From: an uncultured Bartonella sp.
Lineage (GTDB): Bacteria; Pseudomonadota; Alphaproteobacteria; Rhizobiales; Rhizobiaceae
Direction of reading: 5' to 3'
Length of the DNA: 64,000 nt
NCBI GenBank assembly: GCA_946478665.1
Contig: CAMLCZ010000006.1
Location: forward strand, 1 to 64,000
Positions 1 to 64,000 of the stretch are shown here, piece by piece; the first letter of the stretch is position 1, and every line of letters begins with the position of its first letter. A model generated the notes under the pieces. The model did no database searches, was not told the origin of the DNA, and worked only from the letters and a program-made list of their open reading frames with translations. Both the position numbers and the translations under genes were made by a program.

Positions 1-70
1 AGACCCACCCCAGCAAAAGAGTCAACACCCTTTCTAAAAAAAATCGCTCTTTTTTCTAAAAAAAATTCAA
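1..70 (-). promoter_or_regulatory. Candidate strong promoter reading off the left edge
   Basis: On the minus strand a TTGACT -35-like hexamer (plus positions 20-25) is preceded by two near-identical A/T tracts (about 31-45 and 54-68, each TTTCTAAAAAAAA-like on the plus strand). This resembles an UP element. The hexamer is followed by GC-rich DNA up to the window edge, and the -10 element would fall at or just beyond base 1. This arrangement is typical of rRNA or other strongly expressed promoters, but the transcribed gene is not visible. The rRNA idea is inference. Confidence 0.35.
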
Positions 71-313
71 AAGGATCGTGGAAGATCGAGATTACCGGGG
101 TTAGGCAGTACTCAACACATAACTGGTATTATGAGATTTAATGTGTGCGGCGTTTAAAAAGCCAATGTCCGTAGATTTTGTGCGTTAAATTACGTGTCAC
201 CATTCTTATTAGCTGAATAGGCGCTGTGCCTATAAACAGTGAGAATGCAAATGATGAATGTAACACCGATCGACGGACAGTCGTTGTGTGCTGCCGCCGA
301 TTGTATCGGTTTA
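71..313. other. Intergenic DNA, no gene seen
   Basis: Between the candidate left-edge promoter and the end of znuA I see no reading frame with a credible ribosome-binding site, no tRNA-like cloverleaf and no obvious terminator. Short overlapping frames on both strands here have unnatural composition and are not called. Confidence 0.4.
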
Positions 314-1243
314 TCACTTTGAGGATAAACACTGGACCAAGTTGTCATGCAATGCACTTAACAACTGGATATAAAGATCTGGTCCTTCTGGCAAAGACAT
401 CCCTAATGGATCGAGCGTACCTGTTTTGGCTGTCGTATTCTCGACAACAACATTGATAAGTTTATTAGGAAATTGTGGCTCGCTGAATACGCAAACTACA
501 TTCTTATCCAGAATCAACTGATGGATAGCACTGATTCTTTTTGCTCCCGGTTGACGTTCAGGATCCAACGCTATGGAACCAACCGCGTGAATATCAAAAC
601 GATCCTCAAAATAGTGATACGCATCGTGAAAAACAATAAAGTTAGATTGTTTCACTTGTGAAACGGATGATTGTATATCTTGTGTAACTTCGTCTAACCG
701 GCGATTATAATTAACAGCATTATTGTGGTAGATATCCGCATGAGCCTTATCCTGCTTTGATAAAGTATCAGCAATATATAAGACAATCTTTTTAGCATTC
801 TCTGGATCAAGCCAGAAATGATAATCAACAGCGTAGTGATGCGAATGGTCACCATGATTATGCTCTTCAAAAAGCCCCCCTTCTCGAATCGGCAACAGAG
901 TAAGGCCAGGCGTTTGTGACAGAATGATAACGCGATTCTTGCTGCTTAAATTTTCGATCGGCTTATTTAAAAATAACTCCATATTGGGATCAGCAATAAA
1001 TATAACATCAGCCTGCGCGATCATTTGGGCATCTGAAGGCTTTAAAGCATATCCATGTTCAGAACCGGCCTGTTTCACAATCAAACCGGGTTTGCCTAAA
1101 TCCCCTATAACGGCAGAAACAAGTGAATGTAACGGTTTAATAGACACAACAACCTTTGGAACCGTTGTATCTGCAAACGATCCAGAAATGCCGGAAACAA
1201 GAGTTAATAGCAGGGTAGATATGAATATATAAAGACGGAACAA
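314..1243 (-). CDS. znuA: Zinc ABC transporter substrate-binding protein ZnuA
   Basis: This periplasmic protein captures Zn2+ and delivers it to the ZnuB/ZnuC importer. The 309-residue product starts with a signal peptide (residues about 1-24, cleavage after SGSFA). It has the cluster A-I fold hallmarks: His39 in SIKPLHSLV, His63 in GSEHGYAL and a later FHDAYHYF segment, which are the expected metal ligands. A short His/acidic loop (EEHNHGDHSHH, about residues 125-135) is the flexible zinc-trapping loop typical of ZnuA rather than manganese-binding relatives. It is transcribed divergently from znuC-znuB-zur, 101 bp away, so both arms are probably repressed by Zur from the shared intergenic region. 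Confidence 0.95.
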   Translation of the reverse strand: MFRLYIFISTLLLTLVSGISGSFADTTVPKVVVSIKPLHSLVSAVIGDLGKPGLIVKQAGSEHGYALKPSDAQMIAQADVIFIADPNMELFLNKPIENLSSKNRVIILSQTPGLTLLPIREGGLFEEHNHGDHSHHYAVDYHFWLDPENAKKIVLYIADTLSKQDKAHADIYHNNAVNYNRRLDEVTQDIQSSVSQVKQSNFIVFHDAYHYFEDRFDIHAVGSIALDPERQPGAKRISAIHQLILDKNVVCVFSEPQFPNKLINVVVENTTAKTGTLDPLGMSLPEGPDLYIQLLSALHDNLVQCLSSK

Positions 1244-1257
1244 GTTTCACCTAACAA

Positions 1258-1286
1258 ATGTTACTTTATTACATAACATATATGTT
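1258..1286. promoter_or_regulatory. Possible Zur operator in the znuA-znuC gap
   Basis: The divergent znu intergenic region contains overlapping AT-rich dyads: ATGTTA (1258-1263) with TAACAT (1274-1279), and the perfect 12-bp palindrome AACATATATGTT (1275-1286). Known Zur boxes are AT-rich dyads containing TGTTA/TAACA half-sites. Which dyad is used, if either, cannot be decided from sequence alone. Confidence 0.4.
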
Positions 1287-1344
1287 TTATTTTTTTCGGT
1301 CTCAAGCTACAAATAAAATATAGAGCAGCGAAGGGTGTGTCAAA

Positions 1345-2142
1345 ATGCATGGAGAATGGTTGTTATCGCTTAAAAAAGCAGGTGTTAAGCGCGATAACCG
1401 ATGGCTTGTGCACGATATTGACCTTGATATCCACCGCGGCGAAATTGTTACACTGATAGGCCCGAACGGTTCTGGAAAGTCTACCACTGCGAAAATGGCA
1501 TTAGGCATTTTACCTCCTACCGCTGGAGAGGTACATCATAAGGCAGGACTTAAGGTTGGCTATGTGCCGCAGCGTCTGATGCTTGACCCATCACTTCCAT
1601 TAACGGTTCATCGTTTGATGACATTAACAGCCAAACTGGATAAAGAGACTGTGAGATCTGTTCTTGCCCAAACAGGCATGGAATATTCTGAAAAATTTAA
1701 TGTAACGAATCTATCTGGTGGCGAATTGCAACGTGTATTATTAGCGCGGGCAATTGCTCGAAAACCGGATCTTCTAGTGCTTGATGAACCGCTACAAGGT
1801 GTCGATTATAATGGAGAAGCAGAACTTTATTCGTTGATAGGAAGCCTCAGACAAAAACTTAATTGCGGAATTCTATTAATTTCCCATGACTTGCACATCG
1901 TTATGGCAGAAACTGATCGTGTAATATGCCTCAATGGACATATTTGTTGTAGTGGTGCACCATCTGATGTTGTTCAGAGCGAAGCTTATAGCCGTCTTAT
2001 AGGCGAAATGCCGGGTAATCGTTTGGCTCTCTATCGTCACCATCATAATCATAAACATGATTTACACGGCGATATCGTTTCGTCCGCGCAGCAGAAGGAC
2101 ACAAACCTGTCGAACCCATATGGAAGCGATCAACATGTTTGA
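1345..2142 (+). CDS. znuC: Zinc ABC transporter ATP-binding protein ZnuC
   Basis: Cytoplasmic ATPase that powers zinc import through ZnuB. The 265-residue protein has a Walker A motif GPNGSGKST at residues 39-47, the ABC signature LSGGELQR, Walker B LLVLDEP and the H-loop ISHDLH. The C-terminus carries a His-rich stretch (YRHHHNHKHDLHG), which is common in ZnuC and may sense or buffer zinc. It is the first gene of the znuC-znuB-zur operon, and its 3' end overlaps the start of znuB by 8 bases, suggesting translational coupling. Confidence 0.96.
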   Translation: MHGEWLLSLKKAGVKRDNRWLVHDIDLDIHRGEIVTLIGPNGSGKSTTAKMALGILPPTAGEVHHKAGLKVGYVPQRLMLDPSLPLTVHRLMTLTAKLDKETVRSVLAQTGMEYSEKFNVTNLSGGELQRVLLARAIARKPDLLVLDEPLQGVDYNGEAELYSLIGSLRQKLNCGILLISHDLHIVMAETDRVICLNGHICCSGAPSDVVQSEAYSRLIGEMPGNRLALYRHHHNHKHDLHGDIVSSAQQKDTNLSNPYGSDQHV

Positions 2143-2935
2143 TGATTACATTATACGTGCCTTAATTGCAGGTATTGGCATTGCATTAATGGCAGGCCCT
2201 TTGGGGTGTTTTATCGTTTGGCAGAAACTCGCATATTTTGGTGATACAATGGCACACTCCGCTTTGTTGGGGGTCGCATTCGCCTTACTGTTGAATATAA
2301 ATACCATTGTAGGGGTTTTCGTTGTAGCGGTTATCATTTCATTGGCTCTTCTTTTGTTGCAAACAAAAGAGAAACTATCCGGCGATTCGCTCCTTGGAAT
2401 CTTATCCCATGCTACACTTGCTATCGGGCTTGTTCTTATAGGCTTCATGACATGGACCAATATTGATATAAACAGTTATCTGTTTGGTGATATATTGGCT
2501 GTGTCACGTTCAGATTTGATAACAATCTGGTGTGGTTGCTGTGTCATTTTGATAGCCTTATATTTTCTTTGGCACCCGCTTCTTGCTTTAACAATCAATG
2601 TAGACATTGCAAAAGCTGAAAACATGAAGCCAGAGCGTACTCGCTTTATCTTTATGTTGCTTTTAGCCGTCGTTATAGCAGTGGCTATCAATATTATTGG
2701 CATTCTATTGATTACGGCTCTTTTGATAATACCTGCTGCAACAGCAAGGCGTTTTTCATCGACGCCCGAACAAATGGCCATTATTTCTGCAATAATCGGT
2801 ATCATTGGCATGATTCTCGGGCTTTATTCTTCAATTGTCTTTGATAGCCGTTCTGGTCCCAGTGTGGTTGTTGCACTCTTTCTGTTATTTATTGCAACCC
2901 GCCTTATTGGGGCTCTATTCAAAAAAGTTTCATAA
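2135..2935 (+). CDS. znuB: Zinc ABC transporter permease ZnuB
   Basis: Integral inner-membrane channel of the zinc importer, ABC-3 family. I take the ATG at 2135 (MFDDYIIRAL), giving 266 residues, because GGAAG lies about 9 bases upstream and the first membrane helix then begins at the usual place. An in-frame ATG at 2120 is the alternative. The protein shows about eight hydrophobic helices and the family segment WQKLAYFGDTMAHSALLG near the N-terminus. Its stop overlaps the zur start (TAATG), so the three genes form one tight operon. Confidence 0.94.
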   Translation: MFDDYIIRALIAGIGIALMAGPLGCFIVWQKLAYFGDTMAHSALLGVAFALLLNINTIVGVFVVAVIISLALLLLQTKEKLSGDSLLGILSHATLAIGLVLIGFMTWTNIDINSYLFGDILAVSRSDLITIWCGCCVILIALYFLWHPLLALTINVDIAKAENMKPERTRFIFMLLLAVVIAVAINIIGILLITALLIIPAATARRFSSTPEQMAIISAIIGIIGMILGLYSSIVFDSRSGPSVVVALFLLFIATRLIGALFKKVS

Positions 2936-3327
2936 TGACAACCAAATTGACACGCAATCAAGCACTGGTTCTCAATGTCCTTAAGAAAGCACCGTCACCA
3001 TTAAGTGCTTATCAGATATTAGCCCAGTTACACGATGACGGTGTGCATGCTCCACTGCAAGTATATCGAGCACTGGAAAAACTGATCGCGTGTAAAAAAG
3101 TCCACAGGCTTGAAAGTGTAAATGCTTTTATGGCATGTTCTCACCCTGAACATGATGCCCATAATTTGACAGCTTTCGTAATTTGCGATCAATGCGGTAA
3201 AGTTTATGAGCTTGAAAATACCAGTTTGGAAAAAACCTTAAACCATATGACTGCGGAAATAGGTTTTTCTTCTCGCCTTACAACTATTGAAATTAAAGGA
3301 ATGTGTACCAACTGCAAAAGCAAATAA
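2935..3327 (+). CDS. zur: Zinc uptake regulator Zur, Fur family
   Basis: Zinc-responsive repressor of zinc uptake genes. The 130-residue protein has the Fur-family winged helix (residues about 8-60, with LSAYQILAQL and APLQVYRALEKL), followed by a dimerisation domain. The structural zinc site is visible as two Cys pairs, Cys84/Cys87 in CDQCGKVYELE and Cys124/Cys127 in CTNCKSK. Co-transcription with znuCB, overlapping the znuB stop, argues for Zur rather than Fur or PerR. Autoregulation from the znu intergenic region is likely. Confidence 0.93.
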   Translation: MTTKLTRNQALVLNVLKKAPSPLSAYQILAQLHDDGVHAPLQVYRALEKLIACKKVHRLESVNAFMACSHPEHDAHNLTAFVICDQCGKVYELENTSLEKTLNHMTAEIGFSSRLTTIEIKGMCTNCKSK

Positions 3328-3415
3328 GCACAGACGGATTTTAATCTGTTGTCTAATTGACGGTTTGCGAGCTTTTAGATTAAGTACGCATTTTTCAAAA
3401 TGAGAGTTGCTAATA

Positions 3416-4522
3416 ATGTCAGACATAGCCAAAAGCGCACCGCAATCAACGTCTGGGCAAAAGCCCTTGCGTAAGAAACTTCGAACAATTGCTATTATCA
3501 TTATAGCGCTTGTAGCAGTATGGTTGGGATATCGATGGCTGACAGATTGGCGTTTTCTGGTCACAACAGATGACGCTTATGTTCAAGGTGACATCGCAAC
3601 AATTGCACCAAAAGTAAACGGCTATGTAAAAGAAATACCGGTTGAAACAAACCACCCGGTTAAAAAGGGCGATATTCTGTTTCAATTGGATGATGGTGAT
3701 TATAAAATTGCTTATGACCAAGCAGAAGCCAAATTAGCAACACAAAACCGCACATTAGAACGTATTGAAGCGCAAATTACAGCCTCTAAAACATCTCTTG
3801 ATGAAGCCAATGCGCAAAAAGATGCTGCCAATGCGGTAGCTGTTAATGCAGATATTACATTAAAACGCGCAAAACAATTGAATGCTGACAGTTTTGTTGC
3901 AAAATCGTCAGTCGATAATGCGCAGTCATCATACGATCAAGCCATTGCGAATGTCACAAAAGCAGAGGCGCAGATAGCGGCCGCCCAAGCCAATATTAAT
4001 GTGTTAGAAGCACAAAAAGAAGAGGCGAAGAGCGAAACACGCAACCTTGAACTTGCCCGTGACAAAGCAAAGCGCGACTTGGATTTTACTGTGTTACGCG
4101 CTCCTTTTGACGGTGTAATTGGCAATTTGGCAGCAAAAAAAGGTGACTATGTCATCAATGGACAGCGCTTGGCCGCGCTTGTGCCGGTAAATGCTCTTTA
4201 TATCGATGCAAATTATAAAGAAACGCAACTTCCCCTAATCTATGGCGGTGAAAAAGTTCGCATATCGGTTGATGGGCTTGATGGCGAAACTTTTGAAGGC
4301 ACTGTACTTTCTTTATCTCCTGCATCAGGTGCTGTTTTTTCTTTGCTACCACCACAAAACGCCACGGGTAATTTTACAAAAATTGTCCAGCGTGTGCCTG
4401 TGCGTATATCCATACCTGAAGACGTTCTTTCCACCGGAAGAATTCGTGCAGGCATGAGTGTTATTGTCAGTGTCGACACACGAACAAAACCTGAAGGTGC
4501 AACTCCCTTAAAGCAGAAGTGA
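3416..4522 (+). CDS. emrA: EmrA-like membrane fusion protein of a multidrug efflux system
   Basis: Periplasmic adaptor (HlyD/EmrA family) connecting an inner-membrane MFS pump to an outer-membrane channel. The ATG at 3416 is preferred (GAGAG about 10 bases upstream) over an in-frame TTG at 3407, giving 368 residues. One membrane helix lies near residues 24-43 (TIAIIIIALVAVWLGY). It is followed by a biotinyl-lipoyl-like half (TDDAYVQGDIATIAPKVNG), a long Ala/Glu/Lys-rich coiled coil (about residues 100-215) and a beta-barrel (DYVINGQRLAALVPV). The DHA2 transporter gene starts 7 bases downstream, so they form an operon. The substrate cannot be read from sequence; hydrophobic drugs or fatty acids are typical of the family. 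Confidence 0.88.
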   Translation: MSDIAKSAPQSTSGQKPLRKKLRTIAIIIIALVAVWLGYRWLTDWRFLVTTDDAYVQGDIATIAPKVNGYVKEIPVETNHPVKKGDILFQLDDGDYKIAYDQAEAKLATQNRTLERIEAQITASKTSLDEANAQKDAANAVAVNADITLKRAKQLNADSFVAKSSVDNAQSSYDQAIANVTKAEAQIAAAQANINVLEAQKEEAKSETRNLELARDKAKRDLDFTVLRAPFDGVIGNLAAKKGDYVINGQRLAALVPVNALYIDANYKETQLPLIYGGEKVRISVDGLDGETFEGTVLSLSPASGAVFSLLPPQNATGNFTKIVQRVPVRISIPEDVLSTGRIRAGMSVIVSVDTRTKPEGATPLKQK

Positions 4523-4529
4523 GCGAGTA

Positions 4530-6098
4530 ATGACCGGCTCTATCGATGCTCCTATTGGTGAACATATAGAACTGCGCAAAGTCGTGGCATTTATCGCCAT
4601 GGTTTTCGGTATGTTTATGGCAATCCTTGATATCCAGATTGTTTCTGCCTCATTATCAGAAATTCAAGCTGGTTTATCGGCAAGTTCTGATGAAATTTCA
4701 TGGGTGCAAACATCCTATTTGATCGCCGAAGTCATTATGATTCCTTTATCGGGATTTTTGGGACGACTGCTATCAACACGCGTGTTGTTTACGCTTTCTG
4801 CCGCAGGATTTACCATTGCTTCCGCATTATGCGCCACAGCAAGCTCGATAGAACAAATGATAGCCTACCGCGCGCTACAAGGATTTATTGGCGGCGGTAT
4901 GATTCCAAGTGTATTTGCGGCAGCTTTTACAATTTTTCCGCCGTCCAAACAGCCTATAGTGTCACCAATCATTGGTTTGGTTGCAACGCTTGCTCCCACG
5001 ATTGGTCCAACAGTTGGTGGATATCTTAGTCATGCATTTTCTTGGCATTGGCTATTTTTAGTCAATGTTCCTTTTGGCATTATCGTTGGCATTGCATCAT
5101 GGAAACTGATCGACTTTGATAAAGGTGATTCTTCCCTATTCCAGAAATTTGACTGGTGGGGGCTCTTTACCATGGCGACCTTCTTAGGCTCGATGGAATA
5201 TGTACTCGAAGAAGGTCCACGTAACGACTGGATGGAAGATGAGCTAATCCGTAACTTCACTGTTGTGATGGTGATTGCTGGAGTACTTTTCTTCTGGCGG
5301 GTGTTTAGCGCAAAGAGTCCGATTGTCGATCTGCGAGCATTCATAAACCTCAACTTCTCACTCGGATCATTGTTTTCATTTGTGATGGGTATTGGCCTTT
5401 ATGGGCTAACCTATCTTTATCCATTATATTTGGGACAAATACGCGGATATGACGCTTTAATGATTGGTGAGACCATGTTTGTCTCTGGTCTTACTATGTT
5501 CTTTTCAGCACCATTGGCTGGATTTCTTTCAACCAAACTTGACCCACGACTCATGATGGCGTTGGGCTTTGCTGGCTTTGGTTGGGGAACATGGCTGGTA
5601 ACGGGTTTAACAGCCGATTGGGATTTTTGGGAATTGTTTTGGCCGCAAATCTTACGCGGTGTGTCGCTCATATTTTGTATGGTTCCTATCAACAATATTG
5701 CACTTGGCACCCTGCCCGCTGAACAACTGAAAAACGCGTCAGGCCTATTCAACCTTACCAGAAATCTTGGTGGCGCCGTTGGTCTAGCGGTAATCAATAC
5801 CATCATTATGCGCCGTACCGATTTTCATTATGAAAGATTGGCTGAAAGCGTCCAATGGGGCAATCATCAGGTAATGGATCTCTTGGCAGCATTGGAAAAC
5901 CAATTGGGTTCCGCTGGCATCAGTGCCAAAAAAGGGGCATTGCTACAGCTTTACAATATTGTCCATCAAGAAGCGACGGTCATGGCATTCATCGACGCGT
6001 TTTTTATTTTAACAATGCTTTTCCTTGTACTAACATTACTTGTATGGGCAGTTAAAAAACCAAAACCAATGTCTGGTGGCGCAACAGGTGGTCACTAA
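4530..6098 (+). CDS. emrB: EmrB/QacA-type MFS drug efflux transporter (DHA2)
   Basis: Proton-driven inner-membrane exporter working with the adaptor encoded just upstream. The 522-residue protein has about 14 hydrophobic helices. DHA2 signatures include LDIQIVSASLSEIQ in helix 1, a helix 4-5 region RALQGFIGGGMIPSVFA and the antiporter motif C segment GPTVGGYLS. Length and topology match EmrB. The gene follows emrA with a 7-base gap. No TetR or MarR regulator is adjacent; the nearest MarR gene is at 41 kb, so local regulation is not visible. Confidence 0.9.
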   Translation: MTGSIDAPIGEHIELRKVVAFIAMVFGMFMAILDIQIVSASLSEIQAGLSASSDEISWVQTSYLIAEVIMIPLSGFLGRLLSTRVLFTLSAAGFTIASALCATASSIEQMIAYRALQGFIGGGMIPSVFAAAFTIFPPSKQPIVSPIIGLVATLAPTIGPTVGGYLSHAFSWHWLFLVNVPFGIIVGIASWKLIDFDKGDSSLFQKFDWWGLFTMATFLGSMEYVLEEGPRNDWMEDELIRNFTVVMVIAGVLFFWRVFSAKSPIVDLRAFINLNFSLGSLFSFVMGIGLYGLTYLYPLYLGQIRGYDALMIGETMFVSGLTMFFSAPLAGFLSTKLDPRLMMALGFAGFGWGTWLVTGLTADWDFWELFWPQILRGVSLIFCMVPINNIALGTLPAEQLKNASGLFNLTRNLGGAVGLAVINTIIMRRTDFHYERLAESVQWGNHQVMDLLAALENQLGSAGISAKKGALLQLYNIVHQEATVMAFIDAFFILTMLFLVLTLLVWAVKKPKPMSGGATGGH

Positions 6099-6167
6099 AC
6101 GATAAATTACTAAGTGTTTTATTGTTAAATTGTTGCTTTTAAGCTCTTTTCGCTTATAGCTAAAATT

Positions 6168-7334
6168 ATGAACACAATGACATTGACCGCCGATTGGACA
6201 TTTCCGACAAATATTTTACTGGGTAATAAACGTTTGGGTGCTTTGGAGAATCATCTTCAAACCATCGGTATTACGTCTGTCATGATTATTACCGATAGAG
6301 GATTGAGTTCTTCTACACCACTGAAAAAATTATTGCGGCGAATCGATAAATCGCAATGTGCATTTGGTGTATTTTCTGCTCTTGATGGTGTACCCGATAA
6401 AAAAACTTTAAGTCTTGCCATTCGACTTTACCGTAGTGGCGGTTTTAATGGCATATTGGCATTCGGTGGCGGTTCAACAATAGATCTCGCAAAACTGGTT
6501 GCCCTTTTCAGCCAAGGCAACTCTGAAGAGCTTACAATTCCACCCAAAGATGCACTTATGCCTCCAGTGATTGCTATACCAACATTGGCTGGTAGCGGCG
6601 CTGAAGTTGATGAAAGTGCCTATTTTGCTGAGTCGGCTGATAAAAATGGACACACGGTATATGATAAACGGCTTTGCCCAACACTGGTTATTGGCGATCC
6701 ACAATTGATGGCCTCTGCAACGCCTGAACTTATAGCTGGTGCAGGAATGAATGCACTTGTTCATGCAATAGACAGTTGGTGCTCGCCGTTCTTTAATCCT
6801 GTTGCAGATGCTTTGGCTGTTGAAACAATAAAATGCATATTTGCCAATTTACCGAAAGCAGTTGCACAACCTACTGATGAAAACGCTCAAATAGCGCTTC
6901 TAACAGCATCAATATCGGGTGCATTGGCAGCGACAAAGGGGCTGGGGGCAACCACAGCACTGGCCAATTCTATATGTAATCGCTACCGCACCCATTTTGG
7001 AATGACTGCAGGCGTCCTACTACCTTATGTTTTGGCATCGAATCAGTCTGTTATTAATAATCGAATCGATATTTTGGCCGATAGGCTCAATATCAAAGGT
7101 GGTTTTAATGGATTTGCTCGTGAAATCCTTAATTTACGAAAAGCCGTTGGCGTGCCTACAAAACTGTCTGGTTTAATCAAGGATCAAAAGGTTAAAGCAA
7201 AAGACAAAGCTCTTATTGATAGTTTGGCGATTGAAGACCCTGCAGCAGATGAAAATCCAGTAAGATTCACTAAAAAGATAGCACTATCCATTTTGAATGC
7301 CGCTATTGTCGGAAAAATGAACCGTAAAAAATAA
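6168..7334 (+). CDS. Iron-containing alcohol dehydrogenase-fold protein lacking metal ligands
   Basis: A 388-residue member of the group III Fe-ADH / maleylacetate reductase superfamily. It has an N-terminal nucleotide-binding half with the GGGS motif (AFGGGSTIDLAKL, residues about 98-110) and an alpha-helical C-terminal half. Aligned by eye to lactaldehyde reductase FucO (ligands Asp196, His200, His263, His277), this protein has Asn195, His199, Thr263 and Phe277. Asn at the first position is also seen in metal-free maleylacetate reductases, but loss of the two later His residues is unusual. An NAD(P)-dependent reductase with altered chemistry is possible; the substrate is unknown. It lies 70 bases after emrB with no clear ribosome-binding site. 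Confidence 0.75.
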   Translation: MNTMTLTADWTFPTNILLGNKRLGALENHLQTIGITSVMIITDRGLSSSTPLKKLLRRIDKSQCAFGVFSALDGVPDKKTLSLAIRLYRSGGFNGILAFGGGSTIDLAKLVALFSQGNSEELTIPPKDALMPPVIAIPTLAGSGAEVDESAYFAESADKNGHTVYDKRLCPTLVIGDPQLMASATPELIAGAGMNALVHAIDSWCSPFFNPVADALAVETIKCIFANLPKAVAQPTDENAQIALLTASISGALAATKGLGATTALANSICNRYRTHFGMTAGVLLPYVLASNQSVINNRIDILADRLNIKGGFNGFAREILNLRKAVGVPTKLSGLIKDQKVKAKDKALIDSLAIEDPAADENPVRFTKKIALSILNAAIVGKMNRKK

Positions 7335-7491
7335 CGGTAAAACGTTTATCCGATACTGATCTGCTGAAAGACACATAGCTTATCAACATAATGTATCGTG
7401 ACTTATCATTTTCAGATTCATTACCAAATAAAAATAAAGGCTCACAATCATAGGATGTGAGCCTTTGTCATTTTATAAATTGCTTTCTATA

Positions 7492-8625
7492 TCAGATGAC
7501 ATAGGAACGGATAGGTTCAAAACCATTAAATGCAACTGATGCATATGTTGTTGTGTAAGCACCGGTGCCATGAATTAGGAGTTCATCACCAACTGTCAAT
7601 GATATTGGTAGCGGATAAGGTGTTTTCTCATACATAACGTCAGCAGAATCACATGTAGGACCAGCCAGTACACAGGGTCCCATTTCGTCATGGTCGTGTG
7701 GCGTTTCAATTGGATAACGGATAGCTTCATCCATTGTTTCGGCTAAACCATTAAATTTTCCAACATCAAGATAAACCCAACGCAATTGGTCGTCTTCTGA
7801 TTTTTTAGATATCAACACAACTTCAGTGCGGATAACACCGGCATTGCCAACCATTCCCCTACCCGGTTCAATGATTGTCTCTGGCAGATGATTACCAAAA
7901 TGCTTACTTAAAGAATCAAAAATCGCTAAGCCATAAGCTTGGGCTGAAGGAACATCTTTCAAATACCGTGTTGGAAAACCACCACCCATATTAACAAGCT
8001 TAAGAATAATGCCTTCTTTAGCCAATGTTTGAAAGACTTGAGAAGCGTCGGCTAAAGCTCTATCCCACGCAGCCAGATCTGTTTGTTGTGAGCCAACGTG
8101 AAATGATACGCCATAGGCGTTTAGCCCAAGTTCATGCGCACGACGCAAAACATTAACAGCCATATCAGGGACACAGCCAAATTTACGAGAAAGAGGCCAC
8201 TCTGCACCTTCTCCATCTGTCAATACACGGCAAAAAACGCGTGCACCTGGTGCTGCTCTTGCGATTTTTTCTACTTCTTCCACGCTATCAACGGCATATA
8301 ACATAATGCCAAGCTCGTAAGCACGTGCAATATCACGTTCCTTCTTTATGGTATTGCCAAAAGAAATACGGTCAGGCGTTGCACCAGCATTAAGTGCCAT
8401 TTCTATTTCAGCCACTGTTGCCGTATCAAATGATGAACCAAGAGAGACCAGTAAACGCAAAATTTCTGGTGCTGGATTTGCCTTTACAGCATAAAAAATA
8501 CGCGATTGAGGAAGTGCTTTTTCAAAGCCTTCATAATTTTCCCGCACAACATCAAGATCTAAAATCATGCATGGCCCTTCTGGGCGGCGTGTTGCCAGAA
8601 AATCACGAATACGTTGTGTTGCCAT
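7492..8625 (-). CDS. odc: PLP-dependent ornithine/lysine decarboxylase
   Basis: Catalyses decarboxylation of ornithine (and probably lysine) to putrescine (cadaverine) for polyamine synthesis. The 377-residue protein has the alanine-racemase-type barrel with the PLP lysine Lys48 in FYAVKANPAPEIL, a glycine-rich phosphate-binding segment (NMGGGFPTRY) and the C-terminal GPTCDSADVM segment carrying the catalytic Cys. Length and motifs match alphaproteobacterial ODC/LDC rather than LysA. The start at 8625 (MATQRIRDF) is chosen because GGAGAACC lies immediately upstream. The frame stays open to an ATG at 8721 without a ribosome-binding site, inside the structured leader. Polyamine control through that leader is likely. 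Confidence 0.9.
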   Translation of the reverse strand: MATQRIRDFLATRRPEGPCMILDLDVVRENYEGFEKALPQSRIFYAVKANPAPEILRLLVSLGSSFDTATVAEIEMALNAGATPDRISFGNTIKKERDIARAYELGIMLYAVDSVEEVEKIARAAPGARVFCRVLTDGEGAEWPLSRKFGCVPDMAVNVLRRAHELGLNAYGVSFHVGSQQTDLAAWDRALADASQVFQTLAKEGIILKLVNMGGGFPTRYLKDVPSAQAYGLAIFDSLSKHFGNHLPETIIEPGRGMVGNAGVIRTEVVLISKKSEDDQLRWVYLDVGKFNGLAETMDEAIRYPIETPHDHDEMGPCVLAGPTCDSADVMYEKTPYPLPISLTVGDELLIHGTGAYTTTYASVAFNGFEPIRSYVI

Positions 8626-9066
8626 TACGGTTCTCCTTGGGAAACTATTTCCCGCATCTTCGCCTGTCATGACCATTGCGTCATGATAAGCCCAGGGACA
8701 AAGTGCAAATTCAACCTTCATTTTATCCGGTTATTGGAGGTGCCGGAAAAAACTCTGCAAAACTTGCGGCTATGGAACAGCGCGCTAACGCATTGCTCCG
8801 CTTTGTCTGCCTTTTGATTGGAATAACGAAAACCGCATCCGCACGGAAGGCAATGAGGTGTGCCTCTTCAGTAATTTCGACTTTTGGACAGCCGAAAGAC
8901 ACCAGAAAGGCCCGCACCGTCGTTGCTTCAAGATGTCCCCATTCTTTCGGTTGGCCGTAAGAATGACTGGAGCGGTTAGATCCAGGTACCGTACCGGTTA
9001 TCTCACCATTCGAGAACCGGCGGACACCCACAGGCACGTGCGACTTTGGGCAAAAGGGATATAAGC
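8626..9066 (-). promoter_or_regulatory. Structured leader RNA of the decarboxylase gene (speF-motif candidate)
   Basis: The roughly 440 bases upstream of the decarboxylase are much richer in G+C than flanking DNA and fold into successive hairpins. Those I can verify are: CCGGTT/AACCGG at 8994-9020 with an inner CTC/GAG pair, CTGGA/TCCAG at 8967-8985, ATTCTT/AAGAAT at 8941-8964, GAGG/CCTC at 8855-8866, TCCGG/CCGGA at 8726-8747 and CATGAC/GTCATG at 8668-8685. A conserved speF RNA motif has been described upstream of alphaproteobacterial ornithine decarboxylase genes, and location and size fit it. I cannot confirm the consensus from memory, and any ligand is unknown. Upstream of 9066 the DNA becomes a T-rich promoter-like stretch shared with the divergent lysR gene. 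Confidence 0.55.
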
Positions 9067-9132
9067 ACAACTGCATTTGCTTTCAATATTTTTTTTACCC
9101 TCCCAACATTTTTATTTCTATATTATTGAGTA

Positions 9133-10095
9133 ATGGGCAAAACATATCAGCCACAATATTTTGCCAATTGTGAAAGGACAAAGTCTTTGGGTCTTTTAAC
9201 GCGTATGCGTGCTTTTGTTGAGGTTGTTGAAGCTGAAGGTTTTTCTGCAGCAGGACGTAAAACCAACCAATCAAAAGCCTTGTTATCCAAACAGGTTCGT
9301 GATTTGGAAGATGAGCTCGGCGTTTTATTGCTCAATCGCACCACGCGCCAGTTGTCCCTCACAGAAGCCGGCCATAACTATTATTTACAAGCCTTGGAAA
9401 TCCTTAAACAGCTTGATGATCTCAATGATAATATTAGTCAATCCAATGACAAACCGCATGGGAAAATAAAGATTAGTGCATCGCGTACATTTGCTGATGC
9501 ACCTATTGGAAAATCACTTGTTGATTTTCTAAAATTTCATCCGCAAATTCACTTAGATGTTCATCTTGATGACCGCTTTGTTGATCTGGTTAATGAAGGT
9601 TTTGATTTGGCAATTCGGATTACTCATCTGGAAGATTCATCGCTCATTGCCCGAAAACTAACAAATATTTCGTCCGTCATTGTTGCGTCGCCTGAGTTAC
9701 TGAAAAAAGTGGGAATACCCAATAAGCCGCAAGATTTACGGCATTTACCTTGCCTTGTTGATCGCAATAACCGTAGTTTTAATCATTGGACATTTATTGA
9801 TAGCAACAACCGAATCATCAGTGTTCCTATTTATGGCCCTATGGAAGCCAACGGCCCCATTATTACTAGAACAGCAGCAATTGCTGGAATTGGCTTTGCC
9901 AAAATGCCCCATTTTATCGCCGCAGAAGAGTTAAAAACAGGCAAACTACAATCTGTTCTCGATGAATTCACCCTGAAAAACAGTGGAATTTATGCAGTTT
10001 ACCCCCACCGCCGTTACCTTCCAGCCAAAGTGAGGCTACTTGTCGACTATCTGGCCGAATGGTTTAAAGCTTATGACAAAACTAAAACGCTCTAA
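9133..10095 (+). CDS. LysR-family transcriptional regulator
   Basis: A 320-residue DNA-binding regulator with an N-terminal winged helix-turn-helix (about residues 27-85: MRAFVEVVEAEGFSAAGRK then SKALLSKQVRDLEDELGVLLLNRTTRQLSLTEAG) and a C-terminal periplasmic-binding-protein-like effector domain. The family usually starts near the MRAF segment (ATG at 9205). The ATG at 9133 adds 24 residues; neither has a good ribosome-binding site. It is divergent from the decarboxylase gene and may or may not control it. The effector is unknown. Sequence style is that of the CrgA/AaeR-like LysR subgroup with the LLNRTTRQ motif. Confidence 0.85.
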   Translation: MGKTYQPQYFANCERTKSLGLLTRMRAFVEVVEAEGFSAAGRKTNQSKALLSKQVRDLEDELGVLLLNRTTRQLSLTEAGHNYYLQALEILKQLDDLNDNISQSNDKPHGKIKISASRTFADAPIGKSLVDFLKFHPQIHLDVHLDDRFVDLVNEGFDLAIRITHLEDSSLIARKLTNISSVIVASPELLKKVGIPNKPQDLRHLPCLVDRNNRSFNHWTFIDSNNRIISVPIYGPMEANGPIITRTAAIAGIGFAKMPHFIAAEELKTGKLQSVLDEFTLKNSGIYAVYPHRRYLPAKVRLLVDYLAEWFKAYDKTKTL

Positions 10096-10232
10096 CACAC
10101 CATCGCGTGTCGCCTAACATTTTCAGTTGACCTTCAATTGATGATCTGACGTTTCAAATGGATGGCTATTTGAGTGAGATTTTCAGATGCATTTGGTACT
10201 GGAGACAGCTCAAGCAGCAAAGCACAGACCAC

Positions 10233-10895
10233 TCAGCTAACCTGTTCTTTGATAGCGTTTTCAATGTGCTGTTTTAGTGAATCCGGCAAATTAAGTTTGG
10301 CTAAAAGGTTATCCAGATATTCACGGTTCTTTGGCTTATTAGGATCGAGCGTCATACGCGATGCTACGTAGATTTCTGTTTTTTGTTCATCTGTATTCAC
10401 GTTGCTAAGTAGAGCATCAATATCAACTGGCTTTTCCAATTCCTCCATCAAAAATTCTGCTGTTTTTTGATCGATTCCTGACTCATTAATTTTATTGCCG
10501 ATCAATTTGCGTTCTTTATCATCAACATGACCATCTGCTTTGGCTGCCTGTATCATAGCGCGTACGAGAGTGAGAGCAAAATCACCATTATGGTCAGACC
10601 CTGTTTGCCCCAAATCTGTCAAATCCATTTTTTTGTTTGCAGATTCATCCTGATTCTGAAAATTCTTGATGGCATTAAAAGCAACGCTGGCTACAGCCGC
10701 CAAACCACCGCCCTTAATCAGCCCCTCTAAAATATTGCCCTTTTCATTCCCACCAAATAAACCTCCTAGAAGATCCCCGACAGAAAAATTGGTGGTCGAA
10801 GGTTTTGTTGCATTTCCATTTTGACTATCTGTTTCACTGGAGTTGCGCGATTGAAAAAGGTCGGTCAATATTTTCTTAGCATCAAGCATTTTCAT
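10233..10895 (-). CDS. DUF533 (TerB-like) protein
   Basis: A 220-residue protein of the DUF533 family (YebE-like). The N-terminal half is low-complexity and Gly/Asn-rich with a possible membrane-associating segment (GGGLAAVASVAFNAI, about residues 60-80). The C-terminal half (about residues 105-220) is the alpha-helical TerB-like domain beginning ALTLVRAMIQAAKADGHVDDKERKLI, with the acidic DGHVDDKE loop typical of these domains. The function of the family is unsettled; envelope stress association is reported for relatives. It stands alone, and its 3' side faces lysR. Confidence 0.8.
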   Translation of the reverse strand: MKMLDAKKILTDLFQSRNSSETDSQNGNATKPSTTNFSVGDLLGGLFGGNEKGNILEGLIKGGGLAAVASVAFNAIKNFQNQDESANKKMDLTDLGQTGSDHNGDFALTLVRAMIQAAKADGHVDDKERKLIGNKINESGIDQKTAEFLMEELEKPVDIDALLSNVNTDEQKTEIYVASRMTLDPNKPKNREYLDNLLAKLNLPDSLKQHIENAIKEQVS

Positions 10896-11158
10896 TTCCT
10901 CTATTGCTGCCCGCCTCTTGATTTCAACTAGCGCGTTGAAGACGTTTTACAAGACACTCATGTAAAGTGATGTTGATCCGAAAACCTATTTTCAAACGAT
11001 CATACGGTGAGGATATTGGATAGATATTGACCGATATTGTGCTTACTACTGCTCATGGAAATTTATTAAGCTAGGTCGAAAATATCGACGCTTTTAATGC
11101 TCTTTTCTGTTGCCAGAGAAAAGTTTATAGTAAAAACGACTTATCTGGAGATATGATT

Positions 11159-11797
11159 ATGGCTCAAAAAACCGAACTTCTATTGCCTATTTTACGAGGG
11201 CAAAACGTCATACCAGTCTTGGTAATTGAAAAATTGTCCGATGCTGTACCTCTTGCTCGTGCACTGGTAGATGGTGGTTTGAAGGCGCTTGAAATTACAC
11301 TCCGTACACCTGTTGCCCTAGATGCAATTCAAGCCATATCGGAAGATGTTCCTAATGCAATTGTTGGAGCTGGAACAATATTGAATGGCGAACATTTTGA
11401 GGCCGCCGAAACAGCAGGTGCAAAATTTATCGTAAGCCCAGGTTTGACGGGCGAATTAATTGATGTTGCAGAAGAAAGCGAAATACCGCTTTTACCAGGT
11501 GCAATAACCCCCAGTGAACTCATGGGCGCGTTAGAAGAAGGCTACGAATATTTGAAGTTTTTTCCTGCAGAAGCGGCCGGTGGCATCAACTTTGTTAAGT
11601 CGCTAGCGTCACCCTTTGCCAATATCAAATTTTGTCCCACTGGTGGCATCACACAGCAAACAGCAAAGCAATGGCTAGATTTATCAAATGTTGTTTGCAT
11701 TGGCGGTTCGTGGCTTGCTCCCAAAAACCTTGTCCAATCGCATCAATGGGAAGCAATCACAGCCTTAGCGCAGCAAGCAACCCAATTAACAGCATAA
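11159..11797 (+). CDS. eda: 2-keto-3-deoxy-6-phosphogluconate aldolase
   Basis: Cleaves KDPG to pyruvate and glyceraldehyde-3-phosphate, the last step of the Entner-Doudoroff pathway; it can also act on 2-keto-4-hydroxyglutarate. The 212-residue protein is a TIM-barrel class I aldolase with catalytic Glu45 (LEITLRTP) and Schiff-base Lys133 ([12 protein letters not shown]). With the ATG at 11159 these are numbered as in E. coli Eda. That start has CTGGAG 8 bases upstream; the ATG at 11153 is too close to it. No edd or other pathway gene is adjacent. It converges on the reductase gene downstream across a shared hairpin terminator. Confidence 0.93.
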
Positions 11798-11858
11798 GTG
11801 ATAAATTTTCGTAGAAAATTAAATCGCGTTTTTCTGTCTATTATTTTGCCTAAAAGAC

Positions 11859-11895
11859 AATTTTGGCCGCCTAAAGCTATTAGACAGCCAAAATT
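11859..11895. terminator. Bidirectional terminator between eda and fpr
   Basis: AATTTTGGC (11859-11867) and GCCAAAATT (11887-11895) form a 9-bp stem flanked by A and T runs between two convergent genes. Confidence 0.65.
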
Positions 11896-11915
11896 TAAAC
11901 TTAATCTTGTGTGCA

Positions 11916-12746
11916 TTAATCAACGAATGCACGCTCAACCACATAGGTTGCTGGTGCATTATTGGCACCTTCGACAAGGCCAAATTCTTCACACATGGCG
12001 GCACAATCTTTCAGCATTGCCATGGAACCACAGATCATAACTCGATCGGTTTCCGAATTAATCCGAGGTAAGCCTGTTCTTTCAAAAAAATCACCGCTAC
12101 GCATCGTATCTGTAATCCGACCCATATGGGCTGATTGCTCGCGCGTTGTCATTGGATAAAACTGTAATTGTTCAGAAAATTCTCCAATAAGCGGATCTTC
12201 TTTTAAATTCTCAACCAATTCACGCGCATAGTTCAATTCATTGACCTCACGCGTTGTTTGGATAAGAACAACATCTTCAAACTTTTCGTATGTTTCCGGA
12301 TCACGAATTAAGCTGGCGAATGGTGCTACACCAGTTCCAGTTGATAGCAAATACAGTCGCTTGCCTGGCAATAGGGCATCAAGAACCAATGTGCCTGTGG
12401 ATTTCTTACGCATGAGGACAGTGTCACCCACTTTGATTTTCTGTAGATGTTCTGTCAAAGGACCATTTGGTACTTTAATGGAAAAGAATTCCAACTCTTC
12501 ATCCCAAAATGGACTTGCTATTGAATAGGCTCTGAATACTGGCTTTTCTGCATTGGGCAGGCCAATCATGACAAATTCACCCGAACGGAAACGGAAACTT
12601 TCCGGGCGGTTGAGGCGAAAGCGAAAAAGCCTGTCAGTATAATGTTTTACCTCTTGCACCGTAAGTGCAAAGACATTTTGTGGAATGGGAAAAGATGATG
12701 ACTCGGTAGATGCATTTGAGGATGCATTATCGTCAGGCACACTCAT
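11916..12746 (-). CDS. fpr: Ferredoxin/flavodoxin-NADP+ reductase
   Basis: FAD flavoprotein exchanging electrons between NADPH and ferredoxin or flavodoxin, often induced by oxidative stress. The 276-residue protein has the FAD motif RAYSIASP, the NADP-binding segment STGTGVAPFASLIRD and a C-terminal end VERAFVD typical of bacterial subclass FNRs. The start at 12746 (MSVPDDN) is chosen because AAGGAAA lies 6 bases upstream; a frame from 12779 is open but has no such signal. The first 25 residues are Ser/Asn-rich and probably disordered. It is a single-gene transcript. Confidence 0.9.
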   Translation of the reverse strand: MSVPDDNASSNASTESSSFPIPQNVFALTVQEVKHYTDRLFRFRLNRPESFRFRSGEFVMIGLPNAEKPVFRAYSIASPFWDEELEFFSIKVPNGPLTEHLQKIKVGDTVLMRKKSTGTLVLDALLPGKRLYLLSTGTGVAPFASLIRDPETYEKFEDVVLIQTTREVNELNYARELVENLKEDPLIGEFSEQLQFYPMTTREQSAHMGRITDTMRSGDFFERTGLPRINSETDRVMICGSMAMLKDCAAMCEEFGLVEGANNAPATYVVERAFVD

Positions 12747-13001
12747 TGAAATTTTCCTTAATAAATAGACGGCAGACAAATCTTGATAATTTGAGACATG
12801 ATATAATCCATTTCTGGGCTATCTGCCAATATTTTCCAATACGTATTTGCTTTATTTATAATGACAATTTTGTTTTCGTCAAATCTATGTCGAAGATAAC
12901 TTGTATACTGTCTAAAAATTAACTAGCTTTCAGGGTAACTCAGCATAAAGCGCAATATCCGTTTCAGGACTACCGATTATATTTCAGGATTATCGATTAT
13001 T

Positions 13002-14438
13002 ATGACAACAAATGTAAAATTTGGCACCAGTGGCTTACGTGGGCTTGTTGACGAGCTATCCAATGATATTTGTAAAAAATACACAATCGGTTTTCTTAAT
13101 TATCTCATTGCAAACAACGTAATTTCCAATACCTCAACGTTATTGGTCGGGTTGGATTTACGTTCAAGTAGCCCAAGAATTGCACAAGCAGTGATAGAAG
13201 CTGCCAAATCAATTGGCATTTCGGTTATCAATGCAGGAGTATTGCCAACACCAGCATTAGCGCTCGCTGCTCAAACCCGTAAATTGCCCGCTATAATGGT
13301 AACAGGAAGTCATATTCCGGAAGATCGCAATGGTTTGAAATTTTATAGACCTGAGGGTGAAATTACCAAACTTGACGAATTGGGAATTATAAACCATCTA
13401 CCAGAAATTGTGGAAGCCTCGACAGAGACAGCGGATTCAAAAGTGGAATTGCCGCCAATTGATCCCACAATATTATCAGCTTACCGCGACAGATGCCTCA
13501 ATATACTTCCGCCAAATGCTTTAGAAGATTTGAGAATTGGCGTGTACCAACATAGCTCTGTAGCCCGTGATTTGATTGTGGATGTTTTAAAGCAATTAGG
13601 AGCGGAGGTTGTCACCATTGAAAGAGCTAATCATTTTGTACCAGTCGATACGGAAGCGCTGCGAGATATTGACCGTGAAATTGCATTAAATGCAACAATC
13701 CAGCATGATCTTTATGCACTGGTTTCAACTGATGGCGACGCTGACCGCCCCTTGATCGCAGGCTCTGATGGTGTGTTTCTGAAAGGTGATGTTGTTGGTC
13801 TCCTGACTGCAAAATACCTGTCAGCTGATGCTGTTGTTACCCCTGTTACATCAACATCTGCGGTTGAAACATCACAATTATTCGAGCATGTCTATCGCTG
13901 TTCTGTTGGTTCACCCTATGTTATCGAAGCAATGAAACAGGCAAATGCCGACGGGTATAGTTCTGTTGTGGGTTTTGAAGCTAATGGCGGCGTTCTATTA
14001 GGCAATGATCTGGTAACAGATCGCGGTGTACTTCAAAAATTACCAACGCGTGATGCAATGTTGCCAATTTTGTGTTTGTTGGGTTTTGCAGCGCTTAATG
14101 GCAATACAGTGCAAGGCTTGTCAGCGAACCTGCCGCAGCGCTTTACGGCAAGTAATCGTTTACAAAATATCGATGTTGCAAAAGCTCAACACATTCTCAA
14201 ACAACTGGAAGATGGTGCGACACGCATTCACTTTTTTCATCCTCTTGGCAATATTACCCATTGGGATGTTATTGATGGTTTACGCGTCATTTTTGATAAT
14301 GGTGACATTATACATTTCCGACTTTCTGGCAATGCGCCAGAATTGCGCTGCTATAGTGAAGCGGCTTCGCAACAACAAGCAAACAAACTTCTCGACTGGG
14401 GGCTTGGCTCAATTCAAGAATCTATGGAGAAAAACTAA
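13002..14438 (+). CDS. Phosphomannomutase/phosphoglucomutase-family enzyme
   Basis: Alpha-D-phosphohexomutase superfamily enzyme interconverting hexose 1- and 6-phosphates, probably mannose or glucose, to feed nucleotide-sugar and polysaccharide synthesis. The 478-residue protein shows the N-terminal FGTSGLRG motif (residues 7-14), the phosphoserine loop TGSHIPEDRNGLKF with Ser103, the Mg2+ loop DGDADRP near residue 244 and a C-terminal phosphate-binding segment. The loop reads TGSHIP rather than the commoner TASHNP. Which hexose it uses cannot be settled. Its stop overlaps the next start (TAATG), so it is co-transcribed with the small monooxygenase gene. Confidence 0.88.
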   Translation: MTTNVKFGTSGLRGLVDELSNDICKKYTIGFLNYLIANNVISNTSTLLVGLDLRSSSPRIAQAVIEAAKSIGISVINAGVLPTPALALAAQTRKLPAIMVTGSHIPEDRNGLKFYRPEGEITKLDELGIINHLPEIVEASTETADSKVELPPIDPTILSAYRDRCLNILPPNALEDLRIGVYQHSSVARDLIVDVLKQLGAEVVTIERANHFVPVDTEALRDIDREIALNATIQHDLYALVSTDGDADRPLIAGSDGVFLKGDVVGLLTAKYLSADAVVTPVTSTSAVETSQLFEHVYRCSVGSPYVIEAMKQANADGYSSVVGFEANGGVLLGNDLVTDRGVLQKLPTRDAMLPILCLLGFAALNGNTVQGLSANLPQRFTASNRLQNIDVAKAQHILKQLEDGATRIHFFHPLGNITHWDVIDGLRVIFDNGDIIHFRLSGNAPELRCYSEAASQQQANKLLDWGLGSIQESMEKN

Positions 14439-14725
14439 TGATTAAGATTGTAGCGCATTTTTTTATCAAACCTGATTTCGTCAATAAGACTGATGCTTTA
14501 TTTTCGGAAATTGTTGAAAAATCTCGTAAGGAAAATGGTTGTATTTCTTATGAATTATTTTCCGTTGATAATGAGATAGGTCATTTTGTATTCATTGAAA
14601 CATGGAAAGACAAAACGGCAGTTGATGCTCATAACAAATCCGAGCATTTCACGCGAATAATTGCCGAATTGACAAAGATGTCACAAAAGGATGCTCTTAT
14701 TGCCGTTATGAAGCAAGTTCTCTAA
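14438..14725 (+). CDS. Antibiotic biosynthesis monooxygenase (ABM) domain protein
   Basis: A 95-residue single-domain dimeric alpha-beta barrel protein of the ABM/YgiN family. Members act as cofactor-free quinol monooxygenases or other oxygenases. Visible features are the N-terminal strand IVAHFFIKP, the segment SRKENGCISYELFSVD and the central HFVFIETWKDKTAVDAHNKSEHF, which carries the conserved W and H residues. Overlap with the phosphohexomutase stop implies coupled translation, but no functional link is obvious. A strong hairpin terminator follows. Confidence 0.82.
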   Translation: MIKIVAHFFIKPDFVNKTDALFSEIVEKSRKENGCISYELFSVDNEIGHFVFIETWKDKTAVDAHNKSEHFTRIIAELTKMSQKDALIAVMKQVL

Positions 14726-14750
14726 CAGTATTTTTAAAAGTCATAGAAAC

Positions 14751-14793
14751 AAACAATCGGCATATTACGAATATAAAATGCCGATTGTTTTTA
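14751..14793 (+). terminator. Rho-independent terminator after the ABM gene
   Basis: AAACAATCGGCAT (14751-14763) pairs perfectly with ATGCCGATTGTTT (14778-14790) and is followed by a short T run. It lies between convergent genes and may work in both directions. Confidence 0.8.
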
Positions 14794-14895
14794 AATAAAA
14801 ATAATAAATAAGAAATATATTTTATGCCGCTGCTATAAATGTTCCATGGTTTTATTGAGCATATATAACGCGCGTTTTTTCCCTAAAAATCGAAC

Positions 14896-16263
14896 TTAAT
14901 TTTGCTCGGTTTCCGGTAATAAAAGATTGAGTACAATTGCCGTTATGCCTCCAGCAGCAAGTCCTGATTTCATAATATCAGCAATCCAGACTGGAAGATG
15001 GCTTACAAAAGCGGGCACCTGTGGCACACCCACCCCAACGGCAAGCGCTATTGCAATGATAAGCAATGCACGGCGATCAAGCTTGATTGCTGATAGAATG
15101 TTAATACCCGAGGCTGCAACCGAACCAAACATAATCATGGCAGCACCACCCAAAACAGGTTCTGGCATAGCTTGAATGAGTGCTGCAATCTTAGGAAAAA
15201 GACCAACAACAATTAATATACCCGCTATCCAAAGTCCTATGTAACGACTGGCTATGCCTGTTAGCTGAATAATCCCATTATTTTGTGCAAAAACAGAGCT
15301 TGGAAATGTGTTGAAAAAACCAGCAAGTAGCGAATTGGCACCATTAACCAGCACGCCGCCTTTTATGCGCTTCATCCATACGGGGCCAGACACAGCTTGT
15401 CCGGAAATTTTACTGGTTGCAGTAATATCTCCTACTGCTTCCAAAGATGTCACGAGATAAATAATAATCAGTGGGATAAACAGCGACCAGGAAAAAGATA
15501 GCCCAAAGTGCATAGGACTTGGCAACGAGAAAAAAGACGAGTGTTCAAACCCAGAAAAATCAAGCCGTCCCATCATGCCAGCCATGATATAGCCAACAGC
15601 AAGAGCAAGAATAATTGCACTGGATTTAACCCATGTAATACTTACACGATTAAAAATAATAATCAGCGCAAACACAGTGCATGACAAAGCCAAGTTCTGC
15701 AGGCTAGCAAAATCGCCATTAGGCCCCATAGATCCATAACCGCCGCCCATACTAATAAGGCCTTCTTTTATAAGTGTAAGACCAATCAATAAAACCACAA
15801 TTCCGGTCACAAGCGGTGTAATCATGCGGCTGATAAATGGCAGAATTCTGGAAACCGACATTTCAATAAATGACCCCACCATTACGACACCAAAAATAGC
15901 CGCCATAACTTCCTGTGGTGGAACTCCGCTAGCAACCATTGCCGCAGAGCCGGCAGACAACGGCCCTACAAAATTGAAGCTTGTTCCCTGAACAATTAAT
16001 AGCCCTGCGCCAAAAGGCCCAATTTTCTTGCATTGGACAAATGTTGCAATTCCTGAAATCACCAGTGACATGGATAAAACCATAGCCATATCTTCAGGCT
16101 TAACACCTGCCGCACTACAAATAATAAATCCCGGGGTTATGATCGGAACAATAATGGCAAGCAAATGCTGCAAGGCAGCCAAAAAGGCAATTAACGGCCT
16201 TGGGTGGGAATCGATCTCATAAACCAGATCATCCGATTTGCTTGGTGACGGTGTCGTTGTCAT
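14896..16263 (-). CDS. NCS2-family xanthine/uracil permease
   Basis: Inner-membrane nucleobase:cation symporter. The 455-residue protein has about 14 hydrophobic segments. NCS2 signature regions include QGTSFNFVGP in the third helix, the helix 8 motif TSLEAVGDITATSKI with its essential acidic residue, and NSLLAGFFNTFPSSVFAQNNG leading into IIQLTG, which resembles XanQ/UacT more than UraA. Xanthine or urate is therefore the favoured substrate, by inference. The start at 16263 has GGAGAC 6 bases upstream. It is divergent from the cueR-like gene. Confidence 0.87.
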   Translation of the reverse strand: MTTTPSPSKSDDLVYEIDSHPRPLIAFLAALQHLLAIIVPIITPGFIICSAAGVKPEDMAMVLSMSLVISGIATFVQCKKIGPFGAGLLIVQGTSFNFVGPLSAGSAAMVASGVPPQEVMAAIFGVVMVGSFIEMSVSRILPFISRMITPLVTGIVVLLIGLTLIKEGLISMGGGYGSMGPNGDFASLQNLALSCTVFALIIIFNRVSITWVKSSAIILALAVGYIMAGMMGRLDFSGFEHSSFFSLPSPMHFGLSFSWSLFIPLIIIYLVTSLEAVGDITATSKISGQAVSGPVWMKRIKGGVLVNGANSLLAGFFNTFPSSVFAQNNGIIQLTGIASRYIGLWIAGILIVVGLFPKIAALIQAMPEPVLGGAAMIMFGSVAASGINILSAIKLDRRALLIIAIALAVGVGVPQVPAFVSHLPVWIADIMKSGLAAGGITAIVLNLLLPETEQN

Positions 16264-16551
16264 TGGCAGTCTCCGGTCTGTAGGCTGATGAATAGAAAGG
16301 GATGCGGCATATTTATTGATGTGTTTAGTTGAGTACCACCGAAGAAAGGTCAAGTATGTTTCCATTACTTCACGTCTTATCCACCAAACAATATCAGATT
16401 ATGGCATTTGAACCGGACTTTACCGACATTTGCCATCATCTATCACATTCTCTCAATGCGATTTCGCAGATGTTTATTGACGCTTATCATAAAACTCTCT
16501 TATTCATGGAGAGCGCATCGTTCAAAATGATGAAGTATCAGGATATTGCAA

Positions 16552-16956
16552 ATGAATATCGGTGAAGCAGCGAAAGAAACCGGACTAACAGCCAAAATGA
16601 TCCGGCATTATGAAGAAATTGGTTTAACCAAACCCGCCCACCGTAGCGACAGCGGATACCGCTTATATAGCGCAGACGATATTGCAACACTTCATTTTAT
16701 CAAACGGTCTCGGGTTCTCGGGTTTTCGATTGATGATATCCGCTTATTGCTAGAATTATGGAAAGATCACGGACGAGCATCAAGCGAAGTTAAGAAACTG
16801 GCAATTTCCCATATAAAAATTTTACAAGATAAAATGGCCTCACTGCAAATTATGGTTGATACGCTCAACCATCTGGTTCAACATTGCCACGGTGATGATA
16901 GACCAGATTGTCCTATTCTTGAAGATTTAGCAAAATGTAACCATTGCCAGAATTAA
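16552..16956 (+). CDS. cueR: CueR/HmrR-type copper-responsive MerR regulator
   Basis: MerR-family activator that senses Cu+ and switches on copper efflux. The 134-residue protein has the N-terminal winged helix (NIGEAAKETGLTAKMIRHYEEIGL), a dimerisation coiled coil (about residues 75-108) and the metal loop CHGDDRPDC with Cys112 and Cys120, the same numbers as the Cu-binding pair of E. coli CueR. The start at 16552 (MNIGEAAKE) is standard; an upstream in-frame TTG is not. The usual partners copA or a copper chaperone gene are absent nearby, so the target promoter must be elsewhere. Confidence 0.88.
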   Translation: MNIGEAAKETGLTAKMIRHYEEIGLTKPAHRSDSGYRLYSADDIATLHFIKRSRVLGFSIDDIRLLLELWKDHGRASSEVKKLAISHIKILQDKMASLQIMVDTLNHLVQHCHGDDRPDCPILEDLAKCNHCQN

Positions 16957-17117
16957 AATAAATAATTTTATACGAATTGAGAATTATTTTAATTATATAA
17001 ATCCCTGAATTATCAGGATAATTTGGTAACATTTTCGTACAATACAAACAAAACGCTTTTTATTATTACAATAGGATACTACACAATTACATATTATAGC
17101 ATTTTATGAGGCAAGAT

Positions 17118-18278
17118 ATGTCAAAAATACTTGAGATCAATGATCTTAAAAAGATTGCCAAAAGACGTGTACCAAAGATGTTTTTTGATTATGCGGATTC
17201 TGGAGCATGGACAGAAGGCACCTACCACGCCAATGAAGAAGACTTCAAAAAAATAAAATTACGCCAGCGTGTCTTGGTCGATATGACCAACAGATCGCTT
17301 GAAAGTGAAATGATAGGTCAGAAAGTTGCTATGCCCGTTGCTTTGTCACCAACAGGTCTAACTGGTATGCAACATGCTAATGGTGAGATGCTGGCTGCTC
17401 AAGCCGCGGAAGAGTTTGGTGTTCCATTTACGCTTTCAACAATGAGTATTTGCTCTATTGAAGATGTTGCATCTGTCACCAAAAAACCATTCTGGTTTCA
17501 ACTTTACGTCATGAAAGATCGTGATTTTATCGCTGATCTAATCAATCGCGCCAAAGCCGCTAAATGCGGTGCATTAGTATTAACACTTGACCTACAAATT
17601 TTGGGACAAAGACATAAAGATCTTCGCAATAATTTATCCGCCCCACCAAAGTTTACCTTGAAAAATTTATGGCAAATGATGACTTGCCCATTGTGGTGTA
17701 TGCAAATGTTGCAAACCAACAGACGGACATTTCGTAACATTGCCGGTCACGCAAAAAATGTCACAGATCTATCTTCTTTAAGCCTATGGACCGCTTCTCA
17801 GTTTGACCCGAAACTAAATTGGGACGATGTGGAATGGATCAAGAAAATTTGGGGTGGCAAGCTGATCCTCAAGGGTATTCTTGATGTTGAAGATGCCAAA
17901 ATGGCAACCAAAACGGGTGCCGATGCTATCATCGTATCCAATCATGGTGGACGACAACTTGACGGCGCACCTTCAACAATTTCTGTTTTGCCAGAAATTG
18001 TCGATGCCGTGGGTGATAAGATCGAAATACATTTGGACAGCGGCATACGCTCTGGGCAAGATGTTTTAAAAGCACTGGCTTTGGGTGCCAAGGGTACCTT
18101 TATTGGCCGCCCATTTCTTTATGGTTTAGGCGCTATGGGAAAACCCGGTGTCACCAAGGCGCTTGAAATTATTCGGCAGGAATTGGATACAACAATGGCA
18201 CTATGCGGAAAACGTAAGATCTCAGAACTTACGCACGATGTGCTATATGATTATAGACCATTTAAGCCAAAACGGTAA
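17118..18278 (+). CDS. lldD: FMN-dependent L-lactate dehydrogenase
   Basis: Membrane-associated flavoenzyme oxidising L-lactate to pyruvate and passing electrons to quinone. The 386-residue protein is a member of the alpha-hydroxy-acid oxidase family. It has FYADSGAWTE-like residues 24-33 near the N-terminus, the FMN site ALSPTGLTGM, WFQLYVMKDR, and the catalytic-base motif SNHGGRQLDG with His276. The start at 17118 has GAGG 6 bases upstream; an ATG at 17106 would place the ribosome-binding site inside the gene. It is a single gene, with no lactate permease or GntR regulator beside it. Confidence 0.92.
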   Translation: MSKILEINDLKKIAKRRVPKMFFDYADSGAWTEGTYHANEEDFKKIKLRQRVLVDMTNRSLESEMIGQKVAMPVALSPTGLTGMQHANGEMLAAQAAEEFGVPFTLSTMSICSIEDVASVTKKPFWFQLYVMKDRDFIADLINRAKAAKCGALVLTLDLQILGQRHKDLRNNLSAPPKFTLKNLWQMMTCPLWCMQMLQTNRRTFRNIAGHAKNVTDLSSLSLWTASQFDPKLNWDDVEWIKKIWGGKLILKGILDVEDAKMATKTGADAIIVSNHGGRQLDGAPSTISVLPEIVDAVGDKIEIHLDSGIRSGQDVLKALALGAKGTFIGRPFLYGLGAMGKPGVTKALEIIRQELDTTMALCGKRKISELTHDVLYDYRPFKPKR

Positions 18279-18286
18279 AATTCAGA

Positions 18287-18327
18287 TTGGGTTATTGGGA
18301 AGAATTATATATTTCCTGATAACCCAA
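18287..18327 (+). terminator. Terminator after lldD
   Basis: TTGGGTTAT (18287-18295) and ATAACCCAA (18319-18327) form a perfect stem, extended inward by GGAA/TTCC, with AT-rich DNA following. Confidence 0.65.
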
Positions 18328-18713
18328 TAATATACTATATTTTATTCTTATAAAATTTTTGTCTATCTATAATATAGAATATAAATATTTTAATAATAAA
18401 TGTATATTGATTAATATCATAAAACAAACAATATAATCATTCTATATTTTCAATATATTCCTGAATATATCGAAAAATTATATTATATAACTGTTTCAGA
18501 ACGTCACTATAACAACATTATAGTGAGTAATTAAAATACTGCACATGATTCATCTATGATCTTGTTGATGCATACAGACACAAGAATACGCGTCATCTGA
18601 TATAATCAATTTGACACAAAATTTGCATATCTTCCCTTTTTAAGAGTAGTGATAACTTTTGCAGCAAACTATAAGAACTACGCATATGTCTGGCGTACAA
18701 ACAGGATAAAGAC
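18328..18713. other. AT-rich spacer with an inverted repeat upstream of alr
   Basis: This stretch is strongly AT-rich and has no credible gene. It contains a perfect inverted repeat, TCACTATAA (18504-18512) and TTATAGTGA (18518-18526), with a 5-base centre. It lies about 190 bases before alr. It could be an operator or a small hairpin; no regulator is adjacent. Confidence 0.4.
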
Positions 18714-19862
18714 ATGAATATTTCAGAACTATTAAATTCGATAGACGCTTTAACCTATAGTGGAATTTTAACAATTGATCTCGACGCGATTGCCGAGAAT
18801 TACAAAACTCTGGCAAATTTTGTAAAACCAACGAAATGTGCTGCCGTTATAAAGGCTGATGCATATGGTTTGGGAGGAAGTAAAATATGCCAGACACTCT
18901 ATGAGTCTGGCTGTCGGTTTTATTTTGCCGCGCAACTTATTGAAGCGTTGAAGCTAAAAAAGGTTTTGCCATCAGATGCCAATATTGCGGTTTTGAACGG
19001 CATTCAAACTGGAACTGAAAAACTGGCCGCAGAAGCTGGAATTATTCCTGTTCTTAATTCTTGGAAATCTATCTGTCATTGGAAATCAATTTGTCAGGAA
19101 AAATCCCAGCGTTTTCCGGCAATAATCCAAATTGACACGGGAATGTGCCGCCTTGGTCTTGACCAAGATGAGCTTGAAAAACTCATTGATGACCCCTCTA
19201 TTTTCAAAATCGCAAACATAGAATTAATTATCAGCCATCTTGCTCTTAGTGACGAGCCATCGAGCGCCGCAAATGCTTCACAATTAAATCGCTTACAGAA
19301 TGCTTTGGCTAAACTTCCCTCTTGTGAGGTTGCAATTTCTGCATCTGGTGGAATTTTCCTCGGTAATAGTTTTCATTTGGATATGGTGCGACCGGGAATT
19401 GCTCTTTATGGCGTTCCGCCTCATGACAATATCTCTTCTACCTTAATTAAACCTGTAGTGACGCTTGATGCCCGTGTCATTCAAACGCGCCATGTAAAAG
19501 CCGGTTCTGCCGTGGGGTATGGTGGTTCATTTGTCACCAGCCGTCCAAGCATTATAACAACCATTTCTGTCGGCTATGCTGATGGGTTGCATCGTTCATT
19601 AGGAAATAAAGGCTCGGTCTTTTTTAAAAATCACCGTTTACCCATTGTTGGACGTGTCTCAATGGATTCAATCACTGTTGATGCAACCGATCTTGCTGAA
19701 AACGCACCAAAATCAGGAGATTTGATTGAAATTATCGGAAAAAATCAATCTCTAGACGATATTGCTCGAGATGCAAACACAATAGCGTATGAAATTCTGA
19801 CATCTCTTGGCCATCGTTATAAACGTATCTATCTACGAAATGGCAAACCGATTGATTGTTAG
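18714..19862 (+). CDS. alr: Alanine racemase
   Basis: PLP enzyme making D-alanine for peptidoglycan. The 382-residue protein has the PLP lysine Lys47 in AAVIKADAYGLG, the substrate segment QIDTGMCRLGL, the second catalytic base in SVGYADGLHRSL and the RVSMDSITVD segment of the C-terminal domain. An odd feature is a short imperfect tandem duplication at about 19062-19096 (WKSICH followed by WKSICQ) in a surface-loop region, which probably arose by slippage. The gene is flanked by a spacer and a hairpin terminator. A catabolic (DadX) role is possible but there is no dadA nearby. Confidence 0.93.
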   Translation: MNISELLNSIDALTYSGILTIDLDAIAENYKTLANFVKPTKCAAVIKADAYGLGGSKICQTLYESGCRFYFAAQLIEALKLKKVLPSDANIAVLNGIQTGTEKLAAEAGIIPVLNSWKSICHWKSICQEKSQRFPAIIQIDTGMCRLGLDQDELEKLIDDPSIFKIANIELIISHLALSDEPSSAANASQLNRLQNALAKLPSCEVAISASGGIFLGNSFHLDMVRPGIALYGVPPHDNISSTLIKPVVTLDARVIQTRHVKAGSAVGYGGSFVTSRPSIITTISVGYADGLHRSLGNKGSVFFKNHRLPIVGRVSMDSITVDATDLAENAPKSGDLIEIIGKNQSLDDIARDANTIAYEILTSLGHRYKRIYLRNGKPIDC

Positions 19863-19904
19863 TTTCATGAAATTGATGTCAATTGAAACAGCAAACAAAA
19901 ATAA

Positions 19905-19924
19905 AGACCGGCTTTCGCCGGTCT
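19905..19924. terminator. Bidirectional terminator between alr and gcvP
   Basis: AGACCGGC and GCCGGTCT enclose a TTTC tetraloop between two convergent genes. A runs precede it and T-rich sequence follows. Confidence 0.8.
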
Positions 19925-19940
19925 CTTCGTCTTATAAAAT

Positions 19941-22736
19941 CTAACGATAATTCGAAAGTGGTGGGCATGAACAGATCAAGTTTCTGTCCCCGCTCACATT
20001 GTCAATTCTCGATACTGGCGGCCAATATTTGTTTGCAGGATCCTGTTGCGGATCAGGCAGTGCCGCAATTTGTCTTGAATATGCATGAGCCCAAGCATCA
20101 GTCAATGTATCTGCCAATGTGTGTGGTGCATTGACCAACGGATTATCGTCCTTAGGCCATACACCATTTCCTACTTTTTCTGCCTCTTCAGCAATTGAAA
20201 GTAAAGCGTCACATAAACGATCAATCTCGGATTTAGGCTCCGACTCGGTCGGCTCGATCATCAATGTTCCTGGAACAGGAAATGACATGGTCGGCGCATG
20301 GAAACCGTAATCAATCAACCGTTTAGCGATATCATCAACCGTGATACCAAATTTATCCTTCAGCACGCGTGTATCAACAATACATTCATGTGCAACGCGT
20401 CCTTTTTTACCCTCATAGAGAATTGGATATGCTTGCGACAAACGCTGTGCGATATAGTTCGCATTCAATATGGCATTTTCTGTTGCCAATTTCAGGCCAT
20501 CTGGCCCCATCATGCGAATATACATCCAAGTAATAACCAGAATGGATGCACTTCCATATGGTGCAGCAGAAACAGCATGACTTGTTGAGAAAATATTATG
20601 TCCCGGTACAAATGGCTGCAAATGCTTGGCGACACCTATCGGTCCAACACCCGGGCCACCACCACCATGAGGAATAGCAAATGTTTTGTGTAGGTTCATA
20701 TGGCAAACATCGGCTCCGACATCTGCCGGACGTGCCAAAGCCACAAGCGCATTAAGATTTGCACCATCAAAATAAACCTGCCCACCATTTGCATGAATAA
20801 TATCACATATCTCTTTGATGCTTTCTTCATAAACACCATGGGTAGATGGATATGTAATCATCAAAGCGGCCAAATGGTCTTTATACTGCTCGGCTTTTGC
20901 TTTCAGATCGGCGACATCAACGTCACCATCACCAAGACAATTGACAACGACAACTTCCATACCAGCCATATGCGCTGAAGCTGGATTGGTTCCATGTGCC
21001 GAGGCTGGAATAAGGCAAATATTACGATGTTTCTGTCCTTTTGACTCATGATACCGACGAATTGCCAAAAGCCCAGTATATTCACCTTGCGCTCCTGAAT
21101 TAGGCTGGAAAGAAACAGCACTAAATCCAGTAATTTCACAAAGCCAATCATGCAACTGATGAATCATTTCATGATAGCCAGTACTGTAACTTGCAGGCGC
21201 AAAAGGATGCATATTGGCAACTTTTGGCCAGCTTAATGGCATCATCTCGGCTGCTGCATTCAATTTCATTGTACAGGAACCAAGCGGTATCATTGCTCTA
21301 TCAAGCGCCAGATCCTTATCAGCCAAACGGCGCAAAAAGCGCATCATCTCTGTTTCGGAGTGTACAGCATGGAAAAATGGTTGACTAAGAAATGACGCAT
21401 CACGACCCTTGCTAGGAAGTTTTGTTGTTGCCTTACTTACAAGTTTGGCACCAAACAGTGCAGCAAGAGTACTGGCATCTTCTTCGGTTGATAGTTCATC
21501 AAAGTTGATGGATAAAGTATTATCATCGATTACCCGAATGAAACGGCCACCCTTTTCTGCCTCTTGAGCAATTTGTTGCGCATTTCCTTTAACGGTTACA
21601 GTAACGCAATCAAAATAGTTCTCACCCGTCAGCGAAAAACCAGCCTCTTTAACGCTATCCCCAAAGCGACAAGCCAAATCATGAACGCGGTTAGCTATGG
21701 CCTGCAAACCTTGAGGGCCATGCCAAATTGCAAAAGCTGTTGACATATTGGCAAGCAAAGCTTGCGCTGTACAAATATTGGATGTTGCCTTGTCGCGGCG
21801 TATGTGCTGCTCGCGCGTTTGCAACGCCAAACGAAAGCTGACACGACCATGTGTATCAATGGATTGTCCAACGATACGACCTGGAATGAGTCGTGTCAGA
21901 GCTTCACTTGCGGCAAGATAACCGGCATGAGGGCCACCAAAGCCCATAGGAACACCATAGCGTTGCATGGAACCAACAACCATATCCGCACCCCATTTTG
22001 CAGGTGCTTCCATAATTGTTAAAGCAAGTGGATCAGCAACGACGATTACCAGCGCACCAACAGCTTTAGCCTGCTTAATAGCATCACTATGATCGATAAA
22101 TCTTCCTTGTGTATCTGGCCATGGTAACACAATTGCAGCTGTGTCTGTTGTAATGTCTTTATTGACTTCAACTTGGAAACCTTGCGTTTCAGCACGAGTC
22201 AATGCAACAGACAGTGTCTGCGGATGAAGCTCTCCAATAATAGAGATTGCTAGTTTTTTATTACGGGCAAACCGCACTGCAACTGCATTTGCTTCGGCCA
22301 ATGCTGTTGCTTCATCAAGAAGAGAAGCCGCAGCAACTGGCAAACCTGTTAATTCTGCAACCAAGGTTTGGAAATTGAAAAGCATTTCCAACCGCCCTTG
22401 GCTAATTTCTGCCTGATAAGGTGTGTAAGCAGTATACCATGCCGGATTTTCAAACATATTCCGCAAGATAACCGATGGAACAAAAGTTCCATGGTACCCC
22501 TGCCCAATAAAGCTTTTGCGAACACGGTTTTGCTCAATTATCTGGTGCAATTCGTGCAATGCGACCGCTTCTGTTGCAGCCGCCGGTAAATTCAGAGCCC
22601 GATTGAGACGAATTGATTGTGGCACCGCCTCGTCAACCAAAGCTTCCAATGAAGCTACATTCAATTCGTGGAGCATTTCCTTGGCCTCATCAGGGCGTGC
22701 TCCAATATGACGTGATGAAAACGGAAGTTCCTGCAT
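19941..22736 (-). CDS. gcvP: Glycine dehydrogenase (decarboxylating), P-protein
   Basis: PLP subunit of the glycine cleavage system. It decarboxylates glycine and transfers the aminomethyl group to lipoyl-GcvH. The 931-residue protein is the full-length fused form (both halves of the split alpha/beta type), with the N-terminal segment [16 protein letters not shown], the glycine-rich [18 protein letters not shown] loop and the PLP-lysine motif [16 protein letters not shown] in the C-terminal half. It is the last gene of gcvT-gcvH-gcvP, separated from gcvH by 5 bases, and is controlled by the glycine riboswitch upstream of gcvT. Confidence 0.97.
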
Positions 22737-22741
22737 ATATT

Positions 22742-23110
22742 TTATCCAATCATGGCTTTATAATCAGCGGCAGACATTAATCCGTCGAGTTGGCTGGGGT
22801 CAGATAGTTTCATTTTCCAGAGCCAACCTTCTTTTTCTGCTTTTTGGTTAACCATAGCAGGATCAGAAGTCAGCGCTTCATTCACTTCTGTTATAGTTCC
22901 ATCAACTGGAGAATAGACGTCAGAAGCCGCTTTAACAGATTCCACAACCGCCGCAGCATCACCTTTAGCAACGGTGCTACCAACTTCAGGCAATTCCACA
23001 AATACGAGATCGCCAAGCTGTTCTTGAGCATGATTGGTAATACCAACCGTTGCAACATCACCATCGAGGCTGATCCACTCGTGATCTTCAGTAAAATACA
23101 ATTTAGTCAT
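22742..23110 (-). CDS. gcvH: Glycine cleavage system H protein
   Basis: Lipoyl carrier that shuttles the aminomethyl and electron intermediates between GcvP, GcvT and dihydrolipoamide dehydrogenase. The 122-residue protein is of normal length, with the lipoylation site Lys60 in [16 protein letters not shown] and the N-terminal YFTEDHEWI. It sits between gcvT and gcvP with 5-base gaps on both sides. Confidence 0.97.
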
Positions 23111-23115
23111 ATGAA

Positions 23116-24222
23116 TTATCCTTTAAAATAACGATGTTCAACGAATGGCAGAGAATGCACGGTAAGATCGATCTTTTTTCCACGCACTTCTGTTATGAGT
23201 TTTGTTCCAGGTTGTGCCAAGTCCATCGCAACATATCCCATGGCAACGGGGCCATCAAAAGAAGGACCAAATCCACCTGACGTAACTTTGCCAACCAACT
23301 TGCCTTGCTCATCAAAAATATCGGCCCCCGCACGCACAGGCTGGCGCGTTTCTGGCTTTAATCCGACACGGCGTCTGCTTACGCCATTTTTTAGGCAATC
23401 CAATAAGGCTTTGTCGCCAATAAAACCTGCTTTTTCCCTAACCGATTTTGTTACCGCCCAGGTAATGGCTGCTTCTACCGGGTTGGTGTCAACCGTAATA
23501 TCATTTCCATGCAAGCAAAGACCTGCTTCCAAACGCAAACTATCGCGTGCTGCTAGTCCAATCCAACTAACACGGGGATCGTTTAAAAGCTTCGTTGCCA
23601 GTGCTTCTGCATCTTCAACGGGAACAGCAATTTCAAATCCATCTTCACCAGTATATCCCGAGCGTGTCATGAACCAATTTTCTTTTGGTTCAAAACCATG
23701 CATGAATTTCAAGTCGCTACCGGCAAGACCAGCTTTTGCAACAACATCGACAGCTTCTGGCCCCTGCAATGCAAGAAAGACACGATCAAGCGGCTCAAGT
23801 GTACAATTGAAGCCCTGCATTCTGTTTTTGAGTTCTGCAATGTCTGCAACGGCATTTCCGGCATTGGCAACCACCATAAACCGCGCCTCACCCAGCCGTG
23901 TCACAATAAGATCATCAAGAATACCGGCATTTTCATTTAATAAATAATTGTAGCGGCTTTGCCCAATATTGAGCGCATAGGCATCAAGTGGCAGAGCTTT
24001 GGATAGAAATTCGCCGGCTTGAACACCTTCCACCAAAATAAGTTTCATATGTGAAATATCGAAAAGTCCGGCATGTGCACGTGTATGCAAATGTTCTTTC
24101 ATAACCCCTAATGGATAGGTAAGAGGCATATTCCAACCAGCAAAACCACCAAATTTAGCGCCTGCTTTTTCATGCATATGATAGAGGGGAAGAGTTTTTA
24201 AATTTTCAGAAGAGCTGCCCAT
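23116..24222 (-). CDS. gcvT: Aminomethyltransferase, glycine cleavage T protein
   Basis: Transfers the one-carbon unit from aminomethyl-GcvH to tetrahydrofolate, releasing ammonia. The 368-residue protein begins with [20 protein letters not shown] and has the folate-binding GLFDISHM segment, the [12 protein letters not shown] motif and [13 protein letters not shown]. It is the first gene of the operon, with GGAG 6-7 bases before the start, directly behind the glycine riboswitch. Confidence 0.96.
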
Positions 24223-24270
24223 AATAACTCCGAGGTTGCATCAATAGAAGCACTATGCGTCTATCTCACA

Positions 24271-24457
24271 CCCCTCTGTCTAAAGCCTGAGAGACTCGTA
24301 GGAATACTATCTTCCCACTTACACCTTCGGCGCGGGGTGTTCCCCGACTTTCCAGAGCTGCCATATTTTTTTACGGTTCTTTGTGCCTGAGAGATTACGG
24401 GCAGTTTTCCCCTTCGGCGGCCAAAACACGGTAGATTGTGTTTTCACACTCTCCCGC
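24271..24457 (-). promoter_or_regulatory. Tandem glycine riboswitch upstream of gcvT
   Basis: On the minus strand two consecutive aptamers are readable. The first (about 24457-24376) has GGGAGAG, GCCGCCGAAGG and CTCTCAGGCACAAAGAACCG-like elements; the second (about 24360-24271) has CTCTGGAAAG, GCGCCGAAGG and TCTCTCAGGC followed by ACAGAGGGG. These are the conserved elements of the glycine (gcvT) riboswitch, and the tandem arrangement with a short A/T linker is the classic form. It ends about 49 bases before gcvT. Glycine binding should turn the cleavage operon on; whether at transcription or translation is not clear, since no strong intrinsic terminator is obvious between it and gcvT. Confidence 0.95.
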
Positions 24458-24560
24458 AAAAAAACGGAAAGTACATATGTTGTTCCTCCCTGACATAAGA
24501 GTAATTCTAACTTATCTTGAAAATGAAGTCATCTGCTAAATGTATTCGCTAACAGGCAAT

Positions 24561-24980
24561 TTATTTTTTATCTATTATCGTATTGACGACGTTTATATTT
24601 GTGTTCAATTTTTGCGCAACATAAAAACCGATAGCCGTGGCGCAAAGACATAAGGCAACAGACAATAGAATATTCAATAATGACTGCACAATCGCACCTT
24701 TTCGCAAGAGTTCAAAAGTTTGCAGACTGAACGACGAAAAAGTTGTAAATCCACCACAAAGACCAACCATAATGAAAATACGGATATTCTCGGAAAGTGG
24801 ATAGCGTGCATGAGACACACTAATCATGCCAACAAGTGCAATGATGAATGATCCCAACACGTTGATTGTAATCGTACCCCATGGAAAATTTCGACTGATA
24901 CAGGCCAGTGCAAGCCCCAGCCAATAGCGTGCAACACTGCCTATTGCACCGCCTAATGCCACCCATAGAGTTGTTGTCAT
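24561..24980 (-). CDS. crcB: Fluoride exporter CrcB (Fluc family)
   Basis: Small dual-topology membrane channel that expels F-. The 139-residue protein has four hydrophobic helices, the N-terminal GGAIGSVARYWLG motif and the signature GLCGGFTTFSSFSLQTFELL with the pore Phe box. No fluoride riboswitch is recognisable in the 70 bases upstream, and the adjacent gene is divergent. Confidence 0.92.
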   Translation of the reverse strand: MTTTLWVALGGAIGSVARYWLGLALACISRNFPWGTITINVLGSFIIALVGMISVSHARYPLSENIRIFIMVGLCGGFTTFSSFSLQTFELLRKGAIVQSLLNILLSVALCLCATAIGFYVAQKLNTNINVVNTIIDKK

Positions 24981-25051
24981 GATACAAAGTCCTTATTAGA
25001 AGTTATAATCATGGAATATTATACAATGGAAGACAACGCATTGAGGAAGAA

Positions 25052-25558
25052 ATGCAAGCTGGAAAACAACAATTACTAGAATTTTTGGATAATTTAGGAA
25101 TTAACGTAGAAACTTTTACGCATAAAGCCGTGTTCCATGTGGAAGAAGGTCGGGATATAAAAGAAAATATTCCTGGCGCGCATACAAAAAATCTATTTTT
25201 GAAAGATAAAAAGGGACATTATTTTCTGGTCACTTTGGGGTCATATGCTATCCTTGATTTAAAACATCTCCATGAAAAAATTGGTGCATCGGGACGGCTT
25301 TCTTTTGGTAGTCCTGAAAAGCTTGCCGAATATCTCGGGCTTTATCCGGGCGCAGTCAGTGTCTTCGGTCTTCTTAACGATACTGAGCATCATATCACAA
25401 TGATATTGGATAAAGCTTTGATGGAAAACTCCATTATAAATTGTCACCCTATGACCAATGAAGCAACGACATCGATTAACCGCGATGATCTTATCAAGTT
25501 TGTTCGCGCAACCAACCATGAACCTCATATTATTCAGGTTTCAGAGGTTGAGGCTTGA
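25052..25558 (+). CDS. Prolyl-tRNA editing protein (YbaK/ProX family)
   Basis: Free-standing editing domain that deacylates mischarged tRNA(Pro), typically Ala-tRNA(Pro). The 168-residue protein has the YbaK/INS-like fold, with residues HKAVFHVEEGRDIKENIPGAHTKNLFLKDKKG containing the conserved Lys of the catalytic site (segments of this appear near residues 22-55). It ends at normal length for ProXp-ala/PrdX. GAGGA precedes the ATG. It is followed 70 bases later by cnoX on the same strand. Confidence 0.85.
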   Translation: MQAGKQQLLEFLDNLGINVETFTHKAVFHVEEGRDIKENIPGAHTKNLFLKDKKGHYFLVTLGSYAILDLKHLHEKIGASGRLSFGSPEKLAEYLGLYPGAVSVFGLLNDTEHHITMILDKALMENSIINCHPMTNEATTSINRDDLIKFVRATNHEPHIIQVSEVEA

Positions 25559-25628
25559 AATTGGATAAGAAAAATACGACTGTTATGCCAATAAATAACC
25601 AATTTCGCCGAGATAGGACTTCATTATT

Positions 25629-26567
25629 ATGAGCGATAATCCATTTGCTGCGTCACCCAATCAGACCAATCTTGATCCTAACAGTCAAAATGCTGCAGGC
25701 GCTATTATAAAAGATACAACGACAGCCGACTTTCAAAAGGATGTTTTGCTAGAGTCAAAAAAACAACCTGTTTTGGTAGATTTTTGGGCAACATGGTGTG
25801 GCCCATGTAAACAACTCGGCCCCGTTCTTGAAAAAGTTGTTACAGCCGCCAAAGGCGCTGTAAAACTTGTGAAAATGGATATTGATAAACATCCGGCAAT
25901 TCCTGGCCAATTAGGGATTAGATCCGTTCCTGCGGTCATCGCCTTTGTTGATGGGCGACCAGTTGATGGCTTCATGGGCGCGCAGCCCGAAAGTGAAGTT
26001 AAGAAGTTTGTTGCCAAACTAACCGGTGGCGAAAAAGAGGTAGCCATTGAAGAGGCTCTCGAAACCGCCAAGCAATTGCGTGACAACGGTGATGTTACAG
26101 GGGCTGCAAACTTTTATGCACAAGTGCTACAAGAAGCGCCCGATAATATCGCGGCAATTGCCGGTTTTGCTGATCTTATGCTTTCAAATGGCGAGATTGA
26201 GCAAGCCAAGGCAATTTTAGCAACAGCACCCGATGGCAAAAAGGATGACCCACTTTTGCGAAAAATAGAAGCGCAAATTACCTTAAAAGAAGAAACCGCA
26301 AAATTGGGGGATCCGTTAGCGCTTGCCAAACGTATTCAAGACAATCCGAAAGATTATCAGGCACAATTTGATTTGGCTTTGATCCGCAATGCAGAAGGCA
26401 AACGGGATGAGGCTGCCGATTTGCTTCTTGCAATTATGAAAGCAGATCGTGCATGGAATGACGATGGCGCGAGAAAACAATTATTGCAATTCTTCGATGC
26501 TTGGGGCGCAATGGATCCTGCCACGCAAGCATCACGTCGTAAATTGTCGTCTTTACTATTTTCTTGA
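25629..26567 (+). CDS. cnoX: CnoX-type thioredoxin-TPR co-chaperone
   Basis: A 312-residue protein with a thioredoxin domain (about residues 30-135) and a C-terminal TPR-like helical region (about 140-312). The active site is WCGPC (Cys57, Cys60), so it is redox-competent like alphaproteobacterial CnoX, unlike E. coli YbbN, which lacks the resolving pair. CnoX proteins protect substrates from overoxidation and pass them to GroEL and DnaK. The 30-residue N-terminal extension is Asn/Ala-rich. The Lon-N protein gene follows 70 bases downstream, a proteostasis pairing. Confidence 0.88.
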   Translation: MSDNPFAASPNQTNLDPNSQNAAGAIIKDTTTADFQKDVLLESKKQPVLVDFWATWCGPCKQLGPVLEKVVTAAKGAVKLVKMDIDKHPAIPGQLGIRSVPAVIAFVDGRPVDGFMGAQPESEVKKFVAKLTGGEKEVAIEEALETAKQLRDNGDVTGAANFYAQVLQEAPDNIAAIAGFADLMLSNGEIEQAKAILATAPDGKKDDPLLRKIEAQITLKEETAKLGDPLALAKRIQDNPKDYQAQFDLALIRNAEGKRDEAADLLLAIMKADRAWNDDGARKQLLQFFDAWGAMDPATQASRRKLSSLLFS

Positions 26568-26637
26568 AGAAAAAGTTGAGCTTATTTTGTGAAGCGTTAC
26601 TTATTCCATTAACGCTTCATGTCTCTTATGGATAAAA

Positions 26638-27306
26638 ATGATGAAAGCCGGAAATGCACATTACACTAAATTAACGGACTTGCCAGGTGAGATTGCATTG
26701 TTTCCGCTTGAAGGTGTCCTACTATTGCCAAATGGTTATCTGCCACTCAATGTATTTGAGGAGCGTTATCTGGAAATGGTTGAAGACACAATGAAGGGTA
26801 ATCGTATTATCGGCATTATACAGCCTCTCCCTGAGGCTCAGGCTGATAAAAAACCTGAATTGTTCAAAATTGGCTGCTTGGGACGTATAACAAATTATAG
26901 TGAAACGGGTGATGGCAGGCTTACGATAGGACTGCAAGGCATATGTCGTTTTACATTTGTCGAAGAATGCGCCACAGATAAGCCTTATCGTATCGCAAAA
27001 ATACACCCCTTTGAAAAAGATCTTATTGCGCAAAAAGATGATGGCCGCGTCGATCGTGAAAGTCTACTCAATACTTTTGAGAGTTTTCTTGAAGCCCATG
27101 AAATGGAAGCTGATTGGGGAAGCATTATGCAAGCTCCAACCACCACACTTGTTAATGCTCTTTCTATCGTCGCCCCCTTTGGCATCGCAGAAAAACAGGC
27201 TTTGCTTGAAGCCGAAGATACATTCACACGCGCGCAAACATTAATTGCTCTGACAGAACGTGCGCTGATGTTTGCCGATAATGAAGAAAAGCCATCCTTG
27301 AATTAA
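26638..27306 (+). CDS. Lon N-terminal (LON substrate-binding) domain protein
   Basis: A 222-residue stand-alone LonN/PUA-like domain protein, without the ATPase or protease parts of Lon. Visible features are [27 protein letters not shown] at residues about 14-40, [24 protein letters not shown] and [23 protein letters not shown], all characteristic of this domain. The precise function is unknown; such proteins are common in Rhizobiales next to cnoX and a Trm112-like gene. The latter starts 13 bases downstream here. Confidence 0.87.
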
Positions 27307-27319
27307 TAAGGCACCAATT

Positions 27320-27511
27320 ATGGTCAAATATGCCACCGATCCCAAAATGTTGGAACTGTTGGTCTGCCCCGTTACTGGTGGCCCCTTGCGTTATGATGAA
27401 ATGCATCAAGAACTAATATCTGAAAAAGCACAATTGGCTTTTCCTATCCGTGATGGCATTCCCATTATGTTGGCATCAGAAGCCCGACAACTCGAGACAA
27501 ACGAAATATAA
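27320..27511 (+). CDS. Trm112-family small protein (YcaR-like)
   Basis: A 63-residue protein of the Trm112/UPF0434 family. The N-terminal motif is [17 protein letters not shown]; only one of the usual zinc-ribbon Cys residues (CPVTGG) is present, as in bacterial YcaR-type members, and it ends with the conserved [16 protein letters not shown]. Eukaryotic and archaeal Trm112 activates methyltransferases. The bacterial role is unclear. It is co-transcribed with the Lon-N gene. Confidence 0.88.
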
Positions 27512-27670
27512 TTTTAATATTGAGTGTTTCGCTTTACGAATAGCATGCTATAACGCATTTATGATCGCAATTATTCCAATATGGAAAGCGATTGTTTTTT
27601 CTCATGTGAGCGTTTCAATAAAATAGATAAAACGAACACTCACACTATTTATACAGAGGGCGGAATAGTT

Positions 27671-28783
27671 ATGGCGTCAAGAAAACTCTTTCTTCTTCCC
27701 GGTGATGGCATCGGTGTTGAAGCAATGGCAGAAGTGCGGAAGCTAATTTCTTATATGAACAAAGAACTCGGACTCGACTTTGAATGCGAGGACGGGCTTG
27801 TCGGCGGAGCTGCCTATGATGCATATGGTAAAGCAATTTCAGACGACGATATGGCCAGAGCCATGGCTGCAGACGCAGTACTTTTCGGCGCAGTTGGTGG
27901 TCCTAAATGGGCAAATGTTCCATATGAAGTCAGACCAGAAGCCGGATTATTGAGGTTGCGCAAGGATCTGGGGCTTTTTGCTAATCTCCGTCCTGCAATT
28001 TGTTATTCGTCCCTAGCATCAGCATCTTCATTGAAGCCAGAACTGGTAGAAGGTCTTGATATCCTTATCGTACGCGAATTGACTGGTGGGATCTATTTTG
28101 GTGAACCTAAAGAAATCATTGATTTAGACAATGGGCAAAAACGCGCTATTGATACGCAAATCTATGATACTTATGAAATTCAACGGATAGCAGAGGTTGC
28201 ATTCGATCTCGCACGGACACGTAATAATAAGGTTACTTCATTTGAAAAGCATAATGTGATGAAAACCGGCATTCTATGGAATGAGGTTGTCACAAAAGTG
28301 CATGACAAAAGCTATTCCGATGTCACATTGGAACATATGCTCGCTGATTCTGGTGGTATGCAACTTGTTCGGGCGCCAAAACAATTCGATGTTATCGTGA
28401 CCGATAATCTGTTCGGCGATATTTTCTCTGATATTGCAGCAATGCTTACTGGTTCGCTTGGAATGTTGCCATCAGCCTCGCTTGGCGCAGAAGATCGTAA
28501 AACAGGTAAACGTCGTGCCTTATATGAACCTGTCCATGGTTCCGCCCCAGACATTGCTGGTAAAGGCATTGCAAACCCAATTGCAATGATTGCCTCATTA
28601 GCAATGTGCTTGCGCTATTCGTTCTTGATGTCTGCTGAAGCAGACCGCTTGGAAAAAGCAATTGCTGGTGTCTTGGATGACGGAATTCGTACAGCTGATA
28701 TTTATTCCGATGGTATGAAAAAAGTTTCTACAAGCGAAATGGGTGATGCAATTTTAGAAAAATTAAAAAGAACAGCTGTCTAA
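27671..28783 (+). CDS. leuB: 3-isopropylmalate dehydrogenase
   Basis: NAD-dependent oxidative decarboxylation of 3-isopropylmalate in leucine synthesis. The 370-residue protein has the N-terminal [12 protein letters not shown], the substrate region ENTGG-equivalent [13 protein letters not shown], the metal-binding [15 protein letters not shown] and the NAD loop [18 protein letters not shown]. The start at 27671 ([13 protein letters not shown]) is chosen over the open frame back to 27581, whose extra residues do not look like LeuB. The leuCD genes are not adjacent. A strong terminator follows. Confidence 0.95.
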
Positions 28784-28810
28784 CATTTCACACAACCAAT
28801 AATATTTATG

Positions 28811-28843
28811 AAAAGCGGTGTTCTATAAAACACCGCTTTTTTG
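28811..28843 (+). terminator. Terminator after leuB
   Basis: AAAAGCGGTGTT (28811-28822) and AACACCGCTTTT (28829-28840) form a stem with a 6-base loop, followed by a T run. Confidence 0.88.
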
Positions 28844-28961
28844 TTTTGAGAAACGTACCGATTTCAGCTTTTTACAAACAACGCAACTTCAGCATTTTAC
28901 TGACACAGAAAAGGATTATTCGTGTCAACAATACTTTATTTGTTCATTTGTCTGGTGTTTC

Positions 28962-28989
28962 TTGACAGTAGTGTAAAATACGGTAAAAC
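28962..28989 (+). promoter_or_regulatory. Possible promoter of the asd transcript
   Basis: TTGACA (28962-28967), a 16-base spacer and TAAAAC (28984-28989) lie between the leuB terminator and the leader frame. The -35 is consensus and the -10 is weak. A second TTGACA at 29084-29089 lies inside the leader frame and has no convincing -10. Confidence 0.4.
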
Positions 28990-29011
28990 AAACCTATTCA
29001 AGGAGCGTATA

Positions 29012-29128
29012 ATGGATATTCATTCATTTTCAGTGCAAAGGTTATACAGTCACGACAGTGACTATAATTTTGCACGTCTATCCTTGACAATTATTGGCCA
29101 CAAAAAAACGACAAAGAAAATTATCTGA
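29012..29128 (+). CDS. Candidate asd leader peptide (38 codons)
   Basis: An ATG at 29012 is preceded by AAGGAGCG (29000-29007) at good spacing and opens a 38-codon frame that ends 14 bases before the structured element in front of asd. The last residues before the stop are His-Lys-Lys-Thr-Thr-Lys-Lys-Ile-Ile, preceded closely by Thr-Ile-Ile. Lys, Thr and Ile are all made from aspartate semialdehyde, the product of Asd. Runs of regulatory amino-acid codons at the end of a short leader frame are the hallmark of ribosome-mediated attenuation. I see no similarity to a known protein domain, so it is called as a leader peptide by inference. Confidence 0.5.
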   Translation: MDIHSFSVQRLYSHDSDYNFARLSLTIIGHKKTTKKII

Positions 29129-29222
29129 TGTCCCTTGGCCAACCTGCTCTCTCCCGGGTACGGCCCGGGGAAGAAAGCCTGACGGCCGCCGGGCTTCTTC
29201 AATAACTGGAGAGAGACAGGAG
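29094..29222 (+). promoter_or_regulatory. Structured asd leader: three-way junction overlapping the Shine-Dalgarno
   Basis: A GC-rich island in AT-rich DNA folds well. P1 pairs CCTG plus CTCTCTCC (29143-29154) with GGAGAGAG plus CAGG (29208-29215 and 29217-29220; A29216 bulged). P2 is CGGG/CCCG at 29155-29167 with a 5-base loop. P3 pairs GAAGAA plus GCC (29170-29179) with GGC plus TTCTTC (29192-29200). The 3' arm of P1 contains CAGG of the asd Shine-Dalgarno CAGGAG (29217-29222). Just upstream TTGGCCA (29094-29100) can pair with TGGCCAA (29136-29142), looping out the Lys/Thr/Ile codons. No U-run follows, so control is more likely translational than by termination. Confidence 0.65.
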
Positions 29223-29230
29223 TTACATAA

Positions 29231-30265
29231 ATGGGTTTTAAGGTTGCTGTTGCAGGTGCCACTGGTAATGTCGGCCGTGAGATGCTGAACATTCTTGAAG
29301 AACGTGGTTTCCCTGCTGATGAAGTTGTTCCTCTCGCGTCACGCCGTTCTTTGGGAACTGAAGTTTCCTATGGTGATAAGACACTCAAAGTCAAAGTTCT
29401 TGATAATTACGATTTCTCAGACACAGATATTTGCCTCATGTCGGCAGGTGGTAGTGTTGCAAAAGAGTGGGCACCAAAAATCGGTTCTGCCGGTTGCGTG
29501 GTCATTGATAACTCATCCGCTTGGCGTTACGATGCTGATGTCCCTCTTATCGTTCCAGAAGTTAATCCTGATGCAATTGCAGGATTTAAGCAACGCAATA
29601 TTATTGCCAATCCTAATTGTTCTACAGCACAGCTTCTTGTTGCTTTAAAGCCTTTACATGACGCAGCAACGATCAAGCGGGTTGTTGTTTCAACATATCA
29701 ATCTGTATCTGGCGCCGGTAAAGCTGGCATGGATGAACTGTTTGAACAATCACGGGCCGTTTTTGTGGCAGATCCTATTTCTATCAAGAAATTCACCAAA
29801 AGAATTGCCTTTAATGTCATTCCTCATATCGATGTTTTCATGGAAGACGGCTACACCAAAGAAGAATGGAAAATGGTTGCCGAAACCAAGAAAATGCTTG
29901 ATCCTAAAATCAAATTATCAGCAACAGCTGTTCGTGTTCCTGTTTTCATTGGTCATGGTGAAGCTGTAAATGTGGAATTTGAAAAACCAATCACGGCAGA
30001 TGAAGCACGTGAAATTTTGCGCAATGCACCTGGTTGCCAAGTTGTCGATAAGCATGAAGACGGCGGCTATATGACACCATACGAATGTGCTGGTGAAGAT
30101 GATACTTTCGTCAGCCGTATCCGTGAAGACATTACAGTCGAAAATGGTTTGGCATTTTGGGTTGTTGCGGACAATCTTCGTAAAGGTGCTGCGCTCAATG
30201 CTGTTCAGATTGCAGAACTTCTTATTGCACGCAATCTGATTTCACCACGTGCAAACAAAGCATAA
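29231..30265 (+). CDS. asd: Aspartate-semialdehyde dehydrogenase
   Basis: Reduces aspartyl-4-phosphate to aspartate semialdehyde, the branch point to lysine/diaminopimelate, threonine, isoleucine and methionine. The 344-residue protein has the NADP-binding AVAGATGNVGREML (residues 6-20), catalytic Cys130 in NPNCSTAQLL and the catalytic-His region RVPVFIGHGEAVNV. Length is normal. It is preceded by a probable regulatory leader and followed by a terminator, so it appears to be monocistronic. Confidence 0.96.
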   Translation: MGFKVAVAGATGNVGREMLNILEERGFPADEVVPLASRRSLGTEVSYGDKTLKVKVLDNYDFSDTDICLMSAGGSVAKEWAPKIGSAGCVVIDNSSAWRYDADVPLIVPEVNPDAIAGFKQRNIIANPNCSTAQLLVALKPLHDAATIKRVVVSTYQSVSGAGKAGMDELFEQSRAVFVADPISIKKFTKRIAFNVIPHIDVFMEDGYTKEEWKMVAETKKMLDPKIKLSATAVRVPVFIGHGEAVNVEFEKPITADEAREILRNAPGCQVVDKHEDGGYMTPYECAGEDDTFVSRIREDITVENGLAFWVVADNLRKGAALNAVQIAELLIARNLISPRANKA

Positions 30266-30307
30266 TCACTAACAGTCTGTTATACTTCATAACAAATTCT
30301 AGCTATT

Positions 30308-30334
30308 AAACCTCCGAGAAATCGGGGGTTTTTA
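30308..30334 (+). terminator. Terminator after asd
   Basis: AAACCTCCGA (30308-30317) and TCGGGGGTTT (30322-30331) form a stem with a GAAA tetraloop and T-rich tail. Confidence 0.85.
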
Positions 30335-31014
30335 TTTGATGTCGTGAAATATATTGACGGGACATATTCTGAGTATTTGGATATTTTATTTATACGCCAA
30401 TAAAATAGCTATTCACCACCACTAAGCCCCAAAAAACTTATCGCATTTTAAGCAAGTGATTCTCATATTTCAGCGCATTTCGAAGCACCTATCTCTATTT
30501 TTTGCCTATTTTAGTAATTCCTTGGCGCGAACAAATGTCGCAGCCATCATTTTATTGCTGATAGCTAAAATTGAACAAGTGCATTCGTGCAAAAAGCCTA
30601 GAACTATAATCAAATTATATGAGCCGCATTTAAACATGCTATTTTTATTGTCATCAAGCGCTTTGGAAAAGACAAAACCAGATAAATGACGTTTCTGCTT
30701 CTGTAAAAAGTGGAATTTTAAATGTCTGAAAAACATAAATTTTTCAAAAATTGTCGACAAAAGGACATGCCATCAAACATTGATAACGGTTTTTAGACAT
30801 CAATTATGTTCAAAAGCATCGTATTGAAGAATGTAAATTTACATAGCCTGAAGAATTTTTGTCATGCAGCTCAATCTCGTCTCAACATCATACCTTTACC
30901 AAAAAATCTCTTCCCAATTCAATAAAACTATTCAACTATTAGTTGTAAACATATTTTGATGTTTGCAATACGAGTAATAATATATAAAGTTGTTCTAAGT
31001 TAACCTGAATGGTG
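30335..31014. other. Long AT-rich spacer, no gene supported
   Basis: About 680 bases between the asd terminator and the small membrane protein gene. Short open frames occur on both strands (about 77 and 84 codons) but overlap each other, lack ribosome-binding sites and show no recognisable domain. I see no tRNA, no repeat and no mobile-element remnant. An unannotated small RNA is possible but not supported by a clear terminator. Confidence 0.35.
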
Positions 31015-31032
31015 CCGCAAACATATTTGCGG
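31015..31032 (+). promoter_or_regulatory. Hairpin in the 5' leader of the small membrane protein gene
   Basis: CCGCAAA (31015-31021) and TTTGCGG (31026-31032) form a perfect 7-bp stem with a 4-base loop, 8 bases before the ribosome-binding site GGAGG (31041-31045). It may influence translation initiation or mRNA stability. Confidence 0.45.
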
Positions 31033-31050
31033 TAGTAATTGGAGGCAAAA

Positions 31051-31236
31051 ATGTTACGTGCGGTTGCGCAGGCTATTCTTGATTGCGCGGGATTTATCGC
31101 TGCTTTTTTCTTTCCACAAGATTCAACCAATTTTGATTTCATTCGCATGGGTGTTGCACTCATGATGATTATCATTTTTGCTCTCATTGTTTGGCTCATA
31201 CCGCAAATATTTCATAGGGGTAATACACCCCACTGA
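31051..31236 (+). CDS. Small inner-membrane protein, 61 residues
   Basis: The ATG at 31051 follows GGAGG with a 5-base gap (31041-31045), the strongest ribosome-binding site in this area. The product has an amphipathic/hydrophobic N-terminal stretch (AQAILDCAGFIAAFFFP) and one clear membrane helix (VALMMIIIFALIVWLIPQIF, about residues 34-53), ending in a short basic tail. I recognise no family. An in-frame codon 12 bases upstream is less likely as start. The gene stands alone between asd and metQNI. Confidence 0.65.
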   Translation: MLRAVAQAILDCAGFIAAFFFPQDSTNFDFIRMGVALMMIIIFALIVWLIPQIFHRGNTPH

Positions 31237-31479
31237 AATTATTAGAAAATTTTTCCTACAAAATACAAATATTAGAAACATTCATCATAATGAAACTATA
31301 AATTGTATTGAAAATTTTCCTTGGTTTTTATACCACGTCCGATAAAACTATCTGGAAATTTGCTTGAAAGACTTTAATAAATATAAGGCTTTCATATTAA
31401 CTTGGTTCAACAGAATTCACCTTTTCAGCCTATGTTTTGAGACGAAGCATTCTGAAAATAAAGATTGAGGATTTACATA

Positions 31480-32298
31480 ATGTTTCTCGAAAAAATCAAA
31501 AGACGTACTGCCCTAGGGCTCATTGCTTCATTTGCAGCATGGGTAAGCCTTGCTCCATTAGCACATGCCGAAGACAAAACAACAATCAAACTTGGCACGA
31601 TGGAAGGTGAAGAAAGTGATGTTTGGAAAGTAGCCGCTGAACAGGCGAAAAAAGAAGGCCTGAACGTCGAGCTTGTCTATTTTTCTGATTACGCTTTACC
31701 CAATGAAGCCGTCAATTCGGGGGATATTGATGCCAATTCATTTCAACATAAACCGTATCTCGATGCACAAATTGAACAGCGCGGCTATAAGCTTTCTATC
31801 GTAGGATATACTGTTTTGTTCCCGATGGGCGTATATTCTCATAAAATCAAAGATATGAAAGATTTGCGTGATGGCGCCATTGTTGGTGTGCCAAACGATC
31901 CATCCAATGGCGGACGTGCATTGCGCCTGTTGAATGATATGGGGCTGATAAAGTTGAAAGACCCTAATAATGTTCTCGCTTCAAAATTGGATATCGTTGA
32001 AAATCCAAAAAAATTGGAGATTCGCGAGCTTGATGCAGGAATGCTTGGCCGAGCAATTGATGATTTCGACATTGCCATTGTAAACACCAATTGGGCTTTA
32101 ACAACGGGCTTGAAACCGGATAAAGATGCGATAGCATGGGAAAAGGTTGAAAATAATCCTTACAACAATATCATTGTTGTAAAAACAGCCGACAAAGATC
32201 AACCTTGGGTAAAAAAATTGGTAAGTGCCTATAATTCAGAACCAGTTAGAGCCAAGATTAAAGAAGTATTCGGTGTAACAGCCAAAACTGCATGGTAA
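31480..32298 (+). CDS. metQ: Methionine ABC transporter substrate-binding protein MetQ
   Basis: Periplasmic methionine-binding component (NlpA/MetQ family). With the start at 31480 (GAGG 9 bases upstream) the protein has 272 residues and a type I signal peptide ending near LAHAEDK. There is no lipobox Cys, so it is probably soluble rather than a lipoprotein. Family features include IKLGTMEGEESDVWK, the SGDIDANSFQHKPYL segment and FDIAIVNTNWAL. It is the first gene of metQ-metN-metI, 7 bases before metN. No SAM-II-like riboswitch was recognised in the 240 bases upstream. Confidence 0.92.
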   Translation: MFLEKIKRRTALGLIASFAAWVSLAPLAHAEDKTTIKLGTMEGEESDVWKVAAEQAKKEGLNVELVYFSDYALPNEAVNSGDIDANSFQHKPYLDAQIEQRGYKLSIVGYTVLFPMGVYSHKIKDMKDLRDGAIVGVPNDPSNGGRALRLLNDMGLIKLKDPNNVLASKLDIVENPKKLEIRELDAGMLGRAIDDFDIAIVNTNWALTTGLKPDKDAIAWEKVENNPYNNIIVVKTADKDQPWVKKLVSAYNSEPVRAKIKEVFGVTAKTAW

Positions 32299-32305
32299 GT
32301 TTATA

Positions 32306-33337
32306 ATGGTGGCAACTTCGCAACCAATCATTTCATTGAAAAATATTAGCCGCCGTTTCAACCAAACGGCGGCTGTTGACGATTTATCTCTTGATATCCA
32401 AGCCGGCGAAATTTTAGGAATTATCGGGCGTAGTGGTGCCGGAAAATCAACTCTTATACGTTGCCTGAATGGTCTTGAAACCATTGATGAAGGCAAGATT
32501 TTCTTTGAAGGTCATGATGTTTCTCATTTGACGGAAACACAATGGGCGCCCTATCGTCAGCGCATTGGTATGATCTTTCAACACTTTAACCTGTTGTCGT
32601 CCAAGCGCGTTATCGACAATATTGCGTTGCCTCTAAAATTGGCTGGTGTTTCGAAAGAAAAGCGCAGACAACGCGCTTTGGAATTAATTGAGCTTGTTGG
32701 GCTCAATGGTAAAGAGCAACATTTCCCAGCAGAACTTTCAGGTGGTCAAAAACAGCGTGTCGGAATAGCCCGTGCGCTCGCTGCCAATCCGAAAGTGTTA
32801 CTATCTGACGAGGCTACCTCTGCACTCGATCCGGAAACCACACAATCCATTCTTGAACTATTAGCCGATATTAATAAGCGACTTAATTTAACAATTGTCT
32901 TGATTACGCATGAAATGGAAGTTGTCAGTACAATAGCGGATCGAGTTGTTGTTCTCAATCGAGGACGTATTGTTGAAGAAGGGTCTGTTAAAGATATTTT
33001 TGCCTCTCCACAGGAAGACACAACAATTGCTATGCTGCGGATTGTTACACCACAATTACCAGCCGAGTTCGCCAAGAGGTTAAAACCTCAAGGTCAAGAA
33101 GCTGTTGTTGAATTGAACATTGCTGGCGAGGTCGCACGAAAACCCTTCCTGCATCTTATTGAGCAGGAAAGCGGTTTAATCCCACGTATTCTTCACGGTG
33201 GAATTGACACGATACAGGGGGAGCCTGTTGGACGTTTCTTTTTAGGTTTGCCGGCAGACGATAAAGAAAAGCTGGATAAGGCAGTTGTCTGGCTTACACA
33301 AAATGGTCGTTATTGCGAGGTTCTTGGCTATGTATAG
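32306..33337 (+). CDS. metN: Methionine ABC transporter ATP-binding protein MetN
   Basis: ATPase of the D/L-methionine importer. The 343-residue protein has Walker A GRSGAGKST at residues 41-49, the ABC signature LSGGQKQRVGIARAL, Walker B VLLSDEATSALDP and the C-terminal NIL domain (about residues 265-343), which binds methionine and inhibits transport. Its 3' end overlaps the start of metI by 8 bases. Confidence 0.95.
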   Translation: MVATSQPIISLKNISRRFNQTAAVDDLSLDIQAGEILGIIGRSGAGKSTLIRCLNGLETIDEGKIFFEGHDVSHLTETQWAPYRQRIGMIFQHFNLLSSKRVIDNIALPLKLAGVSKEKRRQRALELIELVGLNGKEQHFPAELSGGQKQRVGIARALAANPKVLLSDEATSALDPETTQSILELLADINKRLNLTIVLITHEMEVVSTIADRVVVLNRGRIVEEGSVKDIFASPQEDTTIAMLRIVTPQLPAEFAKRLKPQGQEAVVELNIAGEVARKPFLHLIEQESGLIPRILHGGIDTIQGEPVGRFFLGLPADDKEKLDKAVVWLTQNGRYCEVLGYV

Positions 33338-33989
33338 TGTCATTTCGAAAGAACTCCCACAAGCCATTCTTGATACTATTATCATGACAGTAAGCTCGTC
33401 TCTTTTGGCGCTTATCATTGGTTTGCCAATCGGGCTTATTCTTTATACGACAGCACGGGGTAGCCTGTTTCCCAATGCGATTATTAATCGGCTGCTGAGT
33501 GGAATTGTCAATTGTGTCAGAGCAATTCCATTTATCATTCTTGCATTCTATCTTCTTCCAGTAACACGCGTTGTTGTTGGCACTGGTGTCGGTATAAAAT
33601 CTGTTATCTTTGTGCTCACTATTTCAGCCATTCCCTTTTATGCACGCATGGCGGAACTGTCTTTTCGTGGTGTGGACAAGGGGCTTGTTGAAGCCATTCG
33701 CTCAATGGGCGCATCCAGAATGCAAATTGTTACCAATGTCGTTGTACCGGAATCGTTTTCAAGCCTTATTACTGGCTTTACCGTGATGGTTATTTCAATT
33801 ATCAGCGCAACATCACTTGCCGGTTTTCTTGGTGGCGGTGGATTGGGCGATATGGCTATCCGCTATGGTTACCAGCGCTATAATACTGAAGTTATGACAA
33901 TGGTTATCATTGTACTCGTCATCATGAATGTTTTGGTACAATGGTGCGGTGATTGGATTTCGCAAAAACTCGATCGCACCAATCGATAA
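33330..33989 (+). CDS. metI: Methionine ABC transporter permease MetI
   Basis: Inner-membrane permease of the methionine importer. The ATG at 33330 (MYSVISKELPQ) overlaps the metN stop and yields 219 residues, the usual MetI length; the open frame back to 33285 is not needed. It has five hydrophobic helices and the EAA-loop segment EAIRSMGASRMQIVTNVVVPES. A strong terminator ends the operon. Confidence 0.94.
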   Translation: MYSVISKELPQAILDTIIMTVSSSLLALIIGLPIGLILYTTARGSLFPNAIINRLLSGIVNCVRAIPFIILAFYLLPVTRVVVGTGVGIKSVIFVLTISAIPFYARMAELSFRGVDKGLVEAIRSMGASRMQIVTNVVVPESFSSLITGFTVMVISIISATSLAGFLGGGGLGDMAIRYGYQRYNTEVMTMVIIVLVIMNVLVQWCGDWISQKLDRTNR

Positions 33990-34015
33990 CGTCAGAATTA
34001 CTCATATAAGTTTAT

Positions 34016-34056
34016 AAAATGCCGCATAAATTTTATTCCGATAAATGCGGCATTTT
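34016..34056 (+). terminator. Terminator after metQNI
   Basis: AAAATGCCGCAT (34016-34027) and ATGCGGCATTTT (34045-34056) form a perfect 12-bp stem ending in T residues. Confidence 0.85.
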
Positions 34057-34330
34057 ACGCGAGTGAATCTACCAGACGACACCTAAAGACATGAGAAATA
34101 GTATTCAATGTCGGTTTTAATCTGGCTACCACATTGTTTGAGACGTGTTTTTAAGAAATGATATATCGACATATCTATAGGTTTCAAATGCGGTATGTAT
34201 TACCCGTATTATGCGCACTATAACGCAATAGTTTTGCTGGATATTATATCGGAACCACCAGCATTATTGGTCATGGGATTATTGAACATGGCACTATGGC
34301 TTTGTAATGTAAGAGAAATACCTAAGGGAT
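34057..34330. other. Intergenic spacer between metI and tex, no gene seen
   Basis: About 270 bases between the terminators of two convergent transcription units. No open frame with a ribosome-binding site and no clear structure is visible. Confidence 0.4.
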
Positions 34331-34355
34331 AAAAAAAGGCCAAGAATGGCCTTTT
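34331..34355 (-). terminator. Terminator after tex
   Basis: On the minus strand AAAAGGCCA (complement of 34355-34347) pairs with TGGCCTTTT (34342-34334) around a 4-base loop and is followed by a run of seven T residues. Confidence 0.85.
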
Positions 34356-34414
34356 ATGTTGTTTCCATGCGCATCAAGTAGCAGTTAAATACGACTGACC
34401 GTTAAAAATCCTAC

Positions 34415-36700
34415 TTAGCGATTTTTACGCAATGCATCAGCCAAAGCAGAACCAAAACTTCCATGTTGCGATGATGATGCTTTTGATTGCGTCGTTTGAT
34501 GGGACGAGGTTTTACGTAGTGTTGAAACCGGATCTGAATTCTTACGCATTGTAAGTGATATTCGCTTGCGCGCGGCATCGACCTCAATGACGGTAACTTT
34601 CACAATATCACCTGCTTTTACCACGTCATGGGGATCACTGACATAACGATCTGCCAATTGCGAAATATGCACAAGCCCATCCTGATGAACCCCAATATCA
34701 ACAAAAGCACCAAAAGCGGCAACATTTGTCACGGTTCCTTCAAGTTCCATTCCAGCCTTAAGATCACTAATTTCATTTATGCCATCAGCAAAAGTGGCAG
34801 TTTTAAATTCTGGTCTAGGATCCCGCCCTGGTTTTTCCAATTCATTGATAATGTCTTTAACCGTCGGCAAGCCAAAACGCTCATCGATAAATTGGCGCGG
34901 ATCAAGTTTTTTCAGCGTTGCAGTATCACCCATCAATGTACGCAGATCTCTTCCACACGCACTAACAATTTTGCGTGCCACACTATAAGCCTCTGGGTGC
35001 ACGGACGAAGCGTCCAATGGCTCATCACCATTTCTGATACGTAAAAAGCCAGCACATTGTTCAAACGTTTTTGCACCAAGCCGTGGTACCAATTTCAGCA
35101 TATCACGATTTTTAAACGGTCCATTAGCATCACGATACGCAACAATAGCTTGCGCTAAAGATGAGCCAACACCCGAAACACGAGCCAAAAGTGAAGATGA
35201 TGCTGTGTTCAAATCTACACCAACCGCGTTAACAGCATCTTCGACCACACCGTCCAATGCGCGTGCAAGCTGGAATTGATCCACATCATGTTGGTATTGC
35301 CCGACACCAATTGATTTTGGTTCAATCTTGACCAATTCAGCCAGCGGATCTTGCAGGCGTCTTGCAATAGAAACAGCCCCACGTAATGATACGTCAATAT
35401 CAGGAAATTCAGTAGCTGCAAGCTCGGAAGCAGAATAGACCGAAGCTCCTGCTTCAGAAACAATAACTTTGGTGGGTTTTGGTGCCGGAATGAGGCTTAG
35501 CAAATCCCCTACTAATTTTTCTGTTTCACGACTTGCCGTTCCATTGCCAATGGCAATCAAATCAACCTTGTGTTTCGCAATAAGAGCAGCAAGAACCGCT
35601 TGTGAACCATTCATATCGCTACGCGGTGGAAATGGGTAAATTGTTGCTGTTTCTAATAGCTTTCCCGTTTTATCAACCACCGCAACCTTGACGCCAGTAC
35701 GAATTCCAGGATCGAGTCCCATTGTTGCACGTGTTCCGGCGGGGGCCGCCAATAAGAGAGCTTTTAGGTTACGTGCAAATACGGTTATTGCTTCCTCATC
35801 GGCACGCTCATGTAACTCGCGCATCAAATCCAGTGATAGATGAAGTGACAGTTTAACGCGCCATGCCCAAACCGCGACATCGGACAAAAATATGTCTCCT
35901 GGCAATTTATTGCCAATTTGATAGAGCCCTTTGATAATCTGTATAACTGGCTTGTCTATATGCGGAAGCTCTTCATCAACCTCGATATTGACACTCAGAA
36001 CTTCTTCATTTCGGCCTCTAAACATTGCAAGCGCGCGGTGGCTTGGAACATTTACCCATTTTTCAGAATGGTCAAAATAATCCGAAAACTTTGCGCCAAC
36101 TTGTTCTTTGCCTTCAATGACTTTTGCATGCAAAATTGCGTTCGCTTGCATATAGTGCCGAAGTTTACCGACAAGCTCGGCATTTTCGGCCATTTCTTCC
36201 GAAATAATATCACGAGCACCCTCTAATGCACTTTTGATATCCGCCACTTTGTCATTAATATAATCCTTGGCAAGCTCTTGTGGTTCTTGATCCCGCTTGG
36301 ATAAAATTGCTTCCGCAAGAGATGCCAGACCATTTTCACGTGCAATTTGTGCGCGTGTACGGCGTTTCGGTTTATAAGGTAAATAGAGATCTTCTAATTC
36401 AGATTTTGATGACGCAGCAACCAAAGATTGTTCCAGCTCTGGGGTAAGCTTACCTTGCTCACGAATTGACTCGATAATTGCTTCACGTCGGCTTTCCATC
36501 TCACGTAGATAGACAAGACGCTCTGAAAGTAATCGCAGTTGGCTGTCGTCCAATCCGCCTGTCACCTCTTTTCTATAGCGTGCAATAAAAGGAATGGTTG
36601 CGCCCTCATCAATTAACGCTACAGCTGCGGCAACCTGTTGGGTAGACGCTTTAATTTCCAAAGCAATAGTTTGTGAGATAGACTGCATTACTTGTGTCAT
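34415..36700 (-). CDS. tex: Tex-family S1 RNA-binding transcription accessory protein
   Basis: A 761-residue Tex protein, related to eukaryotic Spt6, that binds nucleic acid and affects transcription. The order is: an N-terminal helical region ([19 protein letters not shown]), a YqgF/RNaseH-like domain ([22 protein letters not shown], about residue 320), helix-hairpin-helix repeats ([21 protein letters not shown]) and a C-terminal S1 domain ([32 protein letters not shown], quoted in parts near residues 640-680). The tail is Ser/Gln-rich. The ATG at 36700 is preferred to a GTG at 36709. Single gene. Confidence 0.94.
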
Positions 36701-36861
36701 TATATTCACCAGATTCGAAATTTCGACTGACCTTACGGATCATAAACGATAAGGCAACCTTAATTCAGTCGATATACAAAATTTAAATTTCATACCTTTG
36801 TAATCGTCACAACTGTACCTATGTTAAGAATAACAGTGCCGCAAATTCAGGAGACTTTTTC

Positions 36862-37977
36862 ATGACATCACTTTTTGATCCGATTAAGGCAGGCGATCTT
36901 GTTCTTGAAAATCGTATCGCTATGGCGCCTTTAACGCGCGCACGTGCATTGAATGCAATTCCAGATGATTTGACCGCCCTTTACTATAAACAACGCGCGA
37001 CAGCTGGTCTCATTGTCTCGGAAGGAACCGCCATTTCCCAACAGGGGCAAGGCAACATTGATGTGCCTGGGCTTTATGAAAAAGAACAATTGGAAGGTTG
37101 GAAAAAAGTAACCGATACAGTTCATAATGCAGGTGGTAAAATTGTAGCACAACTTTGGCATACGGGACGTATTTCGCACAGTTCTTTACAACCAAATGGA
37201 GGAGCACCCGTTGCTCCATCAGCAATTCAAGCCAAAGCCAGAACCTACATTAAAGATGATGAGGGCAAAGGAATATTTGTAGAAACATCGCTGCCACGCG
37301 CATTGGAAGCAACAGAGATTCCCGAAATTATAGAAGACTACTGCAAAGCCGCAGACAATGCTGTTAATATTGCAGGTTTTGACGGTGTAGAAATTCACGC
37401 TGCGAATGGGTATTTGTTAGATCAGTTTTTACGTTCCAATTCCAACCATAGAACGGATGAATTTGGCGGCTCGATTGAAAATCGGGCACGGTTTCCGCTC
37501 CTTGTTGCCGAAGCTGTGGCAAAAAAAATAGGTTCTGGGCGCACTGGCATTAGAATTTCACCTGTAACACCGGCCAATGATGCACACGACCCAGACCCAC
37601 AACCATTGTTTGACTTTTTTGTTGATGCCTTGGCTGCCTATGAATTGGCCTTTATCCATCTCATTGAAGGATCAACAGGTGGTGACAGAAACTATAATGA
37701 AGCCAAATATCCATTTGACTATCAACGCTTGAAACATGTCTATCGCGACGCCGGCGGTAATGGTGCATGGATGGTAAATAATGGCTACACAGCCGATATG
37801 GCAGAACAGGCTGTCAAATCTGGATATGCCGACATTGTTTCGTTTGGACGCCCATTTATTGCTAATCCTGATCTTGTGCGCCGTATCAAAGAACACGCAA
37901 AATGGAATGCGTTGGATCAAACCACTTTATATGGTGGTAATGAAAAAGGTTACACGGATTATCCAACCCTGTCTTAA
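36862..37977 (+). CDS. nemA: Old-yellow-enzyme family ene-reductase (NemA-like)
   Basis: FMN oxidoreductase using NAD(P)H to reduce activated C=C bonds, N-ethylmaleimide or nitro compounds. The 371-residue TIM barrel has the FMN loop MAPLTRAR, the WHTGRISH segment, the substrate and proton-donor region with HAANGYLLDQFLRSNSN and the FGGSIENRARF motif. The best match is the NemA/XenB group. The physiological substrate is unknown. It has its own terminator, and no TetR-type NemR gene is adjacent. Confidence 0.9.
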   Translation: MTSLFDPIKAGDLVLENRIAMAPLTRARALNAIPDDLTALYYKQRATAGLIVSEGTAISQQGQGNIDVPGLYEKEQLEGWKKVTDTVHNAGGKIVAQLWHTGRISHSSLQPNGGAPVAPSAIQAKARTYIKDDEGKGIFVETSLPRALEATEIPEIIEDYCKAADNAVNIAGFDGVEIHAANGYLLDQFLRSNSNHRTDEFGGSIENRARFPLLVAEAVAKKIGSGRTGIRISPVTPANDAHDPDPQPLFDFFVDALAAYELAFIHLIEGSTGGDRNYNEAKYPFDYQRLKHVYRDAGGNGAWMVNNGYTADMAEQAVKSGYADIVSFGRPFIANPDLVRRIKEHAKWNALDQTTLYGGNEKGYTDYPTLS

Positions 37978-37992
37978 ATATAATATATCAAT

Positions 37993-38023
37993 AAAAAAGC
38001 CTCCAATTTCTGGAGGCTTTTTT
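37993..38023 (+). terminator. Terminator after nemA
   Basis: AAAAAGCCTCCA and TGGAGGCTTTTTT enclose a 5-base loop. The sequence is symmetric enough to work from both sides. Confidence 0.88.
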
Positions 38024-38076
38024 GTAAATATGATTGTTTCATAAGAATAGATTATATTGGACTATATTTTTCCAAT

Positions 38077-39048
38077 TTAAGCCGTAATATCAATAATTCC
38101 AGCTTCTCCACTCTCACTTCCAAAAGCCAGCCGATAGCCTTGCTCGTCCCACGTCATGGTAGAGATCGCACCTTTTCCTGGGCGGCGCAATAACACCTCT
38201 TTTGCGTCACTAAAGCGGATAAACAAAATCATCCCATCATTGAAGCCTGCTGCAACCATGTCTTCTTCAGGGTGACAACAAACACATGTAACCATCGCAT
38301 CAGCGCGTGTACCAAGTTCCAAGGGTGCTTTCCCCATGGGGCCATCTTTTGTCAGAAATGGCCATACGATAGCTGCTGCCGCACCAGACGTGGCAAGCCA
38401 TTTTCCCTTGGCACTCCATGACCAACTTTTTACTTTTGTCGGATATCCGCTCATACGTAAATGTTGTTCATCATTCAATCGCCAACCATGCAATGCATTT
38501 TCCTGCATTGATGAAATAACGTAACGATTGTCTGGTGAAAACGTAACCGCAAAATGGGCCCCTTTCCAGCTAAGTTCAGTCGGTGTTGAATCTGCACCCA
38601 ACCAGTGTAATGTCACACCATTATAACGCGCGACAGCCAACCGTAATCCTTTTGGTGCAAATGCCAACCCTTCCACACTTCTTTCATGGTCAAATTCACG
38701 CAAACCATCACCTGCATCTGCCCATGCCTTGCGTGATGATGCAAAGCCATAGGCACCATTAGGTCCAGCAGCTATTGATGTAATCCATTTATGAGATTGT
38801 TTTGCTCGCTCAACACAAATAGCATCAGCTGTCGTTTGGCAAATTCTTCCATCCTCACCGCCAGTCAAAACAGACTTGTTATCTTTAGATACTACAGCAG
38901 AAGCTATGCCGTCATGAGCCTCAACAACCTTCTGCTTGTCTCCCAGCAATGTAATTTTCCCATCTGCCGTGACAAATACTGGCTGATGATCGATAAAACC
39001 AGCAAGTAAGCAATGAGCATCAAGGTCACAATGTGCTATAGTTGGCAT
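38077..39048 (-). CDS. WD40-repeat protein paired with a COG0523 GTPase
   Basis: A 323-residue soluble protein (no signal peptide) made of WD40-like repeats forming a probable beta propeller. Recurring units include HDGIASAVVSKDNKSVLTGGEDGRI, SVEGLAFAPKGLRLAVARYNGV, FAVTFSPDNRYVISSMQEN, SWSWSAKGKWLATSG and STMTWDEQGYRLAFGSESGE. It starts 12 bases after the GTPase gene and is surely co-transcribed with it. In other Rhizobiales the same pair is found, so it may be a partner or scaffold for metal delivery. That role is inference. Confidence 0.82.
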   Translation of the reverse strand: MPTIAHCDLDAHCLLAGFIDHQPVFVTADGKITLLGDKQKVVEAHDGIASAVVSKDNKSVLTGGEDGRICQTTADAICVERAKQSHKWITSIAAGPNGAYGFASSRKAWADAGDGLREFDHERSVEGLAFAPKGLRLAVARYNGVTLHWLGADSTPTELSWKGAHFAVTFSPDNRYVISSMQENALHGWRLNDEQHLRMSGYPTKVKSWSWSAKGKWLATSGAAAAIVWPFLTKDGPMGKAPLELGTRADAMVTCVCCHPEEDMVAAGFNDGMILFIRFSDAKEVLLRRPGKGAISTMTWDEQGYRLAFGSESGEAGIIDITA

Positions 39049-39060
39049 AACAACTCCGTT

Positions 39061-40173
39061 TTAAGCGCAATTTTCAAAACCAGCCTTTAGCTTGTCTTCC
39101 TCAAGCTCACGACCGATAAACACTAAACGACTTTCACGTTTCTCGCCCTGCTTCCACGGACGCTGATGATCGCCTTCCAAAATCATATGTACGCCCTGAA
39201 CGACGTACCGGTCATCATCACCCTTAAAAGCAATAATACCTTTCAACCGCAAAATATTAGGCCCTTGCTGTTGCGTTAATTGTTGAATCCAAGGAAAAAA
39301 TTTTGCCGGATCCAACTCACCAGAGCGCAATGAAACAGATTTCACCGTAACGTCATGAAGGGCTGCACCATGAATATGAATATGCTCATGGTCGTGATCA
39401 TGATGATGGTCACCATCTTCATGGTCATGGTGATGATGATGTTCATGGTCATGGTGGTGATGGTGTTCATGATCGCAATCTGGCCCACACACATGGTCGT
39501 CTTCTTCATCAATTTCCAGAAAATGCGGGTCATTATCCAAAGCACGTTGAAGATCGAAAGATCCCCGATCAAGAATTTTACTTAAATCGACATCGGCGCG
39601 TTTTGTGCGATAAATGACTGCACCTGGATTAATGGCACGCACTGTTGCTTCAACATCGGCAAGTTCCTGAGCTGTCACTAAATCTGTTTTGTTTAAAAGC
39701 ACAACATCGGCAAAAGCTATTTGGTCTTCTGCTTCTCTACTATCTTTCAAGCGTAAAGGTAGATGTTTTGCATCAACAAGAGCAATCACAGCATCAAGTT
39801 GTGACTTCGCTCTTACATCGTCATCCATAAAAAATGTCTGCGCCACAGGAACCGGATCAGCTAATCCCGTTGTCTCAACGATAATTCCGTCAAATCGACC
39901 AGGACGGCGCATCAATCCCTCAACGACACGAATAAGATCGCCGCGTACGGTGCAGCAAATGCAACCGTTATTCATTTCATAGATTTCTTCGTCGGATTCA
40001 ACGATCAAATCATTATCAATACCAATTTCACCAAACTCATTCACAATCACTGCATAGCGTTTGCCATGATTTTCCGTTAGAATGCGGTTAAGCAGCGTAG
40101 TTTTACCCGCGCCAAGATAACCTGTAAGAACAGTAACCGGTATTTTGTGTGATGGTTTTTCAGTCTCGCTCAT
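39061..40173 (-). CDS. COG0523 (CobW/ZNG-like) GTPase with His-rich metal-binding loop
   Basis: A G3E-family metallochaperone GTPase of 370 residues. The P-loop is GYLGAGKTT (residues 18-26), the Zn-binding motif CICC is at 71-74, the guanine motif NKTD at 161-164, and a striking His/Asp/Glu-rich region with [10 protein letters not shown] occupies about 227-268. A C-terminal CobW_C domain carries the segment [26 protein letters not shown]0523 members deliver Zn (ZNG1/YciC) or Co, Fe or nitrile-hydratase metals. The His loop and the lack of cobalamin genes favour zinc. It is followed 12 bases later by the WD40 gene. Confidence 0.9.
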
Positions 40174-40259
40174 AGCACGACCTTTCCACGAATAGGATTT
40201 TTAAATATTCTTCGATATAAGCAATAAAGGCTATTTTTTCCAGCTTTCTGCAAAACACT

Positions 40260-41018
40260 TTATTCTTCGAATTGATCGAGATTAAAGCATGCCATGTCCG
40301 CAAGCAATCCTGTTAGTCCTTGCATTGTGTGATTGAATATCAATTCACCAGCCTTTACATTAGCGTTTGCAGCATTACCAGCAGCGCCTTTCGGATTAAG
40401 ATCACGCATTTTCCAGCCGAAAGCAAACGGTCCATAAGCTCGTAAATATTTATATTTATTGATAAATTCTTCCTGCTTATTGGAAAAGTTCTCTGCCTTT
40501 TCCACGTTGACTTTTTCTTGAGCCAAATAAAGCATAAGTGATGTTTCTATAAAGCCCGCATGAATATCAAACTGTTTTTCTTCCTTTGACAGAAGCCCTT
40601 CTGGCAATCCAAATCGCCCCCAACTCGTTGCCACCGCTAGCATAGGATATCGGCAACGTAATTCGGTGATAACAATATTCATAAGAGGCGAATTGCCACC
40701 ATGGGCATTCAGCAACAATAACTTCCTGATGCCTTTTTGATAACAATTTGTGCCAATGGCAATCCAGCGCTCTATAGCCTCACCAAATGAAAGCGTCTGC
40801 GTTACCGAGCGTTCTGCGTGTTCAATGGAATATCCAACCTTTTCAACCGGCAATGCAAGTATTTTATGATGTTCTAAAACTTGAGTTGCCAGTCGTTGTG
40901 CAAAAGCATTAGCAATTATAGCATCTGTTTCAGCTGGCAAATGACATCCATGATATTCATGGGCACCAAGTGGAAGAATAGCGATTGTTTTGCTTTGTTG
41001 TAATCTTGTTGGTTCCAT
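40260..41018 (-). CDS. Creatininase-family amidohydrolase
   Basis: A metal-dependent amidohydrolase of the creatininase/FAPy-deformylase/MftE family, 252 residues from the ATG at 41018; a GTG at 41033 is the alternative. Metal-ligand motifs are GAHEYHGCHLPAETDAIIA (Glu, His and Asp) near the N-terminus, NAHGGNSPLM in the middle and HAGFIETSLMLYL later. The real substrate is not creatinine necessarily; members act on cyclic amides. It is divergent from the marR gene, which could regulate it. Confidence 0.85.
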   Translation of the reverse strand: MEPTRLQQSKTIAILPLGAHEYHGCHLPAETDAIIANAFAQRLATQVLEHHKILALPVEKVGYSIEHAERSVTQTLSFGEAIERWIAIGTNCYQKGIRKLLLLNAHGGNSPLMNIVITELRCRYPMLAVATSWGRFGLPEGLLSKEEKQFDIHAGFIETSLMLYLAQEKVNVEKAENFSNKQEEFINKYKYLRAYGPFAFGWKMRDLNPKGAAGNAANANVKAGELIFNHTMQGLTGLLADMACFNLDQFEE

Positions 41019-41175
41019 TGGGTTAACTTTCACAACATTGGTTATTCACAACTTTTATATTTCTTAGCTACCACAATGAAAAGCAATGTTTTGCGCCAAC
41101 CATGAGAATCAGTTTGATAATCTATTTAAGAGAATCAAAAAACTCTTACAACGTCTTCGGGGAGACTTTACAGAT

Positions 41176-41655
41176 ATGTTTGAACACAAACAAATGCCGA
41201 CGCTGGATATTATCCAGTCTACGGCCAGAATGATGAAAACTCTATTAGCGCATCGTCTTTATGAATACGGCTTATATGCCGGGCAAGACAGAATTATTCT
41301 TTCTCTTGCTTCAGACGATGGTCAAACACCAGGCTTTTTAGCCAAGCAATTAGGTGTAAAACCTCCAACAATCACAAAAACCATCTCAAGATTACAAGAA
41401 CAAGGTTTTGTTACCAAGCGTAGTTCAGAGAAAGATCAGCGCCAATTGCATATATTCCTTACCAAAGATGGTAAAAAAGTTGTCGAATTAATTGAAAAGG
41501 CAATTGCTGATACTGAAAAAGATGCTTTAGCTGTTTTGAATGAAGAAGAACATTTAACGCTTATCCATTTATTGACGCGTATTAAAGCCAGTCTTATTGA
41601 ACAACAGATTTTATCTTCAAATTTTGTACCTGATGCAAAAGCAGAAATTTTCTAA
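41176..41655 (+). CDS. MarR-family transcriptional regulator
   Basis: A 159-residue winged-helix regulator. The HTH region reads TPGFLAKQLGVKPPTITKTISRLQEQGFVTKRSSEKDQRQLHIFLTKDG (about residues 48-95), the characteristic MarR wing with DQR. The start at 41176 (MFEHKQMP) has GGGGAG 10 bases upstream; the frame extends back to 41086 without such a signal. The Met-rich/His-rich N-terminus is short. The ligand is unknown. It is divergent from the creatininase-family gene with 157 bases between them. Confidence 0.86.
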   Translation: MFEHKQMPTLDIIQSTARMMKTLLAHRLYEYGLYAGQDRIILSLASDDGQTPGFLAKQLGVKPPTITKTISRLQEQGFVTKRSSEKDQRQLHIFLTKDGKKVVELIEKAIADTEKDALAVLNEEEHLTLIHLLTRIKASLIEQQILSSNFVPDAKAEIF

Positions 41656-41692
41656 AGAATTCTGTTTAATATCTAAAATATCACAATAAAAT

Positions 41693-41760
41693 AAATTGGC
41701 CTCGTGGTTTATCCATAATTGAACTTGTTTTATACTTGCGAGGCCAATTTTTATAAAATA
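41693..41760 (+). terminator. Long-loop inverted repeat after marR, probable terminator
   Basis: AAATTGGCCTCG (41693-41704) and CGAGGCCAATTT (41749-41760) are a perfect 12-bp inverted repeat with a 44-base spacer and T residues after the right arm. The large loop is unusual for an intrinsic terminator. Confidence 0.55.
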
Positions 41761-41892
41761 AAAATATATTTTAGATTTTTAGAACAATAAACATCAATAA
41801 AATTGTAATCGTTTAAAATAATTTTAAATATTATAAAATTTTAAGGGATTATAACGATAAGACAATTCTGTATCCTGGGAGGGTAAAGTTAA

Positions 41893-42912
41893 TTGGCACA
41901 AAAAATCAAGCTTTCTACTATTGCCGATGCACTTGGCGTATCAACAGCGACCGTTTCTTTGGCGCTTCGGGACAGCTCTCTCGTCGCAGATGACACACGC
42001 AACAATATTAAACAATATGCCCAGCAAATTGGGTATATTTATAATCGTCGGGCTGCAAGTTTACGTACGTCACGTTCGGGCATAGTCGGGGTGGTTGTGC
42101 ACGATATTATGAACCCGTTTTTTGCAGAAATATTGCGGTCGATCGAAACCGAACTTGACCGCTCCCGTCAAACCTTCATTCTTTCCAATCATTATGACCA
42201 ATTGGATAAACAGCGAAATTTTATTGAAACACTGCTGCAATTGGGCGCAGATGGTGTCATTATGTCGCCAGCCATTGGTACGCCAGAAAGAGATATCCGG
42301 CTTGCGGAAGATAATGGTCTTCCTGTGGTTTTTGTCGCTAGGCATGTTGATAACGTCGACGCTCCGGTTTTTCGGGGTGATGATACCTATGGTATCTCGT
42401 TAGCAACCAACCATCTCATATCATTGGGTCATAAATGTATCGCGATGATAGGCGGTACAGATTATACCTCCACAGGACGCGATCGTTATGAGGGATATCG
42501 TCATGCAATGCAGCTTGCCGGACTTGAGGTTAAGCCTGAATGGCGCATTGAAGGCCCACGGACAAAACAGGCAGGCTTTGAAGTTGCACCACAATTTCTT
42601 GCATTAAAAGACAAGCCAACGGCTGCTGTTTGCTTTAATGATTTGACCGCAATTGGATTAATGAATGGTATTGCACGTGCAGGTCTGGTTGCAGGACAAG
42701 ATATTTCTGTGACAGGGTATGACGATCTTGAAGAGGCCGCCATCGCTACACCAGCGTTAACAACGGTTTGGAATGGTCAAAGAGAGGTTGGTAGACGTGC
42801 TGCCCGTGCTCTTCTTGATCTGCTTAATGGTGTTGAGGTCAAAAATGGACATGATCTTATCAAACCAGAATTACACATTCGCCAATCAACCGGACGTGTA
42901 AAACATCGTTAA
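41893..42912 (+). CDS. LacI-family transcriptional regulator, TTG start
   Basis: A 339-residue repressor with the N-terminal LacI HTH (IKLSTIADALGVSTATVSLALRDSSLVADDTR, about residues 4-35) and a sugar-binding periplasmic-protein-like domain (GVVVHDIMNPFFAEILRSIE onward). The start is a TTG at 41893 with GGGAGGG about 10 bases upstream, at exactly the position where LacI proteins begin, so this non-ATG start is well supported. No sugar-uptake or catabolic genes adjoin it. The effector is unknown, and the downstream neighbour is convergent. Confidence 0.9.
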   Translation: MAQKIKLSTIADALGVSTATVSLALRDSSLVADDTRNNIKQYAQQIGYIYNRRAASLRTSRSGIVGVVVHDIMNPFFAEILRSIETELDRSRQTFILSNHYDQLDKQRNFIETLLQLGADGVIMSPAIGTPERDIRLAEDNGLPVVFVARHVDNVDAPVFRGDDTYGISLATNHLISLGHKCIAMIGGTDYTSTGRDRYEGYRHAMQLAGLEVKPEWRIEGPRTKQAGFEVAPQFLALKDKPTAAVCFNDLTAIGLMNGIARAGLVAGQDISVTGYDDLEEAAIATPALTTVWNGQREVGRRAARALLDLLNGVEVKNGHDLIKPELHIRQSTGRVKHR

Positions 42913-42968
42913 AGATAACCCTGCCCTAAGGTATAAAACATCATATCACTATAGCGATAGTACGATAT

Positions 42969-43028
42969 GCTAATAATTTGCGGAGCGCCTCTATGGGGAG
43001 CATCCAAAGCGCCTCCGCAAATATTAGC
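42969..43028. repeat. Long imperfect inverted repeat between convergent genes
   Basis: A left arm starting GCTAATAATTTGCGGA (from 42969) and a right arm ending TCCGCAAATATTAGC (to 43028) form a stem of about 20 bp with one bulge and one mismatch and an 18-base loop. It lies between lacI and the amidotransferase-like gene, so it probably ends both transcripts, although it lacks a clear T run. Confidence 0.6.
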
Positions 43029-43048
43029 CAATTTAATTTGTGAAACAC

Positions 43049-43813
43049 CTATTTGTTACGCGCATCGCGGTGTTTATAAACAGCTTCACCAAATGCTTTG
43101 AATATTTTCTGTGATGGTTCATCTGTTTTAGCCCAATATTCGGGGTGCCATTGCACGCCAATTGCAAATGTCTGGGCATCTTTGACGCTCACCCCTTCAA
43201 TCGTACCATCGGGCGCTGTTGCTTCCATGACAAGACGTGGTGCCAATGTTTCAATGCCTTGTTGATGGACAGAATTGACCAGTATGTCACTCTTTCCAAT
43301 GATAGCAGCAAGGCACGTATTATCATGAATATGAACAGGTTGGTGAATTGCAAATTTCCGGTCATTGCCTTCTGTTTCTACCGCACGATGATCGTTCCGC
43401 CCTGGAATTTTCTGCAATGCAGGTGAGAGTGTGCCTCCAAGGGCAACATTAAGTTCCTGTATTCCCCGACAGATGGTTAAAAGTGGTAATCCCATTTCGA
43501 TCGCTGCACGTATAAGATAAAGCGATGCAGTGTCCCGCGCCCTATCAAACGGTTCATATTCTTCTGTTGCTTTTTTTCCATATAAATGCGGTTCGACATT
43601 TGATTTTGCACCAGTTATCAAAACACCGTCAACCACAGCAAGAATAGATTTGAGATCACTTTCATGGCCTAAAGAAGGAACAATAATGGGCGTAACCATT
43701 GCAACGTCAGATGCCGCTTTCAAATATTGCTCAGGTGCGCCATGCCAAACATAGCCATCAAAAACAGGGCAATCTGATGGTACGGCAATTAAAGGTTTCT
43801 CAGGTGATGCCAT
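43049..43813 (-). CDS. Class I glutamine amidotransferase-like peptidase C26 (PuuD-like)
   Basis: A 254-residue hydrolase of the gamma-glutamyl-gamma-aminobutyrate hydrolase family. The catalytic triad is visible as Cys115 in LLTICRGIQELNVALGG and His223/Glu225 in GVQWHPEYW. Family members cleave gamma-glutamyl amides in putrescine or related catabolism. The start at 43813 (MASPEKPLIAVPSD) fits the family; the frame runs on to 43864 with a basic extension and is not preferred. No other puu genes are adjacent, so the actual substrate is open. Confidence 0.87.
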   Translation of the reverse strand: MASPEKPLIAVPSDCPVFDGYVWHGAPEQYLKAASDVAMVTPIIVPSLGHESDLKSILAVVDGVLITGAKSNVEPHLYGKKATEEYEPFDRARDTASLYLIRAAIEMGLPLLTICRGIQELNVALGGTLSPALQKIPGRNDHRAVETEGNDRKFAIHQPVHIHDNTCLAAIIGKSDILVNSVHQQGIETLAPRLVMEATAPDGTIEGVSVKDAQTFAIGVQWHPEYWAKTDEPSQKIFKAFGEAVYKHRDARNK

Positions 43814-44099
43814 TTTCTTTTTCTCTTTTAAATTTGTCTTAAAAACCCATACATATTTGACCAATTCCGACCGGAAAACATCATTTATATCTTAATGATT
43901 TCAAGCACAGTTTAACAGTGCGCGCAGTCGCGCATTTTTTGGTAAAACAAAATTTTAGACAATAAGACTAGAAAAAAGGCATCTTTATCGGTAACAATAG
44001 TGTGTTTTAAAAATTTAAAAACGTTATCCGGCATTGTATGTAGATAAGGAAAACGCTGTTTTAGAAAATAAGCATCCTGAATGAAAAAGGAGACAACAC

Positions 44100-45362
44100 T
44101 TGGGCCAAACAATATTTGTTGCCAAAGAAACAGCCAAAGGAGAAACACGCGTTGCAGCTTCTCCTGAAACTGTAAAAAAACTTATTAATCTCGGCTATAC
44201 GGTGCTGGTTGAAAAGGGAGCCGGTCTCAATTCTCTCATTAGCGATCAGGATTATGTTGAAGCTGGTGCATCTTCTGTCCAAAGCAATGAGGCGAAAAAA
44301 GCAGACATTATTTTAAAATTACGCCGCCCAACAGCCGCAGAAATCGCGCTGTATAAAAAAGGCGCAATTTTAATGGGTATACTTGATCCTTATGGGCATG
44401 AAGGTGAGATCGCTTCCATCGCAAAAGCTGGACTAACTGCTTTTACAATGGAGTTTATGCCGCGTATCACACGCGCACAAGCTATGGATGTTTTATCCTC
44501 TCAAGCCAATCTTGCCGGTTATCAAGCCGTTATTGATGCGGCCGAATTTTATGACCGTGCCTTGCCAATGATGATGACAGCTGCCGGAACCGTTCCTGCT
44601 GCCAAGGTCTTTGTTATGGGGGCTGGTGTGGCAGGTTTACAGGCAATTGCAACAGCACGCAGACTAGGCGCATCTGTAACTGCCAATGACGTGCGCCCAG
44701 CTGCAAAAGAACAGGTTGCCTCATTGGGCGCCAAATTCATAGCGGTAGAGGATGAAGAATTTAAGGCTGCTGAAACGGCTGGTGGCTATGCGAAAGAAAT
44801 GTCGCAAGACTATCAGAAAAAACAAGCAGAACTCACAGCAGACCATATATCCAAGCAGGATATTGTCATTACCACTGCGCTTATTCCAGGGCGTCCCGCT
44901 CCGCGTTTGGTAACAAAATCCATGCTGAAATCCATGCGTCCAGGTTCTGTTATTGTTGACCTTGCTGTCGAGCGTGGTGGCAATGTTGAAGGTGCTGTTG
45001 CCGATCAGGTGGTGGAAGTTGAAGGTGTTAAAATTGTCGGCTTCACCAATGTTGCAGGTCGTATTGCAGCAACAGCATCGCAACTTTATGCCCGTAATCT
45101 GTATGCCTTTGTTGATATTCTGACGGACAAAGAAACAAAACAATTTACTGTTGATCTTAATGATGAGTTGGTAAAAGCAACATTGTTGACCAATGATGGA
45201 ACAATTGTGCATCCAGCTTTTGCCGATTTGAAACCAGCGAAAAGCGATACTACAGCAACCAAAAAGAAAGTTGCATCAAAAGCAGCTAAACCAGCTAATA
45301 CGCAAAAAGCTGAAACCGCCGCAAAGATTAGTAAATCAAACACAGATAAAGGAGCCAAATAA
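44100..45362 (+). CDS. pntAA: NAD(P) transhydrogenase subunit alpha, part 1 (PntAA)
   Basis: Soluble NAD(H)-binding domain I of the proton-translocating transhydrogenase that makes NADPH from NADH. It has a TTG start at 44100 behind AAGGAGAC. The 420-residue protein has the alanine-dehydrogenase-like fold: [20 protein letters not shown] at the N-terminus, the [19 protein letters not shown] Rossmann loop and the RQD-loop equivalent. An unusual feature is the Lys/Ala/Thr-rich tail (about residues 375-420, [20 protein letters not shown]), a disordered extension that probably links to PntAB. Its stop overlaps pntAB. Confidence 0.93.
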
Positions 45363-45772
45363 TGGCAAACGAGGCTCTTAACAAAGCCCTTGACGGCTTA
45401 GATCAAGCCGTTGCCGCTGTCCATGAGGCAAGTGGCCAATTAAGTGAAACGACCGCTCAAGTCGTGCATGCTGCCAGTGGTGGTGTAATCGACCCATTTA
45501 TTTTTCAACTGGCAATATTCGTTTTGGCAATATTTGTTGGTTATTATGTTGTTTGGGCTGTTACTCCTGCGCTTCATACGCCATTAATGGCCGTAACAAA
45601 CGCTATCTCTTCCGTTATCGTAGTAGGTGCATTACTTGCTGTCGGGCTTTCTGCCTCTGGACTAGCAGGTACATTCGGATTTATTGCGCTTATTCTCGCT
45701 AGTGTAAATATTTTTGGCGGCTTTCTTGTAACGCAACGTATGCTTGCCATGTATAAGAAAAAAGAAAAGTAA
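45362..45772 (+). CDS. pntAB: NAD(P) transhydrogenase subunit alpha, part 2 (PntAB)
   Basis: Membrane part of the alpha chain, encoded separately as in other alphaproteobacteria. The 136-residue protein has an N-terminal soluble stretch and about three or four helices, including the family segment [31 protein letters not shown] (residues 54-84 in parts). It overlaps the pntAA stop by one base and is followed 11 bases later by pntB. Confidence 0.93.
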
Positions 45773-45783
45773 GGATGTAAGAC

Positions 45784-47184
45784 ATGAGTGTAAATTTTGC
45801 AGCCTTTCTTTATCTCGTCTCTGGTGTCATGTTCATCATGGCATTACGTGGGCTTTCTCACCCGACAACAAGCCGCAAAGGCAATACCTATGGCATGATC
45901 GGTATGGCTATCGCCATTATTACGACTTTGCTTTTGGCAAAGCCTAGTTTTGGCGGCCTTGTCATGATTATAATTGGCCTCGCCATTGGTGGTGCTATTG
46001 GTGCTGTGGTTGCGCGTCGCATTGCAATGACAGCAATGCCGCAACTTGTTGCCTTCTTCCATTCCCTTGTCGGTCTTGCCGCAGTCATGGTGGCAGCTGG
46101 TGCGCTCTATTCACCACATTCTTTCGGAATTGGTGAAGTTGGTTCTATTCATGGTCGTGCGCTTGTTGAAATGGCATTAGGCGTTGCTATCGGTGCTATT
46201 ACCTTTACTGGTTCCATTATCGCCTTTTTGAAACTTGATGGACGGATGTCTGGTAAACCAATTATTCTGCCAAACCGCCATCTAATCAACATAGCATTAG
46301 GTGCAGCAATCATTGTTTTGATTGCTATTTTGGTTGGAACAGAAAGCCATTTTGTTTTCTGGCTTATTGTCCTTCTGTCACTTGTCATTGGTATTACGCT
46401 TATTGTACCAATTGGCGGTGCCGATATGCCAGTTGTTGTGTCAATGCTCAATTCCTATTCTGGTTGGGCAGCGGCAGGTATCGGTTTTACGTTAGGCAAT
46501 ATGGCACTTATCATTACCGGTGCTCTTGTCGGTTCTTCTGGTGCTATTCTTTCCTACATCATGTGTAAAGGCATGAACCGGTCGTTCATTTCTGTCATTC
46601 TTGGTGGCTTTGGTGGCGATAGCGCCGTTGCAGCAGCCCATAATGAAGTTGAGCGTCGCCCCGTCAAACAGGGTTCGGCAGATGATGCAGCCTTTATTAT
46701 GAAAAATGCTAATAAAGTTATCATCGTTCCTGGTTACGGTATGGCGGTTGCACAAGCCCAACACGCACTACGTGAAATGGCCGATAAGCTTAAAGAAAAT
46801 GGTGTTGAAATCAAATATGCGATCCATCCGGTAGCAGGTCGTATGCCTGGGCATATGAATGTTTTATTGGCGGAAGCCAATGTGCCTTATGATGAGGTTT
46901 TTGAACTTGATGACATCAATTCAGAGTTTGCGACAGCCGATGTGGCTTTTGTGATTGGTGCGAATGACGTCACCAATCCCGCTGCAAAAACGGATCCATC
47001 TTCGCCAATTTTTGGTATGCCTATTCTAGATGTATCCAAGGCAGGCACTGTGCTATTCCTCAAGCGTGGTATGGGAACAGGCTATTCAGGTGTCGAAAAC
47101 GAACTGTTTTTCCATGACAACACAATGATGCTTTTTGGCGATGCCAAAAAGATGGTTGAGAGCATTGTCAAAGCTATGGAATAA
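45784..47184 (+). CDS. pntB: NAD(P) transhydrogenase subunit beta (PntB)
   Basis: Membrane channel domain plus NADP(H)-binding domain III. The 466-residue protein has about eight or nine helices in the first 270 residues, then a soluble domain with VIIVPGYGMAVAQAQHALREMADKL and the C-terminal KRGMGTGYSGVENELFF, the NADP-loop signature. It completes the pntAA-pntAB-pntB operon. Confidence 0.96.
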   Translation: MSVNFAAFLYLVSGVMFIMALRGLSHPTTSRKGNTYGMIGMAIAIITTLLLAKPSFGGLVMIIIGLAIGGAIGAVVARRIAMTAMPQLVAFFHSLVGLAAVMVAAGALYSPHSFGIGEVGSIHGRALVEMALGVAIGAITFTGSIIAFLKLDGRMSGKPIILPNRHLINIALGAAIIVLIAILVGTESHFVFWLIVLLSLVIGITLIVPIGGADMPVVVSMLNSYSGWAAAGIGFTLGNMALIITGALVGSSGAILSYIMCKGMNRSFISVILGGFGGDSAVAAAHNEVERRPVKQGSADDAAFIMKNANKVIIVPGYGMAVAQAQHALREMADKLKENGVEIKYAIHPVAGRMPGHMNVLLAEANVPYDEVFELDDINSEFATADVAFVIGANDVTNPAAKTDPSSPIFGMPILDVSKAGTVLFLKRGMGTGYSGVENELFFHDNTMMLFGDAKKMVESIVKAME

Positions 47185-47190
47185 CCGAAG

Positions 47191-47218
47191 ATGCCGCCTT
47201 CTAGGCGGCATTTTTTTT
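47191..47218 (+). terminator. Terminator after pntB
   Basis: ATGCCGCC (47191-47198) and GGCGGCAT (47204-47211) with a 5-base loop are followed by seven further T residues. It partly insulates pnt from nnrS. Confidence 0.88.
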
Positions 47219-47229
47219 AAAGGTGAAGC

Positions 47230-48432
47230 ATGGCAACATCAGCGCAACAAATGAGATCGTGGCAAGGTCCTGCATTGTTCAGTTATGGGTATAGACCATT
47301 TTTCCTTTTTGCTAGCATCTGGGCTGTTTTTAGCATCATTGCATGGGTCATGACATTTACTGGACATGAAACATTGGCCATCGCAATTGATCCTTTTTCA
47401 TGGCACGCCCATAGTTTTTTGTTTGGTTATCTTTGGGCTGTTATTGCTGGTTTTCTCATGACGGCGGTGCCGAACTGGACAGGTCGCTTACCAATTGTTG
47501 GTTGGCCGCTCGCAACACTGGTTGCACTCTGGTTAATCGGGCGCATTGCAATGACCTTTTCCTATTATCTACCGAATGGCGTAACCATTGTATGTGATCT
47601 TCTATTTCCATTAGCTTTCACATTTGCCATCGGTCGTGAAATTATAATGGGCAAGAATTGGCGTAATTTAAAAATCCTAATTTTGCTTGTTATGCTTTTT
47701 TGTGCCAATTGCTTATTTGATGGTGAAGCATTTTCACAAGTCTACGCAGCGGATAGCTATGGTGCACGGTGGGCATTGGCAATTGCCGTTTTTCTAATTG
47801 CTATTATCGGCGGCAGAATTATCCCAAGCTTCACACGCAATTGGATGGTAAAACAATCTATTACCAATCTACCGGCACCCCATGATAAAATTGATCTAGC
47901 GATTATGATCTTTACTGCAATATGTCTGTTTTTTTGGATTATTTTGCCTGATGCAATCTTTACAGCCATTATCGGCGGCATTTGCGGATTAGCCAATTTT
48001 TATCGTCTCATTCGCTGGCATGGTTGGCTTACCAAAAAAGAACCATTGGTGTGGGTTTTACACTTAGGGTTCCTATTCATACCGCTCGGTTTTATAGCCT
48101 TAACACTAAGCACTTTTGATATTCTGCATGGTGGTAGAGCACCTGTTCAACATCTCTGGATGGCTGGTGGCATTGGCTTAATGACCATTGCCGTTATGAC
48201 ACGCGCAAGCTTAGGCCATGCTGGACGACCACTGACTGTCTCATGGCCAGTCGTTTTGGTGTATTGTAGTTTATTCTGTTCTGTCGTTTTACGTGTGATC
48301 GCTGGCATTGCAGATAATGATCTAACAATGCTCAATATATCCGGCACTTTGTGGATTTTGGCCTTTGTTGGTTTTGTGGTTCTTTATTGGAATATTCTAA
48401 CAAAACCACGTCAGCCAAGAACACCAAATTAA
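47230..48432 (+). CDS. nnrS: NnrS-family heme/copper membrane protein
   Basis: A 400-residue polytopic membrane protein of the NnrS family, which is associated with the nitric-oxide stress response. It has about 12 hydrophobic helices, the N-terminal GPALFSYGYRPFFLFASIWA, conserved His residues in DPFSWHAHSFLFGYLWA and the downstream GGRIIPSFTRNW and MTRASLGHAGRPL motifs. The start has AAAGGTGAAG 5 bases upstream. It is downstream of pntB after a terminator and may still share some readthrough. No denitrification genes are nearby. Confidence 0.9.
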   Translation: MATSAQQMRSWQGPALFSYGYRPFFLFASIWAVFSIIAWVMTFTGHETLAIAIDPFSWHAHSFLFGYLWAVIAGFLMTAVPNWTGRLPIVGWPLATLVALWLIGRIAMTFSYYLPNGVTIVCDLLFPLAFTFAIGREIIMGKNWRNLKILILLVMLFCANCLFDGEAFSQVYAADSYGARWALAIAVFLIAIIGGRIIPSFTRNWMVKQSITNLPAPHDKIDLAIMIFTAICLFFWIILPDAIFTAIIGGICGLANFYRLIRWHGWLTKKEPLVWVLHLGFLFIPLGFIALTLSTFDILHGGRAPVQHLWMAGGIGLMTIAVMTRASLGHAGRPLTVSWPVVLVYCSLFCSVVLRVIAGIADNDLTMLNISGTLWILAFVGFVVLYWNILTKPRQPRTPN

Positions 48433-48446
48433 AATTTTAAACAAAC

Positions 48447-48476
48447 AAAAAGAGCGGAAAACATCTCCGCTCTTTT
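48447..48476 (+). terminator. Terminator after nnrS
   Basis: AAAAGAGCGGA and TCCGCTCTTTT form a stem with a short loop. Symmetry suggests it also serves the convergent gene. Confidence 0.85.
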
Positions 48477-48537
48477 AATAGTTGAATGCTATATTTTATA
48501 AAACATCAACAAAATTTATGCAGATTTTACGACCGGT

Positions 48538-49860
48538 TTAAACTTGACCATAAATTAGGCGATCCTGTTCTTTACGTAACTTAGCAATCCATTGAGACTC
48601 ATTAATTGCAACATTTTTTGCTGTAATAAGTTCATTCTTTTTGATTGGCGCCGTCACAGTCGCGCCTTCTAAAAGGCCACATGGTATAGCTTGCGCATGA
48701 CGTGCTTCTTCCACCCGCATATTCCAAGCGCGATAGGTGTAAAGACCAATAAAATCAAGTTTGTCACCAGGTTGCATATCCTTTTTTGCAACGGCACAAA
48801 CTTCAGCCACTGGGCGATCAAGCGGCACCATATCCGGTTTGCCATAAAGCATGACACGTGCGCATGTCAGAGGAACTTCCATTGCCGTCAAATGGTATGG
48901 GCGATGGAACGTGAAATATGGCCCCTCACCTATTTTCAAATCTTCCATACGCTCCCAAACACGCGGATGCCGCATTTCTGCAACAACAAACACTCCGGGA
49001 GAAACTCCCCGACCAATTGAATAGTCCACCACACCCGATCGGCTTAATACGCCACCATCCTTTTGTGGAATAAGTACCTTATTCAGTTGGTCAATATCCG
49101 CTTTGGGACCATGCATACCTGCGCAATCCGGTACTAAACCCGTTGCATTGGCAATGGCTGTCATTTCTACCATTGTTTTTGAGCCGTCAATAAATTCGAC
49201 AAGCATACGCACATTCATATTGCGGCGCTGCGCTTCTTCTTCATAGTCATCAGGAACTGCATCAAAAACAAGCGGATTATTTTTTCCCTTGCCAGCAGCG
49301 ACCACTTTATGCCCCAAAGCTGAAACAAATTCGATGAGTTCCATACAGGAAGATGGTTCGTCGCCTGCACCTAACGTATAAATCAAACCTCTTTTATCGG
49401 CCTCGTGTTTTAAATAAGGGCCGATCGTTACATCAGCTTCAACATTCATCATAACCAGATGTTTGTTATTCTGTAACGTTTTATAGCCAATTTCAGCACC
49501 GGCTTCAGGATAACCGGTAGCATCAACAACAATATCAACCAATTCATTTTTCAATAAAAGATCAAGATCACCTGTTGCGGCAATCTTTCCCTCTTCAATG
49601 GCGGCAGTCATAGCTGAAGCATTTTCAACTTCTTTTGCATGTCCATTTTCGCCATAGGCAATTTCTGCTGCTTCAATTACACGTGATGGTGTGCGAGTGG
49701 AAACTGCTGCAACCTCTATACCGTCCATATGGGCGACACCGGTTAAAAGATCAGTTCCCATTTCGCCGCAGCCAACCAGCCCTATACGTATAGGTTTGCC
49801 AGTTTCACCGCGCTTTTTTAAATCGCGCGCCAAACCAAGAAGGGCTACATTGCTTGTCAT
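48538..49860 (-). CDS. SAF-domain NAD(P)-dependent oxidoreductase, homoserine-dehydrogenase-like
   Basis: A 440-residue protein with an N-terminal Rossmann domain (IRIGLVGCGEMGTDLLTGVAHMDG, residues about 23-46), a Gfo/Idh/homoserine-dehydrogenase-like catalytic domain (VVDATGYPEAGAEIGYKTL and GLIYTLGAGDEPSS) and a C-terminal SAF domain (AKKDMQPGDKLDFIGLYTYRA onward). Such proteins are widespread in Rhizobiales, often in carbohydrate-acid or polyol pathways, but the substrate is not known. GGAGA precedes the ATG. It is isolated from pathway genes. The SAF domain is shared with antifreeze/FlgA-type proteins, so automated names such as FlgA would be misleading. Confidence 0.8.
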   Translation of the reverse strand: MTSNVALLGLARDLKKRGETGKPIRIGLVGCGEMGTDLLTGVAHMDGIEVAAVSTRTPSRVIEAAEIAYGENGHAKEVENASAMTAAIEEGKIAATGDLDLLLKNELVDIVVDATGYPEAGAEIGYKTLQNNKHLVMMNVEADVTIGPYLKHEADKRGLIYTLGAGDEPSSCMELIEFVSALGHKVVAAGKGKNNPLVFDAVPDDYEEEAQRRNMNVRMLVEFIDGSKTMVEMTAIANATGLVPDCAGMHGPKADIDQLNKVLIPQKDGGVLSRSGVVDYSIGRGVSPGVFVVAEMRHPRVWERMEDLKIGEGPYFTFHRPYHLTAMEVPLTCARVMLYGKPDMVPLDRPVAEVCAVAKKDMQPGDKLDFIGLYTYRAWNMRVEEARHAQAIPCGLLEGATVTAPIKKNELITAKNVAINESQWIAKLRKEQDRLIYGQV

Positions 49861-50160
49861 TTTTATTCTCCAGACTTTTGGACTACAAAATGGAATGCAC
49901 CAAATTGTGGTGCTTTGTTTGTGATAAACGCTCGTCCAATAGTGCGTATTCTAAATCACCTGTCTAATAATAAGCATGAACAATTGCAAGGTTTCACGTT
50001 AAACCAAGCAAATAGTGTTGAAACGTAAAAGCGGCAAATAATATTACAGAACAAAAATTTGCGTGATGCCGCCAACACGGATATAAGTCCTGCAAAATTA
50101 ATCAGTATTGTGGCAGTTGAGTGCTATCTACACTGCCGATTAACGATAGGGAGACTAAGT
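49861..50160. other. Divergent intergenic region, no gene seen
   Basis: About 300 bases between the oxidoreductase and the maoC-like gene. An open frame continues upstream of the maoC start to 50059 but lacks a ribosome-binding site. No dyad operator stands out. Confidence 0.35.
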
Positions 50161-50634
50161 ATGCCCGGTAAAGTCACGGTTGATGACATTCCTGCATCGA
50201 TTGGCCAAGAAGTGGGTGTTTCAAATTGGCGGCTTGTTACACAAGAGATGATAAATCTGTTTGCCGATGCCACCGATGATCATCAATGGATCCATGTTGA
50301 CGAAGAAAAAGCGAAGGAAACACCTTTCGGGGGTACAATTGCCCACGGTTTTTTAACCCTATCCTTATTGTCTACCCTTGCTTATGAAGCCTTGCCGGAA
50401 CTTGAAGGTACCACCATGGGTATCAATTATGGTTTCGACAAGGTAAGGCTTATGAGCCCTGTTAAAACTGGCTCTAAAGTACGGGCAAGATTTGTTTTGA
50501 GCGATGCAGAAATTCGCCCATCAGGCCGGGTTGTTTTTCACTATGAAGTTACATTAGAAATAGAAAATGTAAAAAAACCAGCTCTTGTTGCCAATTGGAT
50601 TACCATAGCAATGGTACCCCCTAAGAACGCCTAA
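50161..50634 (+). CDS. MaoC-like (R)-specific enoyl-CoA hydratase
   Basis: A hot-dog-fold hydratase of 157 residues. It has the active-site motif with Asp and His in DATDDHQWIHVDEEKAKETPFGGTIAHGF, quoted here as parts around residues 37-62, which matches PhaJ/NodN-like dehydratases. It probably hydrates trans-2-enoyl-CoA. The start at 50161 has GGGAGAC 6 bases upstream; the upstream open frame is not used. Single gene followed by a strong hairpin. Confidence 0.87.
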   Translation: MPGKVTVDDIPASIGQEVGVSNWRLVTQEMINLFADATDDHQWIHVDEEKAKETPFGGTIAHGFLTLSLLSTLAYEALPELEGTTMGINYGFDKVRLMSPVKTGSKVRARFVLSDAEIRPSGRVVFHYEVTLEIENVKKPALVANWITIAMVPPKNA

Positions 50635-50645
50635 CGCTTTATTAG

Positions 50646-50683
50646 CGTGACATCACCATATATATTTTCATGGTGGTGTCACG
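50646..50683 (+). terminator. Strong hairpin after the maoC-like gene
   Basis: CGTGACATCACCAT (50646-50659) pairs almost perfectly with ATGGTGGTGTCACG (50670-50683; one T-G pair). No T run follows, so it may be a stabilising 3' hairpin or a factor-dependent end rather than a classic terminator. Confidence 0.55.
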
Positions 50684-51165
50684 AACTTCCACAAAATAAC
50701 TCAGATATGCTTTTCAACGTGTAACGCTCAACATATAACATTTTAATACGCTATATATAAAGTTTTGTTGAAAGCACATATATTCAAATTGCCTGACATA
50801 TAATTGACAATGGCGACTCATTTATCCATCGAGCGCGCAATCTGTTCAAACCCCTCATAAAAACAAATAGGATAGATGCTTAAAATATAAGAGTGAGTCT
50901 TATTTCAATTTATAAAAGCGCCAATTCATCACGTCTCAACCGATTTTTATCAATAAATAGAACCGTGATTTTTCAAGAATCTGTTGTATTTTAAACAAAT
51001 AGGTGTCTTATTTTACCAAAAATAGCAGCTTTTATAAAAGCAATGTAGACAAAGCCTTATGGAATGTGGTATTCGCCACACAAATAATTTATTGTCCTAC
51101 CATGACGGTAGGGATTTTGGGGTGTACCCATTTAACGTAGACATTGAAACAAAGCAGGATTAAAC
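50684..51165 (+). promoter_or_regulatory. Long AT-rich upstream region and leader of rpsU
   Basis: The first 370 bases are AT-rich with no gene. Near the gene two hairpins are clear: TGTGG/CCACA at 51065-51080 and CCTACC/GGTAGG at 51096-51112, then a GGGT/ACCC dyad at about 51121-51130. Together they make a probable structured rpsU leader. Whether S21 or another factor binds it is unknown. Confidence 0.4.
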
Positions 51166-51393
51166 GTGCAAGTACTCGTTCGCGATAATAATGTTGATCA
51201 GGCGCTACGTGCGCTGAAAAAGAAAATGCAACGTGAAGGCATCTTCCGTGAAATGAAGATGCGTGGTCATTACGAAAAGCCGTCGGAAAAGCGTGCTCGT
51301 GAAAAGGCTGAAGCTGTACGTCGTGCTCGCAAGTTAGCTCGTAAACGTGCCCAGCGTGAAGGATTGGTTAGTGGCCGCGCTGCTGCCCACTAA
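51166..51393 (+). CDS. rpsU: Ribosomal protein bS21
   Basis: Small-subunit protein near the anti-Shine-Dalgarno. The 75-residue, strongly basic protein begins [46 protein letters not shown] (in parts) and has the long S21 form with an Arg/Lys-rich C-terminal helix. The start is GTG at 51166. Local G+C and codon usage are higher than in neighbours, as expected for a highly expressed gene. Confidence 0.97.
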
Positions 51394-51598
51394 TATCGCA
51401 GAATATAAAAAACAATCTGCAAACCGCAAAACGAATACCTTTACTTTAGGTTTAATTTTGCAGAATTTGTGGAATGTTTTTTGAGCTATCTATATATTAG
51501 AGTGGAGATGCATTAGGCATTTCCACTTTTTTGTTACAAAGACATATTCTATTTTAATATTAAATATTTCCACTTGCCCTGAAACAGGATTGGATCCG

Positions 51599-52414
51599 AT
51601 GAAAAAATTGAAACTATCCACTTTTTTTCTTTTAGGTGCTATTACCTTAGCAGGCTGTACATCAAACAATACTGTACTTGATCCGGAAGATGTCGCCCAG
51701 GGCTCACGAGAAAATATTTCCTCGCTTACCGCTGTTATTAAAAGCAACCCACGCGATCCATCAGGTTATAATGTTCGTGGTTCTGCTTATGGTAAAGCTG
51801 GCCGTTATAAAGAAGCTATTGCTGATTTTACTACAGCAATACAGCTTAACCCGAATTTTTATAATGCCTATGCAAATAGAGCGTTAATTTACCGCAATAT
51901 GGGTAATTATAATGCTGCATTGGCTGATTATAACAAAGCACTACAGCTTAACCCAAGCTATGATGTTGCCCTTATTGGACGTGGTAATGTTTACCGCATG
52001 AGTGGCAAACTCGATCTTGCCTATAATGATTTTAACCAAGCCATTCAATTAGGCACAACAGATGGTCGCGCATGGCATAACCGTGCGCTGATTGAACAAG
52101 CACGCGGTGACCAACAAGCCGCTATTGCTGATTTTGGATTGGCTTTATCACGCCAGCCAAATGCCCCTGCCCCTTATAATGGGCGTGGATTATCTTATGT
52201 TGCTTTGGGCGATTGGGATAATGCTTTTGACGATTTCAATGCTGCGATACGACTAGACAGTAATGTTGCTGAAAGCTGGTCAAATCAGGCAATGGTTTAT
52301 GAACATCGTGGTGATAAGAAACGTGCCTACAATTCTTATACAAAGGCTGTTTCTTTAGATCCGAATTTCAAACCAGCCAAAGAAGGGCTTAAACGCACAC
52401 GTGGCGGTTGGTAA
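51599..52414 (+). CDS. TPR-repeat lipoprotein (NlpI-like)
   Basis: A 271-residue outer- or inner-membrane lipoprotein. The signal peptide ends in the lipobox LAGC (Cys at about residue 20). About six tetratricopeptide repeats follow, each with an AIADFTTAIQLNP-like second helix; the first starts near NPRDPSGYNVRGSAY. The ATG at 51599 gives a proper signal peptide, whereas an in-frame TTG at 51590 is unlikely. NlpI-like proteins scaffold envelope proteases and peptidoglycan hydrolases; the partner here is unknown. Confidence 0.88.
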   Translation: MKKLKLSTFFLLGAITLAGCTSNNTVLDPEDVAQGSRENISSLTAVIKSNPRDPSGYNVRGSAYGKAGRYKEAIADFTTAIQLNPNFYNAYANRALIYRNMGNYNAALADYNKALQLNPSYDVALIGRGNVYRMSGKLDLAYNDFNQAIQLGTTDGRAWHNRALIEQARGDQQAAIADFGLALSRQPNAPAPYNGRGLSYVALGDWDNAFDDFNAAIRLDSNVAESWSNQAMVYEHRGDKKRAYNSYTKAVSLDPNFKPAKEGLKRTRGGW

Positions 52415-52431
52415 AAATAAGATTGAAGTTT

Positions 52432-52466
52432 AAAAAGCCCGGAAAAGATAATTTTCCGGGCTTTTA
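52432..52466 (+). terminator. Terminator after the TPR lipoprotein gene
   Basis: AAAAGCCCGGAAAA and TTTTCCGGGCTTTT form a long stem with a 5-base loop and flanking A/T runs. Probably bidirectional, facing the minus-strand baeRF-like gene. Confidence 0.88.
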
Positions 52467-52527
52467 TTTTGTATATTTAAAATATCCTATCAAATATACG
52501 CATTGTACTTTTATCAAAAATCACAAA

Positions 52528-53616
52528 CTACATTCTGAAACGGAATATTGCTGCCAATGATTGATTATGCGGTATATCGCTCCGACGAACGGCAAGCACG
52601 CGGCCACCATTAGCAAGAACACGACTCGCAATTTCATCGACGACATTGTAAGTTTTGGGTCCCTCTTCGCCAAATTTCACAGCACCCGTTTCTTCGTCGA
52701 TAGTTCCGTGTACCATTTCGTCCATATCAGCAAGCAAAGTATCAATTTGCCCCACAGTGGCAGCGCGTGCTGCTAAAGCGATATCTGTTGTTGTTCGCCC
52801 TTCTGCTGTAAGATGATCGAAGCGACTACGAATGTCGGCAATTTCTCTTTCATAATAGCGATCGAGTACTGGCCGTGCGAGATCGGCAACTTCTGTCGGA
52901 TTTGCGTGATCGAGACTGGCATTTGCTACTTCGCCAATGAGATTGTTTCCGCTGTAAATTGGGCGGAAAGCATTGACCACAACCTCACTTCCGGCAATGA
53001 TAAAGGGGATATCCGAATTTCTTAAATAATGCCGCAACGCTGTATCAATAGCGCGACAATATTGAGTAATTCTTGTATTGGTAATAGAGCTGATTTTCTC
53101 ATTACCTTTGCCCAACACACTTGCCATATCTTTTGGCATATCAGGCACTTTCACTTCATATGGTTCAACATCGCTTGTTAGCTCAATAAGCCTTGCTGTA
53201 TTTTCTGAAATAACCGCAACATGGGCTGTATGGGCAAATGTAAGCGAGCGAAGCAACGGGCTAAGCATAAATCTATCAGCAACTTCGACGAACGATTTCA
53301 GTCGATTAGCTAAACGAAATGTCCAAATACGATCTGGTGTTGCCAGCACAGCAAGGCTACGCGATTGTTTTAACCAGAATTCGTCATAATCCAATAAACC
53401 ATTTAACAAGGTTTCCATCTCTGCCAAACGCCGTTTATCAGTTAACGACCGTGACTGCGATAAAGCCTCTTTCACTTGATTGGCATATTCAATTTTGCAT
53501 GCATTCACTTCTGACGTGATCGGTGTTGTTGGCAAATAAATGGAAACACACGCATCCGCTCTTACCTGACGCAATTTATTGAAATCTGACATAGATGGAA
53601 TATCAACATGTTGCAT
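52528..53616 (-). CDS. Bacterial archaeo-eukaryotic release-factor-like (baeRF) protein
   Basis: A 362-residue soluble protein that I assign to the baeRF families, bacterial homologues of eRF1/aRF1-type release factors (probably the family 11 group). Supporting features are the N-terminal ACVSIYLPTT segment, the central FAHTAHVAVISENTARLIELT and the C-terminal Pelota/eRF1-like part with the segments TYNVVDEIASRVLANGGRVLAVRRSDIP. No typical GGQ peptidyl-hydrolysis motif was seen. A role in ribosome rescue or stress is inference. The start at 53616 has a GGAAAGGG-like site; the frame stays open upstream to 53646. Confidence 0.65.
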   Translation of the reverse strand: MQHVDIPSMSDFNKLRQVRADACVSIYLPTTPITSEVNACKIEYANQVKEALSQSRSLTDKRRLAEMETLLNGLLDYDEFWLKQSRSLAVLATPDRIWTFRLANRLKSFVEVADRFMLSPLLRSLTFAHTAHVAVISENTARLIELTSDVEPYEVKVPDMPKDMASVLGKGNEKISSITNTRITQYCRAIDTALRHYLRNSDIPFIIAGSEVVVNAFRPIYSGNNLIGEVANASLDHANPTEVADLARPVLDRYYEREIADIRSRFDHLTAEGRTTTDIALAARAATVGQIDTLLADMDEMVHGTIDEETGAVKFGEEGPKTYNVVDEIASRVLANGGRVLAVRRSDIPHNQSLAAIFRFRM

Positions 53617-53822
53617 GGCAATTCCCTTTCCTTTTATATCTATCATATTAGGATATGGGCATTGCCATTCAGCAATAACAGGGGTTTTAGACCCTAATCA
53701 TAAAATAAAAATGCCACTATATTTTTATTTTTAAAATAAAAATAAGACGAATATTATTATGAACAATAAACTCTTTTTTGTTATATTATGCACAATCCAT
53801 TTTTATTTTAAGTTTAAATTTT

Positions 53823-55196
53823 CTAATAAGCGTATTCCAGAAATATAGGATCAACCGAACGTCCCCAAACAGTTTGATACTTTGTCAATAAACGCTCGGA
53901 ATCGCATTGTCCGGTGGCAATAACTGCTTTTAAAGGTTCGATAAATAAGGTTTCATCATCACCTTCAACATTCAAACAATGACGATTTCTCAATCCCTGT
54001 TGAGAAATATCTAAAACGTGCTTAGCCAATTCCAAGATATTTGTTTGTCTGAATGTTGTCTTTAATCCCTCGCGTGGAACACGATTTCTCATGTCCAATA
54101 CTTCCTGATAGGTCCAGTCTTTTGTCATGGCTTCGGCATCAGAAAGTGACTGCTCATCATAAAGAAGCCCAACCCAAAAAGCAGGTAGCGCGCAAATCCT
54201 TCGCCATGGACCACCATCAGCACCACGCATTTCAAGAAAACGTTTAAGGCGCACTTCAGGAAACAATGTTGAAAGATGGTTGACCCAATCTCCCATATTC
54301 GCCGCATAGTCAGCAACTTCACCTTTTAAGGCACCATTCATAAATTGCCTGAAAGTGATATGGGTGCAATCGTGGTAGTGGCCATCGCGTACAACAAAAT
54401 ACATTGGTATATCCAATGCCCACTCCACATAATCTGCAAATCCAAAATTCTCTGAAAATACAAATGGCAAAACACCTGAACGTTGATTATCGGTATCGCG
54501 CCAAATCTCTGAACGCCATGACATGAAACCATTAGGCTTCGATTCGGTAAATGGCGAAGTCGCAAATAATGCCGTTGCGATTGATTGCAGTTTCATGGAA
54601 ACTTGCATTTTGCGCCGCATATCTGCTTCTGATGAAAAATCCAGATTAACTTGGATTGTTGATGTTCTATACATCATATCAAGCCCAAATTTTCCAACTT
54701 TAGGCATATAATTGGTCATGATATGATAGCGGGATTTGGGCATTTGCGGCGTTTCAGAAAGACGCCATTTAGGACTTCCTCCAATGCCAAGGAAACCAAT
54801 TCCTAAGGGTGTTGCAATCTCTTTTACTTGCGCAAGATGAGCATTAACTTCCCGACAAGTTTGATGGATCGTTTTTTGCGGTGCACCAGAAAGCTCAAAC
54901 TGCCCTCCGGGTTCTAGTGAGATAGCCCCTTCACCCGTGGGACCGGTAAGACCGATTATATTTCCCTCATCCATGATTGGTTCCCAGCCAAGCATGGCCT
55001 GCATACCGTCTAATAGCGCACGAATACCCCGATCGCCTTCATAAGGCACAGGCCTATTACCATCTGTATAAAATGAAAATTTCTCATGTTCTGTGCCAAT
55101 ACGCCATTTATCTGCTGGTTTTGAGCCTTGTTGCAGATAGGCTATCAAGTCGGAAAAATCACTTATAACTGTTTGATCTGTAATATCGTGTGCCAT
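53823..55196 (-). CDS. gshA: Glutamate-cysteine ligase, plant/alphaproteobacterial type
   Basis: First enzyme of glutathione synthesis. The 457-residue protein belongs to the class that includes plant GSH1 and Agrobacterium GCL: KWRIGTEHEKFSFYTDGNRPVPYEGDRGI at the N-terminus, ISLEPGGQFELSGAP and FRQFMNGALKGEVADYAANMGDWVNHLSTLFPEVRLKRFLEMRGADGG segments (in parts) with the ATP and substrate residues. AGGAAAA precedes the start. It is transcribed after rsmE, 69 bases downstream, probably in one operon. Confidence 0.95.
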   Translation of the reverse strand: MAHDITDQTVISDFSDLIAYLQQGSKPADKWRIGTEHEKFSFYTDGNRPVPYEGDRGIRALLDGMQAMLGWEPIMDEGNIIGLTGPTGEGAISLEPGGQFELSGAPQKTIHQTCREVNAHLAQVKEIATPLGIGFLGIGGSPKWRLSETPQMPKSRYHIMTNYMPKVGKFGLDMMYRTSTIQVNLDFSSEADMRRKMQVSMKLQSIATALFATSPFTESKPNGFMSWRSEIWRDTDNQRSGVLPFVFSENFGFADYVEWALDIPMYFVVRDGHYHDCTHITFRQFMNGALKGEVADYAANMGDWVNHLSTLFPEVRLKRFLEMRGADGGPWRRICALPAFWVGLLYDEQSLSDAEAMTKDWTYQEVLDMRNRVPREGLKTTFRQTNILELAKHVLDISQQGLRNRHCLNVEGDDETLFIEPLKAVIATGQCDSERLLTKYQTVWGRSVDPIFLEYAY

Positions 55197-55265
55197 CGAT
55201 TATTTTTCCTAAAACACTTGTCTGTTTGATAATTGACTGTTTCTATCAATCTTTCAAGTAATAGA

Positions 55266-56006
55266 TTAGTCGCGCCAATCCCCCAACATGGCATTCACAA
55301 CGGCAAGAGCTGCAACGGCTGCGGTATCAGCACGCAAAATTCTTGGACCAAGAGGAATGGTTATTACAAATGGTAATTCACGCAACATCGAGCGTTCTTT
55401 ATCACTAAAACCACCTTCAGGACCAATGAGAACCGCCAGTGGTGCCGTTTGCACATTCTTCAAAACTTCGATGGGATTTTGTGTATCAGAGGCTTCATCA
55501 CAAAAAATAAGGCGCCTTTCAGGCTCCCACGTGTCTAACAATTTTTCTAAGGAGATAGGTTCTTTATATTTTGCAAGTGATAGAATTCCGCATTGTTCAG
55601 CAGCTTCAATGATATTTGCCTCTATTCTATCGCCATTAATGCGCGACACTTGTGTGTATTGGGTTAAAACCGGTTGCAAAACCGAAGCCCCCATTTCGAC
55701 AGCTTTTTGCACCATATAATCAAGACGGGCATGCTTTAATGGCGCAAAACAATACATAAGGTCATAAGGTTGAGGTTGTTGTCTTTCCTGATGGATAGTT
55801 TTCAGCGTTACCTGTTTTTTCCTTAACTCTGTAATTTCCGCTAACCATTCCCCATCACAACCATTGAAAAGCAAAACCTTGTCGCCTTGCTTCATGCGCA
55901 AAACGTTTGAAAGATAGTGGGATTGGCGATCGTCCAGATTAACCAACGACTCGGCGATAAGAGGATGATTTAAAAATAATCTTTGCAGTTTGTAATTAGC
56001 GCGCAT
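55266..56006 (-). CDS. rsmE: 16S rRNA m3U1498 methyltransferase
   Basis: SPOUT-family methyltransferase that modifies U1498 of 16S rRNA. The 246-residue protein has the N-terminal PUA-like domain (RLFLNHPLIAESLVNLDDRQSHYLSNVLRMKQGDKVLLFNG in parts), then the knot domain with VLIGPEGGFSDKE and PLGPRILRADTAAVAAL. The ATG at 56006 is preferred to the GTG at 56009. It precedes gshA on the minus strand. Confidence 0.94.
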   Translation of the reverse strand: MRANYKLQRLFLNHPLIAESLVNLDDRQSHYLSNVLRMKQGDKVLLFNGCDGEWLAEITELRKKQVTLKTIHQERQQPQPYDLMYCFAPLKHARLDYMVQKAVEMGASVLQPVLTQYTQVSRINGDRIEANIIEAAEQCGILSLAKYKEPISLEKLLDTWEPERRLIFCDEASDTQNPIEVLKNVQTAPLAVLIGPEGGFSDKERSMLRELPFVITIPLGPRILRADTAAVAALAVVNAMLGDWRD

Positions 56007-56261
56007 CACAAGAAGTTTTCCTAAGATCCATGGGTATCTGTTGCATTAGGAGACACAAATATTTCGAATTTGTCAAAAATCTTAGCAGCTTTTTACAAAA
56101 AGGTGATTGGAAATTATCATAAAATAAAATTATTAAGTGTCCAATAGACTACTCCTCCACACGCTTGATATATGGTGTTTTTGTTGGAAAGCAGCTTAAC
56201 CTTTGTCCCGGGCAAAAGGATGATCTCTTTTGCCCGTTTGTTTGTTTTTTGATGATTCTAG

Positions 56262-58349
56262 ATGACGAATAATGGTGAACAATTAACAGTTTGGAGCGTG
56301 GTTTTTTCTTTAAAAACTTTTGCTGCAGCTGCCTTGGCGCTTTATATTGCTTTTTTATGCGACCTGCCAAACCCATATTGGGCAATGACGGCCGTCTATA
56401 TTGTTGCGCATCCATTATCTGGTGCATTGACCTCCAAAGCTTTTTATCGATTGCTCGGAACCGCAATTGGTGGCTTGGCAACAGTTGTCATGCTTCCCAA
56501 ACTTATACCATCGCCAGAATTAACAACGCTTGGATTAGCTTTATGGCTCGGCGCATGCTTGTTTTTGAGCCTGTTGGATCGTACCCCGCGTGCCTATGTG
56601 GCAATGTTGGCAGGATATACAGCAGGCATCATCGCCTTCATGATCGTCGATACCCCTGAAAAGGTTTTTGAATACGCATCAAACCGTGTTGAAGAGATAA
56701 GTGTTGGCATCATTTGTGCCGCCCTTGTGGGGCGCCTTGTTTTCCCACGTCATGCAGGCCCAATATTGGCCACACGTATCGACAAATGGCTTAAAAACAG
56801 TGCTAACCTTGCCATTATGTGCATCGAAGGAAAAGGCAATACGCTTGAAGCATTAAAAAGCCGGCAAGAACTTGCCATGGACGCAGTGGATCTACGCAGT
56901 TTTACCACGCATGTTACCTATGATACTTCGACATTAAGAACCACTGTTAATGCAATGCGTATCCTACAGAGCCGTATGGTTGCTTTATTGCCAATGGTTG
57001 CTAGTTGTAATGATCTTATTAATCAGCGCACAAAATTGATTAAAGAACAGCTTGGCGGCGTCAGCAACAACGAAAAACTCGATATGTTGATAAAGGAAAC
57101 AATAAGCTGGCTTGCCACCAATAAACCAATGAAGTCAGATGGTTTAATCCGTATAAGAACGCTGCGTGAGTCGATATTGAACGATATTTCGCAATCAAAA
57201 GATTGGGTTGATCTTGTTTCGCGCAATCTGACAGTGCGTCTTGTCGATATCATGCAAATCTATTCGGATTGCTTGCATCTGCGTAACGACATTGTTAATG
57301 GCACCAAACATAAATTACATTGGCACCGTTTTGACTTTCTTGGAAAAATCCGATCAATCCATTACGATTTCGGCATTGCCTTTTTATCAGCCTTTTCGGC
57401 TATATTGGCGGTCTTTATCACTGTGACACTTTGGCGACTAACGGAATGGACCCAAGGCGGAACAGCCGCCATGATGACAGGCATTTTTAGTAGTCTATTT
57501 GCCACTAAAGATGACCCAGTGCCTGCTATCCGTGGAATGCTGAAACAGATTTTTATCGTTCTCATTGTCGCCTTTGTTTTAGAATTTGCCTTATTTCCAA
57601 TCATCGATGGTTTTATACCACTGATGCTCTGTCTCGGACTGGTTCTCATTCCCGCTGGAATTATGATGGCTATACCGTCAAAATTTGCCATGGGCATGAC
57701 ATTGACGGTTAATCTTCCTAATTTGTTGTTGTTACAATCAAAGTTGAACAGCGATTTTTACAGTTTCATCAATATTAACACGGCAATGATATTGGGAATT
57801 ATCATTGCAGCTGCAACCACAAGTATTGTCAGATCTGTGGGAGCAGAATGGAGTGCATTTCGGCTTATCCGTTCTGGCTGGTCCGATATTCTTAATGTTG
57901 CAAAGAAACAAAACAATTCAACAAAGCATAGCCAATTTTTGCATCGTATGCTTGATCGTTACGGGTTGATTGCGCCTCGCTATGCGCTCATACCACCGCA
58001 TTCCGATGTTAGAAAATTCGATATTCTCAAAGATGTACGCGTTGGTCTTGATACGCTTGAATTGCAGCACCTGAAAGATAATCAAGGACCAACAAGCCGA
58101 AGAAATATCAATGAAGTCCTTGACGAACTGGCTTTTTATTATCGCGTAAAAGCAAAAAGTACCGATGAACCTGATGGTGAAGAGCTACTGGGTGCTATTG
58201 ATAGGGCAATTAACTGGATAATCTCGATTCCAGATAGCGAAAGCCATCAGCGAATATCATTTGCATTAACTGGCTTGCGACAAAATCTATTTGGGAATGC
58301 TGAACCTTTTAAGGTTGTTCCCCCTAAATTTAACAGAAGGCATATGTGA
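56262..58349 (+). CDS. FUSC-family aromatic-acid/fusaric-acid exporter (AaeB-like)
   Basis: A 695-residue inner-membrane protein of the aromatic-acid exporter family. It has two membrane blocks, about residues 10-160 (ending KVFEYASNRVEEISVGIICAALVGRLVFPRH) and about 365-525, separated and followed by long cytoplasmic regions. This is the FUSC/AaeB layout. It works with the HlyD adaptor encoded two genes on. The start at 56262 follows a weak site, and the stop overlaps the next gene (ATGA). The substrate (hydroxybenzoates, fusaric acid or others) is not determined. Confidence 0.88.
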   Translation: MTNNGEQLTVWSVVFSLKTFAAAALALYIAFLCDLPNPYWAMTAVYIVAHPLSGALTSKAFYRLLGTAIGGLATVVMLPKLIPSPELTTLGLALWLGACLFLSLLDRTPRAYVAMLAGYTAGIIAFMIVDTPEKVFEYASNRVEEISVGIICAALVGRLVFPRHAGPILATRIDKWLKNSANLAIMCIEGKGNTLEALKSRQELAMDAVDLRSFTTHVTYDTSTLRTTVNAMRILQSRMVALLPMVASCNDLINQRTKLIKEQLGGVSNNEKLDMLIKETISWLATNKPMKSDGLIRIRTLRESILNDISQSKDWVDLVSRNLTVRLVDIMQIYSDCLHLRNDIVNGTKHKLHWHRFDFLGKIRSIHYDFGIAFLSAFSAILAVFITVTLWRLTEWTQGGTAAMMTGIFSSLFATKDDPVPAIRGMLKQIFIVLIVAFVLEFALFPIIDGFIPLMLCLGLVLIPAGIMMAIPSKFAMGMTLTVNLPNLLLLQSKLNSDFYSFININTAMILGIIIAAATTSIVRSVGAEWSAFRLIRSGWSDILNVAKKQNNSTKHSQFLHRMLDRYGLIAPRYALIPPHSDVRKFDILKDVRVGLDTLELQHLKDNQGPTSRRNINEVLDELAFYYRVKAKSTDEPDGEELLGAIDRAINWIISIPDSESHQRISFALTGLRQNLFGNAEPFKVVPPKFNRRHM

Positions 58350-58552
58350 TGAATCCCGAAGTCGATATTTACGGCGTATATATCCCGACACTTGGTGTTC
58401 TTGCACTGGTGAGTTACTTTTTGAATGTAGGGTTACAAAAACTAATCACACATCTGCGGTTCCAACGCTTTATCTGGCACCATGCTTTATTCGCTGCTGC
58501 CACTTATTTCATCATATTAAGTATTCTTTCGATTATTGTAACACGGGTTTAA
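58346..58552 (+). CDS. DUF1656 small membrane protein (AaeX-like)
   Basis: A 68-residue protein with two hydrophobic helices (TLGVLALVSYFLNVGLQ and FAAATYFIILSILSIIVT), the family layout of DUF1656/AaeX that accompanies AaeA/AaeB pumps. Its ATG overlaps the stop of the exporter gene by 4 bases, and the adaptor gene follows 5 bases later. Role in the pump unknown. Confidence 0.88.
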   Translation: MMNPEVDIYGVYIPTLGVLALVSYFLNVGLQKLITHLRFQRFIWHHALFAAATYFIILSILSIIVTRV

Positions 58553-58557
58553 CGGAT

Positions 58558-59439
58558 ATGAATAAACTTATCGCCAACTCCGGTCGTATATTTTTTACCG
58601 TCGTCATGGTTGCGATTGCCAGTCTTCTTCTTTGGCATTTATGGGATTATTACATGAACGATCCATGGACGAGAGATGGCAAAATAAGTGCGGACGTTGT
58701 GCGCGTCGCACCTGACGTTTCGGGACTCGTCACGGAAGTTGATGTTGTCGACAACCAGATGGTAAGAAAAGGCGATATTATTTTCAAAATTGACCCAGAG
58801 CGTTTTGAACTAGCATTGGAAGATGCAAAAGCACAAATAGACAATGCTAAAGCTGCCCATGACCAGGCTAAACGTGATCTAGAGCGTTATCGCAAACTTG
58901 ATGACGCGACAGTTACACGACAACAACTGGAAACAGCCGAAATGCAAGAACTGCAAACGGCCGCGGCATACAGAAAAGCGCAAGTGCAACTGGATACTGC
59001 AAAGCTTGATCTTGCACGGTCTACTGTGCGCGCAAGCGTCAATGGAAAAATGACCAATTTCTCTCTTCAACCTGGTGAATATGTGACGCGTGGACAACCC
59101 GTGACCGCATTGGTTGATACCGATTCCTATTATGCTTCAGGATATTTTGAAGAAAATAAACTTGATCGAATCCATATTGCTAATCGCGTTACCATTCACA
59201 TTATGGGTTCAGATACCGTTTTGACCGGCGTTGTTGAAGGTTTTGCAGCAGGTATTGAAGATCGTGAGAGATCAGAATCATCAAGTTTGCTCGCCAATGT
59301 AGCACCTACATTCAATTGGGTACGGTTGGCACAACGTGTACCGGTAAGAATTAAACTCGATCCGGTTCCTGAAAATATCCATCTTGTTGCTGGTCGTACA
59401 ATCAGTGTCGCTATCAAGGAAGATCGTAAAGCCCATTAA
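58558..59439 (+). CDS. HlyD-family membrane fusion protein (AaeA-like)
   Basis: Periplasmic adaptor of the aromatic-acid pump. The correct start is the ATG at 58558 (MNKLIANSGRIFF), giving 293 residues; the same frame runs upstream across the previous gene and is not coding there. One N-terminal helix (ITFFTV-type segment TVVMVAIASLLLWHLW), then DPWTRDGKISADVVRVAPDVSGLVTEV, a short coiled coil (about residues 85-145) and a beta-barrel. The order exporter - DUF1656 - adaptor matches the aae cluster reversed. No LysR (AaeR) gene is adjacent. Confidence 0.9.
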   Translation: MNKLIANSGRIFFTVVMVAIASLLLWHLWDYYMNDPWTRDGKISADVVRVAPDVSGLVTEVDVVDNQMVRKGDIIFKIDPERFELALEDAKAQIDNAKAAHDQAKRDLERYRKLDDATVTRQQLETAEMQELQTAAAYRKAQVQLDTAKLDLARSTVRASVNGKMTNFSLQPGEYVTRGQPVTALVDTDSYYASGYFEENKLDRIHIANRVTIHIMGSDTVLTGVVEGFAAGIEDRERSESSSLLANVAPTFNWVRLAQRVPVRIKLDPVPENIHLVAGRTISVAIKEDRKAH

Positions 59440-59600
59440 TGCAGTGACAGTGATGCAACATATTTAACTTTTTTTTACTCTAACGCAAAAAAGCTGCGAA
59501 ATAAGCTTTTCATGCATTGTCGAAAAAAAAAGTTAGCTATATGACTTCTTCAAATTCATTGATTGCATTTCAAAACAGCACTTCTGATTGGAGATATAAT

Positions 59601-59744
59601 ATGTCTGCAAAGAGAGCCACTTTGGTGACTGTCGCTGCGCTTTTCACCTTTATACTTGTGGCAGCCGGTATCGGCTCAGTAGGTGCAAGCGACAAACAGT
59701 TTATCACCAACGATGGATATGGCATTCATGCGTCTTCCCGTTGA
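59601..59744 (+). CDS. Tiny exported protein, 47 residues
   Basis: The ATG at 59601 has GGAG 7 bases upstream. The peptide has a basic N-terminus (MSAKRA), a hydrophobic segment (TLVTVAALFTFILVAAGIGSVGA) resembling a signal peptide with a possible cleavage after VGA, and a short polar tail of about 17 residues (SDKQFITNDGYGIHASSR). A perfect terminator follows 30 bases later, supporting a real short transcript. I recognise no family. Confidence 0.6.
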   Translation: MSAKRATLVTVAALFTFILVAAGIGSVGASDKQFITNDGYGIHASSR

Positions 59745-59773
59745 TAATTATCAACGTAACGGATGATAAACTT

Positions 59774-59801
59774 AAGGGGCTCAATTGAGCCCCTTCTTTT
59801 T
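59774..59801 (+). terminator. Terminator after the tiny exported protein gene
   Basis: A perfect 22-base palindrome AAGGGGCTCAATTGAGCCCC-TT (59774-59795) is followed by a T-rich tract. Confidence 0.88.
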
Positions 59802-59846
59802 GTCTTTTAAATGTTTTTATGATCGATCATAGAGCAATCAGGTTCA

Positions 59847-60674
59847 TCAGCCTAAGAACTCATCAGGGTTAGGCCCCATGCGCCCGTCAATTTTATCCAA
59901 TGACGCGATTTTATCATGGTCTGATGCTGTTAGCTTGAAGTCGAATATATCGAAATTCTCGGCCATCCGTGCTGCTGATTGTGATTTCGGAATAGCAATT
60001 GTTCCCAATTCCATATGCCAACGAAGAACGATTTGAGCCACTGTTTTGCTATGTTCTTCAGCAATGGATTGCAACAATGGATCATCAAAAAAAAGTCCCC
60101 GTCCCAATGGAGCCCAAGCTTCTGTTAAAATGTTATTTTTCTCGTGAAATATACGGAGTTCTTTTTGCTGGAATTGAGGGTGCAACTCAACCTGATTAAC
60201 AGCTGGTGCAACACCTGTTTCCTTTAACAAGCGTTCAAGATCTGCAATTCGGAAATTACACACACCTATAGAGCGAACGCGGTTTTCTTGACGCAATCTT
60301 ATCAGTGCTTTCCATGTCTCAACAAATTGGTCGCGCACGGGCATGGGCCAATGTATCAAATACATATCAATTGTCTTTACGCCCAATCGTTTTGCACTTT
60401 CATCAAAGGCTTTGAGTGTTTCATCATAACCCTGATCGCTATTCCAAACCTTGGTGGTAACAAAGATTTTTTCTCGCGCAATATCTGATGCTGCTATGCC
60501 ACGCCCCACGCCGCCTTCATTATTATAAATCTTGGCGGTATCAATATGTCGGTATCCGGTTTTTAATGCCTGAAGAACGGAACCTTCTGCATCTTCATCA
60601 GAAATTTTCCAAACACCATAACCTAATTGCGGAATAGTGTTGCCATCATTCATTTTTAGAACAGGTACACTCAT
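59847..60674 (-). CDS. Aldo/keto reductase (DkgA-like)
   Basis: NADPH-dependent carbonyl reductase of 275 residues with the AKR catalytic tetrad Asp45, Tyr50, Lys75 and His108 (HIDTAKIYNNEGGVG, TTKVW, YLIHWPMP) and the coenzyme-binding segment AIPKSQSAARMAENFDIFDF near the C-terminus. It is most like 2,5-diketo-D-gluconate reductases and methylglyoxal reductases (AKR5). Single gene; substrate not determined. Confidence 0.9.
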   Translation of the reverse strand: MSVPVLKMNDGNTIPQLGYGVWKISDEDAEGSVLQALKTGYRHIDTAKIYNNEGGVGRGIAASDIAREKIFVTTKVWNSDQGYDETLKAFDESAKRLGVKTIDMYLIHWPMPVRDQFVETWKALIRLRQENRVRSIGVCNFRIADLERLLKETGVAPAVNQVELHPQFQQKELRIFHEKNNILTEAWAPLGRGLFFDDPLLQSIAEEHSKTVAQIVLRWHMELGTIAIPKSQSAARMAENFDIFDFKLTASDHDKIASLDKIDGRMGPNPDEFLG

Positions 60675-60937
60675 TTATCTACTTTCCATATTTTATATTC
60701 AGTACCATTCTACTCCATCAACTTATCTAATACAACAAGTTGCGAGAACGTGAATTAATACTTAAATTTATTATATAAAATTTTCCGCGGAAAAAAATTA
60801 TAGATATATTAAATTTTATATATACTTTAGTATAATTATTTTAAATGAATTACAATTTGAATAAAATTTACAAAATATATTATTTATAGATTCATAATAT
60901 TTTGAATTTCAAAAGAAATACCAAAATCAACCAAGTC

Positions 60938-61618
60938 TTACGCGCCATTCAGCCGCTTTGACCAATCTTCAATATTATGACTTGCCAGTCTTTTTTCTGA
61001 AAGTTTCCGCCAACTTGGAGCAAGTAGATCAAGGTTCGCTATCTTCGAAAGTTCTTCTCTATCGTTTCGTGTGACATATAAAGCTCGCCATAAACGATAA
61101 ATCGTCCATTCTTCACACTTTCTTTCGATACGTTTGAGCTCATCAGATAGTTTAACCGGCCCTTCCTGTAATACCCTATAATACCACCCTGTTCTGCCAC
61201 TATTTTGCACTCTTAAGGCCATATCAGGCATAGAAAACCTTAAATTGAGTTTGAAGCAAGGTTGCCGTCCCTGTGATACTTCAATGATGGCACTACCCAA
61301 ACGAAAGACATCGCCAACGGAAATGTCTTTTTCAGTCATTCCTACAGTAGAGAGATTTTCGCCAAAAGCTCCGGGAGCATCAAAAACGGCACAATTGTCC
61401 AATTCTGTTTTCCAGAAAGCATAATGGCCAAAATCATAATGATGAACCGCTTTTTCTACACCACCATGGTGTTTTTTATCAGCCTGATCGTCACCAATAA
61501 AGCCAGTCTTGGTCAACATAACCTCACCCTGTATCGCGGCTTTATTGATACCACTCAAAACACCTTCATTCCCAAGAGGGGTAATTCCGCCAATTCTAAG
61601 TGACAAGAGTTCAACCAT
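60938..61618 (-). CDS. MOSC-domain protein (YiiM-like)
   Basis: A 226-residue molybdenum-cofactor-binding protein. The MOSC domain spans about residues 10-165, with GDDQADKKHHGGVEKAVHHYD, PGAFGENLSTVG and the Moco-binding Cys in SQGRQPCFKLNLRF. The YiiM-type C-terminal helical extension follows. YiiM reduces N-hydroxylated bases such as 6-hydroxylaminopurine in E. coli; a detoxification role is likely by family. Upstream and downstream sequences are AT-rich. Confidence 0.87.
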   Translation of the reverse strand: MVELLSLRIGGITPLGNEGVLSGINKAAIQGEVMLTKTGFIGDDQADKKHHGGVEKAVHHYDFGHYAFWKTELDNCAVFDAPGAFGENLSTVGMTEKDISVGDVFRLGSAIIEVSQGRQPCFKLNLRFSMPDMALRVQNSGRTGWYYRVLQEGPVKLSDELKRIERKCEEWTIYRLWRALYVTRNDREELSKIANLDLLAPSWRKLSEKRLASHNIEDWSKRLNGA

Positions 61619-61757
61619 TATTTTTCTCTCATATTACTGCGGTGAGCAAATTGTTTACAATAGAGATTGTATTTACAACTATTTGAAAAATATTATAAAA
61701 ATTTTACAAATGCACAGTCAATCTAAATATTGGAATATTGGTGATTGGAATGACTTC

Positions 61758-63653
61758 TTACTGTTCAATATCCAATGGATACTGCTTTATATTGATATTT
61801 CCTTTAGGAAAATCTGCGCCATTCATTGAAAAACTATGTGGCTTTTGCAAACTATTTTTCAGACAAGTTACATCACCGCAATTTCCGTCGGAACGGGGAC
61901 TTTTTTCTAAAACTGATTGCAAAGCAATGGTGTAATCCTTGACATTAGCCGCCTCTGTTTGCAACTTGGCGCTACCTTTTGTTGATAAGACCCAATTGCC
62001 CATATGCATGACCGATTTATTAACATCGAGATTTCTATTTTTGATAGCGGCTTGAATGTCCCAACGATCAAAACTTGTCTTTGCATTTTCCGAGTTCGAT
62101 AAAACAAAAGCGGTATTGTTACCAAGCATTGAACGCAGATTATCGATACTATATCCCTTCAACCGTCCCGACTGGATATTCAACGTTAATTGCCCGTCCA
62201 TTTTTGCAGCCAGTTCTGACCAACGGCTGAATGGTGCATGCATTAATAATATGAAGCCGGTCTTTGCCTCTATGATTGATGGTTTATCAAGAAATTTCGC
62301 CAATGTTTTAACATCGACATTGCTTCCCGAAATACGCCCTTCCAAATAGGCATTGCCATCAATTCTATTAATTTGGATATTGCATTGTATGGAGCCACCA
62401 AATGCATTTGCATTTCCGAGGTCAAATATTCCATGACCATTCCGAATCTGAATTGCTGCTGCCAGATTATTGAGTGTAACATTGCCAAATGTTGCTTCTG
62501 GTGCAGAAACACGAAGATCAAGGCCGATCTTATCCAGCACCGTCAAATCGAGCTTCTCATTCCTATCCTCATCAGGAAAAAACGCGGAAATCAATGTGTC
62601 GAGATCAAGCCCATCAAAAGCAAGTGAGCCCGTGGTAACAGGTTGACCATTTTGAACATTGGTCTCCAATGCTCCCCTTGCATTATCGTTGCCTAATTTT
62701 AAAAACACATCATTCAGTTGAACATGACCAGATTGGGCTTGCAAACGAGATTCCCAGACGAGCGGCACTTTTACGCCCTGCCCTAAAACCTGATGGTACC
62801 CAACCCAGTTAAGTGTCTGGTTCCAAGCTGGGGATCGCGCTGATAGATGGCCATCGAAAAAAAAGTTATCGGAAAGTCTCCCCTTGCCTTCAAATGTTAT
62901 GCCACCGCTCCGTGAATTAAAACTGGCTTTGATTTGACTTTGTCCACCTGACAAAAATAATAATGCCTGTGCTGCATCAATATTAAGTTCTGTCAATTGT
63001 CCATGCCAGCGTGCATTGGAATGAAAATATGCAGCCCGCGTTGTTTCTGGCCATTCCATAACAGCATTCAGATCGGTAATTTTTTCTGAATTACCGTCGA
63101 GAGTTTCACGATAGATCAACTCACCATTTTCAATGACAATGCGTCCAAAAGGCTGGTTAAGCAAACGCGTTGTATCAGGATTATTGGGATTTTTAGCAAC
63201 AATTTCACGCGCTTCGCGCACTGCCGATCCAAATGTACCTTGAGAGCGTGAAAGGGTACCAAAAAAATCAGATACAGTCTTTACCGGCTCGTCCATAACA
63301 AAACGTGGATGAATAATGCGTGTCTGTGAAAATGATATACGCCCCAACAAGGCATCTATGAGCGACAAATCGACTTCTATCCGTTCAGCTTCCATCAATG
63401 GCACACTATCATCTGTCATTGATGTTAAGGTAACACCTGAAAGTGACGCTCTTGGATAAGGAAAAAGATTGAGGCGAGGAGCTTCTCGCAATTGAACATT
63501 ATAACCTGTCCAAGCACTAAGATCTTGCGCAAGACGAACACGGATAGCATCGGTAGAAACAAGTGCTGGTAGTGTTAGCGCAACTGCTACAATAGCCAGC
63601 ACTAAGACAACAATCACACCAATAACAATTCTCGTTGCTCTATTGCGCACCAT
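61758..63653 (-). CDS. AsmA-family protein
   Basis: A 631-residue inner-membrane-anchored protein. It has one N-terminal helix (IVIGVIVVLVLAIVAVALTLPALV, residues 9-32), then a long periplasmic beta-rich AsmA/YhjG-like region (WTGYNVQLREAPRLNLFPYPRASLSGV near 47-75) and a C-terminal AsmA_2-like part (LTLNIQSGRLKGYSIDNLRSML). AsmA-like proteins are bridge-like lipid-transfer candidates between the membranes. The C-terminus, about 50 residues, is Pro/Ser-rich and atypical. AAAGGG precedes the start. Single gene. Confidence 0.87.
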   Translation of the reverse strand: MVRNRATRIVIGVIVVLVLAIVAVALTLPALVSTDAIRVRLAQDLSAWTGYNVQLREAPRLNLFPYPRASLSGVTLTSMTDDSVPLMEAERIEVDLSLIDALLGRISFSQTRIIHPRFVMDEPVKTVSDFFGTLSRSQGTFGSAVREAREIVAKNPNNPDTTRLLNQPFGRIVIENGELIYRETLDGNSEKITDLNAVMEWPETTRAAYFHSNARWHGQLTELNIDAAQALLFLSGGQSQIKASFNSRSGGITFEGKGRLSDNFFFDGHLSARSPAWNQTLNWVGYHQVLGQGVKVPLVWESRLQAQSGHVQLNDVFLKLGNDNARGALETNVQNGQPVTTGSLAFDGLDLDTLISAFFPDEDRNEKLDLTVLDKIGLDLRVSAPEATFGNVTLNNLAAAIQIRNGHGIFDLGNANAFGGSIQCNIQINRIDGNAYLEGRISGSNVDVKTLAKFLDKPSIIEAKTGFILLMHAPFSRWSELAAKMDGQLTLNIQSGRLKGYSIDNLRSMLGNNTAFVLSNSENAKTSFDRWDIQAAIKNRNLDVNKSVMHMGNWVLSTKGSAKLQTEAANVKDYTIALQSVLEKSPRSDGNCGDVTCLKNSLQKPHSFSMNGADFPKGNINIKQYPLDIEQ

Positions 63654-63753
63654 TACCCTTTACTCTCTGTTAACCATAACAGAGTAGAACCGGATTACAT
63701 TTCGGCTTCCAGTGAAAAACTTGTTTCTGAAATGCCCTTGTTTAAATTTTATT

Positions 63754-63780
63754 ACCGGGCTTTTTAGCCCGGTTTTTTTT
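63754..63780. terminator. Terminator between the AsmA gene and the right-edge deacetylase gene
   Basis: ACCGGGC (63754-63760) and GCCCGGT (63767-63773) with a T-rich loop are followed by T residues on the plus strand and preceded by AT-rich DNA. The visible gene ending here is the minus-strand deacetylase. Confidence 0.6.
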
Positions 63781-63836
63781 AATCGAATTTTGTGCTTTCG
63801 ACAATGGGGCACCACCACTGAATGTCCCTATTTTGT

Positions 63837-64000
63837 TTAACGGCATAGGCACTTAGCTAGAAAATGTAATATAGTATCATTCCTACGGATACTATGACGT
63901 GGCAATTCATAATCATTTTCACTACCACGGGCGCGCCCTTTTTGTGTTGTGACAGCAAACTTATAGCCAGCTTTTGCAACCAACTGGCGAACAATGTCAT
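63837..64000 (-). CDS. 3' end of a polysaccharide deacetylase-family gene (partial)
   Basis: The last 53 codons of a minus-strand gene enter from the right edge and end at a TAA (complement of 63837-63839). The translated end reads VAKAGYKFAVTTQKGRA, then NDYELPRHSIRRND and a short hydrophobic tail. The AGYKFAVTT and LPRHSIRRND elements are typical of the C-terminus of NodB-type polysaccharide deacetylases. The catalytic part lies outside the window, so the activity cannot be checked. Confidence 0.7.
   Translation of the reverse strand, partial: DIVRQLVAKAGYKFAVTTQKGRARGSENDYELPRHSIRRNDTILHFLAKCLCR

Follow-up and report, generated by a model that had tools for sequence, protein, structure and literature searches.

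Leader peptides upstream of amino acid biosynthesis genes

The enzyme encoded by asd produces the last intermediate shared by the routes to lysine, threonine, methionine, isoleucine, and diaminopimelate (a building block of the cell wall). In the enterobacteria, a leader peptide of this pathway, thrL, is located before thrABC; it uses Thr and Ile codons and acts together with a strong intrinsic terminator. In alphaproteobacteria, a leader of ilvB has been described (Vitreschak 2004, as cited in PMC1273637), and the trpL of Sinorhizobium meliloti has been reported as a leaderless transcript (PMC10117765). The closest case that we found is SEP5 of S. meliloti 2011, a translated short frame in the 5'-UTR of an "aspartate dehydrogenase" gene, with six Thr and three Lys codons clustered at its 3' end (Hadjeras et al. 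2023, PMC10117765). Its authors suggest that SEP5 may be a leader peptide and report its conservation in Sinorhizobium only. We read the gene downstream of SEP5 as asd because the authors refer to the synthesis of threonine and lysine. The original prediction for the locus studied here knew of no asd attenuator described in alphaproteobacteria, but a leader of this kind had been proposed for S. meliloti in 2023 (PMC10117765). Apart from that article, no description of such an asd leader appeared in the literature searched, which included few subscription journals.

The leader ORF and its genomic context

The window, as we call the whole stretch of 64,000 nucleotides analyzed, comes from an uncultured Bartonella sp. 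with a genome of 2.31 Mb, and the leader, asd, and RNA features described below are all on its forward (+) strand. The original prediction was of a 38-codon frame with a Shine-Dalgarno sequence, ending in Lys-Lys-Thr-Thr-Lys-Lys-Ile-Ile and separated by 102 bases from asd, and every one of these elements is present. The leader ORF (29012..29128, 38 codons plus TGA) reads MDIHSFSVQRLYSHDSDYNFARLSLTIIGHKKTTKKII and ends in the codon run AAA AAA ACG ACA AAG AAA ATT ATC (29102..29125). Its Shine-Dalgarno sequence AAGGAG (29000..29005) is placed 6 bases 5' of the ATG. An alternative in-frame GTG start at 28922 would give a product of 68 aa; the AAGGAG, the ATG behind it, and the length of exactly 38 aa are each retained in 13 of 13 close genomes. 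The putatively regulated gene, asd (aspartate-semialdehyde dehydrogenase, 29231..30265; NCBIfam TIGR01296, PRK14874), has its own Shine-Dalgarno sequence, AGGAG, at 29218..29222, and the 102 bases are counted from the leader stop to its ATG (29231). No NCBIfam family matched the leader peptide.

The gene upstream of the leader is leuB (NCBIfam TIGR00169). Between the two there is a strong terminator-like hairpin (28810-28841), so the asd leader is probably part of an independent transcript. A candidate promoter for the leader-asd transcript, TTGACA-N16-TAAAAC (28962..28989), was recognized by eye; TTGACA followed by TAAAA at a spacing of 13 to 20 nt is found in 13 of 13 close genomes, and a sigma-70 scan of the window did not report the pair at 28962-28989. 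The N-terminal half of the leader also contains a long hairpin (GTGCAAAGGTTATACAGTCACGACAGTGACTATAATTTTGCAC, 29033-29075), which by eye is kept in two genomes of the clade (L003 and L004), the other ten being without the same sequence.

Conservation of the leader in the family and beyond

We considered as a Lys/Thr-rich leader any frame with at least five Lys or Thr among its last 10 residues that ends 60 to 160 bases before asd. Upstream of asd, 96 of the 109 regions sampled in the other genera of the family contain such a frame, and the reverse strand of the same regions yielded 0 of 109. The commonest ending outside Bartonella is of the Lys-Thr-Val type (KTTxKTV), and the last seven codons of the window run align codon by codon with this K-T-T-x-K-T-V. 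The pattern AARACNACNNNNAARACNGTNTGA (KTTxKTV followed by a stop) has 62 matches in 62 of the 161 genomes of the family, never more than one per genome and all of them directly upstream of asd, and a reversed control pattern had zero matches in the same 161 genomes. When combined with CTTGGCC, the motif was found in at least 116 stretches of named genomes, belonging to Mesorhizobium, Phyllobacterium, Brucella/Ochrobactrum, Pseudochrobactrum, Falsochrobactrum, Rhizobium, Bartonella, and others. We examined 80 of these stretches: two end at the edge of the locus and 78 have asd 86 to 104 bases further on, i.e., all 78 named loci with enough flank, among loci preselected by the motif plus CTTGGCC.

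The leader exists in a long form, with the stop roughly 100 to 120 bases before asd, and, in some genomes, in a short form with the stop 76 to 88 bases before asd (MTTIKTKTTI is one example and MMTPTHSSSKTTTTL another). In six loci (L091, L098, L133, L174, L175, and L179), the short form ends 76 to 82 bases before asd and by eye has no clear ribosome site; these short leaders could possibly be leaderless transcripts, like trpL of S. meliloti. Outside the family but within the order, a Lys/Thr-rich leader was found in 15 of the 25 assessable best-matching loci and in 14 of 40 further loci, and in other orders of the class in one genome out of 20. No leader with at least six Lys or Thr in 10 residues was found before homoserine dehydrogenase in the 28 of 30 loci in which the upstream region was covered (L402 and L413 were excluded, as the open frame passes the start of the locus).

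Within Bartonella, asd upstream regions were read in 70 of 71 genomes (G010 was left out). Thirteen of the 70, counting the window's own genome, carry the ORF at its exact length of 38 codons, with its ribosome site unchanged and a KTTKKII end; the ending is KKTTKKII in 12 of them and IKTTKKII in one, the N-terminal part of the peptide is variable, and their Asd proteins are 93 to 100% identical to that of the window. A more distant Bartonella (L015) has a 39-codon ORF ending in KYKTLKTR, and the run is absent or degraded in the other 56 genomes, a few of which have endings such as TKMKSMKPTI. The conservation in relatives that was expected for a genuine leader is therefore borne out, with start, length, and run kept in part of Bartonella and a Lys/Thr version in most of the regions from other genera. 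As for the proposed Lys/Thr/Ile signal, Lys plus Thr is the conserved part, but the Ile-Ile end is confined to one Bartonella clade.

We also considered whether the run was lost together with the synthesis of threonine or branched-chain amino acids. This explanation was not supported: among the 56 genomes without the run, thrC is kept in 45 and ilvD in 46 (over the cut-off), each of the two genes being over the cut-off in 59 of the 71 Bartonella genomes overall. Upstream of asd in seven other Bartonella loci (L021, L023, L037, L044, L046, L055, and L057), there are K-P-x-K-P-T-I-like ends that resemble remnants of the leader run. Separately, three Bartonella genomes carry partial second copies of asd directly 3' of the gene (G023:C1:1441953-1442204, G039:C4:27988-28227, and G027:C1:1653742-1653876), two of which contain stop codons.

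Codon usage and codon differences in the leader

On both strands of the window there are 3700 stops preceded by eight open codons, and in only one case, this leader, are the last eight codons all Lys, Thr, or Ile, while composition alone predicts about 1.1e-6 per stop. The assertion that the run was unlikely to have arisen by chance is thus well founded. The leader region has a GC content of 35 to 40%, as would be expected of a chance AT-rich frame, but the leader is unique in the window and is kept in genomes in which the 4-kb locus has 41 to 67% GC. Its Lys codons also run against the usage of the adjacent gene: among 29 loci of the family, those with the leader have 45 AAA vs. 1 AAG in its last seven codons, whereas the asd genes of the same 29 loci have 89 AAA vs. 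578 AAG. A fortuitous frame is therefore hardly conceivable.

In the two larger length groups of the named leaders, the last 12 codons differ mainly in their third base (0, 41, and 122 at positions 1, 2, and 3 in the 43-codon leaders; 28, 43, and 89 in the 44-codon leaders), a bias that is absent from the small 42-codon group (4, 0, and 1 in six sequences). Among gaps, 74 of 231 inside the ORF and 74 of 453 after the stop are multiples of three, a weak indicator of frame, as the N-terminal part aligns poorly. This third-position bias in the terminal codons would also be expected if the 38-aa product were a functional small protein, placed before asd in an operon-like arrangement, and a tagged S. 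meliloti SEP5 is, according to PMC10117765, soluble and visible on a Western blot. However, the N-terminal two thirds of the peptide differ strongly among genera and even inside one genus, while the Lys/Thr codons persist together with the RNA that follows, and short forms such as MTTIKTKTTI and MMTPTHSSSKTTTTL exist. We consider such a function of the peptide itself very improbable. The free variation of the peptide start also suggests why a protein search found the leader in one genus only.

RNA elements between the leader and asd

The segment between the leader stop and asd has a recurrent order of elements, namely, R2 (TCCCTTGGCC) after the stop, an A-box and the hairpin 3a:3b, the hairpin P4, a B-box, and the ribosome site of asd. 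In the window, R2 is TCCCTTGGCCAA (29131..29142), right after the leader stop; in 96 of 100 sequences, a GGCC lies no more than 23 alignment columns from the stop, and an R2-like element, CCTTGRCYAA, is kept in 27 of the 56 Bartonella genomes without the run. By folding, R2 can pair with R1, TTGGCCA, located within the leader codons (29094..29100). The GGCC of R1 is present in the matching codons of 73 of 81 sequences, and in 69 of these 73 its reading frame differs from that of the window; this suggests that the RNA itself is under constraint. Counts of pairing define the A-box, CTCTCTCC (29147..29154), as the 5' strand of a long-range helix, A:B, with the B-box, GGAGAGAG (29208..29215), as its 3' strand, two bases before the AGGAG of asd. 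The hairpin 3a:3b (CCCGGG ... CCCGGG, 29153..29169) rests on the same counts, and P4 (GAAGAAAGCC ... GGGCTTCTTC, 29170..29200), a weak terminator-like hairpin in part of the relatives, on both folding and counts.

Among 100 aligned sequences, A:B is paired in 91.4% of the cells with 37 double-change cells (slid registers give 46 to 72% and at most 12), 3a:3b in 93.3% with 27 (slid, at most 6), and P1, a small hairpin formed by the tail codons of the leader, in 91.2% with 36 (slid, at most 4); double-change counts include lineage effects, and the direct counting of named helices leans toward the consensus. P4 is paired in 86.1% of the cells, and its 33 double-change cells compare with up to 32 in slid registers; hence, it is backed by pairing but not by covariation. 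In 68 distinct tails, P1 takes the forms GACC..GGTC (22), GACG..CGTC (6), and CACC..GGTG (2), variants that differ mainly at third codon positions. All four of its pairs are formed in 30 of the 68 tails, whereas swapping the strands gives 17.7 on average and 25 at most; the P1 of the window is imperfect, with three of four pairs (GACA:TATC).

In an alignment-free test, native duplexes were compared with those obtained by swapping partners among 81 sequences. The native duplex was stronger for 3a:3b (-18.95 vs. -16.63), 3a:B (-13.81 vs. -12.75), and R2:3b (-17.55 vs. -16.39), the last of which indicates that R2 could compete with 3a for 3b. There was no clear native gain for R2:P4 (-14.79 vs. 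-14.66), R2:B (-14.81 vs. -14.99), or R2:R1 (-11.19 vs. -11.23), i.e., no covariation between R1 and R2 in these 81 sequences. The fold of the window leader has a z score of -3.47 against shuffles. The RNAalifold consensus for the MAFFT alignment of 100 sequences was nearly empty (-4.3 kcal/mol), presumably as a result of variable spacers that put the long-range helices out of register in the alignment. A known cis-regulatory RNA was rejected, since nothing in Rfam exceeded the gathering score at the leader: all 13 hits in the window segment 28780-29300 fell below it, and the sole hit in 14 relatives was an ffh sRNA outside the leader (L083, 2794-2845).

A putative attenuator responding to lysine and threonine

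The conserved frame with its codon run, its place before asd, and the covarying helices were all established directly here, and with these in hand, we consider it very likely that the leader is a cis-acting, ribosome-mediated attenuator of asd, whatever its output, that senses the supply of Lys and Thr. The ribosome would translate the short leader and come to the series of Lys and Thr codons at its end (joined by Ile in the clade of the window), where it would pause if charged tRNA-Lys or tRNA-Thr were scarce. Such a pause would open the helices that involve these codons (P1 within them and R1:R2 across them) and free R2. R2 might then take 3b, leaving the A-box caught in a loop, so that A:B would be weakened and the start of asd exposed. 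The altered pairing of 3a:3b, P4, and A:B would in this way raise the expression of asd and supply the common precursor of both amino acids. That the ribosome stalls under starvation, that this raises expression, and the step at which the output would act are our inferences.

Regarding the output, we lean toward the translation start of asd, controlled through A:B and supplemented in some genera by termination at P4, because A:B adjoins the ribosome site of asd, downstream of any possible terminator. Equilibrium folding of 81 sequences does not support a simple accessibility switch at this site (the non-order part of a set of 95 sequences behaved alike). The asd ribosome site is unpaired at 0.39 in the free RNA, 0.36 with a paused ribosome, and 0.42 with the ribosome at the stop; from free to paused, accessibility drops by more than 0.1 in 21 of the 81 sequences and rises in 13. 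The corresponding values for the window are 0.41, 0.36, and 0.41, and R2:3b does not form in its equilibrium fold, in which A:B and R2:3b are unchanged by the position of the ribosome. Over the 81 sequences, the mean number of A:B pairs falls from 4.58 when the ribosome is at the stop to 4.19 in the free RNA and 3.83 in the paused state, and that of R2:3b pairs, hardly formed overall, is 0.40, 1.06, and 1.72, respectively. At equilibrium, therefore, the helices shift slightly along the direction of the model and accessibility shifts slightly in the opposite one.

The same leader might instead act by transcription termination at P4, as in trp or thr, with stalling preventing the formation of P4 and transcription otherwise stopping short of asd, a reading that we regard as possible but doubtful. 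T-tailed hairpins at P4 are more frequent than in shuffles, both with at least five T in eight (18 of 95 sequences vs. 5.6 expected) and with at least four (38 of 95 vs. 16.9), and in some sequences GGGUCC:GGACCC, pairing the 3a loop with the 5' arm of P4, was seen by eye as a possible antiterminator. However, the reverse strand reaches 9 sequences at five T and 24 of 95 at four, 57 of the 95 sequences have no tail even at four T, and the window has none at five. The covarying A:B, located beyond the terminator and beside the asd ribosome site, would moreover be superfluous if termination were the only output. The finding of no general intrinsic terminator would suit Rho-dependent attenuation, in which a C-rich segment set free between leader and asd would be a loading site for Rho that the ribosome on the leader hides or exposes. 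Pyrimidine-rich segments can be recognized by eye at the A-box and, in many relatives, after P4, but the A-box sits within conserved helices, and we consider the involvement of Rho unlikely.

Going back to control at the asd start, we propose, only tentatively, a more specific version in which the leader is a widespread dual-input switch that reads the charging of both tRNA-Lys and tRNA-Thr, its output being mainly the translation start of asd via A:B and not a terminator. The Thr and Val codons would here, through their wobble positions, also form covarying RNA stems, and AAA would be preferred for Lys as the codon that responds most strongly to charging. A leader that reads the supply of Lys and Thr would let these bacteria tune the branch point at asd, and the natural variants, together with the RNA helices, make the mechanism directly testable.

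Comparison with known leader systems

Like thrL, the leader described here precedes a gene of the aspartate pathway and contains runs of codons for end products of this pathway. The differences are in the amino acids (Thr and Ile in thrL, Lys and Thr here), in the gene, which here is asd, and in the strong terminator of thrL, to which no general U-tailed terminator corresponds at these loci. The ilvB and trp leaders of alphaproteobacteria are likewise read by the ribosome and located before an amino acid biosynthesis gene, but they involve other amino acids and other genes.

SEP5 resembles the window leader in its position in the 5'-UTR of a gene that we take to be asd and in the cluster of Lys and Thr codons at its 3' end. 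Its description (PMC10117765) also fits leaders found here that end in KTTAKTTTKTV, with six Thr and three Lys codons (L141, for example). Matched by this description, SEP5 is very probably the S. meliloti counterpart of the window leader, and the asd leader is thus not wholly new. Whereas SEP5 is placed in a single genus by its authors, who as far as we saw give no RNA structure or mechanism for it, the leader is found here across the family and in part of the order, includes a Lys-Thr-Ile version in Bartonella, and is accompanied by conserved helices. What is added to the SEP5 proposal is this breadth, since a leader proposed for one genus is now seen in most genomes sampled from the family, along with the codon-by-codon match to Bartonella, the preference for AAA, and the RNA helices.
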